DNA of 64,000 nucleotides from positions 650,334 through 714,333 of the forward strand of contig CANMBU010000003.1 of NCBI GenBank assembly GCA_947496175.1, given 5' to 3'. The stretch is from an uncultured Roseovarius sp. GTDB lineage: Bacteria > Pseudomonadota > Alphaproteobacteria > Rhodobacterales > Rhodobacteraceae. A program made the position numbers and the translations under genes. The notes beneath the pieces were generated by a model, which saw only the letters and a list, made by a program, of their open reading frames with translations, made no database searches and was not told where the DNA came from. Position 1 is the stretch's first letter; each line of letters starts with the position of its first letter. Of this stretch, positions 1 through 64,000 are shown one piece after another.

Positions 1-645
1 ACGGGCAGTTGCGCTGTCGACAATATCGCCATTGGCCACAACCGGGATGGCCACGGCGTCTTTCACCGCCCGAATAGCCGCCCAGTTTGCCGCGCCTTTG
101 TAAAACTGACACCGTGTGCGGCCATGAATGGTGATCATCTGAATGCCTGCCGCTTCCGCGCGTTGGGCAAGCTGAGCTGCGTTGAGGAGTGCATCATCCC
201 AGCCCAGCCGGGTTTTGAGCGTCACCGGCACGTTCACAGCGCTCACCACTGCCTCGATCAGCGATAGCGCCAGATCAAGGTCTTTCAGCAACGCCGACCC
301 ACAAGCCCCCGCGCCGCTGGCGCTTGTCACCTTTTTGGCGGGACAGCCCATGTTGATGTCGATGATCTGCGCGCCGTTGTCCTGCACCAGCCTGGCCGCC
401 TCGGAAATCCAATAGGGATCACGCCCAGCCAGCTGCAAAGCGGTGTTGGCCCGGTCAAACCCAAGCTCCGCCTTTTCCCGCACGCCCGGCTTGGCCTGTA
501 CCATCTCCTGACTTGCGATCATTTCACTGACCACCAGTCCGGCACCAAAGGACGACACCAGATTGCGAAAAGGCAGATCGGTGATCCCGGCCAACGGGGC
601 CAGAAGCACAGGTGGAGTCAGAGTTGTGTCATTGAGTTGCAGCAT
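1..645 (-). CDS. dusB: tRNA-dihydrouridine synthase (DusB/NifR3 family), C-terminal part cut by window edge
   Basis: Reverse-strand translation from ATG at 645: MLQLNDTTLTPPVLLAPLAGITDLPFRNLVSSFGAGLVVSEMIASQ...INMGCPAKKV...TLKTRLGW...TIHGRTR; Dus hallmark motifs; runs off the window start. Confidence 0.93.
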   Translation of the reverse strand, partial: MLQLNDTTLTPPVLLAPLAGITDLPFRNLVSSFGAGLVVSEMIASQEMVQAKPGVREKAELGFDRANTALQLAGRDPYWISEAARLVQDNGAQIIDINMGCPAKKVTSASGAGACGSALLKDLDLALSLIEAVVSAVNVPVTLKTRLGWDDALLNAAQLAQRAEAAGIQMITIHGRTRCQFYKGAANWAAIRAVKDAVAIPVVANGDIVDSATAR

Positions 646-857
646 ACATGCCTAAACCTTGTTCACAGGCCGAAACCGTAGGAGTAGGTCAGGTGAGTTT
701 CAATGAACGCTCGCTCAAATAATTGGCGTAAAATCTACAATGCCTAAAAGTTAGGCAGAACAGCCGAAATACCCACGCCGCTCTCTGGACGCACAGAGGT
801 CTGTATCTGCGCGGTCTTGCTATTGCGCCAAGTGTGCTTGCGGCGTAATCAATCGTC

Positions 858-2009
858 ATGACGATTGCAGCGATCATTGTTGCCGCTGGGCGCGGTGCGC
901 GAGCTGGTGGGGACAGCCCCAAACAATGGCAGATTCTGGCAGGCCGAAGGGTCATTGACTGGACGTTGGACGCTTTCGCGCAAGTGGATGAAATTACACG
1001 CATTCAGGTGGTGCTGCATCCCGAGGACATGGATCAGGTCGAAAGCAGCGCAACACTCAATCTGGTTGCGGGGGGCAAAACGCGCGCCGGGTCGGTCCTG
1101 AATGGTCTGGAAAGCCTTGTGGATAGCGACGTGAAACACGTGCTCATCCATGATGCCGCGCGATGTTGCATCACCCCTGAATTGATCCGGTCGGTCATCA
1201 CCGCGCTGGACGATCCCGATGGCACCGGGGCCGCCCTCGCCCTGCCCGTCACGGACGCGCTTTGGCAGGGGGACGCAGACCATGTCGACGGGGCCAGGTC
1301 GCGCGAAGGTCTCTATCGCGCGCAGACACCCCAGGCCTTTCCTTTTGAGCCAATCCTTGCGGCCCATCGCGCCGCGGATACCAGAGCCGCTGACGACGTC
1401 GAAGTGGCCCGCGCGGCGGGCATCAATGTCAGGATCGTGCCCGGCGCGGAAACCAACCTGAAGATCACGACACCAGATGATTTCGCCCGCGCGGAACAGA
1501 TTTTGCGAGGACAAACTGTGCAAACGCCTATGGATATCCGAACCGGCACCGGCTTTGACGTGCATCGTTTTGGCCCCGGTGATCACGTGATGCTCTGCGG
1601 TGTTGCGATCCCACACAACCGCGGATTGAAGGGGCATTCCGATGCGGATGTGGCACTGCATACGGTGACAGATGCGCTCTACGGCGCTCTGGCCGAAGGC
1701 GATATCGGACGGCATTTTCCGCCCTCTGATCCGCAATGGAAAGGCGCAGAAAGCCATATTTTTCTGCGTCATACGGTTGATCTGGCGGCAAAGAAGGGCT
1801 TTCGCATCACCAATGTCGATCTGACGCTGATTTGCGAACAGCCCAAAATCGGCCCCCACGCCCCAGCCATGATCACGCGGCTTGCCGAAATCATGGACCT
1901 TGATGTGGGCCGAGTGTCAGTCAAGGCCACGACCTCTGAGCGGCTTGGCTTCACCGGGCGCGAAGAAGGCATTGCCGCACAAGCCGTTGTCACCGTGGTG
2001 TCGCCATGA
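858..2009 (+). CDS. ispDF: Bifunctional 2-C-methyl-D-erythritol 4-phosphate cytidylyltransferase / 2,4-cyclodiphosphate synthase
   Basis: 383 aa; N-terminal IspD ([20 protein letters not shown]) and C-terminal IspF ([31 protein letters not shown]) domains in one ORF. Confidence 0.97.
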
Positions 2010-2500
2010 CGTGGAGCCATCTGATTGCCACGGCTTTTTGCGTAGGCCATCTGCGCCCGGCCCCGGGCACCTGGGGGTCGCTTGCGGCTTTGCCTGCCGG
2101 CTGGCTTCTTCATGTGCTGGGTGGGCCGGTGCTTTTGGTGGCTGCAACCCTTCTTGCATTTGCTTTAGGATGGTGGGCCACCATACTGGAAACAAAGGGA
2201 AAAGAAGATCACGACCCGTCTGAAATCGTGATTGACGAAGTGGTTGGACAATGGATTGCTATCTTACCCCTGTCCATCGGCGCGGCGCATGCGGGTGCGG
2301 CGATCACGGCGCTTTGGCCGGGCTGGATTGCCGCATTCATCCTGTTCCGTCTTTTCGACATCACCAAGCTGGGCCCAATAGGATGGGCCGACCGGCGCAA
2401 TGACGCGCTTGGGGTGATGCTGGATGACGTGATTGCCGGAGTGTTTGCAGCCATAGGTGTGCTTGCTCTGGCATGGGTTGCACATGGAGGCGCGCCATGA
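2006..2500 (+). CDS. pgpA: Phosphatidylglycerophosphatase A
   Basis: 164 aa; [17 protein letters not shown] ... [16 protein letters not shown] ... [16 protein letters not shown] typical of PgpA. Confidence 0.93.
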
Positions 2501-2967
2501 GCTTGGCCCAAGGTGTTCTCAACGCCGCTCGCGCCAAGGGCGTCATGATTGCCACCGCTGAGTCCTGTACCGGCGGCATGGTCGCGGCGGCGCTGACAGA
2601 TATAGCCGGGTCGTCAGATGCGCTTGAATGTGGCTTTGTAACCTATTCAAATAAAGCAAAAATTGAGATGTTGGACGTCTCGCCCGATACGTTGGAGGCA
2701 TATGGCGCCGTATCAGAGCCAGTCGCGGTCGAGATGGCCGAAGGCGCGGTAAACCACGCAGCAGCTGACCTGGCCGTGTCTATCACCGGCATTGCGGGCC
2801 CCGGCGGGTCCGAGCACAAACCCGAAGGTCGCGTGTGCTTTGCCGTTGCGATATCTGGCCGGGCGACACATGTCGAAACAGTCGAGTTCGGTGCGCAGGG
2901 CCGTGCCAAAGTGCGTGCGGCAGCGCGAGACCACGCCCTGAAGCTGCTGCAACAGGCGCTGTCCTAA
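2497..2967 (+). CDS. CinA C-terminal domain family protein (nicotinamide-nucleotide amidohydrolase)
   Basis: [42 protein letters not shown]...[21 protein letters not shown] overlap with pgpA. Confidence 0.93.
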
Positions 2968-3041
2968 CGGCGCGCAAATTTAAGGCGTATTCTTTGCTTA
3001 GCGCTCAATAAACGGGCAATTCACAATTTGCCTAGTTTCAC

Positions 3042-3075
3042 GGCGGTCAAACAACCGCCTGCCACTTTTTTACGC
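3042..3075 (+). terminator. Possible intrinsic terminator after cinA
   Basis: GGCGGT(3042-3047)-CAAACA-ACCGCC(3054-3059) hairpin followed after 6 nt by a T-rich tract. Confidence 0.3.
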
Positions 3076-3123
3076 ACACGCCATACGCTTCGTGCCCCTC
3101 AAACACCAAGGCTCCCAGGAAGG

Positions 3124-3336
3124 ATGAAGACTACGAACGGAGCGGACACAGTGTGGATCATCATGGCCACGGCCCTTGTGCTCTTTATGACATTACGCGC
3201 ACTGGCGCGGTTTTACGGTGGGCTGGTGCGGACGCGCAATGTGCAGATCACGCCGCTGCGGGTGGACAAAGAGACCAAAACCAACGGTTTGGAGCGCTCG
3301 GTGCATGGTGAACGCGCTTATGACCTGACGAGTTAA
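3124..3336 (+). pseudogene. Internally deleted ammonium transporter (Amt) remnant: TM1 fused in frame to the C-terminal tail, 70 aa
   Basis: MKTTNGADTVWIIMATALVLFMTLRALARFYGGLVRTRNV resembles the Amt N-terminal helix (GADTAW...TALVLLMTPGLALFYGGLVRxKNV); ITPLRVDKETKTNGLERSVHGERAYDLTS resembles the Amt C-terminal tail. AGGAAGG RBS-like sequence precedes the ATG. Confidence 0.7.
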
Positions 3337-3339
3337 GCT

Positions 3340-4668
3340 TCAAGCTGGATCAACAAGCGCCGCCGCGACGGCTCGTGGCGGCGCTTTTGAGGCAATCAAC
3401 TCCCAAAGCCCCTGCGCACGGCTCACCCCCAGCAACGATGCCGCTTTGGCCTTGATCCGATTGGCGCGGATGTCCAGAGCCACAGGCGTGTCAAGATCGT
3501 GGGCCAGTGAGATGGTCTCACCGGTTATCAGCGTGACATCCACACGGGCCTGCATTTCTGACAGCGTGCTGTCTGCCACAACCTCAACCTTTTGGCGCAG
3601 GCCGATGACAGCCGGATCCTGGGTCAAGGCATCGGTGAAGCTGTCCAGCCGAGCTGTGTCATACCCCAAGAGGCGCATCGCCACGACCTGCGCGTAGCTG
3701 AACTTGGCCTTAAGACCGGTGGTTGGCTGAGCGATGTTGCACACGGTCATCCAGCGCGGATGAGTGCTGATCTGCACCTTGGTAATAGCATCAGGCGGCG
3801 CATCGCACTCTTCCAAAGCTTCCAGCGTGGCGTGCAATCCATGGCAGCAGGCATGAAACTTGTGCTGGACTGTGGGAAAGAGCCACTCTTGTCCCAACCC
3901 ATTGAGCGCGGTCAGGTCCCCTGCCCCGTGATGCGTTGGGCCAAAACCCTGGTCCACCTCCATTGCGGACGGATTGGAGACAAAACCCTTTGCCGTCAAA
4001 ACTGCGGCTTCGACGCCGTTGGATGCGGCCAGACCTGCGTTCAAAGGCTTGCCCATCGTCCCGAATTGCGACTTCAGACCAGAGGTGCGCGTGGCTACAA
4101 GCCCAAGCGCAGATTGCATCTGTGTTGTATCCAGCCCCAGCAACCGACCGGCAGCTAGGGTGGCCCCAAAGGCCCCTGCCGTGGCGGTCTGATGAAAGCC
4201 CGTCTGGTAGTGATCTCGCCCCAGCCAAACACCCACCCGGATCGAAGCTTCTACTCCAACAAGTGCGGCGCGCTGCAACTCATCTCCACTGGCACCAACA
4301 CGCTCAGCGGTGGCCAAAGCCGCAGGGAGGACCGCCACGGAGGGATGTCCGATATGCGCAAAATGCGTGTCGTCATAGTCGAGCGCGTGACTGATCGTGC
4401 CGTTCACCATCGCTGCCATGCGCGCCGGCACACGAAACGCTGCGCCGACCAGTCCCGCCTCTGGTGCACCGCCTTCTTCCTGTGCCTGGTCTCGCAGGAT
4501 CTGAGCCACCGGCTCGTTCTGCCCGGCGATGGCCACTGCGGCCCAATCGAGCATTGAGAGCCGCATGATTTCCAAAGCATTATCATCAAAGCGCGCGGTT
4601 ATGGCAAAGTCCGACAGGGTTTCAGACAGCTCAGCCATTGCCATAGAGCTCATCCGCCCGCGCCTCAA
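3340..4668 (-). CDS. MmgE/PrpD family protein
   Basis: 442 aa; LDWAAVAIAGQNEPVAQIL...NGTISHALDYDDTHFAHIGHPSVAVLPAALA motif of the MmgE/PrpD family. Confidence 0.9.
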   Translation of the reverse strand: MRRGRMSSMAMAELSETLSDFAITARFDDNALEIMRLSMLDWAAVAIAGQNEPVAQILRDQAQEEGGAPEAGLVGAAFRVPARMAAMVNGTISHALDYDDTHFAHIGHPSVAVLPAALATAERVGASGDELQRAALVGVEASIRVGVWLGRDHYQTGFHQTATAGAFGATLAAGRLLGLDTTQMQSALGLVATRTSGLKSQFGTMGKPLNAGLAASNGVEAAVLTAKGFVSNPSAMEVDQGFGPTHHGAGDLTALNGLGQEWLFPTVQHKFHACCHGLHATLEALEECDAPPDAITKVQISTHPRWMTVCNIAQPTTGLKAKFSYAQVVAMRLLGYDTARLDSFTDALTQDPAVIGLRQKVEVVADSTLSEMQARVDVTLITGETISLAHDLDTPVALDIRANRIKAKAASLLGVSRAQGLWELIASKAPPRAVAAALVDPA

Positions 4669-5086
4669 AAGCCCGGACGATCCGCTTCATCGCCTCAAAG
4701 AAAAAGAGCTCTGCGGCAGACTGCAAAAGCTTGTTACGAAATGCAAAATCCACATCGAATTTGACCTCGCAGCCACCTTCGGCCAGATCTCTGAAGGCCC
4801 AATTCGACAACATGTGCTGAAACGGCCCATCAAGGTATTCGGTAGCGATATGGTGTTGCGCCCTGTTGAGGGTCACGCGGCTTCCAAATCGCTCGCGGAA
4901 CACCTTAAAGCTGATCACCAGATCGGCTTCCATCACTTCGGTGTCGTTATCTTGAGGTGTGACTTTTCTCACCCGAGCGGCGGCTGTCCACGGTAAGAAT
5001 TTCGGGTAGGACTCCACATCAGCGACAAGCTCATACATCTGCACAGCGCTGTAGGACAAATGGCGGGTCTCGGCGTGGGATGGCAT
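4631..5086 (-). CDS. SRPBCC/COQ10-RatA type ubiquinone-binding/coenzyme Q chaperone-like protein
   Basis: MPSHAETRHLSYSAVQMYELVADVESYPKFLPWTAAARV...NRAQHHIATEYLDGPFQHMLSNWAFRDL; start chosen at the internal Met of ORF 4631..5245. Confidence 0.9.
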   Translation of the reverse strand: MPSHAETRHLSYSAVQMYELVADVESYPKFLPWTAAARVRKVTPQDNDTEVMEADLVISFKVFRERFGSRVTLNRAQHHIATEYLDGPFQHMLSNWAFRDLAEGGCEVKFDVDFAFRNKLLQSAAELFFFEAMKRIVRAFEARADELYGNG

Positions 5087-5265
5087 TTGATATGGCGCGT
5101 TGGTCAGTTGCAGTACGGTGTCAGGTGGTGTCCTCGACTGGGCCCGAAAATGCAAGACAAACCAAACCCAGCGCGCGCATTTGTCATGTGATTGTGGGGT
5201 GCCGGACGAAAAGCAAACTCCTGTTGGCTCTGACGCACGGGCCATGAGGCTCTGAGCAGACTTAC

Positions 5266-5697
5266 CTACTTGCTCTCAAAAACGTTGGGCATGACGCGCC
5301 CCAGCAGGCCAATCAAAAAGGCGGTGCTTATACCGAACGTGAACAACCCTGTAATGGCTCCAAAGCTTGCAAAGATACGTGCGTTTTCATTCAGCACAAC
5401 ATCCCCATACCCCAATGTGGTATAGGTCACGGTCGCGAAATAGAAGCTGGTCGAGAATTGCTCGAACTCCCCAAGGATCGCAAAAGAAAAGGCCCAGAGC
5501 CAAATTTCCGCGGTGTGGGCGACAAGCAAAATACCGATTGCGGCTGCCAGGATTGCGGCAATACGTCGTGAATTCTGCCAGGTCTGAGCGCGGCTTGCGA
5601 TTTTGATAAGCATGGGAATGCCTGCTGCAACAACAGCCACATGCAGCAGCGAACAAACCACAAGCAAGGCGCTTCCGAAGACAATTTGAGAAAACAA
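5266..5697 (-). CDS. Two-TM potassium-channel-like protein (ion channel family)
   Basis: Hydrophobic 143 aa with pore/selectivity-filter motif TVTYTTLGYGDVVL. Confidence 0.8.
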   Translation of the reverse strand: MFSQIVFGSALLVVCSLLHVAVVAAGIPMLIKIASRAQTWQNSRRIAAILAAAIGILLVAHTAEIWLWAFSFAILGEFEQFSTSFYFATVTYTTLGYGDVVLNENARIFASFGAITGLFTFGISTAFLIGLLGRVMPNVFESK

Positions 5698-5780
5698 AGG
5701 CGTTCCGCCAACCTATCGTTTCACTTTGGTCTCAATTGCTGCATGCTGGGTGCAACGATTTCAAGTGGAAGGTGAATCCA

Positions 5781-7016
5781 ATGCGTCAGTTGGCAACTTG
5801 GACGGCTACGGTTTTAATGTTGGTTTCGCCAAGTTGGGCACAAGACACACCGCGTCCCGCCAAGGTTTTCACGGTCGCAGAACACAGGACCGAAATCGTC
5901 CGAAGATACCCGGGAATTGTGCTCCCCAGTCAGGAGATTGAGCTGTCCTTTCGTATCTCCGGCAATCTCATAGACCTGCCTATCCGCGCCTCTCAGCAGG
6001 TGGCCCAAGGTGATGTGATCGCGCAGTTGGACACCCGAGATCTGGAGTCGCAAGCCGAGCAGCTTCAGGGATCCATAGATCAGGCGCAAGCGCAGCTCGA
6101 CACATTGGTGGCAGGTGCCCGCGAACAGGAAATCGCGGCCTTGGTCGCAAATGTGGATGCCGCGAAAGCGCAGGTCACACAAGCTGAGGAACAGGTTCAA
6201 AGATCAAGAACGCTGGCCGAACGTGGCACCATCGCGGATGCAACACTGGATCAGGATGAAGCCGCCCTGAGTGTGGCCGAGGCCGAATTGCGCGCACGCG
6301 AAGAAGAGCTTTCATTGACCCGCGAAGGCGCGCGACCCGAAGAAATTGCCTCTGCCGAGGCAAGTTTGCGTGGCTTGCAAGCCCAGTTGAAAACCATTCA
6401 GGACAGCATTTCCGACGCCACCTTACGCGCGCCCTTTCAAGGCGTGATCGCGCGCCGTGACGTCGACAATTTCACGAACATTCAAGCAGGCCAACCTGTG
6501 GTGCTCTTGCAAGCCTTGTCTACGATCCATGTGGCCTTTGACGTGCCCGCACCGGACGTGACGCTGCTCACCGCGAACGGGCCTGACAACATCACCAACC
6601 AGGTTATGTTGGATGCATTGCCTGGAGAAACTTTTCCCTCGGAGACTGTGGAGTTCTCTTTGCAAGCCGAAAGCGGAACACAGACCTATCGCGGCCGGGT
6701 TGCGGTCAATGTACCCGAGACGTCCATCATTCTGCCGGGCATGGTTGCGACCGTCAGGTCCTCTGCGCCGGGTATTGCCCCTCGCACGCTCGTGCCACTG
6801 ACCGCTGTCGCGGCCGCCGCAGATGGTAGCCCGATTGTCTGGCTTGTGGACGATGGCGGTGCGGTCTCTTCAAAGCCCGTGACACTTGGCGAAATCACGG
6901 GCGACTCGGTGGAAGTAAAGGATGGCCTGCAAAGCGGAGATACGATTGTCGCGGCGGGTGTTTCATCTTTGATACCCGGAATGACGATCCGACCTATCGA
7001 TAAGATAGGGGGTTAA
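5781..7016 (+). CDS. RND efflux periplasmic adaptor (membrane fusion protein)
   Basis: Signal peptide, IELSFRISGNLIDLPIRASQQVAQGDVIAQLD biotinyl-lipoyl-like motif, coiled coil, adjacent to RND permease. Confidence 0.93.
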   Translation: MRQLATWTATVLMLVSPSWAQDTPRPAKVFTVAEHRTEIVRRYPGIVLPSQEIELSFRISGNLIDLPIRASQQVAQGDVIAQLDTRDLESQAEQLQGSIDQAQAQLDTLVAGAREQEIAALVANVDAAKAQVTQAEEQVQRSRTLAERGTIADATLDQDEAALSVAEAELRAREEELSLTREGARPEEIASAEASLRGLQAQLKTIQDSISDATLRAPFQGVIARRDVDNFTNIQAGQPVVLLQALSTIHVAFDVPAPDVTLLTANGPDNITNQVMLDALPGETFPSETVEFSLQAESGTQTYRGRVAVNVPETSIILPGMVATVRSSAPGIAPRTLVPLTAVAAAADGSPIVWLVDDGGAVSSKPVTLGEITGDSVEVKDGLQSGDTIVAAGVSSLIPGMTIRPIDKIGG

Positions 7017-7020
7017 AGTC

Positions 7021-10000
7021 ATGGATCTGGCCCGGTTTGCCATCGAAAAACGGCTGATATCCGCCGTTGCAACGCTTCTTATCCTGATTTCCGGTTATTT
7101 TGCCTACACCGCTTTGCCGCGGTTTGAAGACCCGGAATTCATCATCCGGCAGGCGCAAATCATCACGCCCTACCCTGGTGCCACAGCCGAGGAAGTGGCC
7201 GAAGAAGTGACCGATGTCATCGAGACAGCTTTGCAGCAACTGCAAGGTGTTGATGAAGTGCGATCCGTGTCCTCACCCGGGCTTAGCAACGTCTCGGTTG
7301 AATTCACCATCGCCACGACCAAGGACTACGATGCGCTCTACCAACGCTTTGCGCAAATGCGGGCTAAGGTGGATGACGCACAGACCGACCTGCCTCCCAA
7401 TGCACTCAGCAGTCAGGTGTTCGATGACTTTGGGGATGTGTTTGCAGTCTATTTTGCCATTGTCGGAGACGGATATTCCCTGAGCGAACTGCATGAATAC
7501 GCCAAAACTCTGGCGCGCGAATTGGTCACAGTGGATGGCGTATCCAAGGTCACACTGTCTGGCGTGCAGGAAGAAGTTGTTTACGTGGAATACGCCCCTG
7601 CCCGACTGATCGAGTTGGGTCTGGCGCCACAACAAATCGCCGATATCTTGTCCGGGCAAAATCTTGTTACACCTGCCGGATCACTTGTCGCAGGCCAAAC
7701 ACGGCTGGAACTGCGCCCCACATCCGCACTTGTGGATATCGAAGCACTGGGCGCGCAGTTGATTACCAACCCCCAAACAGGCGCCTCGTTTCGGTTGTCG
7801 GACATCGCCACGATCTCGCGTGGTCTGAAGGAACCCGCCAGAACGCTGCTCTATCGCGACGGTCGCCCGGCTGTGGGGATCGGGATATCCAATACGATTG
7901 GTGGCAACGTTGTAAACATGGGCGAAGCCGTCAAAGAGCGCATTGACGCGCTGATTTCCGAACGCCCGATTGGCATCGAAATTCTGCCCGTCTCTGATCA
8001 GTCGGTCAGCGTTAAAGACTCTGTAGATGATTTCGTCATGAACGTCGTGCTGGCATTGGTCATCGTCGTGGGCACATTGTTGATCTTCATGGGGCTACGC
8101 TCTGGGCTCCTGATGGGGGGCATTCTACTGGTTACGGTCGCTGGCACGTTGATGGGCATGTACCTCTATGGCCTCGACATGCAGCGCATTTCACTGGGGG
8201 CGCTCATCATCGCCTTGGGAATGCTCGTGGACAATGCAATTGTGGTTGTGGAAGGCACGTTGGTGCGGGTCCAAAACGGCGAAAGCCCGGCTGAAGCCAG
8301 CCAGTCCATCGTGGCGCAAACCAAGTGGCCTTTGCTCGGCGGGACAGTCGTTGGGTTTCTTGCCTTTTCACCCATCGGGTTTTCTCCGGACAATACGGGC
8401 GAATATGCAGGCAGCCTCTTCTGGACCATCATGATTGCCCTGCTGTTCTCGTGGCTCATTGCGATTTGGTTGACGCCCTATTTCTGCACGTTGATCCTCA
8501 AACCGGGTCAGTCGAAGGACAAAGGCGAAAACGCGCTGCTGCGGGGCTATCGCAAGTTCCTGAAACTGGCGATCCGCGTAAGATTTGTGACCATCGCCAT
8601 CATCGTTGCACTCTTTGCCTCCGCCCTGGCGATGTTCAGCCAAGTGCCACCAGGCTTCTTTCCCGCCTCAACACGCGCGCAGTTCGTCGTGGATTACTTT
8701 CTGCCCAACGGGACAGACATCGCCGAGACGCAAGCGGACCTTCTTGAGATCGACAAACATGTGCGCACCCTGGACGGTGTGACAGGCACGAACCTTGCCG
8801 TAGGTGACGGCCATCTGCGTTTCATGCTGACCTATGAAAGCGAGGACGCCAGCCCGTCTTATGGGCAGCTTCTGGTTGATGTCGAAAACTTCAACCAAAT
8901 CGAGGATCTCAAAGCTGAGCTCCAGTCTTGGATCAACGCTGAATTCCCCGATGCTTCGGCAAAAGTGTGGAAATTCCTTCTCGGTCCCAGTGGCGGCTCA
9001 AAAATCGAAGTGCGGTTCGCAGGACCAGACGCAGCCGTTCTGCGCGACCTGTCCGAGCAGGCCAAAAAGGTCATGGCCGATGCAGGCGCAATCGCAATCA
9101 AAGATGATTGGCGCGAACAGGTGCAGGTCATCCGCCCGGTGGTCGATGAAGCCACAGCGCGCCGGTTGGGCCTTACCCAGGGTGAAATTTCCGGTGCGCT
9201 CTACGGGCACTTGACCGGAACCAGCATCGGCACCTTCCGCGAAGGCGATAACCTGTTGGATATCGTGATGCGCCCAATCGAAAGCGCACGTCAGGATCCC
9301 TCAGTGTTGAGGGATGTACAAATATTCAGTCAGGTTGCCGGTGGATACATCCCGATTTCGCAGGTTGTCGAGAGTTTCGACGTCGTGTTTGAGGCCGGAA
9401 ACCTCCGCCGGATCGATCGCCAACTGGCCATCACAGCACAATCTGACAACGCACCGAATGTGTTGTCTGGTGATCTCTTTGAGCAAGTCCGCGGACCGAT
9501 AGAGGATATTCCACTTCCGCCGGGTTACACACTCAAATGGGAAGGTGAATTCGGCAGCTCAGCAGAGGCGAATGCTGGCTTGGCGTCTACAATGCCCCTG
9601 GGCTTTGGCGCGATGATCCTTGTTGTGATCTTTCTCTTCAATGCCATCCGTCAGCCGTTGATCATTTTCCTAACGGTCCCCCTCGCCCTGATCGGGGTCA
9701 TATGGGGCCTGGCGTCAACCCAGACGCCGTTGGAATTCATGGCCATATTGGGCGTATTGTCTTTGACAGGCATGCTGATCAAAAATGCCATCGTGCTGAT
9801 TGACGAAACCGACAGCCAGATTGGCAGTGGCAAAGCGCGCATGCAGGCAGTCGTGGACGCAGCGGTCAGTCGGGTCAGGCCTGTATCACTTGGTGTCTTG
9901 ACAACCGTGCTGGGCGTTGTGCCCCTGCTATGGGATCCGTTCTTCAAATCCCTTGCGGTAGTCATCATCGCGGGCCTGAGCTTTGCCACGGTCCTGACCC

Positions 10001-10059
10001 TCATCATCGTCCCGGCACTCTACACCGTATTTTTCAAAGTGTCCGAAGACGAGGTCTAA
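7021..10059 (+). CDS. RND efflux transporter permease (AcrB/HAE-1 or related family)
   Basis: 1012 aa; MDLARFAIEKRLISAVATLLILISGYFAYTALPRFEDPEF..., GMLVDNAIVVVE, VLSLTGMLIKNAIVLIDE. Confidence 0.95.
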   Translation: MDLARFAIEKRLISAVATLLILISGYFAYTALPRFEDPEFIIRQAQIITPYPGATAEEVAEEVTDVIETALQQLQGVDEVRSVSSPGLSNVSVEFTIATTKDYDALYQRFAQMRAKVDDAQTDLPPNALSSQVFDDFGDVFAVYFAIVGDGYSLSELHEYAKTLARELVTVDGVSKVTLSGVQEEVVYVEYAPARLIELGLAPQQIADILSGQNLVTPAGSLVAGQTRLELRPTSALVDIEALGAQLITNPQTGASFRLSDIATISRGLKEPARTLLYRDGRPAVGIGISNTIGGNVVNMGEAVKERIDALISERPIGIEILPVSDQSVSVKDSVDDFVMNVVLALVIVVGTLLIFMGLRSGLLMGGILLVTVAGTLMGMYLYGLDMQRISLGALIIALGMLVDNAIVVVEGTLVRVQNGESPAEASQSIVAQTKWPLLGGTVVGFLAFSPIGFSPDNTGEYAGSLFWTIMIALLFSWLIAIWLTPYFCTLILKPGQSKDKGENALLRGYRKFLKLAIRVRFVTIAIIVALFASALAMFSQVPPGFFPASTRAQFVVDYFLPNGTDIAETQADLLEIDKHVRTLDGVTGTNLAVGDGHLRFMLTYESEDASPSYGQLLVDVENFNQIEDLKAELQSWINAEFPDASAKVWKFLLGPSGGSKIEVRFAGPDAAVLRDLSEQAKKVMADAGAIAIKDDWREQVQVIRPVVDEATARRLGLTQGEISGALYGHLTGTSIGTFREGDNLLDIVMRPIESARQDPSVLRDVQIFSQVAGGYIPISQVVESFDVVFEAGNLRRIDRQLAITAQSDNAPNVLSGDLFEQVRGPIEDIPLPPGYTLKWEGEFGSSAEANAGLASTMPLGFGAMILVVIFLFNAIRQPLIIFLTVPLALIGVIWGLASTQTPLEFMAILGVLSLTGMLIKNAIVLIDETDSQIGSGKARMQAVVDAAVSRVRPVSLGVLTTVLGVVPLLWDPFFKSLAVVIIAGLSFATVLTLIIVPALYTVFFKVSEDEV

Positions 10060-10121
10060 GCGCGCTGACGACAGACTGCTCTTAGAGACCCATTGCGCGC
10101 GAGGTATTTTTCGGAAATTGG

Positions 10122-10192
10122 AGGCGAGTACCGGAATCGAACCGGTGTACACGGATTTGCAATCCGCTGCGTCACCACTCCGCCAACTCGCC
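10122..10192 (-). tRNA. tRNA-Cys (GCA)
   Basis: Reverse strand GGCGAGTTGGCGGAGTGGTGACGCAGCGGATTGCAAATCCGTGTACACCGGTTCGATTCCGGTACTCGCCT; cloverleaf, anticodon GCA, U73. Confidence 0.95.
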
Positions 10193-10460
10193 CTTCAGTG
10201 ACTGCGCTTACCTAGCATACGCAAATCCGAGTACAAGACATAATATGATTTGTATCGCTCAAGCAGCATGTACGGAAAAAAGTCTGACCAACACGGACTC
10301 CGCGATTTGCACCTAGGCTTTACCAAGGCTGAGGTCAGGCTTTATCTCACAAGATGTCATGTGCGCGAACAAAGCGATGGCTACCAAAGAACGGGGGCGA
10401 ACCGGGATCTATGTGTTGCTCACCGGAAGCTTCATCTGAAGGATTGGCTATCGCTGACTC

Positions 10461-11531
10461 TCAAATGATGTCGCCCAGATTGTCCAGTGAGGCTAAGTAT
10501 AACTCACGTCGCAGCGTATCAAGTCGCTCCTGACGCAACAATATATCCCGAGATGAGGTCTCCAGCGCAGCGAGCATGCCGTCCTCCAATCGCCCCCCTT
10601 TATGAACAATCGCAGTATCGTCCAATTGGTATGCCGTTGCCAATTCACTTTCGCAAACCATCACTTTCTTAAGACCGATTGCGAGAAAGACAGAACTTGT
10701 AATCATGTCAAAGTAATGCCTAGCCGCTCTCTTTTCTTCGTATTTGTCAATCAATGGCAGAACAAAGTCTGAGTTGATTATTTCCTGCAAGAACAACTCA
10801 TGGGTCACATCCGAAACGAAATGGAAGAACTTCTCTACCCCAGCCCTTTGGATTTCTTTGACAAGCGTCACTCCATCCTTCTTATCGTGTCTCCCTACAA
10901 TTTTGATCAGGAAGTTGTCCTTACCCCGTTGCTTCAATAACTGGGCGGTTCGTACTAATGCAGAATATGTTCTGCCCGTGAAACGTACGGTGCCAGGAAC
11001 GCAGAACACGCGCACTAGGTCGTCTGGCTGATACCTCAGATACTGATCTTCAGCATAGTTCAAAGGCGCAACCCATGGCAGATCAAACGCTTCTCCCATA
11101 GCGCTACTGAGCACAAGTGCCTGATGGCCGTTGTGTACAAAATCTCGGTACCTCGTTTGCACCAGGCCGTGTTTAGGTGTGTGTAGTACTGCCAATACAT
11201 CCTTGAGCTTGCGCGAAAGCGAACTGGTGACTGGTAACTCTGTTCGAAAAGTATTGAGCAATACCAAGTCATATTCACGGAGCGAGTCCAGCGACTGAAA
11301 CCGATGCAAATACCTTTCTTTAAAGTGGTTTTTATTTCGCCCCTGATACCGTGAAGCGTCAAAACTGATCACGTCGTACTCCAAGGACGGTTGAAGTACT
11401 GAGACATTCCGAAAACTTTGTGAGGGGCTATAGACCGTGACCTTATAGCCCAAATCCTTGAGATAACTGATGTGCGACGGGATTACATGATCATGAGCTG
11501 AAAACAGATCAAGAATTGCGCACGTCTTCAT
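10461..11531 (-). CDS. Putative glycosyltransferase-like protein
   Basis: 356 aa; MKTCAILDLFSAHDHVIPSHISYLKDLGYKVTVYSPS; two-domain GT-like layout, overlaps the downstream start of an epimerase gene (ATGA); no strong motif. Confidence 0.5.
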   Translation of the reverse strand: MKTCAILDLFSAHDHVIPSHISYLKDLGYKVTVYSPSQSFRNVSVLQPSLEYDVISFDASRYQGRNKNHFKERYLHRFQSLDSLREYDLVLLNTFRTELPVTSSLSRKLKDVLAVLHTPKHGLVQTRYRDFVHNGHQALVLSSAMGEAFDLPWVAPLNYAEDQYLRYQPDDLVRVFCVPGTVRFTGRTYSALVRTAQLLKQRGKDNFLIKIVGRHDKKDGVTLVKEIQRAGVEKFFHFVSDVTHELFLQEIINSDFVLPLIDKYEEKRAARHYFDMITSSVFLAIGLKKVMVCESELATAYQLDDTAIVHKGGRLEDGMLAALETSSRDILLRQERLDTLRRELYLASLDNLGDII

Positions 11532-12373
11532 GCGGTCGCCATTTCATCAATCAAATCATCGATCTCGCATTGTACTGATACGCCCAATTCTTTGAGAAGT
11601 TTGTTATCCGCAACAAGTGCCTCTGCCGGACCTGCCGGGAATTCAAACTTTAGATCATCTCTTCTTAAGCGTTTTGCAACCTTGAGAACCAGATCGCTCA
11701 GTTTGTGAGCCTGCCCCGTGCCAATATTTATGGAGCCTTCGTATCTTTTCTCACTCAAAGCAACAATCGTTTCGCAAATTTGAGATACGCGTAGAAAATC
11801 TCGGTAACCCTGCACGCCGGGGACTCTAAGTGTCGCTCCGTTTTCAGCCTCTCGAATTTTTTTAAACATGGCTGGCAAAAAATAAAAATCAGGCTGCCGT
11901 TGGCCAGAGAAGCTAAAAATGCGTCCGATGCAAACGGAGATGTTAAAGTCGCGTGCGTATGCTTCACACCATTGCTCACCTTGCAGTTTCGTTAACCCAT
12001 ACAAGGTGAATGGATCGCGCGCCGCGCTTTCGTCAATTGGACCGGGAGACGGCGCGTAGACATGCGAAGTAGACGCGTAGAACAACCAAGGCGTCCGTTG
12101 TTCCAAACTCTTCATACGCCGAAGTGATTCAAGGATGTTTATAGTACCGCCGACATTTATTTCGAACGCTTTTTCAGGTTCCAGGTCAACAATTTGCTTA
12201 GGTACGAGAGCGGCAAGATGAATAATTGCATCGACGTTTTTTAAACCCTGAATCCAACGTGATACGTTATCTGCGTCGCGAACATCGCCAGTATAAACGT
12301 TCTCCGGTTTGCTCACCTGCGCCAATGCGGTTCCTAGCAAGCCAGTAGAGCCAGTGAGGGCGTAACTTGTCAT
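11528..12373 (-). CDS. NAD-dependent epimerase/dehydratase family protein
   Basis: MTSYALTGSTGLLGTALAQ (Rossmann), YASTSHVYAPSPGPIDESAARDPFTLYGLTKLQGE (YxxxK). Confidence 0.88.
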   Translation of the reverse strand: MTSYALTGSTGLLGTALAQVSKPENVYTGDVRDADNVSRWIQGLKNVDAIIHLAALVPKQIVDLEPEKAFEINVGGTINILESLRRMKSLEQRTPWLFYASTSHVYAPSPGPIDESAARDPFTLYGLTKLQGEQWCEAYARDFNISVCIGRIFSFSGQRQPDFYFLPAMFKKIREAENGATLRVPGVQGYRDFLRVSQICETIVALSEKRYEGSINIGTGQAHKLSDLVLKVAKRLRRDDLKFEFPAGPAEALVADNKLLKELGVSVQCEIDDLIDEMATA

Positions 12374-12559
12374 GTCAGCATCCCATCAAGTAGATTGTAA
12401 GTTTTACGACACAACCGAGAAAAACACAGGCACGCCCATATAGGGATACGACCGAAATATCTAGCAGCATCTCTAATTATGCCGGGCTTTTTGAAGCACC
12501 TAACGCCCAAGAAATCATGTTATCAGATCAGTAGGTTCGCATTTAGTGCTTTGTTCAAG

Positions 12560-12595
12560 CTGTCGTTCGACAGGATGGTGTATTCGTGAATACAC
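12560..12595. repeat. Two adjacent perfect short palindromes
   Basis: CTGTCG-TT-CGACAG (12560-12573) and GTGTATTC-GT-GAATACAC (12578-12595). Confidence 0.85.
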
Positions 12596-12794
12596 TTCTG
12601 GCTGGGAGTGCGTCCATTGCTCGGATTGTGGCAGTCGCACGAGTGAAAGTGAACGCGGAATTGTCGCGCCGTACGCCAGGCCAGATCAAGATCGGCCAGC
12701 CAATGAGCCGCTCGTTGGCCCATCAGAAACCACCTTTCCGCGACTATCAGCGAATCATTTAAATTAGAAAAGCCTACAAATGCGTGGATTTTGT

Positions 12795-12871
12795 TGGCGG
12801 ACCCAAGAGGATTCGAACCTCTGGCCTCTGCCTTCGGAGGGCAGCGCTCTATCCAGCTGAGCTATGGGTCC
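12795..12871 (-). tRNA. tRNA-Arg (CCG)
   Basis: Reverse strand GGACCCATAGCTCAGCTGGATAGAGCGCTGCCCTCCGAAGGCAGAGGCCAGAGGTTCGAATCCTCTTGGGTCCGCCA; encoded CCA; anticodon CCG. Confidence 0.96.
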
Positions 12872-13013
12872 GCGTGAGAGGCGGTATAGCTTTGGGCCTT
12901 GCGCATCGCAATCTCAAAATCACCTGTTGCGGGTTGACCAAAGCGCTGCACCCTGCTCAGCGCATGACATACACGCATTATGGCGCTTGGTTTCCGTGGC
13001 ACGCTTCCGCTAC

Positions 13014-13259
13014 ATGACGCGAACGTCTTGGAAGGAGTCCCAAACGCAAAGAGTGGACGCGGTCAAATGGGTCGCTACGGTCATCTAATTAATCGGATAT
13101 GGATTGACCGGGTTAAATGTCGTGCCCTGGAGTGTTTTGGCATTCGTCGTTGGGATAGTCTTGTGGTTCATCTTCGGAGTGATGTGGAAAGACCGCGCAA
13201 TTATGGTTGTCCACATTGGGGCGTTCATCGCATTGGTGGCAGGCTATATCAATTCGTGA
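13014..13259 (+). pseudogene. Small membrane protein gene interrupted by one in-frame TAA (nonsense mutation or sequencing error)
   Basis: Same frame reads MTRTSWKESQTQRVDAVKWVATVI-*(13086-13088)-LIGYGLTGLNVVPWSVLAFVVGIVLWFIFGVMWKDRAIMVVHIGAFIALVAGYINS-stop (13257-13259). The part after the stop is a plausible TM protein with no obvious ATG. Confidence 0.7.
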
Positions 13260-13327
13260 AGCAAAACACCTCGCTGCACCTTCAGGACGGTGTCCGCTCC
13301 GACCAGACACTGGCAGCGCGTTTGCCG

Positions 13328-14548
13328 TCAGGCAAAAAGCTCATGCGCCAATTCCAGCGCCTCAACCAGCACGTCAACCTCGGCTTCGGTGTTGTAGAGC
13401 CCAAATGACGCGCGACAGGTGGCGGTGACGCCCAAATGATCCATCAACGGCCCGGCGCAGTGGTGCCCGGCGCGCACCGCCACGCCTTTTTTGTCCAGAA
13501 TGGTCGAGATGTCATGCGCGTGCGCTGCGCCATCGAGCGTAAAGGAAAAAATCGCGGCCTTGTCGGCGGTTGTGCCTTGAAGCTGCAACCAGTTTAACCC
13601 CTTGAGCTGCGCCATGGCATAGTCGCGCAGACGGTTTTCATGAGCGGCGATGTTGTCCATGCCTAGCCCCATCATGTATTCCAGCGCAACGCCCAGGCCT
13701 ATGGTTTGCACGATGCCCGGTGTGCCCGCCTCGAACTTCATCGGGGGATCGGCATAGGTGATCTCATCCTTGTGGACTTCGCGGATCATATCTCCGCCGC
13801 CCATGAAGGGGCGCATCTCAGAGAGGCGGTCCTTGTGCACGAAGATCGCGCCGGACCCCGAGGGACCATAGAGCTTGTGCCCGGTGATCGCATAAAAATC
13901 ACAACCCAAATCATCGAGGTTCACAGGCCCATGCACAGCACCTTGAGAGCCGTCGACCAGCACTGGCACGCCCTTGGCATGGGCCGCTTCGGTGATGGTT
14001 TTAATATCAACCTGCGTGCCCAAAACGTTTGAAAGCTGTGTGATCGCCACCAGTTTCGTCTTGGGGCCAATCGCGTCAATTACGGCCTGTGGATCAAGCG
14101 CGCCGGTGCTGTCCACATCCACCCATTTGAGCACCACACCTTGCCGTTCGCGCAGGAAGTGCCAGGGCACGATATTGGCGTGGTGTTCCATAACGGACAG
14201 CACGATCTCGTCGCCCGCTTGCATGCGCGGCATGGCCCAGCCATAGGCAACCATGTTGATCCCCTCGGTCGTGCCGGAGTTGAGGATGATCTGGTCCTCG
14301 TCGGCCACGCCAAGGAACCGCGCGATGATGCCGCGCACGGCTTCGTACTTCTCGGTTGCGAGATTGCTAAGGTAATGCAGCCCGCGGTGCACGTTGGCGT
14401 ATTCCTGAGCATAGGCCTGGGTGATGGCGTCAATCACGACCTGCGGTTTTTGCGCACTTGCGCCATTGTCGAGATAGACCAGAGGCTTGCCATTGACCTC
14501 CCGTGACAGGATCGGAAAGTCTTTGCGGATTTCATTTACATCATACAT
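13328..14548 (-). CDS. sufS: Cysteine desulfurase SufS
   Basis: 406 aa; VYLDNGASAQKPQ, NVHRGLHYLSNLATEKYE, FYAITGHKLYGPSGSGAIF, RAGHHCAGPLMDHLG. Confidence 0.96.
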   Translation of the reverse strand: MYDVNEIRKDFPILSREVNGKPLVYLDNGASAQKPQVVIDAITQAYAQEYANVHRGLHYLSNLATEKYEAVRGIIARFLGVADEDQIILNSGTTEGINMVAYGWAMPRMQAGDEIVLSVMEHHANIVPWHFLRERQGVVLKWVDVDSTGALDPQAVIDAIGPKTKLVAITQLSNVLGTQVDIKTITEAAHAKGVPVLVDGSQGAVHGPVNLDDLGCDFYAITGHKLYGPSGSGAIFVHKDRLSEMRPFMGGGDMIREVHKDEITYADPPMKFEAGTPGIVQTIGLGVALEYMMGLGMDNIAAHENRLRDYAMAQLKGLNWLQLQGTTADKAAIFSFTLDGAAHAHDISTILDKKGVAVRAGHHCAGPLMDHLGVTATCRASFGLYNTEAEVDVLVEALELAHELFA

Positions 14549-15191
14549 TTCCAGCCCCTCCGGTTATGCCGAGGAATAGTCCGCCCAGAACACCCATCGC
14601 GATGGAAGCTCCAAAAAGAACCGCAATGAACGACGCGACGAGAACACCAAACGCCTTGAGGGGGTTGTTGAACCCGTGCGCCGCGTCAAGAAAGCTTGTT
14701 ACGGCCCAAAGCGTCCAGGCCAGAAACACAAGTGAGCCCAGCGCCGCGAGAGCGGGCACAATCAGGCTGATGAGGAATAGACCAAATGACAGCAACAAGG
14801 TCATGACTTGCAACAGGGTGAAGACGCTTAGGATGTCCAGAAGGCTGCCCTGCCCGCCCAAAGCTCGCCCCACCCAACACAACACATGCACCATCAGCAC
14901 GGTGAACCCGAACAGCATCACTGTCGTAAAGAACGGGCTGTCTGTGAACAAAGAGTACAAAAGGAGGGTTTGCTGACCGTTTGGCGCTCTGGACAGTTCT
15001 TCCACGAGCGCGGGTGGCAATGGTGCTGCCAGGAATCGACCCACCATATAAAGAGAAGACAAAACGACGGTCAGCGCGAGCAACATCCACCAAACCGATG
15101 CGGGTAAGCCGAGCGCAATCACGCGTTCGGCTGCCGCGCGCGGGTTCTGTAGCGTCAGCGTAAAGAGTGGTTTCAACGTCTCGGAATTCAC
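14541..15191 (-). CDS. YIP1 family membrane protein
   Basis: Multi-TM; GTG start overlapping the stop of the upstream gene; Yip1-like in suf operon. Confidence 0.7.
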   Translation of the reverse strand: MNSETLKPLFTLTLQNPRAAAERVIALGLPASVWWMLLALTVVLSSLYMVGRFLAAPLPPALVEELSRAPNGQQTLLLYSLFTDSPFFTTVMLFGFTVLMVHVLCWVGRALGGQGSLLDILSVFTLLQVMTLLLSFGLFLISLIVPALAALGSLVFLAWTLWAVTSFLDAAHGFNNPLKAFGVLVASFIAVLFGASIAMGVLGGLFLGITGGAGNV

Positions 15192-15673
15192 TTCGCCCTC
15201 CACCCGGCCTCGCGCATGTTTGACACCCAAAACCACAAGAACACGGCCAGCCAAATGGCCCCGACAATGGTCAGCGCCTGGCCTGGGCCGATAAAGCCTG
15301 CAACCAGCCCATGCAAGAGCTTAAGCGGGCTTGCAGCTAGAAAGGCCCAGAAGAGCGCAAGACGTGTGGCAAAGCCCGTGGCGGTCCCGCCCATGGCGCG
15401 CAGCACAAATTGGCTCACAAAGGCAATCCCGTAGAAGATCAGAGGCGCAATGAAAATCCAGGCCATGAGCGACCCACCCAAGAGCGGATTGAGCTCTTCG
15501 CCCGTCAGATGCGCCTCTCTGGACAAGGCCGGCCATTGCGCCACGAAAAACACCGCGCAGCCTGCCATCAAAATAGCAAGCGCACGGCCTTCATTTTCAC
15601 CCATAGCCAGAAGGCGCCGGAAAACCGTGCGCGGACCCCGATAGGTCGCAACAATGTCCGTTGTTACCGGCAT
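15188..15673 (-). CDS. YIP1 family membrane protein
   Basis: 161 aa multi-TM; VATYRGPRTVFRRLLAMGENEGRALAILMAGCAVFFVAQWP. Confidence 0.65.
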   Translation of the reverse strand: MPVTTDIVATYRGPRTVFRRLLAMGENEGRALAILMAGCAVFFVAQWPALSREAHLTGEELNPLLGGSLMAWIFIAPLIFYGIAFVSQFVLRAMGGTATGFATRLALFWAFLAASPLKLLHGLVAGFIGPGQALTIVGAIWLAVFLWFWVSNMREAGWRAK

Positions 15674-16956
15674 TAGCCGCGCCGTCGCTCCAGCCAGGCT
15701 TCCAGACGCGTGTTGATGTCGTCGCGTAAAGCTTCGCTTTCAATTTCCTCAACCGCCTCGGCAAGAAACGCTAATGTCAGAAGATCGGTGGCAATAGCAT
15801 TCGGAACCCCCCGCGCACGCAGATAAAAGAGCGCCTCTTCATCAATTGCACCCGAGGTCGAGCCATGCGAGCAGGCCACGTCATCGGCGTAGATTTCCAA
15901 CTCCGGTTTGGCGAGAAACTCGCTGTCACCATCCAGAAGCAGCGATTGGCTGATCTGGTAGCCATCGGTTTTCTGCGCGCCGGGCTGAACCAGGATTTTG
16001 CCCTGAAACACACCTGTGGCGCCGTTGCGCAGCACTTTCTTGAAGACCTGACGGCTTTCGCAATTGACCGCATCATGGGTGATGAAAACCGTGTCATCGT
16101 GATGAAAATCACCATCCCCGACACAGGCACCCGCCACATGCGCCACGGCATTGTCGCCTGTCAGTTCCACAACACATTCATTGCGGGTCAGAACACCATT
16201 GGCGGTAAGCGTGAAGGACTTGAACGTGCTTTCCTCACCCAGTCGCGCAAACATGTGCGTGACAGCCCGGCGTTCGTGGTCACGTCCCTGAGCACGGATA
16301 TGGTGAAGCGCGCCGCCATCGGCGATCTCGATCTCCATGCATTTGTTGAACCGTGCCGCCGCCGGGCCGGTTTCAAGGATCGTCGCCTCAGCGCCACTTT
16401 CCACCCGCACAACATGATGCAGGAACACGTCAGATGTCTCTGATTTATGCGTATAGATCAGGTTGATCGGCTTTGACGGTTGACCCGTGACCCGGATTGT
16501 CACGCCATCGCCGGCATAAGCGGTGTTCAGTGCAGCCAGCGGGCGCGCGACGGGTGTTTGACCGCGTGCCTCAAGGACCCCATACAGATCCTCCGCCCAG
16601 TGATCATCGGTGCAGCATACGTCTTCCAGCCGGTCGACCTGCACCCCCTCTAGTTCGAACGGGTCTGACAGCTCTGGGCTATAGACCCCATCCACGAAGA
16701 CGATTTTGAGCCGGTCCACGTTGTCGAAAAGCGGGGCTTCGTCGTCCACAAAGAGAGCCGCTTTTGGTGCATCCGGTTGCACCAGCGTGTCAGGTTTTGT
16801 GAATTTCCAGTATTCATCCCGGCCCTGCGGCAGACCCATGCTGCGCAGCCGGGCAAGAGCAGCCTGACGCGCCTCAGCGGTACAGCCCACATCAGGGACC
16901 GTCATGCTGGACAAACGCTCTTCCGTTAAGGAATGTCTGCGGTCATCAAGTGCCAT
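15673..16956 (-). CDS. sufD: Fe-S cluster assembly protein SufD
   Basis: 427 aa; LVQPGAQKTDGYQISQSLLLDGDSEFLAKPELEIYADDVACSHGSTSGAIDEEALFYLRARG. Confidence 0.96.
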   Translation of the reverse strand: MALDDRRHSLTEERLSSMTVPDVGCTAEARQAALARLRSMGLPQGRDEYWKFTKPDTLVQPDAPKAALFVDDEAPLFDNVDRLKIVFVDGVYSPELSDPFELEGVQVDRLEDVCCTDDHWAEDLYGVLEARGQTPVARPLAALNTAYAGDGVTIRVTGQPSKPINLIYTHKSETSDVFLHHVVRVESGAEATILETGPAAARFNKCMEIEIADGGALHHIRAQGRDHERRAVTHMFARLGEESTFKSFTLTANGVLTRNECVVELTGDNAVAHVAGACVGDGDFHHDDTVFITHDAVNCESRQVFKKVLRNGATGVFQGKILVQPGAQKTDGYQISQSLLLDGDSEFLAKPELEIYADDVACSHGSTSGAIDEEALFYLRARGVPNAIATDLLTLAFLAEAVEEIESEALRDDINTRLEAWLERRRG

Positions 16957-17717
16957 TATGCCACCTCTGCCAGAATGTCGGCATAGCCGTTGTTTTCAAC
17001 TTCAAGCGCAAGATCAGGCCCACCGGTTTTCACGATGCGCCCATCAGCCATGATATGCACGACATCGGGTTTGATGTGATCGAGCAGGCGCTGGTAGTGC
17101 GTGATGACGAGGAATCCCCGGCCCTGGTCGCGCAGCGCATTGACGCCTTGGGCGACCAGTTTCATCGCGTCGACATCAAGCCCGGAGTCAGTTTCATCCA
17201 GAATGCACATCTTGGGTTCAAGCACAGCCATCTGCAGGATTTCATTGCGCTTTTTCTCGCCACCGGAAAAACCCACATTGACGGGGCGCTTGAGCATATC
17301 CGCATCAATCTTCAGCGACTTGGCCTTTTCGCGCACCATTTTGAGGAAATCCGTGGCACTCATTTCTTCTTCGCCGCGCGCTTTTCGCTGCGCGTTGAGT
17401 GCTGTCCGCAGGAAGGTCATATTGCCCACGCCAGGAATTTCCACCGGATATTGGAATGCCAGGAAGAGGCCCGCCGCCGCGCGCTCTTCCGGTTCCATCT
17501 CCAGCACATCCTCACCTTCCAGCGTGGCGCCGCCACCTGTGACCTCATAGCCATCCTTGCCGGACAGAACGTAGCTGAGCGTGGACTTGCCAGAGCCGTT
17601 TGGCCCCATAATCGCGTGCACTTTGCCAGCTTCAACCGTCAGGTCGACACCTTTCAGGATGGACTTTTCTTCTTCCTCAAGATCGACTTTCAAGCCTTTG
17701 ATTTCCAGCATGGTCAT
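16956..17717 (-). CDS. sufC: Fe-S cluster assembly ATPase SufC
   Basis: 253 aa; GPNGSGKSTLSYVLSG, FSGGEKKRNEILQMAVLEPKMCILDETDSGLDVDAMK. Confidence 0.97.
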   Translation of the reverse strand: MTMLEIKGLKVDLEEEEKSILKGVDLTVEAGKVHAIMGPNGSGKSTLSYVLSGKDGYEVTGGGATLEGEDVLEMEPEERAAAGLFLAFQYPVEIPGVGNMTFLRTALNAQRKARGEEEMSATDFLKMVREKAKSLKIDADMLKRPVNVGFSGGEKKRNEILQMAVLEPKMCILDETDSGLDVDAMKLVAQGVNALRDQGRGFLVITHYQRLLDHIKPDVVHIMADGRIVKTGGPDLALEVENNGYADILAEVA

Positions 17718-17749
17718 GTCCTCATTTATGTCCGTTTCAACCCGGTCCC

Positions 17750-18358
17750 TCAGGGCCGCGTCATCATTTCAATCAGATCGAGATAGTGTTCCGGTGCGAG
17801 CGTCAGGGGAGACACGTTAAATTCCGCCATACGCCCGGTCATTTCGGGTGCGCCGATATAGGCCTCCACCCGGTGGTATTGTTTGCGCCGGGCATAATCA
17901 TCGATGAACAGCGTCACAGGTTTCGTCGTGCGCAGCGCTGTGGCCATCGCACAGCCCGTGCGAAACCGCCCGTCTACCAGAACCACATCGGGTTGCTGAA
18001 ACTCTGCTGCGTCCCAGACTGCCAGCGGGTAGCGGGCATAGCTTTGGTATTTTGAGGCATCTTTTGGATAGCCCCATTCCTTTGTGGGGCCAATATCGGT
18101 CCAGATGACGTCAACTATGCTGCCTTTGGCCGGTGGGTTCTCATCAAACCACTGGCGCATCATCTCTGCCCAGTTGTGGTCACTCTCAACGGAAAACACA
18201 CGTTTGCCCGGCATCTCGGCCGCCATCACCGTAGAGCCGCCCGAGCCATATTCCAAAATTACATCCGCCCGGGCATAGGCCGCGCAGAGGACCGCCGTCT
18301 CTGCCGCTGGCAGCGTCAGTTCGGGCCGAGTGATATGGGTTTGCGCCACGTCAGCCAT
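17750..18358 (-). CDS. SAM-methyltransferase-like protein encoded inside the suf operon
   Basis: 202 aa; VILEYGSGGSTVMAAEMPGKRVFSVESDHNWAEMM resembles class I methyltransferase motif I. Confidence 0.65.
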   Translation of the reverse strand: MADVAQTHITRPELTLPAAETAVLCAAYARADVILEYGSGGSTVMAAEMPGKRVFSVESDHNWAEMMRQWFDENPPAKGSIVDVIWTDIGPTKEWGYPKDASKYQSYARYPLAVWDAAEFQQPDVVLVDGRFRTGCAMATALRTTKPVTLFIDDYARRKQYHRVEAYIGAPEMTGRMAEFNVSPLTLAPEHYLDLIEMMTRP

Positions 18359-18376
18359 GGCGCAAATTCCATTGGT

Positions 18377-18904
18377 TTATTCGATGAGAATGTATTCCCC
18401 ACGGAAGAACAGGCTGTTGGGTTCGGAGCGCAGCAAGAGCGCCTCGACCCATTCCTCGCCGTAGAACCACACAAATGTTTCCGGGAACATCCAGACGAGG
18501 TTGTGCATCGTCGTGACCGTTGCGAATACGCCAATCATGGTGGTCGTCATGACCTTGGGGTCGGTCGACTTTATCGCGACGCCAATGGCAAAGGCCACGA
18601 TACCCGCGATACCGATATCCATCATGTAGAGCATCATATCGTCCGCACCCTCGGGCGAGCCGACCAGATGGGCAACTGCAAAACGGGCCATAAAGACCGA
18701 TAGGATACCCAGAAGAAAGGCCCATACGAACGATAGCGGATAGGCCAAACGCCCCCGTAGAGTGTCCTCGGACACCACGAAGTTTCGTGTGCGCTTTTCG
18801 GTTTGCTGGACGATATTGTCGGCCCGACCCGGTGTGACGGGCTTTGGCGCCCCTCCAATCCGGGCCAGACGTGCCTGAAAGGCGTCTTGTTGCGAGTCGC
18901 TCAT
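18377..18904 (-). CDS. Hypothetical membrane protein (suf operon)
   Basis: 175 aa with several hydrophobic segments; in-line with suf genes. Confidence 0.75.
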   Translation of the reverse strand: MSDSQQDAFQARLARIGGAPKPVTPGRADNIVQQTEKRTRNFVVSEDTLRGRLAYPLSFVWAFLLGILSVFMARFAVAHLVGSPEGADDMMLYMMDIGIAGIVAFAIGVAIKSTDPKVMTTTMIGVFATVTTMHNLVWMFPETFVWFYGEEWVEALLLRSEPNSLFFRGEYILIE

Positions 18905-19009
18905 TTTTGCGCTCCCACTGCTTCGATAACGCGTTCGTTACCAAGCCGGTTGGGCACAAATATGGCGCAAATTGAACGGGAATTCGCAGGTTAGGTGCGG
19001 TATGAACGG

Positions 19010-19288
19010 TCATAAAGGCCCCTTCACATCATCTTCTGCGTCGCCTTCAAACCCATTCAGACGCGCCACCAGGTTTTTGGTGGCCACCGCAACAGCCGAA
19101 GACAGCATCAAAAGGACAAACCACACCCAGAACGACGCCAACGCCGCCGGATGCGCCATCGCGGCCAGTATAAACCCGATGATAAAGACAATCGGGAAGA
19201 CCAGCCCACCCTCACGCGTGCCGTCTTCGTCCGAGACAACGGGGCGCTTGATCTTGCGCTCTTTGGGGGCTTCGGGGGAGACGGTCAT
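19010..19288 (-). CDS. Hypothetical small membrane protein (suf operon)
   Basis: 92 aa with two TM-like segments, located between sufB and the 175-aa protein. Confidence 0.7.
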   Translation of the reverse strand: MTVSPEAPKERKIKRPVVSDEDGTREGGLVFPIVFIIGFILAAMAHPAALASFWVWFVLLMLSSAVAVATKNLVARLNGFEGDAEDDVKGPL

Positions 19289-19305
19289 GCGCGTGCCCTG
19301 TGGGG

Positions 19306-20823
19306 TTACCCCACCGACCCTTCAAGTGAAATCGCCACAAGCTGTTGCGCCTCCATGGCAAACTCCATCGGCAGCGCCTGGAGCACGTCCTTGCAGAACC
19401 CATTCACCACAAGCGCCACGGCCTCTTCCTCATCCATGCCGCGCTGGCGACAATAGAAGAGTTGATCGTCATCGACCTTGGATGTCGTGGCCTCATGCTC
19501 CACGCGGGATGAGTTGTTCTTCACTTCAATGTAAGGCACCGTATGCGCGCCGCATTTGTCGCCAATGAGCAGGCTGTCGCATTGCGTATAGTTGCGGCTG
19601 TCCTTCGCCTTGGGATGCATGCTCACCAACCCGCGATAGGTGTTCTGCGCTTTGCCCGCGCTGATGCCTTTTGAGACGATCCGCGACTTTGTGTTCTTGC
19701 CCAGATGCACCATCTTCGTGCCGGTATCGGCCTGCTGGTAGTTGTTGGTGATCGCAATCGAATAGAACTCACCCTGGCTGTCTTCGCCGCGCAGGATGCA
19801 AGACGGATACTTCCACGTCACGGCAGAGCCGGTTTCCACCTGCGTCCACATCACCTTGGCCCGGTCGCCCCGGCAATCGGCGCGCTTGGTGACAAAGTTG
19901 TAAATGCCCCCCTTGCCATTCTCATCGCCCGGGAACCAGTTCTGGACGGTAGAATATTTCACCTCTGCATCTTCTTCGATGACAATCTCAACCACGGCGG
20001 CGTGCAGTTGCGACGTATCCCGCTGCGGCGCGGTGCACCCTTCGAGATAGCTCACATAAGAGCCTTTGTCGGCGATGATGAGCGTGCGCTCGAACTGACC
20101 CGTATTCTCGGCATTGATCCGGAAATAAGTGCTCAACTCCATCGGGCAGCGCACGCCGGGCGGCACGTAGACAAATGAGCCGTCCGAGAAAACCGCCGAA
20201 TTGAGTGTGGCATAGAAGTTGTCCGACACTGGCACGACCGAGCCGAGGTATTTCTTCACCAGCTCAGGATGCTCTTTGATCGCCTCGGAAATCGAGCAAA
20301 AGATCACGCCCGCCTTCTTAAGCTCTGCCTGAAATGTCGTACCCACAGACACGGAGTCAAACACCGCATCGACGGCCACCTTGCGGCCCTCTGCGGGCGC
20401 ATCCTCGGCGCCCTCGACTCCGGCAAGGATCATCTGTTCCTTGAGCGGAATGCCAAGTTTCTCATACGTCTCCAGAAGTTTAGGATCCACCTCATCCAGT
20501 GACTTCGGCTTTTCCTCCATGCTCTTGGGGCGGGCATAGTAATACTGGTCCTGAAAGTCGATTTCCGGGTAGTCGACCATCGCCCAATCCGGCTCTTCCA
20601 GCTTCAGCCAGCGCTCATAGGCCGCCATGCGCCATTCGGTCATCCACTCCGGCTCGCCGTTCTTTTCAGAGATCAGCTTGACGATATCCGGGGTCAGGCC
20701 CTTGGGCGCATATTCCATCTCGATATCGGTGTTCCAGCCGTATTTATACGTGCTGATGTCTTTCACCGCATCGACCGTTTCCTGGTCCACGCCGTCCTTG
20801 ACCACATCATCCAGTGCCGCCAT
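19306..20823 (-). CDS. sufB: Fe-S cluster assembly protein SufB
   Basis: 505 aa; [22 protein letters not shown]..., [43 protein letters not shown]. Confidence 0.97.
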
Positions 20824-20857
20824 TTGGCTTCTCCCTTGTCATCTCCGCCACTCCGGC

Positions 20858-21937
20858 TCAGGCTGAGCGGGCGCGGAATTTCTCATATGCGCTGGTCCAG
20901 GCCGCCGCAAAGGCGCGGACCTCATCTTCTGTCGTCTGGGGCCCCAAAGAGACCCGGATCGCACTTGCCGCCTCGACCTCGTCAAACCCCATCGCCGCCA
21001 AAACCCGGCTTGCCTTGACCTTGCCCGAGGAACAGGCTGAGCCCGCCGATATGGCAAACCCCGCCAGATCCATCGCCATCACTTGCGTCTCACCCTTCCA
21101 TCCGGGCGTGATGAAACAAGACGTGTTGGGCAATCGCGGCGCATCTTTCCCGACAAAAATAGTCTGTGATGAGGATTCCTCAATAGCCTTTTCTAGAATC
21201 TTTCTAAGTTTTTTCACTTCGTCCCAAACACCCGCCTCCAGATCCCGCTGCGCAGCCTCTGCGGCAGCCCCAAATCCGGCTATGCCGATGACGTTTTCGG
21301 TGCCAGATCGGCGGCCCATTTCCTGTCCGCCGCCTTCGGCAAGAGAGAATATGTCCAACCCTTCGCGTACAATCAGCGCACCAACCCCTTTGGGACCGCC
21401 AAGCTTGTGTGCAGACAGGATGGCAAAATCTGCTCCAGACCATCCAAAGGCAAAAGCTACACGTCCGATCATCTGAGTGACATCCAGCATAAGCCAATCC
21501 GCTCGCGCATGTCCGAAAGGGTATTGTCCCTCCACTTTTTCGGGAATGTCTAACAGAACGCCAGTTTCCGAATTTGCCACGCCAAGTGCAAGCGTGTGCC
21601 CAGGCCCATTCGGACTTTTGGGCCAGCTCGACATACTGGCCTGTACCCAAAGGGCGTCATGCGCGGTTTCTTCGACAAATACGTCATAGCCGTCCGTGGG
21701 ATTGGCTAGAACACGCGCCGCCTCAGTTGCGCCGGAAGTAAAAACAACCTCTTGCGGCTTACACCCCACCGCCGCCGCCACCTGCCCTCTTGCCTTTTCC
21801 ACCAACCCTTTTGCGGCCCGCCCCTCGGCATGCACGCTCGACGGATTGCCCACCACATCCATCGCCGCCAGCATCGCCGCGCGTGCCTCCGGTCGCAGAG
21901 GCGCCGTGGCATTGTAATCCAGATAAACCCGGCTCAC
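20858..21937 (-). CDS. Cysteine desulfurase (NifS/IscS-like)
   Basis: 359 aa; VYLDYNATAPLRPEARAAM, ILSAHKLGGPKGVGALIVREG, SAGSACSSGKVKASRVLAAMG. Confidence 0.95.
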   Translation of the reverse strand: MSRVYLDYNATAPLRPEARAAMLAAMDVVGNPSSVHAEGRAAKGLVEKARGQVAAAVGCKPQEVVFTSGATEAARVLANPTDGYDVFVEETAHDALWVQASMSSWPKSPNGPGHTLALGVANSETGVLLDIPEKVEGQYPFGHARADWLMLDVTQMIGRVAFAFGWSGADFAILSAHKLGGPKGVGALIVREGLDIFSLAEGGGQEMGRRSGTENVIGIAGFGAAAEAAQRDLEAGVWDEVKKLRKILEKAIEESSSQTIFVGKDAPRLPNTSCFITPGWKGETQVMAMDLAGFAISAGSACSSGKVKASRVLAAMGFDEVEAASAIRVSLGPQTTEDEVRAFAAAWTSAYEKFRARSA

Positions 21938-21980
21938 CGCCCGGCTTCTTTCTTGTCAAAAATACCCCAGCACGCCCGTG

Positions 21981-22442
21981 TCATTCCTCATCCACCACCG
22001 AAAAGAGCGAAGGCACCGCCGGACAGGGCGCAAGCGTGTTTTCGACCACATCGCTGAGCCGGGTTTGGTGCAGGAAGACATAGACATGCGCGCTCAACCC
22101 CTCCCAAAGCCGGTTGGTCATGGATTGCGCACGCGATCCGCTGGCCGCCCCTGTGGCCCCTGCCCCTTTGTGCAGCGCATCAATGGTTTCATCCACCGCA
22201 CCCAGAATATCCACCACGCGAATTTGCGAGGTGGGTTGGGCCAGCTGATAGCCGCCCCCCGGACCCCGAACAGATGTCACCAATTTGGCGCGGCGGAGTT
22301 TCACGAACAACTGCTCAAGATAGGGCAGTGAAATATCCTGACGTTTGGAGATATCCCCCAGCGTGACCAGCGTCTCGGGCCCCTGAAGGGCAATATCGGT
22401 CAACGCAACCATGGCATAACGGCCCTTCGTGCTGAGTTTCAT
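21981..22442 (-). CDS. iscR: Rrf2/IscR family transcriptional regulator
   Basis: MKLSTKGRYAMVALTDIALQ...PYLEQLFVKLRRAKLVTSVRGPGGGYQLA; divergent-edge gene of the suf operon; lacks the C-x5-C-x5-C cluster. Confidence 0.92.
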   Translation of the reverse strand: MKLSTKGRYAMVALTDIALQGPETLVTLGDISKRQDISLPYLEQLFVKLRRAKLVTSVRGPGGGYQLAQPTSQIRVVDILGAVDETIDALHKGAGATGAASGSRAQSMTNRLWEGLSAHVYVFLHQTRLSDVVENTLAPCPAVPSLFSVVDEE

Positions 22443-22602
22443 GTCTCTTCCCCCGGCGAATTGATTGACCTTAACTGTGACAGGCCTTATCTGCCTTTTT
22501 GCTGCAATCAAAGCTTGCGGCCATAGTTTAGAACGAATCTAAAGTGCCGGGCCGTCAACGTCAAGAAATTGCCCGGTGCCAACGCGTATAAAGGGGACAT
22601 GA

Positions 22603-23256
22603 ATGCCCGAGGTCATTTTTCCTGGCCCCGAAGGTCGACTGGAAGGCCGCTACCACCCGCAAAAAGAGCGCGACGCGCCAATTGCCATCATTCTGCACCC
22701 GCATCCGCAGTTTGGCGGGACGATGAACAACAAGGTGGTCTACAACCTGCATTACGCCTTTCACAACATGGGCTTCACCGTGCTGCGGTTCAATTTCCGT
22801 GGCGTAGGGCGCAGCCAGGGTGAATATGATCAGGGCGTGGGCGAGCTTTCCGATGCCGCCTCAGCGCTCGACTACCTGCAATCGATGAACAACAATTCCA
22901 AGCATTGCTGGGTCGCAGGTTTCAGCTTTGGCGCGTGGATCGGCATGCAGCTTTTGATGCGCAGGCCCGAGATCACCGGATTTGTCTCGGTGTCCCCACC
23001 GGCCAATATGTATGACTTTTCCTTTCTGGCCCCCTGCCCGTCCTCGGGTCTGATCCTGAACGGCACCAATGACCGCGTGGCCCCGCCTGCGGACACCCAT
23101 GCTCTGGTGAACAAACTGCATGAACAGCAGGGCATCACCATCACTCATACCGAAATCGAGGGTTCGGGCCACTTCTTTGAAGAGCCGCATATGGACACGA
23201 TGCTCGACACGGTGTCCACCTATGTCAAACGCCGCCTGACTGAGACCACGAGGTAA
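22603..23256 (+). CDS. Alpha/beta hydrolase
   Basis: 217 aa; HPHPQFGGTMNNKVVYNLHYAF...RFNFRGVGRSQG...GFSFGAWIGMQL. Confidence 0.93.
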   Translation: MPEVIFPGPEGRLEGRYHPQKERDAPIAIILHPHPQFGGTMNNKVVYNLHYAFHNMGFTVLRFNFRGVGRSQGEYDQGVGELSDAASALDYLQSMNNNSKHCWVAGFSFGAWIGMQLLMRRPEITGFVSVSPPANMYDFSFLAPCPSSGLILNGTNDRVAPPADTHALVNKLHEQQGITITHTEIEGSGHFFEEPHMDTMLDTVSTYVKRRLTETTR

Positions 23257-23259
23257 GCC

Positions 23260-23538
23260 ATGGGCATGACCGAAGATCTGGCGGATGATCTGGCGCTTAA
23301 GGTCATCAAATATGTCGACACCTCAGGCGATGACGGGGTGATTACCGACATTGTAAATGTTCTGGGGGCCACGTCACAATCGGCTGAAGAGGCCTTCCTC
23401 ACCGCTCTTCGCGTCCGCCGCGCGAACCAGAAAGCGCGCGAGCTATTGGTACAGCGGGTAAAGAAGTATCAGGCCAAACAGGCCGCAAACGCTCCTGCAA
23501 AGACCGAGTCGGCGGAAGACAAAAAAGACGCAAGCTAA
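23260..23538 (+). CDS. Hypothetical protein
   Basis: 92 aa; GTAAGCC spacing to upstream hydrolase, basic C-terminus. Confidence 0.75.
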   Translation: MGMTEDLADDLALKVIKYVDTSGDDGVITDIVNVLGATSQSAEEAFLTALRVRRANQKARELLVQRVKKYQAKQAANAPAKTESAEDKKDAS

Positions 23539-23735
23539 GCCGCCCTCGGCACATAACCGCGTCTGTTCGGCAATTGGTGCCCAGTATGCGGACGAAGGCG
23601 ACTTTGGCCGTGGGTTTTTGGGTGGCGGCTTTCTTTCCAAAGCTGATCTCGGACGCAATGAATATGTCTCCCACGCCGCGCCTGCAATTCAGGCGGAAAG
23701 CGGGGCGTCGTTTCTGCACGTAATGCGAACCAATC

Positions 23736-24311
23736 CTATTTTTTTTGGGTCACCCTCCAGTGGTCTTGACCAAGGGAGAACCATCCACCGGGTACCTTCT
23801 CGAAGGTATGGCCCGAGGTCTCTGCCGAAGCTTGAAGGCGCTCAATAACTTCTTGTGAAGAACAGTCGGTCCATGCGGGCGCGAACCTGGCAATCTCTTC
23901 TGAAGACCCATGCGTCACCTTGATATGACGACCACCGTAAAGACCGCCATTGTGCAAAACCACCGTTTTGATATCTGACCAATCCAGATCGAAAGCCCTA
24001 CGGCCCCTGAACAGCTGCTTCGTCTCCAACCGGAAACCACCGGACCGGAAACGCAAGCGCGCGCTGTTTATCGGTGGGCTTCGCCAAAGCAGGAGGGTAA
24101 ACAAGATCAAAAGGCTGCCGATACCGGCGAGACCCCCAACGATAGACCATGTGAAAATCCAGTCCATGCGTTCAAAGCGAGGGTCCGGGTCAAGACTGCT
24201 CTCAACGAGAGTGTATGTGTCATAGGCCAGATAAAGAAAGTACAGCGCAACAATCCCGATCAAACCTGCGACGATCTTGTTCAATTTCGGAGCGGGTTCG
24301 ATGTCCTTCAT
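23736..24311 (-). CDS. Hypothetical membrane protein
   Basis: 191 aa with two N-terminal TM segments. Confidence 0.7.
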   Translation of the reverse strand: MKDIEPAPKLNKIVAGLIGIVALYFLYLAYDTYTLVESSLDPDPRFERMDWIFTWSIVGGLAGIGSLLILFTLLLWRSPPINSARLRFRSGGFRLETKQLFRGRRAFDLDWSDIKTVVLHNGGLYGGRHIKVTHGSSEEIARFAPAWTDCSSQEVIERLQASAETSGHTFEKVPGGWFSLGQDHWRVTQKK

Positions 24312-24575
24312 GTCAATTCACTTTCACGAGGCATCAAAAACTCAGCCAATTTCATGCAGTATCTCTTACCATCGCTCTGCTTTGATCATGTCGATTTTCG
24401 TTCAACGGATCAATTGTGGCGTGAGGAAACCGAAGGGTGGCAGGGCACGATGGCGCAACGTTCTGATCGTGCCGATTTGAAACGAGAGCATGTTTCTCAA
24501 TTTACAATATCGGCCAGCAACGCGAAGCTGCCGTGGGCGCACAGCACAGCATCGACAACACTGGGCTCACACCAG

Positions 24576-27500
24576 TCATCCCTTCTCCACCGCCTTTACC
24601 TTCACCGCCAAATCCTTCGCAATCGCAAAGGCCCCCTGTATCTTGTCCTTCGCCTTCTTCCAGTCCCGGCGCACCACAATCTTGTTGTCGCGGACCTTGG
24701 CCAACCCGCGCTGATCCTTGATGAACTCCACAAGCCCTGCCGGGTTGGCGAATTTGTCATTGTGGAACTGGATCGTCGCCCCTTTGGGACCACCGTCGAG
24801 CTTGGCGATGCCCGCCCGTTTGCACATGGCCTTGATGCGCACCACCAGCAGAAGCGTGTTGACCTCGCGCGGCAGCTTGCCGAAACGGTCAATCAGCTCG
24901 GCGGCAAAGCCTTCCAACTCGACCTTTGTGCTCAATCCGCTGAGGCGGCGGTATAGCCCAAGCCGCACGTCCAGATCGGGCACATAGTCCTCGGGGATCA
25001 AAACAGGCACGCCAAGATTGATCGTCGGGGCCCATTGGTCATCGGCGTCACTCAGCCCTTCCAATTCACCGGCTTTGATCTTGGCAATCGCCTCTTCGAG
25101 CATGGATTGATAAAGCTCATAGCCCACATCGCGCATCTGGCCGGATTGCTCTTCGCCCAAAAGGTTGCCTGCCCCGCGAATGTCGAGATCCTGACTGGCC
25201 AGCGTGAACCCGGCTCCCAGTTGATCCAGACTACCCAGCACGCGCAAACGTTTTTCGGCCGTAGGTGTCAGCCGCAGGCGCGGCTTGGTGGTCAGATACG
25301 CATAAGCGCGCGCCTTGGAGCGTCCCACGCGGCCTCTGATCTGGTACAATTGCGCCAACCCGAACATATCGGCGCGGTGCACGATCATCGTGTTGGCTGT
25401 GGGAATGTCGAGACCGCTTTCCACAATCGTCGTGGCCAGCAGCACGTCAAACTTCCCGTCGTAAAAGGCATTCATGCGCTCATCGAGCTGCCCGGCGGCC
25501 ATTTGACCATGGGCCACAACAACGCTCACTTCGGGAACCTGTTCACGCAGGAAAGCCTCGATCTCGGGAATGTCCGAAATGCGCGGGACGACATAAAAGC
25601 TCTGCCCGCCACGGTAATGCTCTCGCAAGAGCGCTTCGCGGATCGTGATCCCATCAAACTCGCTCACATATGTGCGGATCGACAGCCGGTCGACGGGCGG
25701 CGTGCCAATGATGCTCAAATCCCGCACCCCGGACAGACTAAGCTGCAGCGTTCGCGGAATGGGCGTGGCCGTCAGCGTCAGAACATGCACCTCTGAACGC
25801 AGAGATTTCAGCCGTTCTTTATGCCCCACGCCAAAGCGTTGCTCTTCGTCGATGACCAGAAGGCCAAGATTTTTGAACCGGATATTCTTGGCCAAAAGCG
25901 CATGGGTGCCGACAACGATATCAACCGTGCCATCGGAGAGCCCTGCGCGGGTTTTGTTGGCCTCCCCCGCACTGACAAAGCGCGATAAGGGCCGCACAGT
26001 AATGGGAAAGCCGCGAAAGCGTTCGGCGAAGCTTTGGTAATGCTGGCGCGCGAGCAATGTGGTCGGCGCAATGACCGCGACCTGAAGGCCCGACATGGCG
26101 GCGATAAAGGCCGCGCGCATGGCCACCTCGGTTTTGCCAAAGCCCACATCGCCACAGATCAGCCGATCCATCGGCGTGCCGCTTTCCAGATCAGCCAACA
26201 CATCCTCAATGGCGCGCAACTGATCATCGGTTTCCTGATAGGGAAAGCGCGCTGAAAACGCCTCCCATGCGTGATGTTCGGGCTCCAGCACGGGCGCCTT
26301 GCGCAAGGCACGCTCGGCGGCGATGCGAATAAGCCGGTCGGCCATTTCGCGGATGCGCTCTTTCAGCTTGGCTTTCTTCGATTGCCACGCGCCGCCACCC
26401 AAACGGTCGAGCAGGCCCTCCTCATGGCCATAGCGGCTGAGGAGTTCGATATTCTCCACGGGCAGGTAAAGCTTGGCGTTTTCCGCATACTCCAAGAGCA
26501 GACATTCATGCGCGGCCCCCGCCGCCGTGACGACTTCCAAGCCCAGATAACGACCAATGCCGTGATCCACATGCACCACGAGATCACCCGCGCTCAGGCT
26601 TTGGGCCTCGGTCAGGAAATTCTCGGCACGGCGGCGTTTCTTGGGCGCGCGGATCAGCCGGTCTCCGAGGATATCCTGCTCGGCTATGACCGTCAGACCG
26701 GGCGCTTCAAATCCATGTTCCAGCTCCCATACGGTCAGGTGCAGGCCGTGTTTGCCAAGGCCAGAAGCATTGCGCACGGTGACAGCACCCAGCAGCCCTT
26801 CATCCTCTACCAACCCTTCAAGCCGCTCGCGCGCGCCCTCAGAGTAAGCCGCCAGAACAACGGGTCCTTGGGTGAGCTTTTCCTCGACATGTGTTTTGAG
26901 CGCGCTGAAAAGGTTGACCTTTTCCTGCTGTCGTTCGGGGGCAAAGTTGCGCCCAATGCGTCCGCCCGCATCAATCATGCCCGGACCCGGCGCATGCGGG
27001 AGCGCCTGAAAGCTCAAGACACGTCGACCGGCGATAGCCTCACCCCAGGCGTCATCGTCCAGGTAGAGAAGGTCCGGTGCGATGGGCTTATACACCGTGT
27101 CATCGCGTCCCTTTTGTGACATGGCATGTTCGCGCGCGTCGAACTGATCTGCAATGGCGTCCCATCGGGCCGTTCGCGCGGGGTCGAATTGCTCATCCAG
27201 CGTCACAGACGCTTCGGGCAAATAGTTAAACAGCGTCTCGAGCTTTTCATGAAACAGCGGCAACCAGTGTTCCATCCCGGCCTGTTTGCGCCCGGCACTG
27301 ACCGCCTCATACAGCGGATCGTCGCTGCCCGCCGCGCCAAAGGCAATGCGGTAGTTTTGCCGAAACCGGGTGATGGCGGACTCATCAAGAATAACCTCGC
27401 TCACCGGCGCCAGGTCAATCTGCGTGAGCTTTTCCGTCGTGCGTTGTGTCACCGGATCAAACCGGCGCAAACCGTCCAGCACGTCGCCAAAGAGATCAAG

Positions 27501-28022
27501 CCGCACCGGCCCGGCCTCTCCTGGCGCAAAGATGTCGATGATCCCGCCGCGAATTGCATAATCGCCCGGTTCCATGACCGTGGGCGATTGGGAAAAGCCC
27601 ATACGCACCAGAAAAGCTTTCAGTGCGTCTTCGTCGATCTGGTAATCCACCGTCGCTGAAAACGCGGCTTCTTTGAGAATTTCCCGCGCTGGCACGCGTT
27701 GTGTTGCGGCGTTAAGCGTAGTCAGAAGCACAAATTCTCTAGGCGCGCCATGCATGAGCCCGGCGAGCGTCGCCATACGTGCTGCAGAAATATCGGCATT
27801 CGGCGACACACGATCATAAGGCAAGCAATCCCAGCCGGGAAACCGCAAGACAGGCAGGTCCGGGACAAAGAACCGCAACGCCGCTTCCATCGCGGCCATG
27901 CGTTTGTCGTCACGGGCAATATGGATGACGGGGCGGTGCGCGCGTGCCACTTCCTCGGCCACAAGCCGGGCGTCAAAGCCTTCGGGGGCGCCACCAACGC
28001 CAATGCGCTCAGATGTGCTCAT
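24576..28022 (-). CDS. mfd: Transcription-repair coupling factor Mfd
   Basis: 1148 aa; LICGDVGFGKTEVAMRAAF, VIDEEQRFGVGHKE, LTATPIPRTLQLSLSGVRDLSII, QIRGRVGRSKARAYAYL. Confidence 0.98.
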   Translation of the reverse strand: MSTSERIGVGGAPEGFDARLVAEEVARAHRPVIHIARDDKRMAAMEAALRFFVPDLPVLRFPGWDCLPYDRVSPNADISAARMATLAGLMHGAPREFVLLTTLNAATQRVPAREILKEAAFSATVDYQIDEDALKAFLVRMGFSQSPTVMEPGDYAIRGGIIDIFAPGEAGPVRLDLFGDVLDGLRRFDPVTQRTTEKLTQIDLAPVSEVILDESAITRFRQNYRIAFGAAGSDDPLYEAVSAGRKQAGMEHWLPLFHEKLETLFNYLPEASVTLDEQFDPARTARWDAIADQFDAREHAMSQKGRDDTVYKPIAPDLLYLDDDAWGEAIAGRRVLSFQALPHAPGPGMIDAGGRIGRNFAPERQQEKVNLFSALKTHVEEKLTQGPVVLAAYSEGARERLEGLVEDEGLLGAVTVRNASGLGKHGLHLTVWELEHGFEAPGLTVIAEQDILGDRLIRAPKKRRRAENFLTEAQSLSAGDLVVHVDHGIGRYLGLEVVTAAGAAHECLLLEYAENAKLYLPVENIELLSRYGHEEGLLDRLGGGAWQSKKAKLKERIREMADRLIRIAAERALRKAPVLEPEHHAWEAFSARFPYQETDDQLRAIEDVLADLESGTPMDRLICGDVGFGKTEVAMRAAFIAAMSGLQVAVIAPTTLLARQHYQSFAERFRGFPITVRPLSRFVSAGEANKTRAGLSDGTVDIVVGTHALLAKNIRFKNLGLLVIDEEQRFGVGHKERLKSLRSEVHVLTLTATPIPRTLQLSLSGVRDLSIIGTPPVDRLSIRTYVSEFDGITIREALLREHYRGGQSFYVVPRISDIPEIEAFLREQVPEVSVVVAHGQMAAGQLDERMNAFYDGKFDVLLATTIVESGLDIPTANTMIVHRADMFGLAQLYQIRGRVGRSKARAYAYLTTKPRLRLTPTAEKRLRVLGSLDQLGAGFTLASQDLDIRGAGNLLGEEQSGQMRDVGYELYQSMLEEAIAKIKAGELEGLSDADDQWAPTINLGVPVLIPEDYVPDLDVRLGLYRRLSGLSTKVELEGFAAELIDRFGKLPREVNTLLLVVRIKAMCKRAGIAKLDGGPKGATIQFHNDKFANPAGLVEFIKDQRGLAKVRDNKIVVRRDWKKAKDKIQGAFAIAKDLAVKVKAVEKG

Positions 28023-28045
28023 GCGTGCTGCCCCTGCCCGGTTTC

Positions 28046-28573
28046 TTAACCAAGCGCGCCCGTTGTCATATTTTGGTACATGCCCCAGACAGCGGTCACG
28101 AAAATTGATATCATACCAATCACTTGCGTTGCCAATCGGTGCCTCATGAGTATCTTGTAGAGCGCCTCGCCCTGAAGCTCGTTCACTTGAATCTTATGTG
28201 ATGTGCGTACCGATATAAGCCCGACCAGGCTCATAGGAAATAGAAGAAGAAACACAGCTTGGGAAAACTCGTTACCGTAAAAAAAGCCAAGCGCGCCGAG
28301 AACTGTCAAAACAAAACACAGGAAACCTGACAACAAAAGTCCTGTTTCCTCCATGATAAACAAGATGCGGTTTGTATTAATGCGCACCAGATCATGAAAA
28401 TCCTGCGCCCCCGCTGTGTCGCCTGAACGTCGCGCGCGTTGGGCCAGGTCCCACGGAACGCCCAGCACCCAATGGCTCGTAGACGACCATAACACAGCCA
28501 GCATGATCCAGAACCAAAGGTTGCTGAAACTGCGCATGTCAATCAGTTCGAAAACGTGCTCGTACCAGTCCAC
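28046..28573 (-). CDS. Hypothetical membrane protein
   Basis: 175 aa multi-TM (MDWYEHVFELIDMRSFSNLWFWIMLAVLWSSTSHWVLGVPWDLAQRAR). Confidence 0.75.
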   Translation of the reverse strand: MDWYEHVFELIDMRSFSNLWFWIMLAVLWSSTSHWVLGVPWDLAQRARRSGDTAGAQDFHDLVRINTNRILFIMEETGLLLSGFLCFVLTVLGALGFFYGNEFSQAVFLLLFPMSLVGLISVRTSHKIQVNELQGEALYKILMRHRLATQVIGMISIFVTAVWGMYQNMTTGALG

Positions 28574-28691
28574 TGTCGAGACCTTTTATCCTTACCGCGC
28601 CACGTCATAGCGCCGGTTTTCGGCAATTCCTACCCTTGAGATGCGTTAAATTCCATGCCAGTGAGATTGTGATCTGAAAAAAGGACAGCTT

Positions 28692-29690
28692 ATGCGCCCT
28701 GTTCAAGCTCCATTTCCCGTCACAAGACTACGCCGCACGCGTCAGAATGCAGCCATTCGTGCGTTGGTGGCTGAAACGACCCTGAGCGTGAATGACCTCA
28801 TCTGGCCATTGTTTGTCCGCGCAGGTGAAAATGTCGAAGAGCCGGTGCCATCGATGCCAGGCGTGATGCGCCGCAGTGTAGACAGACTCGTCGAGGTGGC
28901 AAAAGAAGCCGCAGACCTTGGTATCCCCGCAATCTGCATTTTTCCCTACACCGCCCTGGAAGAACGCACCGAGGATTGCGCCGGGGCCTGGGACCCTGAA
29001 AACCATGCAAACCGTGCTATTCGAGCGATCAAGGCGACAGTGCCTGAGCTTTTGATCATGACGGACGTGGCGCTGGATACGTATAACATCAATGGCCATG
29101 ACGGATTTGTCGTGAACGGCGAAATTGTGAATGACGAGACCAATGAAGCATTGGTCAAGATGGCATTATCGCAAGCCGAGGCAGGGGCTGACATCATCGG
29201 GCCTTCCGACATGATGGATGGCCGTATCGGGGCTATCCGGCAGGCGCTTGAAGCCGCTGGTCACCAGAAGACCATGATCCTCAGCTATGCTGCGAAATAT
29301 GCATCAGCGTTTTACGGTCCGTTTCGGGATGCCGTGGGGGCGTCTGCGGCTCTGACGGGGGACAAGAACACCTATCAGATCAACCCGGCCAATTCGGACG
29401 AAGCCATCAGATGCGTGGCCCGAGATCTGGCGGAAGGCGCGGATATGGTGATGGTCAAACCCGGCATGCCCTATCTGGACATGTGCAGACGCGTGAAAGA
29501 CGCGTTCGGCGCGCCCACCTATGCCTATCAGGTTTCGGGGGAATACGCGATGATCATGGCCGCCGCCCAAAATGGTTGGATCGACGAAGATCGCGCGATG
29601 ATGGAAAGCCTAACGGCATTCAAACGGGCTGGCTGTGATGGGGTTCTGAGTTACTTTGCCCCACGGGTGGCCCGCGCGCTGGCCGGCTGA
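28692..29690 (+). CDS. hemB: Delta-aminolevulinic acid dehydratase (porphobilinogen synthase)
   Basis: 332 aa; RLRRTRQNAAIRALVAETTLSVNDLIWPLFV, GADIIGPSDMMDGRIGAIRQAL, MVKPGMPYLDMCRRVKDAF. Confidence 0.97.
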   Translation: MRPVQAPFPVTRLRRTRQNAAIRALVAETTLSVNDLIWPLFVRAGENVEEPVPSMPGVMRRSVDRLVEVAKEAADLGIPAICIFPYTALEERTEDCAGAWDPENHANRAIRAIKATVPELLIMTDVALDTYNINGHDGFVVNGEIVNDETNEALVKMALSQAEAGADIIGPSDMMDGRIGAIRQALEAAGHQKTMILSYAAKYASAFYGPFRDAVGASAALTGDKNTYQINPANSDEAIRCVARDLAEGADMVMVKPGMPYLDMCRRVKDAFGAPTYAYQVSGEYAMIMAAAQNGWIDEDRAMMESLTAFKRAGCDGVLSYFAPRVARALAG

Positions 29691-29828
29691 TCAAAAATTA
29701 CAAGCAATATGTTGCTTTGCACCACAATCTGTGGTGACAGGCTGGCCTGACACCTCTATAGTATGTGTGACGGCATGCAAAAGGCCGGATTCGACAATGA
29801 CATACTCAGGCAACGAACAGGCAGTCCT

Positions 29829-30389
29829 ATGAGCAAACTTTCTCGGCGCAGCTTTACGCTGGGCGCACTGGCCGCATCTCCCCTTCTCGCCGCTTGTGGC
29901 AACGGCATTGGGAGCACAGGCGGACAAAAGATCGACGCGCGCGTCGATTCAACTTTGAACTTTCTCTACTCCACCTACCCCAACACGCAGGACCTTGCGA
30001 ATAAGTCCGTGGGCCAGTTGGTGATGCCTTTGATCACCGAAGGCGGCTTTATCTTTGGCGGCGGCTTTGGGCGAGGTGCACTTCGCGTTGGTGGCGCGAC
30101 TGTGGACTATTACTCGGCGGCAAAGGGAAGCGTTGGCCTTCAGGTCGGAGCACAGCAGTTTGCACACGTGCTGTTTTTCCTGACCGAAGATGCGTTGGCC
30201 GATTTCCGAAGCGCAACCGGTTGGGTCGCGGGCGCGGACATCGAGTATGTGTTTTCAAACCAGGGCGAAAACCTTCGTGCGGACACAACAACGGCGACAA
30301 GCCCGGTTGTTGCGGTGATCTTCGGACAATCCGGCGTCCTTGTTGGAGCATCCCTGGAAGGCACAAAATACACGCGCATCATCCCGTAA
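29829..30389 (+). CDS. SYLF/YSC84-like lipid-binding domain lipoprotein with Tat-like signal
   Basis: MSKLSRRSFTLGALAASPLLAACGNG (RR motif plus lipobox LAAC); FIFGGGFGRGALRV...YYSAAKGSVGLQVGAQ SYLF signature. Confidence 0.85.
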   Translation: MSKLSRRSFTLGALAASPLLAACGNGIGSTGGQKIDARVDSTLNFLYSTYPNTQDLANKSVGQLVMPLITEGGFIFGGGFGRGALRVGGATVDYYSAAKGSVGLQVGAQQFAHVLFFLTEDALADFRSATGWVAGADIEYVFSNQGENLRADTTTATSPVVAVIFGQSGVLVGASLEGTKYTRIIP

Positions 30390-30408
30390 GGCGCTGATTT
30401 ATATTTAG

Positions 30409-30437
30409 AAAGGCGAGGCTTAGCCCTCGCCTTTTTT
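30409..30437 (+). terminator. Intrinsic terminator
   Basis: AAAGGCGAGG-CTTAGC-CCTCGCCTTT followed by TTT; 10-bp stem with U-tract, downstream of the SYLF gene. Confidence 0.85.
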
Positions 30438-30448
30438 CGTGCCGCCCT

Positions 30449-30718
30449 TCAGTGCAACCGAAATTCACCCGTCACGTGCCGCCACTCACCTGGGCTGATC
30501 AGTTTGCGATGCGTAAATTTCACGGAATGCAGTGGACCTTCGATTTCATCGTGCCAGAACTCGATGAACTTGAACAGGTTGGGATGATCCGGAGCAGTGT
30601 CGTAATCTTGCCAGATAAACGTGTTCAGGACATGGGCGTAATCCGGCATGTGATAAAACATCTCTGCTGTTGTTAGCCCGTACCCTTTTAGCATCATTTC
30701 GGTTTCAGACATGGTCAT
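30449..30718 (-). CDS. Usg family protein
   Basis: YGLTTAEMFYHMPDYAHVLNTFIWQDYDTAPDHPNLFKFIEFWHDEIEGPLHSV typical of alphaproteobacterial Usg. Confidence 0.9.
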   Translation of the reverse strand: MTMSETEMMLKGYGLTTAEMFYHMPDYAHVLNTFIWQDYDTAPDHPNLFKFIEFWHDEIEGPLHSVKFTHRKLISPGEWRHVTGEFRLH

Positions 30719-30921
30719 GGCTCACCTCATTACTTGTTTTCGTTGCACCCCGCCTCAATATGTTGCCATGAAAAAATTACTTTTCAACAAAAACAACGTG
30801 TTATCACCTCACCGAGCTGGCTGCTAAACAAGGGGACTCACAGGGATTGCGCCCTATATCCTGCCTCTGATATAGTTTTGGTAACTATATATAGATGCAG
30901 CGCGACAAGGCGAAACACCAC

Positions 30922-33666
30922 GTGAACGACACGCCAGAAACCCCTGAAAATAAAGACGAAATGCCACCTGAACGGCCACCTTATGACGGGCCTTCTGTGT
31001 CAATCACCGATGAGATGAAGACGTCTTATCTCGATTACGCCATGTCCGTGATCGTCAGCCGTGCCATTCCTGACCTTCGTGACGGTTTGAAACCGGTTCA
31101 CCGGCGCATTCTTTACGCCATGCACGAGACCGGAAACACGCATGACAAAGCGTATCGAAAGTCCGCGCGCCCGGTGGGCGACGTCATGGGTAAGTATCAC
31201 CCGCACGGCGACAGCGCGATCTATGACGCTCTTGTCCGTATGGCGCAGGATTTTTCGATGTCCCTGCCCTTGCTCGACGGGCAAGGCAACTTTGGCTCAA
31301 TGGATGGCGATAACCCGGCGGCGATGCGCTACACCGAAGTGCGCATGGACAAGCCCGCCGCGTCGCTTTTGGCAGATATCGAAAAAGATACGGTTAACTT
31401 TCAGGACAATTACGACGGCAAGGATCAGGAGCCATCTGTCCTGCCTGCGCGCTTCCCTAACATGCTGGTTAACGGCGCAGGCGGTATTGCTGTTGGTATG
31501 GCCACGAACATCCCGCCGCACAACCTTGGTGAAGTGGTGGACGCCACGCTGGCGCTCATTGAGAACCCGGATATGAGTTCTGAACAGTTGATTGAGTTTG
31601 TGCCTGGCCCGGACTTCCCCACAGGCGGCATCATGCTGGGTCGCTCAGGCGCGCGCAAAGCCTATATCGAAGGGCGTGGGAGCGTTATTATCCGCTCCAA
31701 GACGCGTGTCGAAGAGATTAGGAAAGATCGGTATGCCATTGTAATTGATGAGATTCCTTATCAGGTCAATAAGGCGGCGATGATTGAAAAAATCGCCGAA
31801 ACCGTGCGCGACAAAAAGATCGAAGGCATCAGACATGTGCAGGACGAATCCGACCGGCATGGTGTGCGTGTGGTGGTTGAACTCAAACGCGATGCAACTG
31901 CCGAAGTGGTTCTCAATCAGTTGTTCCGCTTCACGCCGATGCAGACGCATTTCGGCTGCAACATGTTGGCCTTGAATGGTGGTCGGCCAGAGCAGTTGAC
32001 ACTTTATGGCTTCCTCTCTGCCTTTATCAGCTTCCGCGAAGAGGTTGTGGCCCGCCGCACCGCATTTGACCTGCGAAAAGCACGTGAGCGCAGCCACGTC
32101 CTTTGCGGTCTGGCTGTAGCCGTCAGCAACGTGGATGAGGTCGTGGCCACGATCCGCAGTTCGGCTGATGCCGCTGAGGCGCGCCAAAAGCTGATGGAAC
32201 GCCGTTGGCCGGCGCAAGACATTCTGGAATACATCGCACTGATTGATGATCCAACTCATACGGCAAATGACGACGGGACGTATAATCTCAGCGAAACACA
32301 GGCCCGTGCCATCCTGGATCTGCGACTGCAGCGTCTGACGCAGATCGGCGTGAAAGAAGTCACCGATGAGCTGCAGGAGTTGGCCGGTAAGATCAAGGAA
32401 TACCTTGCTATTTTGGCCAGCCGAGAGCGGATCATGGAGATCATCTCGGACGAGCTCAAAGAGGTAAAAGAGCAATTTGCCGTCCCACGCCGCACCGAAA
32501 TTGTCGACTGGTCTGGCGATATGGAGGACGAAGACCTCATTGAGCGTGAAGACATGGTCGTGACGGTGACGTCCGGCGGCTACATCAAGCGCACCGCGCT
32601 CGCCGATTTCCGGGCGCAAAAGCGCGGCGGCAAGGGCGTGTCCGGCATGCAGACCAAAGAAGAGGATGTGATCACCACCCTCTTTGTGGCCAACACCCAC
32701 ACGCAGCTTTTGTTCTTCACCACCGATGGCATGGTCTACAAGCTCAAAACCTGGCGGCTGCCCTTGGGCGGACGGACGGCAAAGGGCAAGGCGATAGTGA
32801 ATATTCTGCCGATCCCGCCAAGCGTGAGTATTGCAGCCATCATGCCCGTCGATGTGCCCGAAGAGGAATGGAACGACCTTCAGATCTTCTTTGCGACCTC
32901 CGCAGGCGATGTCCGCCGCAATGCGCTCAGCGATTTCACTAACGTTAAGTCCAATGGCAAGATCGCCATGAAGCTGCCTGACGAGGCCACACGTCTGGTG
33001 AATGCACGCATTTGTTCCCAAGACGATGATGTGATGCTGGTGACCAATTCGGGCCGTGCCATACGCTTCCCGACAACCGAGGTGCGCGTGTTCAAAGGAC
33101 GCGACTCCACTGGCGTTCGGGGTATCAGACTTCAAGGCGATGACGAGGTTGTCTCGATGTCGGTCATCCGACATTTCAAGGCCGATACCGATGAACGCGC
33201 CGCCTACCTCAAGATGCGCCGCGCGTTGGCTGGCGCGTCTGAAGAAGAGGCTGTAAGCGACGAAGAAGGCAACGAAAATGCCTCGATCAGTCAGGAACGA
33301 TTTGAAGAGATGCAAGCCGCCGAGAACCTGATCCTGACGATCACCGAGCAAGGCGCGGGCAAGCTAAGTTCCAGCCATGACTACCCGGTGCGCGGACGCG
33401 GCGGTATGGGCGTTCAGGCGATGGACAAGGCCATGCGCGCTGGCGCACTTGTGGCGTCCTTCCCCGTCGAGATGGAGGACCAGATCATGCTGGCCACATC
33501 TCGCGGACAGTCCATCCGCGTGCCGGTTGAGGGCATTTCCTTCCGCTCGAGAAGTGCTGGAGGGGTGAAGGTGTTTGACACCGGCAAGGGTGAACAGGTG
33601 GTCAGTGTCGCCTGGATTGCAGAGACCGGAGATGAGGACGAAACCGAGGAACAGCCGGTCGAATAA
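30922..33666 (+). CDS. gyrA: DNA gyrase subunit A
   Basis: [64 protein letters not shown] start at 30922 or ATG at 30895. Confidence 0.97.
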
Positions 33667-33789
33667 CCTCTTCAAATTCACAGGATTTGCCAAGGTTTGG
33701 GTCCATTTGTGCCGCAATGGTTAATCATTCTGCTTCCCTGTAGGGGATGTGGCGCCTTTGGGCGTTGCTAAGAACGGAAACCAGATCGC

Positions 33790-34512
33790 GTGACGCCACG
33801 AACGCAAACATGGCTGGACCATACTGGTCTGAACCTGATCCGCATTGTTGTCGGGTCCTATTTTGTTGCGATCTCAATGGGATTGATTTCCGGGTTTGAA
33901 CCCACAGCGTTGTTCATCGTCTATTCCAATCCGGTGTTGGCCGATCTCCTGGGCACAATGGTGCTTTTTTCGCTCACCGTGATCTACATGACGGGTTGGC
34001 AACTCAGGCTGAGCTGCCTGGCTCTGGCGCTTTTCGTTTTATCGTCGAGTTTGGTGCAGAATTTCCTTTTGTCCCAAGCTGGCACGATCAGTGATTTCTG
34101 GCGGGATCTGACCATGGTGTGCGCGGTGCTGCTGTCCTATTCCAGTTTGCGTCGGTCAGAGATTCGCAAAGCGGCGCTCATTGGAAGGCACCGAATTGCA
34201 GGGCCGCGGCGCCTTGGTCACAAAATCGTGCCGCGCAGAGTGACGCTTGACGATACTGCACGCGCAACATCACGCCCGATGCAGGACATCCCCATGCTGA
34301 TGGCCGCCCCCTCTGATATGCCGCGCCCCGAAGTGGAAGATGCCAGGACAGCCGTGCCGGAAGCCTTTGATCTTAAGGCCGTGCAGTTCGAAACAACCCG
34401 GAAGCCGGACTCGGAAGACGATCTGACCAACGCACCAGGAAAGCTGGATCTCTTGTCAGATGGCGATCCAGAAAAGAACAAAGAGCAAGAGAACATTTTT
34501 ACCGTTCTCTAA
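33790..34512 (+). CDS. Hypothetical membrane protein
   Basis: 240 aa, four TM-like N-terminal segments then a polar tail; GTG start. Confidence 0.7.
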   Translation: MTPRTQTWLDHTGLNLIRIVVGSYFVAISMGLISGFEPTALFIVYSNPVLADLLGTMVLFSLTVIYMTGWQLRLSCLALALFVLSSSLVQNFLLSQAGTISDFWRDLTMVCAVLLSYSSLRRSEIRKAALIGRHRIAGPRRLGHKIVPRRVTLDDTARATSRPMQDIPMLMAAPSDMPRPEVEDARTAVPEAFDLKAVQFETTRKPDSEDDLTNAPGKLDLLSDGDPEKNKEQENIFTVL

Positions 34513-34558
34513 AGGTGTGAATTCAAAAAAATGCCGGGCCTGTATAGACGTGAGGTAA

Positions 34559-35428
34559 GTGAAACCCTTTCGGCGTAACGAGATTGAAACCAATTTGGAT
34601 CAAATAAGTCGCATATTGATTACCGGGTCCAGTGGACGTTTGGGGCGGCTTCTTCGCGCCGCGACAAGGATATCGGGATGTGCCGGGTTTGAAATCCTGT
34701 TTCAATCCCGCGGGCATGACAGTGATTTACGCTGGTCGCCCGGTGATCCGTTTGACCTGCTCCCAAAATGCGACATGGTCGTCGCGCTTTGGGGGCGCAC
34801 AGATGGAGATGAGCGCACCTTGGCACAGAATTCCGAACTGGCTGACTTAAGTCGCGAAGTGGCGCGTCACTGCGGCGCGCATCGCGTGGTACACATGTCA
34901 TCAGCCGCCGTCTACGGCCCGGGTCAGAACTTGACGGAAGAGGCCCCTATGACACCTGCAAACGCCTACGGTGCAGCGAAATGTGCGATGGAGACGCGGG
35001 TTTCAGAAACTGCGAAGAAAGATGATCCTCAGGACATTATCCTGCGTCTGGCAAATGTCGTGGGGGCCGATAGTCTTGCCCCGGCATTAATGGGCGACGC
35101 ACCGGTTTACTTAGACCGGTTTGACGACGGCTTGGGCCCGCAACGCAGTTATCTGGCGGCGGGGGATTTGTTGCAACTTGTCTTGCGGTTGACGAAGGCT
35201 GAAAGCGTTCCAAAGATTCTGAACGTGGCCTCGGCTGCCTCAGTCGGCATGGAAGAGGTGTCCAAAGCCGCAGGGAAAGACATTGTCTGGCGCCCTGCTC
35301 CAGAGACTGCAGTCCAAAATGTTACACTTGATATCTCGAAGTTGATTGGATCATTTCCAGACCTTCCAAGGCAGGAAACGGCTGATGCGCTCATCGCGGA
35401 CTGGCGTGCCTTAGAGGTCGCCTTATGA
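34559..35428 (+). CDS. NAD-dependent epimerase/dehydratase family protein
   Basis: RILITGSSGRLGRLLRAA; VHMSSAAVYGPGQNL...NAYGAAKCAME. Confidence 0.88.
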   Translation: MKPFRRNEIETNLDQISRILITGSSGRLGRLLRAATRISGCAGFEILFQSRGHDSDLRWSPGDPFDLLPKCDMVVALWGRTDGDERTLAQNSELADLSREVARHCGAHRVVHMSSAAVYGPGQNLTEEAPMTPANAYGAAKCAMETRVSETAKKDDPQDIILRLANVVGADSLAPALMGDAPVYLDRFDDGLGPQRSYLAAGDLLQLVLRLTKAESVPKILNVASAASVGMEEVSKAAGKDIVWRPAPETAVQNVTLDISKLIGSFPDLPRQETADALIADWRALEVAL

Positions 35429-36084
35429 GTTTTTCAAAACGCTGCGTGGATGTATGTTTGTCGCTCGTGCTGGGCGCGATCCTTGTTCTACCAGGCATGC
35501 TGATTGCGTTTGCTATACTTCTTCTGGATGGAAAACCTGTGTTCTATCAGTCAGAACGTATGAAGACGCATGATCAGGGCTTCACCCTGTGGAAGTTTCG
35601 GACAATGCGCGAAGGCACGGCAGACAACTCAGTAACGGCTGGCTACAAATCCGACCGTGTCACAAGGCTCGGTAGCGTCCTGAGGCGAACGCGGCTGGAC
35701 GAAATTCCTCAGATTTTCAACATCTTGCGCGGTGACATGAGTTTTGTTGGCCCGCGCCCACCGCTCAGGCGTTTCGTAAATATGCGCCCTGAGCTTTACA
35801 AAGACGTGCTGCGTGTGCGCCCCGGTGTCACGGGCTTTGCCACGCTGTTTTTTCACGAAACGGAGGAGCGCTTGCTCAGACAATGCCGCACGTCTCGGCA
35901 GGCGGATGCGATTTACATACATCAATGCATCCCGGCCAAAGCGCGGCTTGATCTTTATTGGGCTGAAAACGGTTCGACTTGGCGCGACATGGTTTTGCTT
36001 TGGATGACGTTTGCACATGTGGGCTGTCGCGAGCCGGGCAAGCAAATGCTCGCAAAATCAACCCGAGCGATCAGAACCTGGTGA
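35425..36084 (+). CDS. Undecaprenyl-phosphate sugar transferase (bacterial sugar transferase family)
   Basis: KRCVDVCLSLVLGAILVLPGMLIAFAILLLDGKPVFYQSERM..FTLWKFRTM...RLGSVLRRTRLDEIPQIFNILRGDMSFVGPRP. Confidence 0.95.
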   Translation: MSFSKRCVDVCLSLVLGAILVLPGMLIAFAILLLDGKPVFYQSERMKTHDQGFTLWKFRTMREGTADNSVTAGYKSDRVTRLGSVLRRTRLDEIPQIFNILRGDMSFVGPRPPLRRFVNMRPELYKDVLRVRPGVTGFATLFFHETEERLLRQCRTSRQADAIYIHQCIPAKARLDLYWAENGSTWRDMVLLWMTFAHVGCREPGKQMLAKSTRAIRTW

Positions 36085-36234
36085 ATTCATGGCCTGAGTG
36101 AGGTTAATACCTTGCGAAGCATGGAAAGGCGAACCTATGTATCGACCAGCCGAGCGACACGAAAGTCGCCAATTGGCTTTGCTGGAACGACATTGCTTTG
36201 GGCGATACCGGGCGGTGTATATTTGGGTAAAGGT

Positions 36235-38130
36235 ATGTCGAAGACACTTTTTGATTACGCGAGCTCTCTGACGCAGGCGCAAAAGCGGCTCATCACCTTT
36301 GCCCTTGATCTCAGCCTGATCCCTTTCGCACTCTTCTTTGCCGCCTGGATCCTGTGGGGCGCGGCTGCCCTGAGCATGCCGCAAGACAACCTTCTGGCGA
36401 CACTGGCCGTTCTTATGCCGGTTGGGGCTTTGCTTATCTTTGCCCTCGGTCTGCACAAGACCAAACTCAATGCCTATCACGTACAAGGTGTGGTCGAGAC
36501 AGCACTTGTGGCCACGTCTCTGACCGGTGCCGGCGTTGCACTCAGCCTTGTCATGCCGCATCTTGCCCTGCCGATGGCCGCCTATGTGATGACAGGCATG
36601 GTCTTTTTGATCCTCGCGGTCAGTGCGCGGCTTGCTCTGCGCCGCGTCCTTCTTGCAATCTCGCGTCAAGGCACATCGCGGCTTCCCATTCTCATTTACG
36701 GGGCAGGTCAAACCGGCCAGCAGCTTGCGGCGGCTCTCAGCGTGGACGACACGGTAGAGCCCGTCGCCTTTATTGATGAGGACCGTCGCATCCAGGGCCT
36801 GACTGTTGCCGGGCTTCGGGTCTATCCGGCGAGCGCGCTGCAAAGTCTGGTGAACCGATTTGAGATCAAGCGTGTCGTGCTTGCGATGCCACAGCTCAAA
36901 CCTGCAGATCAGTCGGCCATCACCATGCGCATTGCCGAGACCGGATGCGAAGTACACGCCCTGCCCTCCTTTGCCGACCTGATCACCAAATCAAGTGTGG
37001 CTCCATCGGATGTCAAACCCGTGGACATCAACGAACTTTTGGGGCGCGCACGCCTGGAAGACGATCTGCCGGGAGTCAGTGAGACCTATCAGAACCGCAA
37101 TATTCTTGTGACCGGGGCCGGCGGGTCAATCGGCTCAGAGCTTTGTCGCCAGCTGATCAAGTGGAAGCCCAAATCGCTGATCCTGTTTGATCACAGTGAG
37201 TTGGCCTTGTTTGACATTCATCGCGAGCTGCAAAAACTGGATACCGACACACAGATTGTCCCGGTACTGGGCAGTGTGGTGGAAAGCGAGCTGGTCCGCA
37301 TCGCCCTGCGCAAATATCAGGTGAACATCGTGTTGCATGCTGCAGCCTATAAACACGTCCCACTGGTTGAGGAAAACGCGCTAGAAGGTATTCGCAACAA
37401 TGTCTTTGGCACCAAGGCTGTCGCCGAAGCCTCGCGCGCAGAAGGGGTTGAGCGTTTTATTCTGGTCTCGACCGACAAGGCCGTGCGGCCGTCCTCAATC
37501 ATGGGGGCATCCAAACGCTTTGCCGAAATGGTGGTGCAGGATCTGGCGACCCGGTCCACAACCACGCGATTTTCTATGGTACGCTTCGGCAACGTGATGG
37601 GATCCTCCGGATCGGTTATTCCGCTTTTCCAGGAACAAATTGCACGTGGCGGACCGGTGACGTTGACGGATATGGATGTCACACGCTTTTTCATGACCAT
37701 CCCCGAGGCCGTCAGCCTTGTTCTTTTGGCCGGCTCCTTTGCCCGCGGCGGTGATGTCTTTGTGCTGGATATGGGCGAACCGGTTCTGATCCGCGATCTG
37801 GCTGAGAAAATGATCGAGAACGCCGGGTATTCCGTTCGAAATGACACCAATCCCAATGGCGATATTGCCATTCAGGTGACAGGCTTGCGCCCCGGTGAGA
37901 AGCTGCACGAAGAGCTGTTGATTGGCTCAGATATGCTCACCACGCCGCATGCCAAAATCCTGCGCGCGCAAGAAGCGCATTTGTCAGAGATCGAAATGGC
38001 CAATGCGTTGCAGGCCTTGTGGCAAGCGATTGATACGCGCAGTCCTGATTTGCTTCAGAAAACCCTGCGCACATGGATCGAAAAGCAGAACGGTCTGATT
38101 GGCGAGGCCTGGCAGACGGTCAACGAATAA
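36235..38130 (+). CDS. Polysaccharide biosynthesis protein, WbpM/CapD-like nucleotide-sugar 4,6-dehydratase/epimerase
   Basis: N-terminal TM domain, ILVTGAGGSIGSELCRQL, FILVSTDKAVRPSSIMGASKRFAEM, GLRPGEKLHEELL. Confidence 0.94.
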   Translation: MSKTLFDYASSLTQAQKRLITFALDLSLIPFALFFAAWILWGAAALSMPQDNLLATLAVLMPVGALLIFALGLHKTKLNAYHVQGVVETALVATSLTGAGVALSLVMPHLALPMAAYVMTGMVFLILAVSARLALRRVLLAISRQGTSRLPILIYGAGQTGQQLAAALSVDDTVEPVAFIDEDRRIQGLTVAGLRVYPASALQSLVNRFEIKRVVLAMPQLKPADQSAITMRIAETGCEVHALPSFADLITKSSVAPSDVKPVDINELLGRARLEDDLPGVSETYQNRNILVTGAGGSIGSELCRQLIKWKPKSLILFDHSELALFDIHRELQKLDTDTQIVPVLGSVVESELVRIALRKYQVNIVLHAAAYKHVPLVEENALEGIRNNVFGTKAVAEASRAEGVERFILVSTDKAVRPSSIMGASKRFAEMVVQDLATRSTTTRFSMVRFGNVMGSSGSVIPLFQEQIARGGPVTLTDMDVTRFFMTIPEAVSLVLLAGSFARGGDVFVLDMGEPVLIRDLAEKMIENAGYSVRNDTNPNGDIAIQVTGLRPGEKLHEELLIGSDMLTTPHAKILRAQEAHLSEIEMANALQALWQAIDTRSPDLLQKTLRTWIEKQNGLIGEAWQTVNE

Positions 38131-38134
38131 GCGG

Positions 38135-39952
38135 CTAACCCGTACCTTCCTGCCGTTCGGCCAGCTCCAGCCATTCTTCCTCAGCCTTGCCCAGTGCCTC
38201 ATGACGCGTTGCCAGCGCATCACTTGCCTTGGCAAATTTAGCAGGCTCCTTGGTGTACAATTCCGGGTCCGCCAACAACCCTTCCAGCTTGGCTATCTCG
38301 GCCTCCAGCCGGGCAATTTCATCGGGCAGCGTGTTGAGCCGATGCTGATCCTTGAACGTTAGCTTGGCGGCCGGTGTTGTAGGGCGCTCAGGCTTTGAAG
38401 CCACCTGCTTTGTCTTGGCCGGTTTGGTCTGTTGCACAGCCTCTTGCGGCCTTTGCGCCTGATAGTCGCTCCACCCACCGGCATAGACCGTGGTACGCCC
38501 CCTGCCTTCCATGACGATCGTGGTCGTCGCCACTCGGTCTAGAAAATCGCGGTCATGGCTGACGAGCAAGACCGTGCCATCATAGCTATCGAGCACCTCC
38601 TGCAAAAGATCGAGGGTTTCGATGTCCAGATCATTGGTCGGCTCGTCCAGCACCAGAAGGTTGCTGTCCCGCGCCATCAGCTTGGCCAGTAAAAGTCGCG
38701 CCTTTTCTCCACCGGACAAGGACCGCACAGGCGCGCGCGCTTGCCGCTCATCAAAGAGGAAATCCTTAAGATACCCCACCACATGTCGCGGCGTGCCGCG
38801 CACCATGACCTGATCGGCCTGCCCTGAGACGCGCATGTCATGATCACCGGTCAGGCTATCCCAAAGCGTCATGCTGGGATCAAGCTGCGCACGGGACTGA
38901 TCAAAAACCACCGGCACAAGGTTGGTGCCATGTTTGACCGTGCCAGTATCCGGCTCCTCAGCTTTCATGAGAAGGTTCAACAATGTGGTCTTGCCAACTC
39001 CATTTGGACCGACAAAGGCCACGCGGTCCTTGCGCTGAATGGTCAGGTTAAAATTGCGGATGATGGGTGTCTCGCCAAAGGTTTTCTCCAGCTCCCGCGC
39101 CTCGATCACCTTGCGCCCGGATTGCGGACCAGCATCAAGCGCAAGCGCCGCCGTGCCCTGACGCTTGATCTGAGCCGCCCGCTCGGCGCGCAGATCCTGA
39201 AGGGCGCGCACCCGACCTTGGTTGCGCTTGCGCCGGGCGCTGATGCCTTCCACGGCCCATCGTGCCTCTTCGGCGATCTTGCGGTTGAGCTTGTGCCGCG
39301 CAAGATCCTCTTCGGCCCAGACTTTGTCGCGCCAGGCCTCGAAATGCTCAAACCCTTTGTCAGAACGACGCGTGGCCCCGCGATCAACCCAGAGCGTGGC
39401 CTGTGTCAGCGCACGCAGAAACATGCGGTCATGGCTGATCAGGATATAGCTGCTGCGCGTGGCCTTCAGCTCGCCCTCCAGCCAGGCAATGGCCTGAATA
39501 TCCAGATGGTTGGTCGGCTCATCGAGCAGCATCAGGTCCGGGGCCTGCGCCATCAACCGCGCCAAAGCAGCACGGCGGCGTTCACCGCCGGAGGCCGTCT
39601 CAACTGGGCGTTCGGGATCAAATTGCAGCCCTTCCGACGCCATTTCAACACGGTAATGCTCGGAAGGTTCCAGTCCTTCCGCCGCGAAATCCCCCAACGT
39701 GGTAAAGCCAGACATGTCGGGGTCTTGTTCCATATAGCCCACCTGCGCGCCCGGCTTGACCACGCGGTTACCCTGATCCGGCTCCACAAGCCCGGCCATG
39801 ACCTTCATCAAAGTGGATTTGCCCGACCCGTTGCGCCCGACCAGGGCCAGACGGTCACCGGGCTGAATCACCAGCGACAGATCCGCAAAGACAGGCTCAC
39901 CGCCGAAGCCAAGCGAAATATCAGTCAGTTGTAAAAGAGGTGCGCGTGCCAT
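38135..39952 (-). CDS. ABC-F family ATP-binding protein (Uup-like)
   Basis: 605 aa, two ABC domains (GRNGSGKSTLMKVMAG; GPNGVGKTTLLNLLMK), C-terminal coiled coil. Confidence 0.94.
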   Translation of the reverse strand: MARAPLLQLTDISLGFGGEPVFADLSLVIQPGDRLALVGRNGSGKSTLMKVMAGLVEPDQGNRVVKPGAQVGYMEQDPDMSGFTTLGDFAAEGLEPSEHYRVEMASEGLQFDPERPVETASGGERRRAALARLMAQAPDLMLLDEPTNHLDIQAIAWLEGELKATRSSYILISHDRMFLRALTQATLWVDRGATRRSDKGFEHFEAWRDKVWAEEDLARHKLNRKIAEEARWAVEGISARRKRNQGRVRALQDLRAERAAQIKRQGTAALALDAGPQSGRKVIEARELEKTFGETPIIRNFNLTIQRKDRVAFVGPNGVGKTTLLNLLMKAEEPDTGTVKHGTNLVPVVFDQSRAQLDPSMTLWDSLTGDHDMRVSGQADQVMVRGTPRHVVGYLKDFLFDERQARAPVRSLSGGEKARLLLAKLMARDSNLLVLDEPTNDLDIETLDLLQEVLDSYDGTVLLVSHDRDFLDRVATTTIVMEGRGRTTVYAGGWSDYQAQRPQEAVQQTKPAKTKQVASKPERPTTPAAKLTFKDQHRLNTLPDEIARLEAEIAKLEGLLADPELYTKEPAKFAKASDALATRHEALGKAEEEWLELAERQEGTG

Positions 39953-40000
39953 GTGTGCGAGCTAGCCCGAGAGCGAAAGAGCGTCAAGCAAGCCCTTGCC

Positions 40001-40735
40001 CTACCCCGCCACAGCGCGAAGCAAACGTTTGCGCGCAGGCGGAATGGCGTTGATCTCTAATCCGGTAAAGACATGCAGTGTGTTCATCTGTCGGTCCACC
40101 ACCGCATGGTCACTGACCCAGCCGCCCATAACAAGATAAGTGCGCAAAAGTGGAGGCATCACCATCATCGCCTGCTTTGCATCCGGTTTGAACCACCGCA
40201 GTTTTTGGGCAAAGTTGAACACCGAAGGGGCCTTGACCCGCGGCAACCACCGCCGTGGCGCAAGGTGCTTTTCCTTCAACATCGCAAACGCATCGAGATA
40301 AGCGTCAGAATCAGTGCCCTTGAACGACGAGCACCCAAAGAGAAGCTCAACCCCGTTTTCGTCGACATACCGTGTCATCGCCGCCCACGCTGCGCGCAGA
40401 ATATCAGGGTCGCGCGCATCCGGGTGAATGCAAAACCGGCCCATTTCAACGATAGGACCATCGAACTCCGCCAAGGCGGACAATTCATAAAACTGGGCGG
40501 AGTAGCTACGGCCGATTTCATCGCCCCCATCCAGAGGCAACAGCCGGAAGCAGCACACAAGGGCGTCTGTTGCTTCGTCTTCAACAAGAAAATGTGTGCA
40601 AACGGTGTCAAATTCGTCCCGATCAAGCCCGTCACCCTGCCCGCCGAGAAAGGCAAGGTGGCGCAATCGCTGAGCCGCGGTCAGGTCGTCTTGCGTCTCA
40701 GCCGTGCGAACCCGGTAATGTCCTTTTCTGAGCAT
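40001..40735 (-). CDS. GNAT-type acyl-ACP N-acyltransferase (OlsB-like, ornithine lipid synthesis)
   Basis: 244 aa; YRVRTAETQDDLTAAQRLRHLAFLG..DEFDTVCTHFLVED, EMGRFCIHPDARDPDILRAAWAAMTRYVDENGVELLFGCSSFKGTD. Confidence 0.88.
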   Translation of the reverse strand: MLRKGHYRVRTAETQDDLTAAQRLRHLAFLGGQGDGLDRDEFDTVCTHFLVEDEATDALVCCFRLLPLDGGDEIGRSYSAQFYELSALAEFDGPIVEMGRFCIHPDARDPDILRAAWAAMTRYVDENGVELLFGCSSFKGTDSDAYLDAFAMLKEKHLAPRRWLPRVKAPSVFNFAQKLRWFKPDAKQAMMVMPPLLRTYLVMGGWVSDHAVVDRQMNTLHVFTGLEINAIPPARKRLLRAVAG

Positions 40736-40865
40736 AAGATGCCCACCTTGTATTATCTGATCTACACGTAGCTACGCAGAGGATCGCATACAAGCCAAGA
40801 CATCGATGTGGCGTATTTGAAGCGCCGGGCCCTTACCTGATGGCCCGGGTCAACAGCCAAACGCT

Positions 40866-41315
40866 TTAGTTGAAGAGCTGGCTTGGGTCGATATTGCCGA
40901 AGTTGCCAAGAAGCTGGCGCAGGAACCCTCTGCCGACAACCGTGGAATCAGTAACGCGGCGGGTCAATGGAACAATGTTCCCATCCGCCAGGCTAAAGCG
41001 TTCGATATTGGCGATTGTGTCGGACTGATCGAAACTAATGGCCAGAACCTGACGTTCGATCACCTCTGGGCGCCGAAAGCCAACTTCCTTGATCCGCGTA
41101 CGGACGTAGTAATAGTCGCCCCCACTCAGCAGACCCGACGCTGACGGAGCACCAACCACATCGTCCACGGTGGCACGGCTGTCAACGCCGACCGACAAGG
41201 TTTGCAACTCATCTTCCGGAGGCACGTAACCATGACTGCGAAAGGTCGGGGAACACGCACCAAGCGCCGCCACCAAGACAAGGCTTAGGGCCCATTTGCC
41301 AAATCGCGAAGTCAT
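40866..41315 (-). CDS. Outer membrane protein assembly factor BamE/SmpA-OmlA-like lipoprotein
   Basis: Lipobox LGAC; FRSHGYVPPEDELQTLSVGVDSRATVDDVVGAPS...YYVRTRIK. Confidence 0.88.
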   Translation of the reverse strand: MTSRFGKWALSLVLVAALGACSPTFRSHGYVPPEDELQTLSVGVDSRATVDDVVGAPSASGLLSGGDYYYVRTRIKEVGFRRPEVIERQVLAISFDQSDTIANIERFSLADGNIVPLTRRVTDSTVVGRGFLRQLLGNFGNIDPSQLFN

Positions 41316-41432
41316 GCCACCCAAATCCGTTCTGCCACCCAACTAAATGCGGTTGCCGCATGCTGGCGGCTTTCCTCCAACCCGCTTACAACAAGGTGGC
41401 GCCTTTGTTCAAGGAAGGATAAATCACAGAGC

Positions 41433-41987
41433 ATGACAGAAGAGACAGATCTTTCAGCCCCGTTGCGCGTGGCCGACCTTAAGCCCAATCGTGATGTACC
41501 CTTTGTTGGCGTACCCGAACCGGATGTGTTGGCGCGGCTGGCGACTGAACTTGGCCTTATTTCCTTGCGAAAGCTGCGGTTCGAAGGCGTCGTGCGCCCA
41601 GAGGGCAAAACCGATTGGAAAGTTGACGCGCATTTAGGTGCCACCGTGACACAACCCTGCGTCGTGACACTTGATCCCGTGACAACCCGGATCGAAGAGG
41701 ACGCAAGCTGGCATCTGATGAAAGACTGGAAGGCGCAGGAAATTGAGGGTGAAGAAGTGGAAATGCCCGAGGATGACACGCGCGCGCCACTCTCTGACAA
41801 GATTGACCTTATGGCATTGATGCAAGAGGCGTTGGCGCTTGCCCTGCCGCCATATCCCCGCAGCACAAATGCCCAGGCAGAAGACGCGCGCGTTGCCCCA
41901 CCAGGTGTCGCTCCGCTAACAGATGAAGAGATCAAACCCTTTGCGGGCCTGTCAGAGTTGAAAAAGCGAATGGAAGGTGACGGCTGA
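41433..41987 (+). CDS. DUF177/YceD family protein
   Basis: QPCVVTLDPVTTRIEEDASWHL; immediately upstream of rpmF-plsX-fabH. Confidence 0.92.
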   Translation: MTEETDLSAPLRVADLKPNRDVPFVGVPEPDVLARLATELGLISLRKLRFEGVVRPEGKTDWKVDAHLGATVTQPCVVTLDPVTTRIEEDASWHLMKDWKAQEIEGEEVEMPEDDTRAPLSDKIDLMALMQEALALALPPYPRSTNAQAEDARVAPPGVAPLTDEEIKPFAGLSELKKRMEGDG

Positions 41988-42150
41988 GCGAGAGAAAGGT
42001 GGCAAAAAAGGTCTTGCCACGGTCACATTTCACTGTATTTTCGCGCCTTCACCGGATTAGGGGTTGAACCTGCGGCACCACACAGACTATCAGCCGCCTC
42101 AACCCTATGGAAACCGGGTCAACAAGACCCATCAGATTTGAGGTTGTGAC

Positions 42151-42357
42151 ATGGCTGTCCAACAGAACAAAGTATCGAAATCGCGTCGCAACAATCGCCG
42201 GGCGCATGACGCTCTGGTCGCGGCCAATCCAAACGAATGCCCAAACTGCGGTGAACTGAAGCGCCCACACCACGTTTGCGCGGCATGCGGCCACTACGCC
42301 GATCGTGAAATTGTCTCGATGATTGACGAGGTCGATCTGGAAGAGGACGCAGCCTAA
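42151..42357 (+). CDS. rpmF: 50S ribosomal protein L32
   Basis: [49 protein letters not shown]. Confidence 0.98.
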
Positions 42358-42378
42358 CGCGGCTGAGGGGCGCGTCCG

Positions 42379-43485
42379 ATGAGGTCAACCGCGGACACAT
42401 CCAAAGCGCAAAACGCCCGCGTTCTCATTTCGATTGACGCTATGGGCGGAGATCTTGGACCGGCGGCCGTAGTCGCCGGTATTTCTTATTCTGCGAAAAT
42501 CAATCCTGAAATTGGCTTTATTCTGCATGGGGATGAGAACGAGCTCAAACCTCTGGTGGCTCGGCGCAAGACACTGACCGGCCGCTGTGAGATCCGCGAT
42601 GCCAAAGATGTCATCGAAATGGAGGACAAACCCAGCCAAGCCATTCGAAATGGCAAGGACAGCTCGATGTGGTCAGCAATTGAGTGTGTTCGCAACGGTG
42701 AGGCCTCTGTTTGTGTCTCTTGCGGCAATACGGGCGCCCTGCTTTTGATGTCTGTTGTGCGCTTGCGCAAACTCCCGGGGATTTACCGCCCGGCCATCGC
42801 AGTGCTCTGGCCCTCTGCTAATCCACAAGGGTTCAACATCATGCTCGATGGCGGCGCGGATATTCGTGCCGACGCCAAGGACTTGATGCAATACGCGCTG
42901 ATGGGCACATCTTATGCCCGCAATGGCTTCGGATTGGACAAACCACGCGTTGGTCTTCTGAACGTCGGAACTGAAGAACATAAAGGCCGCGCCGAATTGA
43001 AAGAAGCGTATGATTTGATCGCCAGTAACTCAAAAATTGGTGATTTTGAGTTTATCGGTTTTGTCGAAGGACGCGATTTACCGGGGACCGTGTGTGACGT
43101 CATTGTCACGGATGGCTTTACAGGCAATGTCGCACTCAAAACCGGTGAAGGCACGGCAAAGATGATCAGTGATCTGTTGCGCGATGCGTTTGCCTACACG
43201 CCTTTGTCGCGCCTGGCGTCTCTTTTGGCGCTGACGTCGCTGCGGCGCCTGCGCAAGCGCATTGACCCGCGCAGATCAAATGGTGGTGTTTTTCTTGGTT
43301 TGAATGGCACCGTCGTAAAATCCCACGGCGCAGCTGATGCCACGGGAGTGTCCGCCGCGGTCAAGCTGGCCTTTGACCTTGCTCAAAAAGGTTTCAGCGA
43401 AAAACTGGCCGCGCGGGTTGCATCCGCCTCGCTGACTGAACAGGATGGCGGAACCGACGACTCAGACAACGGTGATCCTGAATGA
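42379..43485 (+). CDS. plsX: Phosphate acyltransferase PlsX
   Basis: ISIDAMGGDLGPAAVVAG...ALLLMSVVRLRKLPGIYRPAIAVLWPS. Confidence 0.96.
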   Translation: MRSTADTSKAQNARVLISIDAMGGDLGPAAVVAGISYSAKINPEIGFILHGDENELKPLVARRKTLTGRCEIRDAKDVIEMEDKPSQAIRNGKDSSMWSAIECVRNGEASVCVSCGNTGALLLMSVVRLRKLPGIYRPAIAVLWPSANPQGFNIMLDGGADIRADAKDLMQYALMGTSYARNGFGLDKPRVGLLNVGTEEHKGRAELKEAYDLIASNSKIGDFEFIGFVEGRDLPGTVCDVIVTDGFTGNVALKTGEGTAKMISDLLRDAFAYTPLSRLASLLALTSLRRLRKRIDPRRSNGGVFLGLNGTVVKSHGAADATGVSAAVKLAFDLAQKGFSEKLAARVASASLTEQDGGTDDSDNGDPE

Positions 43486-44456
43486 CATTACGCGCCGTTG
43501 TAAAAGGTGTTGGACACTACCTTCCCGAGCGGATTGTTGAAAATTCCGAATTTGAAAAAACCCTCGACACAAGCGACGAGTGGATTCGCACGCGCTCAGG
43601 CATAGAGCGGCGTCACATCGCCGCCGAAGGCCAAACCACCTCTGACCTCGCCGTGCGTGCGGCGCAAAAGGCGCTTGAGAACTCAGGCTTAACAGCCGAC
43701 GACATTGACGGGCTTTTGGTTGCCACGTCAACACCCGACCTGACCTTTCCGTCCGTTGCGACAATGGTGCAAAAAGAACTCGGGATGACCCGTGGCTTCG
43801 GATTTGACGTACAGGCCGTGTGCGCCGGGTTCATCTATGCCCTTGCCAACGCGAATGCACTCATCGTCTCGGGACAGGCGAAAACGCTTCTGGTAATCGG
43901 CGCCGAAACCTTCAGCCGGATTATGGATTGGACGGACCGATCGACCTGTGTCCTATTTGGCGACGGGGCTGGTGCTCTGGTTTTGTCGGCGGAAGACGGT
44001 CAGGGGACATCCGACGACCGCGGTATTCTGGCGTGCGACCTTAATTCTGACGGGCGCTATCGAGACATGCTCTATGTTGATGGCGGCGTGTCGTCGACGG
44101 GGACCTCCGGTAAGTTGCGGATGCAGGGCAACCCTTTGTTCCGTCAGGCTGTAGAGAAACTCACATGGACGGCAGAAACGGCACTGGCGAAGGCCGGACT
44201 AAAGGACGATGATCTGGACTGGATCGTGCCCCATCAGGCCAATATCCGCATTATCTCAGGCACGGCCAAGAAGATGGGTATTCCAATGGAACGCGTGATC
44301 GTCACAGTTCAGGATCACGGCAACACCTCGGCGGCATCGATTCCCCTTGCCATGGCTGTGGGCGTCGCAGAAGGCAAAATCAAGCAAGGTAATCTTCTCG
44401 TGTCCGAAGCGATTGGCGGCGGATTGGCGTGGGGTTCGGTGGTCCTGCGGTGGTAA
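43482..44456 (+). CDS. fabH: 3-oxoacyl-ACP synthase III
   Basis: VGHYLPERIVEN.EFEKTLDTSDEWIRTRSGIERRHIA, DVQAVCAGFIYAL, HQANIRI, GNTSAASIPLA. Confidence 0.97.
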   Translation: MTLRAVVKGVGHYLPERIVENSEFEKTLDTSDEWIRTRSGIERRHIAAEGQTTSDLAVRAAQKALENSGLTADDIDGLLVATSTPDLTFPSVATMVQKELGMTRGFGFDVQAVCAGFIYALANANALIVSGQAKTLLVIGAETFSRIMDWTDRSTCVLFGDGAGALVLSAEDGQGTSDDRGILACDLNSDGRYRDMLYVDGGVSSTGTSGKLRMQGNPLFRQAVEKLTWTAETALAKAGLKDDDLDWIVPHQANIRIISGTAKKMGIPMERVIVTVQDHGNTSAASIPLAMAVGVAEGKIKQGNLLVSEAIGGGLAWGSVVLRW

Positions 44457-44563
44457 TTCGCGAATTCTAGGCGCAAAACCCGCTTAAACTCAATCCGCCA
44501 AGTCATTGACATTGACTCGGAAAATCCCTTCCCCCTAAAGTTACCGAATAAAACAGAGGGGAT

Positions 44564-44869
44564 GTGATGGGCGATAAGACTTTGACACGCATGGATTTGA
44601 GTGAAGCTGTGTTCCGCGAGGTGGGATTATCCCGCAACGAATCTGCAGATCTCGTTGAAAGCGTACTGAACCACATGTCCGACGCATTGGTGCGCGGAGA
44701 ACAGGTTAAAATCTCGTCATTTGGAACATTTTCGGTGCGCGATAAATCCGCCCGCGTCGGGCGTAATCCGAAAACCGGCCAAGAAGTTCCGATCAACCCG
44801 CGGCGTGTATTAACGTTCCGGCCGTCGCATCTGATGAAAGACCGGGTCGCGGCAGGCAACAAAAGCTAG
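44564..44869 (+). CDS. ihfA: Integration host factor subunit alpha
   Basis: 101 aa HU/IHF fold; [30 protein letters not shown]...[30 protein letters not shown]. Confidence 0.95.
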
Positions 44870-44881
44870 GGCAAAACGCTT

Positions 44882-45676
44882 ATGGCAAAATCCGCCGATG
44901 CGTTCCGAACCATCAGCGAGGTGGCTGAGTGGTTGGAAACCCCGGCCCATGTGCTGCGGTTTTGGGAAAGCAAATTCAGTCAGGTGAAACCCGTGAAACG
45001 CGCGGGAGGCCGTCGGTATTACAGACCGTCGGATATGAAGCTTTTGGGGGGCATCAAAAAGCTGTTGCACGACGATGGCATGACCATCAAGGGCGTGCAG
45101 AAACTCTTGCGCGAACAAGGCGTTGCCCATGTGTCAGCGTTATCAATGCCTTTGGGAGATGCGGCTGACGATGTGGTTGTCGACGCATCTGCCGTAGAGA
45201 ATAAGCCCGTGTCCGAACCTGCGCAGGCTCCGGAACCTCCCGAAGCCGAGAAAGCAGATGAAGACACTGCTCCTGAACCACAGACACCACTGACCTTTAC
45301 CCGCCATGCTGCGCCAGCGCCGGAAGCAGAAAAAAGCGTGGAAGAGCCGGTTTCCGAGGATAAGCCTGAGGCAGTTCCTGAGCTTCCCAGTTTTACCCAT
45401 TTGCGCGGCAAAGACACGCCGCCCAAATCGACAGATGAAGCACCTTCCAGCCCGGAGCCTGTACCAAGCGCCGAACCTGCGGCCCCTGAACCAGAGCCGG
45501 AACCCGCGAAACCGCGCCCTGCCATGGTCAATGTGCCGGAGGACTTTGAGGACACAGTTGAGACGGAACCCGGCCTTCTGACACGTCTCTCCACCCTGCC
45601 CCGACCCATTTCCAGCAAGACCGCAGAGCAGCTCAAACCACTTTTGGCCAAGCTGCGGGATCGCGCGTCAGGCTAG
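44882..45676 (+). CDS. MerR family transcriptional regulator with Pro/Glu-rich C-terminal region
   Basis: [50 protein letters not shown]-rich low-complexity tail. Confidence 0.93.
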
Positions 45677-45737
45677 GTGCGAAATTGGGAATTGCCTCTT
45701 GTGATCGGCGTGAAAACGGGTATGTAACCCCAATCGT

Positions 45738-45814
45738 CGGGCTATGGCGCAGCCTGGTAGCGCGTCCGTCTGGGGGACGGAAGGTCGCAGGTTCGAGTCC
45801 TGCTAGCCCGACCA
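45738..45814 (+). tRNA. tRNA-Pro (GGG)
   Basis: CGGGCTATGGCGCAGCCTGGTAGCGCGTCCGTCTGGGGGACGGAAGGTCGCAGGTTCGAGTCCTGCTAGCCCGACCA; anticodon GGG; encoded CCA. Confidence 0.97.
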
Positions 45815-45871
45815 TTCTCAAATCGCCCGCCCAAGCCACGGGGCGGGTGTTTTCATGAGAGGCAAGCGGCG

Positions 45872-46948
45872 ATGAAAACCGGGGTTTTATCAGACCGTCA
45901 GATCAAAGAGATGATCACGTCCGGTGCGATCTCTGCCGCCGCCCCCATTTTGAACGACCAAATTCAGCCTGCCTCGCTTGATCTGAGATTGGGGGACACC
46001 GCATTTCGCGTGAGAGCTTCCTTCCTTCCTGGCAAGGAGTCATCGGTGCAGGACAGACTTAACAGTCTGACAATGCATAAAATTCCGCTGACCGGCGGTG
46101 CCGTTCTTGAAAAAGGCTGCGTCTATGTCGTGCCGCTGATGGAGCAACTCACCCTGCCCCAGGGCATGACCGCTGCCGCCAGCGCCAAAAGCTCGATTGG
46201 CCGCATTGACCTGATGACGCGCATCATCACCGATCAAGGGATTGAGTTTGACCGCGTGCAGGACGGCTATGATGGCCCGCTCTTTGCGGAACTGTGCCCA
46301 CAGAGCTTTTCAGTCGTCGTGCAACCCGGCCAATTGCTCACGCAGGTCATTTTCCGGCAAGGCAAAACCATGCTGAGCGATGATGAATTGCGGGCCGTGC
46401 ATCTGGATACTCCGATTGTGTCGGGCGATCCGGTTATTTCCGACGGTCTGGGCTTTTCCGTCGATCTGCAGCCCAGCGAAGGCAATCTTGTGGGCTATCG
46501 CGCCAAGCGGCACACTGGTGTGCTCGATCTTGCAAAACTGGGGCACTATAACCCTGCTGAGTATTGGGAAGAGGTGCGCACAGAGGATGGGCATATCATT
46601 CTCGACCCCGGCGCGTTCTACATTCTTGTCAGCCGCGAGGCGATTGCGATCCCGCCGAATTATGCCGCCGAAATGGCGCCATACCTGGCCATGGTCGGAG
46701 AATTTCGCGTGCATTATGCAGGGTTCTTTGACCCCGGTTTCGGCTATGATGCAGCAGGCGGAGCAGGCTCACGCGGCGTGCTAGAAGTGCGCTGTCACGA
46801 AGCCCCGTTTGTGCTGGAACACGGCCAAGTCGTTGGCCGACTGGTTTATGAACATATGTCTGAAACCCCGGAACAGCTTTATGGCGCTGGTATTTCATCG
46901 AATTACCAGGGTCAGGGCCTTAAACTGTCAAAACATTTCAAGTCCTAA
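45872..46948 (+). CDS. dcd: 2'-deoxycytidine 5'-triphosphate deaminase (long alphaproteobacterial form)
   Basis: 358 aa; LNDQIQPASLDLRLGDTAFRVRASFLPG...ASAKSSIGRIDLMTRIITDQG; duplicated dUTPase/Dcd-like fold. Confidence 0.9.
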   Translation: MKTGVLSDRQIKEMITSGAISAAAPILNDQIQPASLDLRLGDTAFRVRASFLPGKESSVQDRLNSLTMHKIPLTGGAVLEKGCVYVVPLMEQLTLPQGMTAAASAKSSIGRIDLMTRIITDQGIEFDRVQDGYDGPLFAELCPQSFSVVVQPGQLLTQVIFRQGKTMLSDDELRAVHLDTPIVSGDPVISDGLGFSVDLQPSEGNLVGYRAKRHTGVLDLAKLGHYNPAEYWEEVRTEDGHIILDPGAFYILVSREAIAIPPNYAAEMAPYLAMVGEFRVHYAGFFDPGFGYDAAGGAGSRGVLEVRCHEAPFVLEHGQVVGRLVYEHMSETPEQLYGAGISSNYQGQGLKLSKHFKS

Positions 46949-47154
46949 AACCGCCCCATCCGACGTGTCACACGCATCGCCTGTTTTGTACGTTTCGTGG
47001 TGTCAGCGGAGTCCATAGGTTGCCCTGTCTCAGCAGGTGCCTTGCCCTTGTTCATACGCTTTCCGACCGCATCCATACCTGCGTTCATGCCAGAGCGGAG
47101 CACCCGGCGCATGACCATGCGAACAATCATGTTTATGATCTGATTGGCGTTCAT
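46945..47154 (-). CDS. Small hypothetical protein
   Basis: MNANQIINMIVRMVMRRVLRSGMNAGMDAVGKRMNKGKAP..., convergent with dcd. Confidence 0.6.
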   Translation of the reverse strand: MNANQIINMIVRMVMRRVLRSGMNAGMDAVGKRMNKGKAPAETGQPMDSADTTKRTKQAMRVTRRMGRF

Positions 47155-47251
47155 AGCGCCCTCCTCATCTGCCTCATGGGTCTTCATATAACATGAAATC
47201 ATGCAATTTTCAGGGCGAAGACAAGAAATTCACACCTGCGGCGCGTCTGCG

Positions 47252-47914
47252 TCAGTCCTCGAAAAGCTCGCTTTGGCCTTCTTCAACCGCTTCTTCGATA
47301 TCCACATCGCCCTCACCCACCTGCGGCATTTGATCCGGCGGCAAACGGTTTTCCAAAAGCCCAGCGGCGCGCAGCTCTTTCAGTCCCGGCAGGTCACGGG
47401 CACTTTCCAATCCGAAATGATCAAGAAATGCGGGTGTAACAACAAATGTCACCGGACGGCCCGGGGTCATTTTACGGCGACCAAAGCGGATCCATTCCAT
47501 CTCAAGCAGCTGATCCACCGTACCACGGCTAATGCTGACACCCCGGATTTCCTCAATCTCGGCACGTGTCACGGGTTGATGATAGGCAATGATGGCCAAT
47601 GTCTCGATCGCCGCGCGGCTGAGCTTACGGGTTTCTGTGGTTTCCTTTTGCATCAAAAAGGCGAGGTCCGACGCTGTGCGCAAGGCCCAGGCATCCCCGA
47701 CCTTTACCAGATGCACGCCACGCCCCTCATATCGTTTACGAAGATGCACAAGCGCCTCGGCTGCGTCACAGCCATGCGGCATGCGCGACTCCAACTCGCG
47801 CACAGTGACCGGTTCGGCAGAGGCAAAAAGGATCGCTTCGCACATGCGTTCCTGCTCGGCCATTGGCGGGGCGTCGAACAGGCTTTCTTCTTGATCTTCA
47901 ATCTCTTCCGCCAT
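47252..47914 (-). CDS. scpB: Segregation and condensation protein B
   Basis: CEAILFASAEPVTVRELESRMP...RKLSRAAIETLAIIAYHQPVTRAEIEEIRGVSISRGTVDQLLE. Confidence 0.96.
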   Translation of the reverse strand: MAEEIEDQEESLFDAPPMAEQERMCEAILFASAEPVTVRELESRMPHGCDAAEALVHLRKRYEGRGVHLVKVGDAWALRTASDLAFLMQKETTETRKLSRAAIETLAIIAYHQPVTRAEIEEIRGVSISRGTVDQLLEMEWIRFGRRKMTPGRPVTFVVTPAFLDHFGLESARDLPGLKELRAAGLLENRLPPDQMPQVGEGDVDIEEAVEEGQSELFED

Positions 47915-47918
47915 GCTC

Positions 47919-48707
47919 TTAATCCCTTCGCCGCAGCTCGAGCGGCGCGTACACTTCGGCTTGCCTCAACTCGACCTTGCCCTCTTTAGCAAGCTCAAGC
48001 GCCGCCGCAAAGGTCGAGGCTGTGGCAGAGCGACGGCGTGTGGGATCGGTGACAAATCCATCGGGCAAATAACTTGAAATGTCCGTCCAGGTCCCGGCAA
48101 AGCCGATCAAACCGCGCATCCGGTCAAGCGCCTGTTCCAGCGTGAAAACCGCTTCCCTGTCGAAAGCATAGGGGCGAAATTCATCCTTGGTGCGGATGCG
48201 GGCGTAACCTTGCATCAAATCCAGAAGCGTCGCGGTGTATTGCACCTTGCGCACCCGCGTGACGGTTTCAGGGATGCCGCGGGCAAAGAACTCCCGCCCC
48301 AACCGGTCGCGCGCCATCAACTTGGCGGCGGCGTCGCGCATCGCTTGCAGACGTTCCAGTTGAAAGGCCAGATGCGCTGCAAGCTCCTCGCCTGAAGGCC
48401 CCTCTTCGGTCGGGTCAGGCGGGAGCAGAAGCCGGGATTTCAGGAACGCCAGCCAGGCCGCCATCACAAGATAGTCCGCTGCCAATTCAAGCCGAAGCGC
48501 CTTGGCGCGCTCGACAAAGGCCAGGTATTGCTGTGCCAGTTCCAGGATCGAGATTTTGCGCAGATCCACCTTCTGCGTGCGCCCAAGCGTCAGCAACAAA
48601 TCAAGCGGGCCTTCAAACCCGTCCACATCGACAATGAGCGCCTCGGCGACCATGCGGTCGGCGACACTCTCCGGTCGTCCAAAATCGTCAAAATCGTCGT
48701 CTGACAT
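47919..48707 (-). CDS. scpA: Segregation and condensation protein A
   Basis: DGFEGPLDLLLTLGRTQKVDLRKISILELAQQYLAFVE...ADYLVMAAWLAFLKSRLLLP. Confidence 0.96.
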   Translation of the reverse strand: MSDDDFDDFGRPESVADRMVAEALIVDVDGFEGPLDLLLTLGRTQKVDLRKISILELAQQYLAFVERAKALRLELAADYLVMAAWLAFLKSRLLLPPDPTEEGPSGEELAAHLAFQLERLQAMRDAAAKLMARDRLGREFFARGIPETVTRVRKVQYTATLLDLMQGYARIRTKDEFRPYAFDREAVFTLEQALDRMRGLIGFAGTWTDISSYLPDGFVTDPTRRRSATASTFAAALELAKEGKVELRQAEVYAPLELRRRD

Positions 48708-48715
48708 CCGTGCCC

Positions 48716-49732
48716 TTAGCCTTTCAGCAGTTGGGCCAGCTTTGCCTCCAGCGCGGGAATGTCAACCTCATTAGGGGTCTGACGTGCCGCAAGAGCACGT
48801 TCTGCGCGGGTGAGCGCCGTGCCGCGTAACGTGCCAGACGCCTCAGCCACCTGCCTTGCCTCCTCAAGGTCGCCGTTGCAATGCAATACCATGTCGCACC
48901 CTGCCGCGATGGCCTGCGCGCTGAGATCATGGATGTTTCCGCTGAGCGCCTTCATGGAGATGTCATCTGTCATGATCAGACCGTCAAAGCCGATACGCTC
49001 TCGGATCAGGCGCATAACGGGTGACGAAAGTGTCGCTGCCGCCGTGTCACATGCCGAATAGACCAGATGCGCCGTCATGCCCATGGGCAACGTATTCAAC
49101 GCGCGGAACGGCGCAAAATCAGTCTCGTCCAAGACGTCCAAAGCCGCATCGACTTGCGGCAGGTTGAAATGGCTATCGACCGTCGCGCGACCGTGGCCGG
49201 GCATATGTTTGACCACCGGCAATACGCCACCGTCCAGCAAACCCTGCGCCACCGCACGGCCAATGGCCGCAACCGTATGCGGATTTTCCCCATAACATCT
49301 GTTCTTTAGGAAGGGATGCGTGTCAGGCCCTGCAACATCCACAAGCGGCGCGCAATTGGCATCGATACCGAGTTCATAAAGCTCATGTGCGATGATGCGA
49401 TAGCGCGCATACATCGCCTCCTCGGCCCTTTCGCCTGCCAATTGCACCTGCTCCAGTGGAGGGAGCCAGTCGCGCCAGGTCGGGCCGGTCAGGCGCTGTA
49501 CCCGTCCGCCTTCCTGATCAATGAGGATCGGGGCGTTGTGACCCGCAGCTTCTCTGAGATCCGAACAGAGAGCGCGCAGTTGATCAGGCGTCTCGACATT
49601 ACGAGCAAAAAGGATGAACCCAAATGGACGCGTCTGGCGAAAAAACGCGCGTTCTTCCTCAGTGAGTTCAGTTGCGCCGACCCCTAGGATGCACGCGCCA
49701 AATGCGCTCAACGCGTCACCACGGGGATACAC
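48716..49732 (-). CDS. nagZ: Beta-N-acetylhexosaminidase (GH3)
   Basis: LIDQEGGRVQRLTGPTWRDWLPP, VVKHMPGHGRATVDSHFNLP, LIMTDDISMKALSG. Confidence 0.95.
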   Translation of the reverse strand: MYPRGDALSAFGACILGVGATELTEEERAFFRQTRPFGFILFARNVETPDQLRALCSDLREAAGHNAPILIDQEGGRVQRLTGPTWRDWLPPLEQVQLAGERAEEAMYARYRIIAHELYELGIDANCAPLVDVAGPDTHPFLKNRCYGENPHTVAAIGRAVAQGLLDGGVLPVVKHMPGHGRATVDSHFNLPQVDAALDVLDETDFAPFRALNTLPMGMTAHLVYSACDTAAATLSSPVMRLIRERIGFDGLIMTDDISMKALSGNIHDLSAQAIAAGCDMVLHCNGDLEEARQVAEASGTLRGTALTRAERALAARQTPNEVDIPALEAKLAQLLKG

Positions 49733-50688
49733 TCGGCGTTTTCCGCGACCAAAGCCGAACAGAAGCGGCGCGCGTCATTCAGGTCTGCAAACCCCATGGC
49801 GCGCAGGCGGTAAAAGGTGCGCCCCCCGCTTTGGGCACGTTGGATAACCTGTTGTTTATCCCCAAGATATTCTGAGAACTGGCCCGAGAGCCGCATCCAT
49901 TCCTGTGCCGCAACCTCAGCGCTTTCATAAGCGCCCAGCTGTGCCAAACGCGTGCCGGCTGGAATGGCCGAGGCCTCCACCAAAGCCGATGTCGAATTTG
50001 CTGAGGCCGTCGCAACACTCGCCGCAACGGCTTCGGCAACCGAGTCGGTCGACGCGGCAACGCGTGTCGGACGCAGTTGCGGACGCAAGGAACGGCCCAA
50101 CCCTCCGGTGACAGGCGCTTCTTCTGCCGTCTCTTCTGTGGCGGTCACTGTTTCGGTCTGCGGTAACGCTTCAACTTCGGGGGCCGGTTGCAATTCACCC
50201 AAGGGTTCAACACCTTGCGCCAAACGGTCAACCAACTCCAATGCGGCGACCTCGGTGTCCGCTTCGTTTTGCGCCACAGGCTCTGAGATTGTCGTTTGGT
50301 CCTGCGCGGCTGCGGCTTGCTCGGCCACTTCATTGGCAACCGTGGCAACCTGCGGTGTGTCCTCAAGACTGAGTTCCAATGGTTCAGGCGCCAACACAAG
50401 CCGGTCTGCTGGATCCGCCGCTGTTCCAACGGCGGCAACATCATTGACGGCCAGACCCTGATGCTGGAATTCTGTGCCACCGGGATCTTGCGGTTGTACC
50501 CGCAACGGCCCTTCGGCGGCTTTGATCACTGGAACGCCACTGACGTCGCGGACCAAAAGCTTGTAGCCCCAAACACCAATGCCCACCACCAGCGCCAGCG
50601 ATATCGCCGCCCCGGCAAAATTAGCAATCGTTTGTAAGTTGAATTGCTGCTCAGACACAGCCCCCGGCTGCACTGTCATCTGTGCCAT
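49708..50688 (-). CDS. SPOR domain-containing protein
   Basis: One TM helix, low-complexity A/E/V linker, C-terminal SPOR-like domain (TRLAQLGAYESAEVAAQEWMRLSGQFSEYLGDKQQVIQRAQSGGRTFYRLRAMGFADLNDARRFC). Confidence 0.9.
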   Translation of the reverse strand: MAQMTVQPGAVSEQQFNLQTIANFAGAAISLALVVGIGVWGYKLLVRDVSGVPVIKAAEGPLRVQPQDPGGTEFQHQGLAVNDVAAVGTAADPADRLVLAPEPLELSLEDTPQVATVANEVAEQAAAAQDQTTISEPVAQNEADTEVAALELVDRLAQGVEPLGELQPAPEVEALPQTETVTATEETAEEAPVTGGLGRSLRPQLRPTRVAASTDSVAEAVAASVATASANSTSALVEASAIPAGTRLAQLGAYESAEVAAQEWMRLSGQFSEYLGDKQQVIQRAQSGGRTFYRLRAMGFADLNDARRFCSALVAENAECIPVVTR

Positions 50689-50766
50689 GTTTCGCCTCTT
50701 TGTCTCTCCGGCGAATACATGCCCGCCGGTTGTTCACTGCTCTCCCCGGCGATATTTTTGATGATG

Positions 50767-52512
50767 TCAGCGCATCTCGTCTGCCGGAGTTACACCTAGA
50801 ATACCAAGACCTGCGGAAATAACAACGGTTACGGCCCGTGCGAGGGCAATTTTTGCCTGCGATGCGGCGGGATCATCTGCATCAAGGAATCGTAATTCCG
50901 GCTTGTCATTGCCCCGGTTCCAGAGCGCGTGCAGTTCGCTGGCCAGATCATAGAGGTAAAACGCCACCCGGTGCGGCTCGTTCGTGCGCCCGGCAATTTC
51001 CACCAGACGTGGCCATTCGGCGATCTTCTTGGCGACCGACAGCTGCGCCTCATCCGTCAACTGCGAGAGATCCGCCGCGCCAAGATCAGCGTCGTCAACG
51101 GCAATGCCCGCCTCAACCGCCTTGCGCAGAACCGATTTCACCCGCGCATGGGCATATTGCACATAAAAAACAGGGTTTTCCTTGGATTGCTCCAGCACTT
51201 TGTCAAAGTCAAAATCCAAAGGCGCATCGTTCTTGCGGGTCAGCATGACAAAGCGGGTCACGTCCGAGCCCACCTGATCCACCACATCGCGCAGGGTGAC
51301 AAAGGTCCCTGCCCGTTTCGACATCTTGAATGGCTCGCCGTCTTTATAAAGCTTCACCAGTTGTGTGAGCTTGATGTCGAGCGGCACCTTGCTATCGCTG
51401 AGCGCAGACACCGCCGCCTTCATCCGTTTGACATAGCCGCCGTGATCCGCGCCAAAAACATCAATCAGCGCATCAAAACCACGCGTGACCTTGTCATAAT
51501 GATAGGCAATATCCGGCGCAAAGTAGGTCCAACTGCCGTCTGACTTCTTCACCGGGCGGTCCACATCATCGCCGTGCTCGGTCGATTTGAACAGGGTTTG
51601 CTCACGCGGCTCCCAATCCTCGGGCTTTTTGCCTTTGGGTGGTTCCAGCACGCCCTCGTAGATCAGGCCCTTGGATTGCAGCGCCTCCAGCGACTGTTCG
51701 ATCCGGCCCGTGCCATAGAGGGATTTCTCGCTGAAAAATACATCCATCTGAACCCCAAGCGCCTTCAGGTCCGCACGAATGAGATCCATCATCGCCTCAG
51801 TGGCATAGTCGCGCACCTCGGCCAGCCAGACCTCTTCAGGCTGATCGACATAGGCATCGCCAACTTTGTCCTTGAGCGCCGCCCCGACCGGGATCAGGTA
51901 ATCGCCGGGATAGGTGCCGTCTTCGAACGCCACATCCTGACCATGCGCTTCGAGGTAACGCAGGTATACAGAGCGCGCCAGCACATCGACCTGCGCGCCG
52001 CCATCGTTGATGTAGTATTCGCGCGTGACGTCATAGCCCACAAAATCCAGAAGACTGGCCAGTGCGTCGCCGAACACGGCCCCGCGCGTATGACCCACAT
52101 GCAAAGGCCCGGTTGGGTTGGCCGAGACATATTCGACATTGACCTTTTTGCCGGCACCGGTGTCAGAGCGGCCAAAGTCGGCACCCGCCGCCAAAGCCGC
52201 CTGAACCACGGAATGCCAGAGCGACGGCGCAAGGCGCAGGTTCAAGAACCCCGGGCCGGCCACCTCGGCACTTAGAATAGTCCCATGGGCACTCAGTTGC
52301 CCCGCCAACTTCTCAGCAATGTCGCGTGGTTTCAGACCAGCCGGTTTCGCCAGAACCATGGCCGCATTGGTCGCCATATCACCATGAGCGGCATCGCGCG
52401 GCGGCTCAACCGTCACATTCGACAGATCAAGACCAACGGGCAGCTCCCCCGCCTCTTGCATAGCCTCAAGGGCTGCCAGCACGGCCTGCCTGATTTCGGT
52501 GAACACATTCAT
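50767..52512 (-). CDS. argS: Arginine-tRNA ligase
   Basis: 581 aa; [45 protein letters not shown]. Confidence 0.98.
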
Positions 52513-52587
52513 CCGGGCGATCCTTCCTTTGTCGGGCGTCGGTTTAGCACCCCCGTGGCGCGCGTCAATCGCGATACGCGGCGCGAT

Positions 52588-54408
52588 TTACTTTGCCACC
52601 ACGTCCTCACGACCGGGCCCAAACCAGACCAGTTCTGTATCCGGGTCTGGGTTCCACTCCGCATCAGCAGAGAGCAAAGTGAAGGCTCCGCCCTCTTTGT
52701 AAAGCGCTAAGGCAATGCCGTCGGGATTTTGCTCTGCCCATTCTGATTTGGTGAATTCATCCGTAAGCCGCGTCACGCGCACCTCCCAGCCTTTCGCCAT
52801 TTTGCTCGCAATTTCCAGATAGGTGAGTTTGCCGACAAAACTCTGACCTCCCAATCCGGGCGGCAGTACCAGACGTTTGCTCTCTGATTTCAGCCGGCCG
52901 AGCTGAAACACGTTCTCGCGCCCGAATTCCGGCGCAAGATCTGTCGCAACCAAAGTGTTGTAGGCATCATTGTCGCTCACTGCGACGATGCGGCCATAGG
53001 ACATGATCTCGACACTATGCTCCGCCGCTTCCGAGAGCACATCCCCATAAAAAACGTGCAGACCCGCATCGCGTGCGCTGCGCAGGCGCGCGCGGTTAGT
53101 GTCCGTGATCAGAACCGGGATTTTCACGCTGAGCAAAGCTTGTGCAAAAGAGGTCGCAAACTGAGAACCACCCGCGATGATGACCCCGGGCGTGCCTTTA
53201 CCTGCCAAGCCCATAGCGCGCGCCACAGGGGCAAGCAAAAAGCCGTTCAGAACGACCGTGACGGCCACGAGGGCAAATGCGAAGGGTGTCAGAAACGCTG
53301 CGTCCTCAACCCCGTTGGCCACCAATCTTTCACCAAAGAGCCCCGCAACCGCGACAAGCACCACGCCTCTTGGCCCTGCGAGGCCGACAAGCAGGCGTTC
53401 CTTGAAGGGAATATTGGTTCCTAAAAGCGACAGAAGCACGGTGGCCGGGCGCACCAGCAAGACAACCACAGCCACCAGGACCGCAGCCTGCCAGTTCAGA
53501 CGCCCAAGCGTCTCAAAATCCATGTTTGCGGCAAGCAGGATGAACACACCCGAGACCAACAGAATGGTCGCATGTTCCTTGAACCGACGCAGTTCGGTGT
53601 AGCTCGGCAAGTTGGCATTGGCCATGACAATACCCATGACGGTCACTGTCAAAAGCCCGCTTTCGTGCAGCATGTAGTCTGTGACCGCGAACGCGGCGAG
53701 CAGGGCGGCAAAGAGCACGGGCACTTTCATGTATTCCGGCACATAGGCCCGGCGGAACGCCTCACTCAACCCCCAGCCCGCGCCGTATCCTACTGCGCAA
53801 GCGATTGTAATACCGCGAATAATTTCCCATGCGGCATGGCCAAGACTGCCTGCAGCAGCAGTGACGACAACGACTTCAAAAGCCAAGACAGCCGCCAGTG
53901 CTCCAATGGGATCATTCACGATTGCTTCCCACTGCATAAGCTGTGCAGGACGCCGATTAAGACGCGCCTGCCGCAAGAGTGGCGCAATGACGGTTGGCCC
54001 GGTCACGATCATGATCCCGCCAAAAACCGCCGCACTTTCCCAACTGAGACCACCAACATAGTGCAAAGCCAAGGCCGAGCCGATCCATCCCAACGGCGCA
54101 CCGACAACAACCAGCCGCTTTACCCCCTGCTCTGCGCCGCGCAGGCTATGAAAATCGAGCGTTAGCCCACCTTCAAAAAGGATAATCGCCACCGCAATCG
54201 AGATCATCGGCCCCATCAGGACGCCAATGTCCCTTTCGGGATCAAAAATTCCAAACACAGGTCCAGCCAACAGGCCAGCAACCAACATCAGAACAATCGC
54301 AGGCATCCTGAGTCGCCAGGCCAGCCATTGCGCACCGACGCCCAGCGCGCCGACAAGCGCGAAGGCCATGACCGGATCCAGACCGCCATCTGCGGGTGTT
54401 GCTGCCAT
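52588..54408 (-). CDS. Cation:proton antiporter with TrkA-N domain
   Basis: 606 aa; multi-TM CPA1-like (GGIMIVTGPTVIAPLLRQARL) plus nucleotide-binding segment (VIIAGGSQFATSFAQALLSVKIPVLITDTNRARL). Confidence 0.92.
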   Translation of the reverse strand: MAATPADGGLDPVMAFALVGALGVGAQWLAWRLRMPAIVLMLVAGLLAGPVFGIFDPERDIGVLMGPMISIAVAIILFEGGLTLDFHSLRGAEQGVKRLVVVGAPLGWIGSALALHYVGGLSWESAAVFGGIMIVTGPTVIAPLLRQARLNRRPAQLMQWEAIVNDPIGALAAVLAFEVVVVTAAAGSLGHAAWEIIRGITIACAVGYGAGWGLSEAFRRAYVPEYMKVPVLFAALLAAFAVTDYMLHESGLLTVTVMGIVMANANLPSYTELRRFKEHATILLVSGVFILLAANMDFETLGRLNWQAAVLVAVVVLLVRPATVLLSLLGTNIPFKERLLVGLAGPRGVVLVAVAGLFGERLVANGVEDAAFLTPFAFALVAVTVVLNGFLLAPVARAMGLAGKGTPGVIIAGGSQFATSFAQALLSVKIPVLITDTNRARLRSARDAGLHVFYGDVLSEAAEHSVEIMSYGRIVAVSDNDAYNTLVATDLAPEFGRENVFQLGRLKSESKRLVLPPGLGGQSFVGKLTYLEIASKMAKGWEVRVTRLTDEFTKSEWAEQNPDGIALALYKEGGAFTLLSADAEWNPDPDTELVWFGPGREDVVAK

Positions 54409-54410
54409 CG

Positions 54411-55580
54411 TTACACTCCTTCTCGCGCCTCGGCGCTGTCGTCTCCGCCCAAAAGCCGATTGTGGCTTTCCAGCGCATAGCGGTCCGTCATACCGGCGAT
54501 GTAGTCACTTACAAGCCTTGCCAAACCTGTTTCAGTTTTCGCCTGAGCCACGTCGGTCTGCCAGCGCTTGGGTAAAAATTCCGGTTTGGACATGTAAAAC
54601 GGAAACAGCTCTTCGACCACGCGCGTGACGCGTTCGCGCATCTCTGTGACTTTAGGGGCACGATACATATGTTTGAAGAGGAAGGATTTTATGGTCTTCA
54701 TATCCGCTGCAATCTGGTCCGAGAACAAAATCGCAGCCTGCCCTAAATGACGGATATCTTCCGTGGTCTTCACCCCGGTTTCCTCTAACCTGTATCGCGA
54801 CGTCTCAATCACATCCGCAACCATCTCGCCGAACACGCGCCGCAAGGCTTCATGGCGTCGGCGATACGCGTCCAGACTTGGATACGTCTGATCCACAGTG
54901 TCAAAACACGCACCGACCATGGGCAAATCGCGGATATCATCCTCGGTGAAAAGCTTGGCGCGCAACCCGTCATGCAGATCATGGTTGTTATAGGCAATAT
55001 CGTCGGCCAATGCCGCAACCTGAGCCTCGGCACTGGCAAAACTGTGCAATTCCAGATCATGCCGTGCATTGTAGTCGGCCAGAGCATAGGGCAACTCACC
55101 GGTGACCGGGCCGTTGTGCTTGGCAATGCCTTCAAGCGTGTCCCAGGTCAGGTTGAGCCCGTCAAACTCGGCATAATGCCGTTCCAGTGAGGTGACGATG
55201 CGAATGGCCTGCGCATTGTGATCAAACCCGCCATAGGGCGACATCAACGCGTTGAGTGCATCTTCTCCGGTGTGGCCAAAGGGCGTGTGACCCAGATCAT
55301 GTGCCAGAGCCACGGCCTCGGTCAGCTCCACATTCAACCCCAAAGCACCCGAGATCGTCCGCGCCACCTGCGCCACCTCAATAGAATGGGTCAGACGCGT
55401 GCGGAAATAGTCGCCTTCATGCTCCACAAAGACCTGCGTTTTGTGTTTCAGACGGCGAAAGGCGCTGGAATGGATGATGCGGTCGCGGTCCCGCTGAAAA
55501 CACGAGCGAAACGCGCTTTCCTCCTCGGCCACAAGCCGGGGCCGCGCGCGGTCTGGATCCGACGCATAGGGCTTTGTCAT
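54411..55580 (-). CDS. dgt: Deoxyguanosinetriphosphate triphosphohydrolase-like protein
   Basis: FRSCFQRDRDRIIHSSAFRRLKHKTQVFVEHEGDYFRTRLTHSIEVAQ...ALAHDLGHTPFGHTGEDAL (HD domain). Confidence 0.95.
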   Translation of the reverse strand: MTKPYASDPDRARPRLVAEEESAFRSCFQRDRDRIIHSSAFRRLKHKTQVFVEHEGDYFRTRLTHSIEVAQVARTISGALGLNVELTEAVALAHDLGHTPFGHTGEDALNALMSPYGGFDHNAQAIRIVTSLERHYAEFDGLNLTWDTLEGIAKHNGPVTGELPYALADYNARHDLELHSFASAEAQVAALADDIAYNNHDLHDGLRAKLFTEDDIRDLPMVGACFDTVDQTYPSLDAYRRRHEALRRVFGEMVADVIETSRYRLEETGVKTTEDIRHLGQAAILFSDQIAADMKTIKSFLFKHMYRAPKVTEMRERVTRVVEELFPFYMSKPEFLPKRWQTDVAQAKTETGLARLVSDYIAGMTDRYALESHNRLLGGDDSAEAREGV

Positions 55581-55656
55581 GTTTTTACTCGCCTGCCCTG
55601 TCTTGTGGCACTGTCCCATGCCTCATATATTGCATTGGCAAGCTGAACGAAACCAT

Positions 55657-55995
55657 ATGGAACAACCTGCGATGCAACTGCCTCCAACTGTGACGGAACG
55701 CGCCTTCGAGCGTCTGGCCGAAATCGGCGCTGGCGATCAGGGACAGGCCCTTCGGGTCGCCGTAGAAGGCGGCGGATGTTCGGGCTTTCAGTATGACATC
55801 AAGCTTGATGCCCCTGCCGAGGATGATCTTGTTCTGGAGGGCAAAGGCGAAAAGGTCGTTGTGGACAGCGTCTCGCTGCCATTTTTGACCGGGGCGACAA
55901 TTGATTTCACCGAAGAGCTGATCGGCGCGCGTTTTACGATTGATAACCCCAACGCCACGAGCGCCTGCGGGTGTGGAACGTCGTTTTCGATGTAA
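55657..55995 (+). CDS. A-type iron-sulfur cluster carrier (ErpA/IscA family)
   Basis: VTERAFERLAEI...LRVAVEGGGCSGFQYDIKLD...FTIDNPNATSACGCGTSFSM (C...CxC). Confidence 0.95.
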   Translation: MEQPAMQLPPTVTERAFERLAEIGAGDQGQALRVAVEGGGCSGFQYDIKLDAPAEDDLVLEGKGEKVVVDSVSLPFLTGATIDFTEELIGARFTIDNPNATSACGCGTSFSM

Positions 55996-56015
55996 GGCTG
56001 CGCTGCGGATAAGGG

Positions 56016-56918
56016 TTATTCCGCCGGAACCAGCTTTTCGTCGTGAATGGGGCGCATCCGTTCCCAAATCAGCCATCCACCGGCCAGGATAATGATGAAC
56101 GCACCCAGATAGGTCTGCGTCGAAGGTGTTTCGGCAAAGACGGACCAGCCGATGACAACCATCCAGATGAACTGCAGGTTCATCAGTGGCGTCACCACGA
56201 AGGCGGGCAAAATCCGCAACGCCGCAACCAGCACCCAACGCGCGCCAAAGAGCAGCAACGCGTATAGCGCAGCAAAGCCAAGATCGAGGCCGCTCATGGG
56301 GGCAAAAACAAAGGGCAAGGCCAGCCCCATCACCACCATTAGCGCCAGATTGGGGTAAAAGACCTGGGCAAGCAGGTTGCTATCGCGCTGTCCGATATAG
56401 CGCGACGCAACCATCGAGACAGAGCCCAGCAGCACGGCGGAAAAGGCCACAAGATGGCCAAAGCCGATACCCTGCAACCCGGCCGGAAAGAGACACGCGA
56501 CGCCAATAGTCCCTAACCCGAGCGCGACCCAGGTTTGACCGCGCACCGGCTCTCCTAAAACTGGACCCGAGAGGATAGCGGTGATCAGTGGGATAAGCGC
56601 GATGAAGAGAAACACATCCGCAAAGGGCAGCAGGCGGAAGGCGTGGAAAAACGCCAGCGTTCCCAGTACCGTCGCCACAACCCGAATGGTCATGGCCCAA
56701 GGGCAGAGTGTTGTCATCGAGCGCCTGTGCCCGCTTGGGTCGCGGTTGGCCAACAGGCTGAAAAGAGCGACCAGACCGCCCGAAATGGCAAAAAGCTGTG
56801 GTGCGGAGTAAGACTGTGCAAAGCCCTTGGTGATCGCGTCCGCGCCGGTGATCAATAAAGTGTAGAGCCCGGTGAGCGCAACGCCGGAGAGTACAAGAGC
56901 GGAGGCACGTTGGCGCAT
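56016..56918 (-). CDS. EamA/DMT family transporter
   Basis: 300 aa, ~10 TM, LLPFADVFLFIALIPLITAILSGPVLGEPVRGQTWVALGLGTIGV; start overlaps the upstream stop (TAATG). Confidence 0.9.
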   Translation of the reverse strand: MRQRASALVLSGVALTGLYTLLITGADAITKGFAQSYSAPQLFAISGGLVALFSLLANRDPSGHRRSMTTLCPWAMTIRVVATVLGTLAFFHAFRLLPFADVFLFIALIPLITAILSGPVLGEPVRGQTWVALGLGTIGVACLFPAGLQGIGFGHLVAFSAVLLGSVSMVASRYIGQRDSNLLAQVFYPNLALMVVMGLALPFVFAPMSGLDLGFAALYALLLFGARWVLVAALRILPAFVVTPLMNLQFIWMVVIGWSVFAETPSTQTYLGAFIIILAGGWLIWERMRPIHDEKLVPAE

Positions 56919-57991
56919 TATCCCATCGCTCCTGGGGCGCTTGATCTCGCGAAGCCCTGGAAGAAAGACTGGAAGTCCACGGCTTGTTCTGCGGTATCGA
57001 TCACTTCCCTCGCCATGTCCGAAAGCGACCCGTCCAGCAAGCGACGCATAACCGACCAGTCCGGATGGCGTGGCTCGTCCAGCGTATACATTTGCTCGGA
57101 CAGCTCGCGGAGTGGTGCAACCTCATGCCGGGGTGCAGTAAAACTGATTGGACCGTCGGGGATCTGAGCGCCAAATCCGCCTTGCCCGGACAGGGCAAGG
57201 TGCCAGTTCAGCATGAAATACGGATGATAGGCGTCTGAACGCCAGCCAATGTCGTCTTCGCGGATCGCAAAGTAACGGGTTTGCTCGGCCAGCCATCCAT
57301 CCCAGCTTTGCGGCGGCGTGACCCCGGCAAAGCGCAGGGCGATGCAAATCTCTGCCAGCAGATCGATGTTCAGCTCAAGATAGGCCAAAGTACCTGCGAA
57401 GGTCAGACTTTGGATCGACTTTTCATCAAGGCAGGGATCCTTCAGACCATAGTCGGACAAGTAGAACACGATGTGCGTCAGCTCATAAGCGGCCTTCTTA
57501 TTGGGTATCGCAAACGTTTCCGACCGTGTCGTGAAATCGCGCAACCGGTCATCCAGTCCCGGGTCGCGGGACACGGGATCCACCCCGCGGCGCAGGCACA
57601 AACGCCGTGCCTCAGCACGCTGCAAGTCTGACAGTTCAGCACCCACAAACCCTTGCTTTGCAACCCATTCCACTGCGGCTTCCGCACGGTCTCCTGGCAA
57701 TCCAAGGTCCTCAAGATCAAGACACATCGACAGTAAAAAACGATAATATTGCGGGAAAAAACTGAGGCGTTTTTCGATGGTGGTGTAGAAGTCATCGAAG
57801 GGCGCAAGCGAGGCCAAAGGCAACTCAAAGCCGCAGCTTTGATAGATGTTGAGCAACTCTGCGTTTTCCTTGAGCCAGAATACATCCTGCTGCGGACGGC
57901 GCTGCGACACAAACCGCTCTAGCAGTGCCGCCTGACGCGACTCAGGCGTCGATTGGCGGAACGGAAAATCGAAGTGAACGATGGATCCCAT
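56918..57991 (-). CDS. Uncharacterised ~357-aa protein, candidate partner/maturation protein of the FTSSL-repeat peptide
   Basis: MGSIVHFDFPFRQSTPESRQAALLERFVSQRR...NKKAAYELTHIVFYLSDYGLKD...; AAGGAAGG RBS-like sequence before ATG 57991; no family confidently recognised. Confidence 0.85.
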   Translation of the reverse strand: MGSIVHFDFPFRQSTPESRQAALLERFVSQRRPQQDVFWLKENAELLNIYQSCGFELPLASLAPFDDFYTTIEKRLSFFPQYYRFLLSMCLDLEDLGLPGDRAEAAVEWVAKQGFVGAELSDLQRAEARRLCLRRGVDPVSRDPGLDDRLRDFTTRSETFAIPNKKAAYELTHIVFYLSDYGLKDPCLDEKSIQSLTFAGTLAYLELNIDLLAEICIALRFAGVTPPQSWDGWLAEQTRYFAIREDDIGWRSDAYHPYFMLNWHLALSGQGGFGAQIPDGPISFTAPRHEVAPLRELSEQMYTLDEPRHPDWSVMRRLLDGSLSDMAREVIDTAEQAVDFQSFFQGFARSSAPGAMG

Positions 57992-58036
57992 GAATGATAC
58001 CTTCCTTAACAACCAAATTCCGTTCCGCTGAGCCGG

Positions 58037-58390
58037 TTACAGGCTCGATGTGAAGGCGTGGACAGCGTCGCCCTCAACCGCCTCGGAGGCGCGGACAGGG
58101 CCGAGGCTTGATGTGAAAAGCTCAACTGCGTCGCCTTCTGTTGTCTCAGACGCCCGGACTGGACCAAGGCTGGAGGTGAAAAGTTCCACCGCATCGCCGT
58201 CCATATCTGAGGAAGTCACGGGCGTGAGCGACGATGTGAACGCCTCAGTGCCCTGCCCCATATGTGCGTCGGCTGCTGTCACAGGCCCCAGCGATGAGGT
58301 GAACGCCTCAACTGCGGACCCGTCGAACATGTCGGCGCTTGTGTCTTCTGTGGTGTTGTACGAAATATTTTCTTTACGAAGTGCTACCAT
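58037..58390 (-). CDS. 117-aa repeat protein: short leader plus five tandem ~21-aa FTSSL-(G/T)PV units (candidate multi-core precursor peptide)
   Basis: MVALRKENISYNTTEDTSADMFDG-SAVEAFTSSLGPVTAADAHMGQG-TEAFTSSLTPVTSSDMDG-DAVELFTSSLGPVRASETTEG-DAVELFTSSLGPVRASEAVEG-DAVHAFTSSL*; AAAAAAGGAGATGACCT RBS. Confidence 0.93.
   Translation of the reverse strand: MVALRKENISYNTTEDTSADMFDGSAVEAFTSSLGPVTAADAHMGQGTEAFTSSLTPVTSSDMDGDAVELFTSSLGPVRASETTEGDAVELFTSSLGPVRASEAVEGDAVHAFTSSL
58040..58321 (-). repeat. Five in-frame tandem repeat units, period 60-63 nt
   Basis: Phe of FTSSL at residues 30, 51, 71, 92 and 113 (spacing 21, 20, 21, 21). Confidence 0.93.
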
Positions 58391-58481
58391 AGGTCATCTC
58401 CTTTTTTGCGGCAGTGCCGGTGAGTGTCTAAACCGTTACACGGCAATCGGGTCACAACAACAAAAAAACAACTCAAGGTTG

Positions 58482-58580
58482 TTATCCACATAGGTCTCAG
58501 GCCTGTGGATGACTTCTCAGAGCATTGATGATCAGAGACTTGATGTCCGAAAAAACTTGCCGAAAAAAATTTTATCCACA
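58482..58580. promoter_or_regulatory. DnaA-box-like cluster
   Basis: TTATCCACA at 58482-58490 and 58572-58580 (+), TGTGGATGA at 58504-58512 (reverse-orientation TCATCCACA, one mismatch); flanked by A-tracts. Confidence 0.6.
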
Positions 58581-58726
58581 TGGGTAAAGTTGCAAGCTCA
58601 GCCTTAACGGCGCTGTGTGAATAGACGAATCAACCTGAAGGTGAGTTGTGATTTGCTGCCGACCTGCAGCCTCACCTTGCCAGAGCGCGCAGACTGGGCG
58701 ATAGACACGTAGCAAAGGGAGGCCAC

Positions 58727-59509
58727 ATGAAAGTCGCGAGCTTCAACATAAATGGCATCAAAGCACGGCTGCCCGCCTTGCTTGACTGGCTGAAAGAGGC
58801 CGAGCCAGACGTTGCGATCCTGCAAGAAATCAAATCCGTTGACGAAGGGTTCCCTCGCGAGCCGATTGAAGAGCTTGGCTATCAGGTCGAAACCCACGGG
58901 CAAAAAAGCTTCAACGGCGTGGCGCTCCTGTCAAAAATGCCGCTTGAGGATATACGCCATGGATTGCCGGGCGATGAGACGGACGAACAGGCGCGCTGGA
59001 TTGAGGCCACTGTCGTCGGAAAAAGCAAAGCCCTGCGGATTTGTGGCCTCTACCTTCCAAACGGCAATCCGGCCCCGGGACCAAAGTATGACTACAAACT
59101 CGCCTGGATGGCGCGGCAGAAAGCGCGCGCCGAGGAATTGCTGGAACAAGAAGAGCCATTCCTGATGGCAGGCGACTACAATGTAATCCCGCAGGATGAG
59201 GATGCCAAACGCCCCGAAGCTTGGACCACTGATGCGCTCGCCCTGCCCCAAAGCCGGGCGGCCTTCCGTGATCTTGTGAACCTTGGATTTACAGAAGCGT
59301 TTCGGGCTCGAAACACCGCGCCGGGGCACTACACATTCTGGGACTACCAAGCCGGGGCATGGAATCGCGATGACGGGATACGGATTGACCACTTTCTACT
59401 CAGCCCCGAAGCCGCTGACATGATGCAGGATTGCGGCATCGACAAGGGCATTCGCGGGCGCGAAAAGCCCTCAGATCACGTGCCGATCTGGGTGGTGTTT
59501 GCGCTTTGA
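58727..59509 (+). CDS. xthA: Exodeoxyribonuclease III
   Basis: MKVASFNINGIKARLPALLDWLKEAEPDVAILQEIKSVDEGFP...IDHFLLSPEAADMM...KPSDHVPIWV. Confidence 0.96.
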   Translation: MKVASFNINGIKARLPALLDWLKEAEPDVAILQEIKSVDEGFPREPIEELGYQVETHGQKSFNGVALLSKMPLEDIRHGLPGDETDEQARWIEATVVGKSKALRICGLYLPNGNPAPGPKYDYKLAWMARQKARAEELLEQEEPFLMAGDYNVIPQDEDAKRPEAWTTDALALPQSRAAFRDLVNLGFTEAFRARNTAPGHYTFWDYQAGAWNRDDGIRIDHFLLSPEAADMMQDCGIDKGIRGREKPSDHVPIWVVFAL

Positions 59510-59622
59510 ATGGCGATCAATAGCTTTGGCGCGTCCGTTGAAAGCGCATATGCCGATGTCTTTGTACAAGACTGAAAGATGACGAGTTGCAAAGCCTGGG
59601 CGGGCTGCTCCGCCACCAAGCT

Positions 59623-59781
59623 TCACATTCCAATAATTCCAAACGCATAAATTCCGGATGTCAGAAAAACAATTCCAGAGACATAGTCAGTCATTTTACG
59701 CGGTTGTTTTTTAGGGGCCATGGTCCAGTCAGACCATTTGTTGTGGTTTTCTTCTTGGTCGACAGTGTCCCAGTAGTTCAT
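59623..59781 (-). CDS. Small single-TM hypothetical protein
   Basis: MNYWDTVDQEENHNKWSDWTMAPKKQPRKMTDYVSGIVFLTSGIYAFGIIGM; polar N-terminus and one C-terminal TM helix. Confidence 0.5.
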   Translation of the reverse strand: MNYWDTVDQEENHNKWSDWTMAPKKQPRKMTDYVSGIVFLTSGIYAFGIIGM

Positions 59782-60008
59782 AGCAGCCTCTCTCGGTGCC
59801 CCCACCAAGGCTTACTAGACACCTCAGAAATATGTCAAAAATGAGGCAAGTGAGGCAGAAATTGGGTCTACGCCCCAAGCATTTACATGCATTCTTCGCG
59901 CTCATACATCAATCACCTCCTGAGGCTCACATTGTCCACAAACTTGAATAAATGCAGAGGTCAAACTTCACACATAAAGTTTAGGCTTACTGGCGACGAA
60001 GATAATTC

Positions 60009-61169
60009 TCACTGCGTCACATCGTGACTGTAGATCCAGTCAAACTGGCCAATCATACGGCCCGGAGCGACAAGACCACCAAGTTTCAGCCCTGCATGCG
60101 CCATGCCCCGCAAAGGTCGAAACGACAAATGATACTTCCAGGCGTTCTTGCTGGCAGCCATAACGATGCGCGCTGTGCGGTCTTTGCGTAGCTCTTGATA
60201 TCGGGTCAGTGCTGACGAGATATCAAAAGCCGCGTTCAGGCACTTACCGAGCGTCCAGGCATCCTCCAGCGCCATGTTCGCTCCTTGCGCCAGAAATGGC
60301 AGCGTGGGGTGCGCCGCGTCGCCCAGCAACGCAACATTTCCAGATTGCCAGCTTGGGGCCACCGGATGCCGGAACAACCCCCAAAGATTGACCTGCTCCA
60401 CACGGCTCAAAAGCGCCTGAGCATCCGGCCCAAAGTCAGCAAAGACTGCCCGCATTGCATCGGGATCATCCTGCTGGCTCCAGCTCTCGGCCACCCATTG
60501 CGTGCGTTCTTCTACGGCGACAATGTTGCGCAACCTGCCCTGCCGCAGCGGATAGGTCACGATATGGCGGCGCGGCCCCATGTAGAGATCGACCATATGC
60601 GCGGCCTCGGTTTCCGGGACGACAGCGCGCCAGGCGACTTGCTGCGTGAAAAACGGTGCAACTGTGCCATTGAGCGCCGCGCGGGCAACTGAATGCAAGC
60701 CGTCCGCGCCAATGACCAGGTCTGCGCTATGGGTGTGCCCATCGCGATCCGTGACTGTTGGCGTCGTTCCCGGTGCAACATCCGTGACGTGAGCTCCAGT
60801 GCTGACCTCCACACCGCTTTGCACAGCCGCACCAAGCAAGAGATTCAGCAGATCCGCGCGATGCACGAAATAATAGTCACTCTGCCCGGAAAGTCCGAGG
60901 TCGAGTGTCGTCACAAGCCTGCCGGAGTAGTCGCGCAATCGAATATGGGTGCCTTGCGAGCTGGTCGCGCGCAGGCGGTCCCCAAGCTCCAGCGCCTTGA
61001 GAACGACAAAACCGTTTGGACTGACCTGAATACCAGCGCCCACTTCGGTGATCTCAGGTGCCTGTTCCAATACACGCACAGAGGCCCCCTGCCGACGCAG
61101 CACCAGGGCGGCAGCCAGTCCACCAATGCCTGCACCGATCACGACAACGTTGAGACCCGCTAAATCCAT
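60009..61169 (-). CDS. FAD-dependent monooxygenase (salicylate hydroxylase-like)
   Basis: LNVVVIGAGIGGLAAALVLRRQGASVRVLEQA; DLVIGADGLHSVAR; ALLGDAAHPTLPFLAQGANMALEDA. Confidence 0.94.
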   Translation of the reverse strand: MDLAGLNVVVIGAGIGGLAAALVLRRQGASVRVLEQAPEITEVGAGIQVSPNGFVVLKALELGDRLRATSSQGTHIRLRDYSGRLVTTLDLGLSGQSDYYFVHRADLLNLLLGAAVQSGVEVSTGAHVTDVAPGTTPTVTDRDGHTHSADLVIGADGLHSVARAALNGTVAPFFTQQVAWRAVVPETEAAHMVDLYMGPRRHIVTYPLRQGRLRNIVAVEERTQWVAESWSQQDDPDAMRAVFADFGPDAQALLSRVEQVNLWGLFRHPVAPSWQSGNVALLGDAAHPTLPFLAQGANMALEDAWTLGKCLNAAFDISSALTRYQELRKDRTARIVMAASKNAWKYHLSFRPLRGMAHAGLKLGGLVAPGRMIGQFDWIYSHDVTQ

Positions 61170-61241
61170 ATGTCCTTTTGAAAGCAAAAACGCCGGAGCA
61201 AAAGCCCCGGCGTCTGAATTTCTGTTTGTCCTGGCACGATA

Positions 61242-61664
61242 TCAGTCGTCGCGATGCACTTTTTCACGGCGCTCGTGGCGTTCTTGCGCCTCAAGGCTCA
61301 TGGTTGCGATCGGACGTGCGTTCAGCCGTTTCAGGCTGATCGGCTCTCCGGTGACTTCGCAATAGCCATACTCGCCTTCATCAATGCGCCGCAGAGCGGC
61401 GTCAATTTTGGCGACAAGCTTGCGCTGGCGGTCCCGTGTCCGCAATTCCAATGCGCGGTCTGTCTCTTCACTTGCCCGGTCTGCAACATCAGGGATCGCC
61501 CGTGTGCCATCCTGCAGCCCCTCGATCGTGTCGCGACTGTCTTCGAGCAGTTCACTTCTCCAGTTAATCAGCTTGCGTCGGAAATATTCCAGCTGACGGT
61601 CGTTCATAAACGGTTCGTCTTCTGCTGGGGCATAGTCTTCTGCAAGAAAGACTTCAGCTTTCAT
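61242..61664 (-). CDS. dksA: RNA polymerase-binding protein DksA
   Basis: FMNDRQLEYFRRKLINWRSELLEDSRDTIEGLQ...DVADRASEETDRALELRTRDRQRKLVAKIDAALRRIDEGEYGYCEVTGEPISLKRLNARP. Confidence 0.95.
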   Translation of the reverse strand: MKAEVFLAEDYAPAEDEPFMNDRQLEYFRRKLINWRSELLEDSRDTIEGLQDGTRAIPDVADRASEETDRALELRTRDRQRKLVAKIDAALRRIDEGEYGYCEVTGEPISLKRLNARPIATMSLEAQERHERREKVHRDD

Positions 61665-61855
61665 GTCAGCTCCCTCATCAAGGCCAAGGTCTTGCATATC
61701 CGTCTCCTGCGACCGCGGCTCCCACGCGCACCGGATATACCTGCCGCAAGGGAATGTCACTACACAATCAACCTCCATTGAAGTGTAATCATTGAAATAA
61801 TAGGGTGCGCGCGAATTTACAGTGGTTTGTCATCACAAAAAGGCCAAGACACGAC

Positions 61856-62698
61856 ATGAAGTTCACAGGAACGGATGCCTATATCGCCACCGACGACCTC
61901 ACAGTGGCCGTAAATGCCGCGGTGACGCTTGAACGCCCTTTGCTTGTCAAAGGCGAGCCAGGAACAGGCAAAACCGAGCTCGCGCGGCAAGTGGCCGAAG
62001 CGCTTGGGCTCTCCATGCTGGAGTGGAACATCAAATCCACCACCAAAGCGCAGCAGGGTCTTTATGAATATGATGCGGTGTCCCGCCTGCGCGACAGCCA
62101 GCTTGGCGAAGCGCGCGTGCATGACGTGAAAAACTACATCAAGAAAGGCAAGCTTTGGCAGGCTTTTGAGGCGGACGAAAAAATTGTTTTGCTGATTGAT
62201 GAAATCGACAAGGCCGATATCGAGTTTCCCAATGATCTTCTGCAAGAACTCGACCGGATGGAGTTTCATGTTTACGAGACCGGTGAAACCATTCAGGCGC
62301 GCCAACGCCCGATTGTGATCATCACCTCAAACAATGAAAAAGAACTGCCAGACGCCTTTCTGCGCAGGTGTTTCTTTCACTACATCCGGTTTCCTGACTC
62401 TGAAACGATGAAAAAAATCGTCGAGGTGCATCACCCGGGCATCAAGGACAAGCTCCTGACCGAGGCGCTGACGCAGTTTTACGAGATTCGTGAGCAATCG
62501 GGGTTGAAGAAAAAGCCATCCACATCCGAAGTTTTGGACTGGTTAAAGCTCATTCTGGCCGAAGACCTGACAGCAGAAGACCTCAAACGCGATGGCGCGG
62601 ATGCGCTGCCAAAACTGCATGGCGCATTGCTCAAGAATGAGCAGGATGTGCATTTGTTTGAGCGGCTGGCCTTTATGGCGCGGCGTCAACAACGCTGA
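61856..62698 (+). CDS. MoxR-type AAA ATPase
   Basis: LLVKGEPGTGKTELARQVAEAL (Walker A), EKIVLLIDEIDKADIEFPNDLLQELD (Walker B). Confidence 0.93.
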   Translation: MKFTGTDAYIATDDLTVAVNAAVTLERPLLVKGEPGTGKTELARQVAEALGLSMLEWNIKSTTKAQQGLYEYDAVSRLRDSQLGEARVHDVKNYIKKGKLWQAFEADEKIVLLIDEIDKADIEFPNDLLQELDRMEFHVYETGETIQARQRPIVIITSNNEKELPDAFLRRCFFHYIRFPDSETMKKIVEVHHPGIKDKLLTEALTQFYEIREQSGLKKKPSTSEVLDWLKLILAEDLTAEDLKRDGADALPKLHGALLKNEQDVHLFERLAFMARRQQR

Positions 62699-63052
62699 AC
62701 AAACAGCTGGAAAATAAGGAACAGTCTAGACAGACAAGGTCCTGTCGCTAACATAAACATGTTCTGCGGCACAGCTGCTCTCGGCTGCGGACATGATATG
62801 AGACCTGACGACGGCCCAAGCCGGGAGAAGATATGACGTGTTTGACGATGTGCGCCATCGCCACATTTGGCGGTGTGATGTCCGAACTGAACCACATTTA
62901 TACCTTCATTGCTCCCAAGAACGGGCCGAAACAATCTGCAGTCTGGTCGGATATTGTTGGCGGTACGGTGCCTAATACCGTGCTGGCCGATTCTCTGGGA
63001 TTTGGGTGTTTTAGCGCTCGGATTGCCTGTGATCAGAAGCAGTGAGGGTTTG

Positions 63053-64000
63053 ATGCGCCGTTTTATTTTGCCACTTTGTTTTGCTTTGGGCGCCTGTGCC
63101 GGAGCGCCAGTTCAGGAGACACCTTCGCGCGCGGCCACGCCCGAAACGTCATCCCTGCCCGCGATGAAGACGTTTGCCGTGGCGCGCCCAACCGCGCCGC
63201 AAAGGTCGAACCGGGATATCGCCCGCGATTTTCTAGATCTGGCATTTCAACTGGAGTCAGGGCGCCAACTGGAGGTGCTCTCACGGTTTGAAGGACCAAT
63301 CTCAATTCGTGTCACCGGAAGCCCCCCTCCAACCCTGATCCCGGATCTCAACCGCCTGGTCAAACGCCTGCGCGATGAGGCCGGAATAGATATCGCCCGT
63401 GTACGCTCGGAGTCGTCCAACATCACCATCGAGGCCGTGTCGCGCGCCGAGATCCGCAGGCACCTGCCAAAGGCGGCTTGTTTTGTTGTGCCCAATATCG
63501 ATCGGCTGTCGCAATACCGCGCCGCCCGCAACAGCCGGGCCACAAACTGGAGCCTGCTGCAAACGCGTGAAAAGCTGGCGATTTTCCTGCCCAATGATGC
63601 CTCTCCCCAGGAAGTGCGCGATTGCCTGCACGAAGAACTGGCCCAAGCCCTTGGACCGCTGAACGATCTTTATCGCCTGCCCGACAGTGTTTTTAACGAT
63701 GACAATGTACATACGGTTCTGACCGGGTTCGACATGCTGATCCTGCGCGCGTTTTACGACGCCGATCTGCAATCTGGCATGACTCGCGCTCAGGTGGCGG
63801 CAAAGCTTCCAGGCATTCTTGCTCGGCTGAACCCACGCGGGGAACGGATTGCGTCAAACCCGGCCCCATCGACGCCTCGGGTTTGGATCAACGCAATCCA
63901 AACCGCTCTTGGACCCGGCGCGCGCCATGCGCAACGCCTTGGCGCTGCCACCACGGCCCTGCGGACCGCCCAATCAGAAGGCTGGACGGATCACCGCCGT
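63053..64000 (+). CDS. DUF2927-like domain lipoprotein, cut by window end
   Basis: MRRFILPLCFALGACAGAPVQETPSRAATPETSSLPAMKTFAVARPTAPQRSNRDIARDFLDLAFQLESGRQLEVLSRFEGPISIRVTG...HEELAQALGPLNDLYRLPDSVFNDDNVHTVLTGFDMLILRAFYD; open to window end, so absent from the ORF track. Confidence 0.88.
   Translation, partial: MRRFILPLCFALGACAGAPVQETPSRAATPETSSLPAMKTFAVARPTAPQRSNRDIARDFLDLAFQLESGRQLEVLSRFEGPISIRVTGSPPPTLIPDLNRLVKRLRDEAGIDIARVRSESSNITIEAVSRAEIRRHLPKAACFVVPNIDRLSQYRAARNSRATNWSLLQTREKLAIFLPNDASPQEVRDCLHEELAQALGPLNDLYRLPDSVFNDDNVHTVLTGFDMLILRAFYDADLQSGMTRAQVAAKLPGILARLNPRGERIASNPAPSTPRVWINAIQTALGPGARHAQRLGAATTALRTAQSEGWTDHRR

Follow-up and report, generated by a model that had tools for sequence, protein, structure and literature searches.

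A cassette of three genes in a 64-kb stretch of DNA (the window, meaning the whole stretch analyzed) looks like an undescribed route to a short modified peptide in marine Roseobacter-type bacteria. It encodes a precursor with repeated pentapeptide cores, a protein of the Pfam family DUF6902 and a carrier of the EamA family. The gene set, the homology of DUF6902 to the family DUF6895, the near-obligate pairing of precursor and enzyme, and the position of the last core at the precursor C-terminus are established. The best explanation, to which we give about an even chance, is a multi-core RiPP-type cassette in which DUF6902 epimerizes the cores and EamA exports the product. A literature search of limited extent found no earlier description of the cassette.

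Cassette layout and the multi-core precursor

The three minus-strand ORFs proposed by the initial annotation were all recovered by sequence and ORF check (Table 1). Its gap of about 45 nt with a good RBS, between the precursor and the 357-aa gene, is exactly 45 nt and holds a GGAAGG-type RBS, and the TAATG overlap is present where the TAA stop of the DUF6902 gene meets the EamA start.

Table 1. Features of the cassette and its upstream region, in window coordinates
Feature	Position	Strand	Size or residues	Description and basis
Precursor gene	58037..58390	-	117 aa	leader MVALRK..., then five FTSSL cores
Core 1 FTSSL	58289..58303	-	residues 30-34	sequence
Core 2 FTSSL	58226..58240	-	residues 51-55	sequence
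Core 3 FTSSL	58166..58180	-	residues 71-75	sequence
Core 4 FTSSL	58103..58117	-	residues 92-96	sequence
Core 5 FTSSL	58040..58054	-	residues 113-117	last residue is the precursor C-terminus
DUF6902 gene	56918..57991	-	357 aa	putative peptide-modifying enzyme; Pfam, alignments, AlphaFold model
EamA/DMT exporter gene	56016..56918	-	300 aa	putative exporter, Pfam; cassette-specific orthologue
Intergenic region to divergent xthA	58391..58726	.		two TTATCCACA sites and GTGTAACGGTT element

The five FTSSL cores of the window precursor are encoded by five different DNA sequences and separated by acidic spacers. Tandem Repeats Finder, at score 40, did not report the array because the copies have diverged in DNA and are conserved only as protein. 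Pfam and NCBIfam searches of six precursors gave no match above cut-off, and NCBIfam has no name for either the precursor or the 357-aa protein. Across precursors, a short N-terminal leader with the consensus M-x-A-[LQ]-x-K is followed by 2-20 pentapeptide cores, with G-[DE]-x-x-x-[MLA] in front of every one; the glycine six residues ahead of the core is nearly fixed. Among 81 precursors (from the window and the best 80 of 344 loci), 18 core types occur, including FTSSL, FSSGS, FTSGS, FTSGL, FTSSM, FTSWS, FVSWS and FCSAS. Ser and Thr, and at times Cys, are abundant in the cores. Exact copies of the genome's own core make up 572/613 core-like windows in this set, and several of the inexact ones are chance look-alikes. 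The precursor ends exactly at the last core in 76/81 cases, pointing to core residue 5 as the last residue of the product; Trp-type precursors (FTSWS, FVSWS, FISWS) have five residues after the last core.

A repetitive protein with acidic spacers could also have a structural, surface or metal-binding role, DUF6902 being its accessory factor. This reading is very improbable: by eye, no hydrophobic stretch resembling a signal peptide is seen in the leader, most cores lack Cys or His, and the core is held almost exactly while the copy number varies. It also fits poorly with the leader-core layout and an EamA partner.

Co-occurrence of the genes and their chromosomal site

In a genome-neighborhood survey, a check suggested by the initial annotation, the precursor lies directly upstream of the DUF6902 gene in 80/80 further loci and the EamA gene directly downstream in 74/80. 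These are the best-scoring 80 of 344 loci, mostly from Roseovarius, Shimia, Primorskyibacter and their relatives, and they consequently lean to the window's relatives. The recurrence of the arrangement in all 80, together with the five DNA spellings of the five cores, argues that the cassette is not a product of chance. The six loci without EamA (L094, L095, L107, L109, L122 and L130) retain precursor and enzyme, which points to these two as the core of the system.

A family sample of 199 genomes, drawn evenly from the window's family, is free of the bias toward the window's relatives, although some of the named loci belong to the same genomes. DUF6902 was found in 56/199 and a detectable precursor in 52/199, in nearly the same genomes; G133, counted among the 52, has a weak precursor match and no DUF6902. 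Three further precursors, with the cores YIAGL (L163), FSSGS (L164) and MMCCS (L165), were added by eye. A precursor accompanies DUF6902 in 54/55 assessable genomes of the family sample, G140 having been left out because a contig end cuts the locus. In a class-level sample, 3/290 genomes scored above cut-off, all from the window's family.

The initial annotation had read the cassette as repeat precursor, maturation enzyme and exporter, and this reading withstood every refutation test named with it. The 357-aa gene is not widespread without the repeat gene, the sole case being a degenerate copy (described below); no repeat gene was met with unrelated neighbors; and the linkage to EamA is kept.

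The third gene matches EamA (PF00892) at E 7e-14, the likeness it shares with EamA/DMT exporters of amino acids and small metabolites. It differs from these in that, by sequence comparison, it belongs to an orthologous group of its own, specific to the cassette: EamA relatives in other cassettes match it at about 1e-62 to 1e-137, and the best paralogue in its own genome at E 2e-20. EamA-family carriers normally move small molecules.

The cassette occupies a fixed site between the divergent xthA and erpA-dgt. Within 3 kb of it, xthA is found in 72/80 and erpA in 76/80 loci (best 80 of 344), most of the loci lacking one or the other being on short contigs. In 13/15 non-carriers tested, no cassette separates xthA from erpA, and the two genes are no more than about 1.1 kb apart. 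The conserved neighbors are xthA, erpA, an HD phosphohydrolase and other housekeeping genes, and with such flanks inheritance looks mainly vertical, with losses. The patchy presence in the family sample could point to a phage-derived or anti-phage defense cassette, but this is scarcely credible for a single fixed chromosomal site between housekeeping genes. A plasmid, viral or defense origin was rejected, as no relatives were found in viral contigs or plasmids and PADLOC gave no match.

Several elements were observed in and near the intergenic region. The only two exact TTATCCACA (DnaA-box) sites of the window are located between precursor and xthA, at 58482-58490 and 58572-58580; an exact DnaA box near xthA is present in 47/74 carriers vs 0/16 xthA loci in genomes that lack an intact cassette. 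Most loci (L061-L140) have a conserved element upstream of the precursor start, with a consensus near GTGCAAGCGTT, the window copy being GTGTAACGGTT at about 58431-58470. It is probably a promoter or operator; a simple promoter and terminator scan gave no more signals than were found in shuffles. A small ORF of 61 aa at 59623-59808 has no Pfam match and contains one hydrophobic segment.

DUF6902 and its DUF6895 relatives

The initial annotation described the 357-aa protein as unknown and free of radical-SAM, YcaO, LanM and protease motifs. Pfam and NCBIfam agree that these domains are absent, as are graspetide domains and matches to nucleotide- or cofactor-binding families. The protein is nevertheless not without a family: it belongs to Pfam DUF6902 (PF21843; E 8e-145, 482.7 bits vs a gathering score of 27) and also matches DUF6895 (PF21836; E 3e-20, 73.3 bits vs 23.8), a match that covers the DUF6895 profile only in part. 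The two families align by hhalign at E 4e-9 over the conserved middle. H173, G182, D210, E214, Y255 and H256 are invariant in both, and Y169 is invariant or nearly so across the alignments.

Structure prediction, also suggested by the initial annotation, gave an all-helical AlphaFold model with a pLDDT of 90.5. The accompanying fold search found no PDB counterpart at E < 0.001, and a PDB sequence search returned nothing significant; with no similar fold in the PDB, the active site of DUF6902 cannot be read from a solved relative. Terpene-cyclase-like fold matches, at TM 0.40 or below, were set aside and used merely as a hint of an alpha/alpha arrangement. An AlphaFold-type model of one DUF6895 member (pLDDT 53) was too poor to use.

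A DUF6895 protein is reported as an epimerase from a lasso-peptide cluster (Shi et al., ACS Catal. 2026, doi 10.1021/acscatal.5c08590; PMC13352647, ref. 371). Its family is homologous to DUF6902 and has the same invariant residues, and the protein reportedly acts on a ribosomal peptide. The present cassette departs from it in its multi-core precursor, its unrelated leader, the absence of a lasso cyclase or protease, and the separate Pfam family of its enzyme; no asparagine-synthetase-like lasso cyclase and no B protein were found among the neighboring genes. Acid/base epimerization is carried out by MslH, the epimerase of the lasso peptide MS-271, which uses two His/Asp pairs (PMC10406935). 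The likeness to MslH is one of working only, namely acid/base epimerization of a ribosomal peptide, should DUF6902 act in this way: MslH has a calcineurin-like, metal-dependent fold, unrelated to the all-helical fold predicted for DUF6902.

Epimerization is favored since it is the sole activity found reported for the superfamily, and since it would call for neither a redox nor a nucleotide cofactor and would suit a pairing of His with acidic residues of the kind seen in MslH. From the alignments, His173/His256 and Asp210/Glu214, with Tyr, are the predicted catalytic residues of DUF6902. In a RiPP-type cassette, the enzyme could instead perform dehydration, cyclization, cleavage or another metal-assisted reaction. 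The superfamily fold has no close PDB match, the two invariant His, with the invariant Asp, Glu and Tyr, could coordinate a metal, the cores offer Ser/Thr and sometimes Cys, and a homologous family may depart from one chemistry. Against the single reported activity and the lack of matches to nucleotide- or cofactor-binding families, we consider these reactions rather unlikely, though they carry real weight.

The degenerate copy mentioned above bears on whether DUF6902 is an enzyme at all. In the genome G039 (L162), a divergent DUF6902 gene occupies the same site without precursor or EamA; Y169, H173, D210, E214, Y255 and H256 are gone, while G182 and many conserved positions are retained. G039 is a natural control, in which enzyme residues and substrate were lost together. 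This joint loss, and the fact that catalytic-type residues are strictly conserved in three phyla, argue for an enzyme and make it improbable that the cassette is a signaling unit free of covalent modification, with DUF6902 as a peptide-binding chaperone or receptor and the cores as linear motifs or a clipped, unmodified signal. Cores that are uniform within a genome and change between species, like a recognition code, would suit such a unit.

Peptide genes are also found beside the relatives. A small peptide gene lies upstream of eight DUF6895 genes (L158-L161 and L167-L170), which come from Pseudomonadota, Bacillota and Actinomycetota; a ninth, L171, has no precursor in the stretch examined. 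The leader motif [LI]xx[SAKQN][GN][ILVA][ILV][ND] is present in 8/8 of these peptides vs 17/6098 background ORFs, the motif having been written post hoc, after inspection of the eight. Their pairwise similarity reaches E 6e-14, and 7/8 contain a Trp core, e.g., GPWFVL, in some of them twice. The peptides look like an undescribed precursor family, and their adjacency to DUF6895 genes suggests that the superfamily is made up of peptide-associated enzymes, the core appearing to have been multiplied in the Roseobacter branch. At some loci, a second part with a QQxxDGSFG-type motif comes after DUF6895 or is fused to it (L167 6874-7521, L169 4431-4991, and the C-terminus of the L159 and L170 proteins), which by eye resembles motifs of alpha/alpha-toroid enzymes.

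Proposed pathway and concerted change of the cores

In the proposed pathway, the ribosome would make a cytosolic precursor with a short leader and 2-20 pentapeptide cores, FTSSL in the window. DUF6902 would bind the precursor by recognizing the leader and modify each core, the likeliest chemistry being a cofactor-free acid/base epimerization of one core residue, in which the invariant His173/His256 and Asp210/Glu214 would act together with Tyr. A short peptide, probably ending in core residue 5, would then be freed by a protease encoded outside the cassette and exported by the dedicated EamA carrier. Proteolytic release is the step we hold to be quite probable, export by EamA is somewhat favored, and epimerization of a core residue by DUF6902 falls just short of an even chance. 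The cassette has the features expected of a RiPP cluster: a precursor beside a putative modifying enzyme, a conserved leader with a variable core, and a predicted exporter. A leader or core protease, common in such clusters but not universal, was found neither in the cassette nor among its conserved neighbors, and may be encoded elsewhere. Its absence counts against the multi-core RiPP-type explanation, as do the 6/80 loci (best 80 of 344) without EamA and the fact that DUF6902 and DUF6895 precursors have neither leader nor core in common.

Several similar short cores, separated by spacers in one precursor, are also known from fungal Kex2-processed repeat proteins (PMC7329392) and plant orbitides (PMC9308333). 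The cassette differs from both in being bacterial, in using another enzyme, in lacking Kex2-type dibasic sites, and in having nearly all cores identical in each genome.

This uniformity can be traced in the DNA. Between copies within genomes, the nonsynonymous difference is 0.066 in the core vs 0.36 in the spacer, whereas the synonymous difference is 0.54 vs 0.62; the two serine codon families are probably behind much of the core's nonsynonymous figure. Hence, most copies are old, and the core has nevertheless been held identical. Recent tandem duplication was rejected as the general cause of identical cores, synonymous sites being heavily diverged between copies, although recent duplicate repeats do exist at some loci, e.g., L110. 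The core type switches at least 23 times across a tree of 79 enzymes, and nearly all copies follow. L110 and L126, whose enzyme genes are 90% identical in DNA, carry seven FTSGS vs six FSSGS copies; in their orthologous repeats, the flanks match and ACN is opposed to TCN, with varied third bases. The copies are kept uniform either by selection or by conversion confined to the core. Concerted core change amid heavy synonymous change represents an unusual case of selection for a uniform product and is suggestive of a recognition code.

A bolder interpretation is a lineage-coded signal, in which DUF6902 would place D-residues in the repeated pentapeptide and the species-specific core would be a pherotype read by a receptor, leaving the copies no choice but to change in concert. 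On this view, DUF6895/DUF6902 would form a peptide-modifying class that spans phyla and has precursor families of its own. This interpretation is doubtful. In the multi-core RiPP-type explanation, the two domains of unknown function gain a candidate substrate, an enzyme role and predicted catalytic residues. The cassette suggests a class of short modified peptides, so far undescribed, in about one in four of the genomes sampled from an abundant marine family, with related enzymes beside shared-leader precursors in at least three phyla. In one precursor, that of L118, FTSGS and FTTSA core types are interspersed, possibly a switch in progress or a source of two products.
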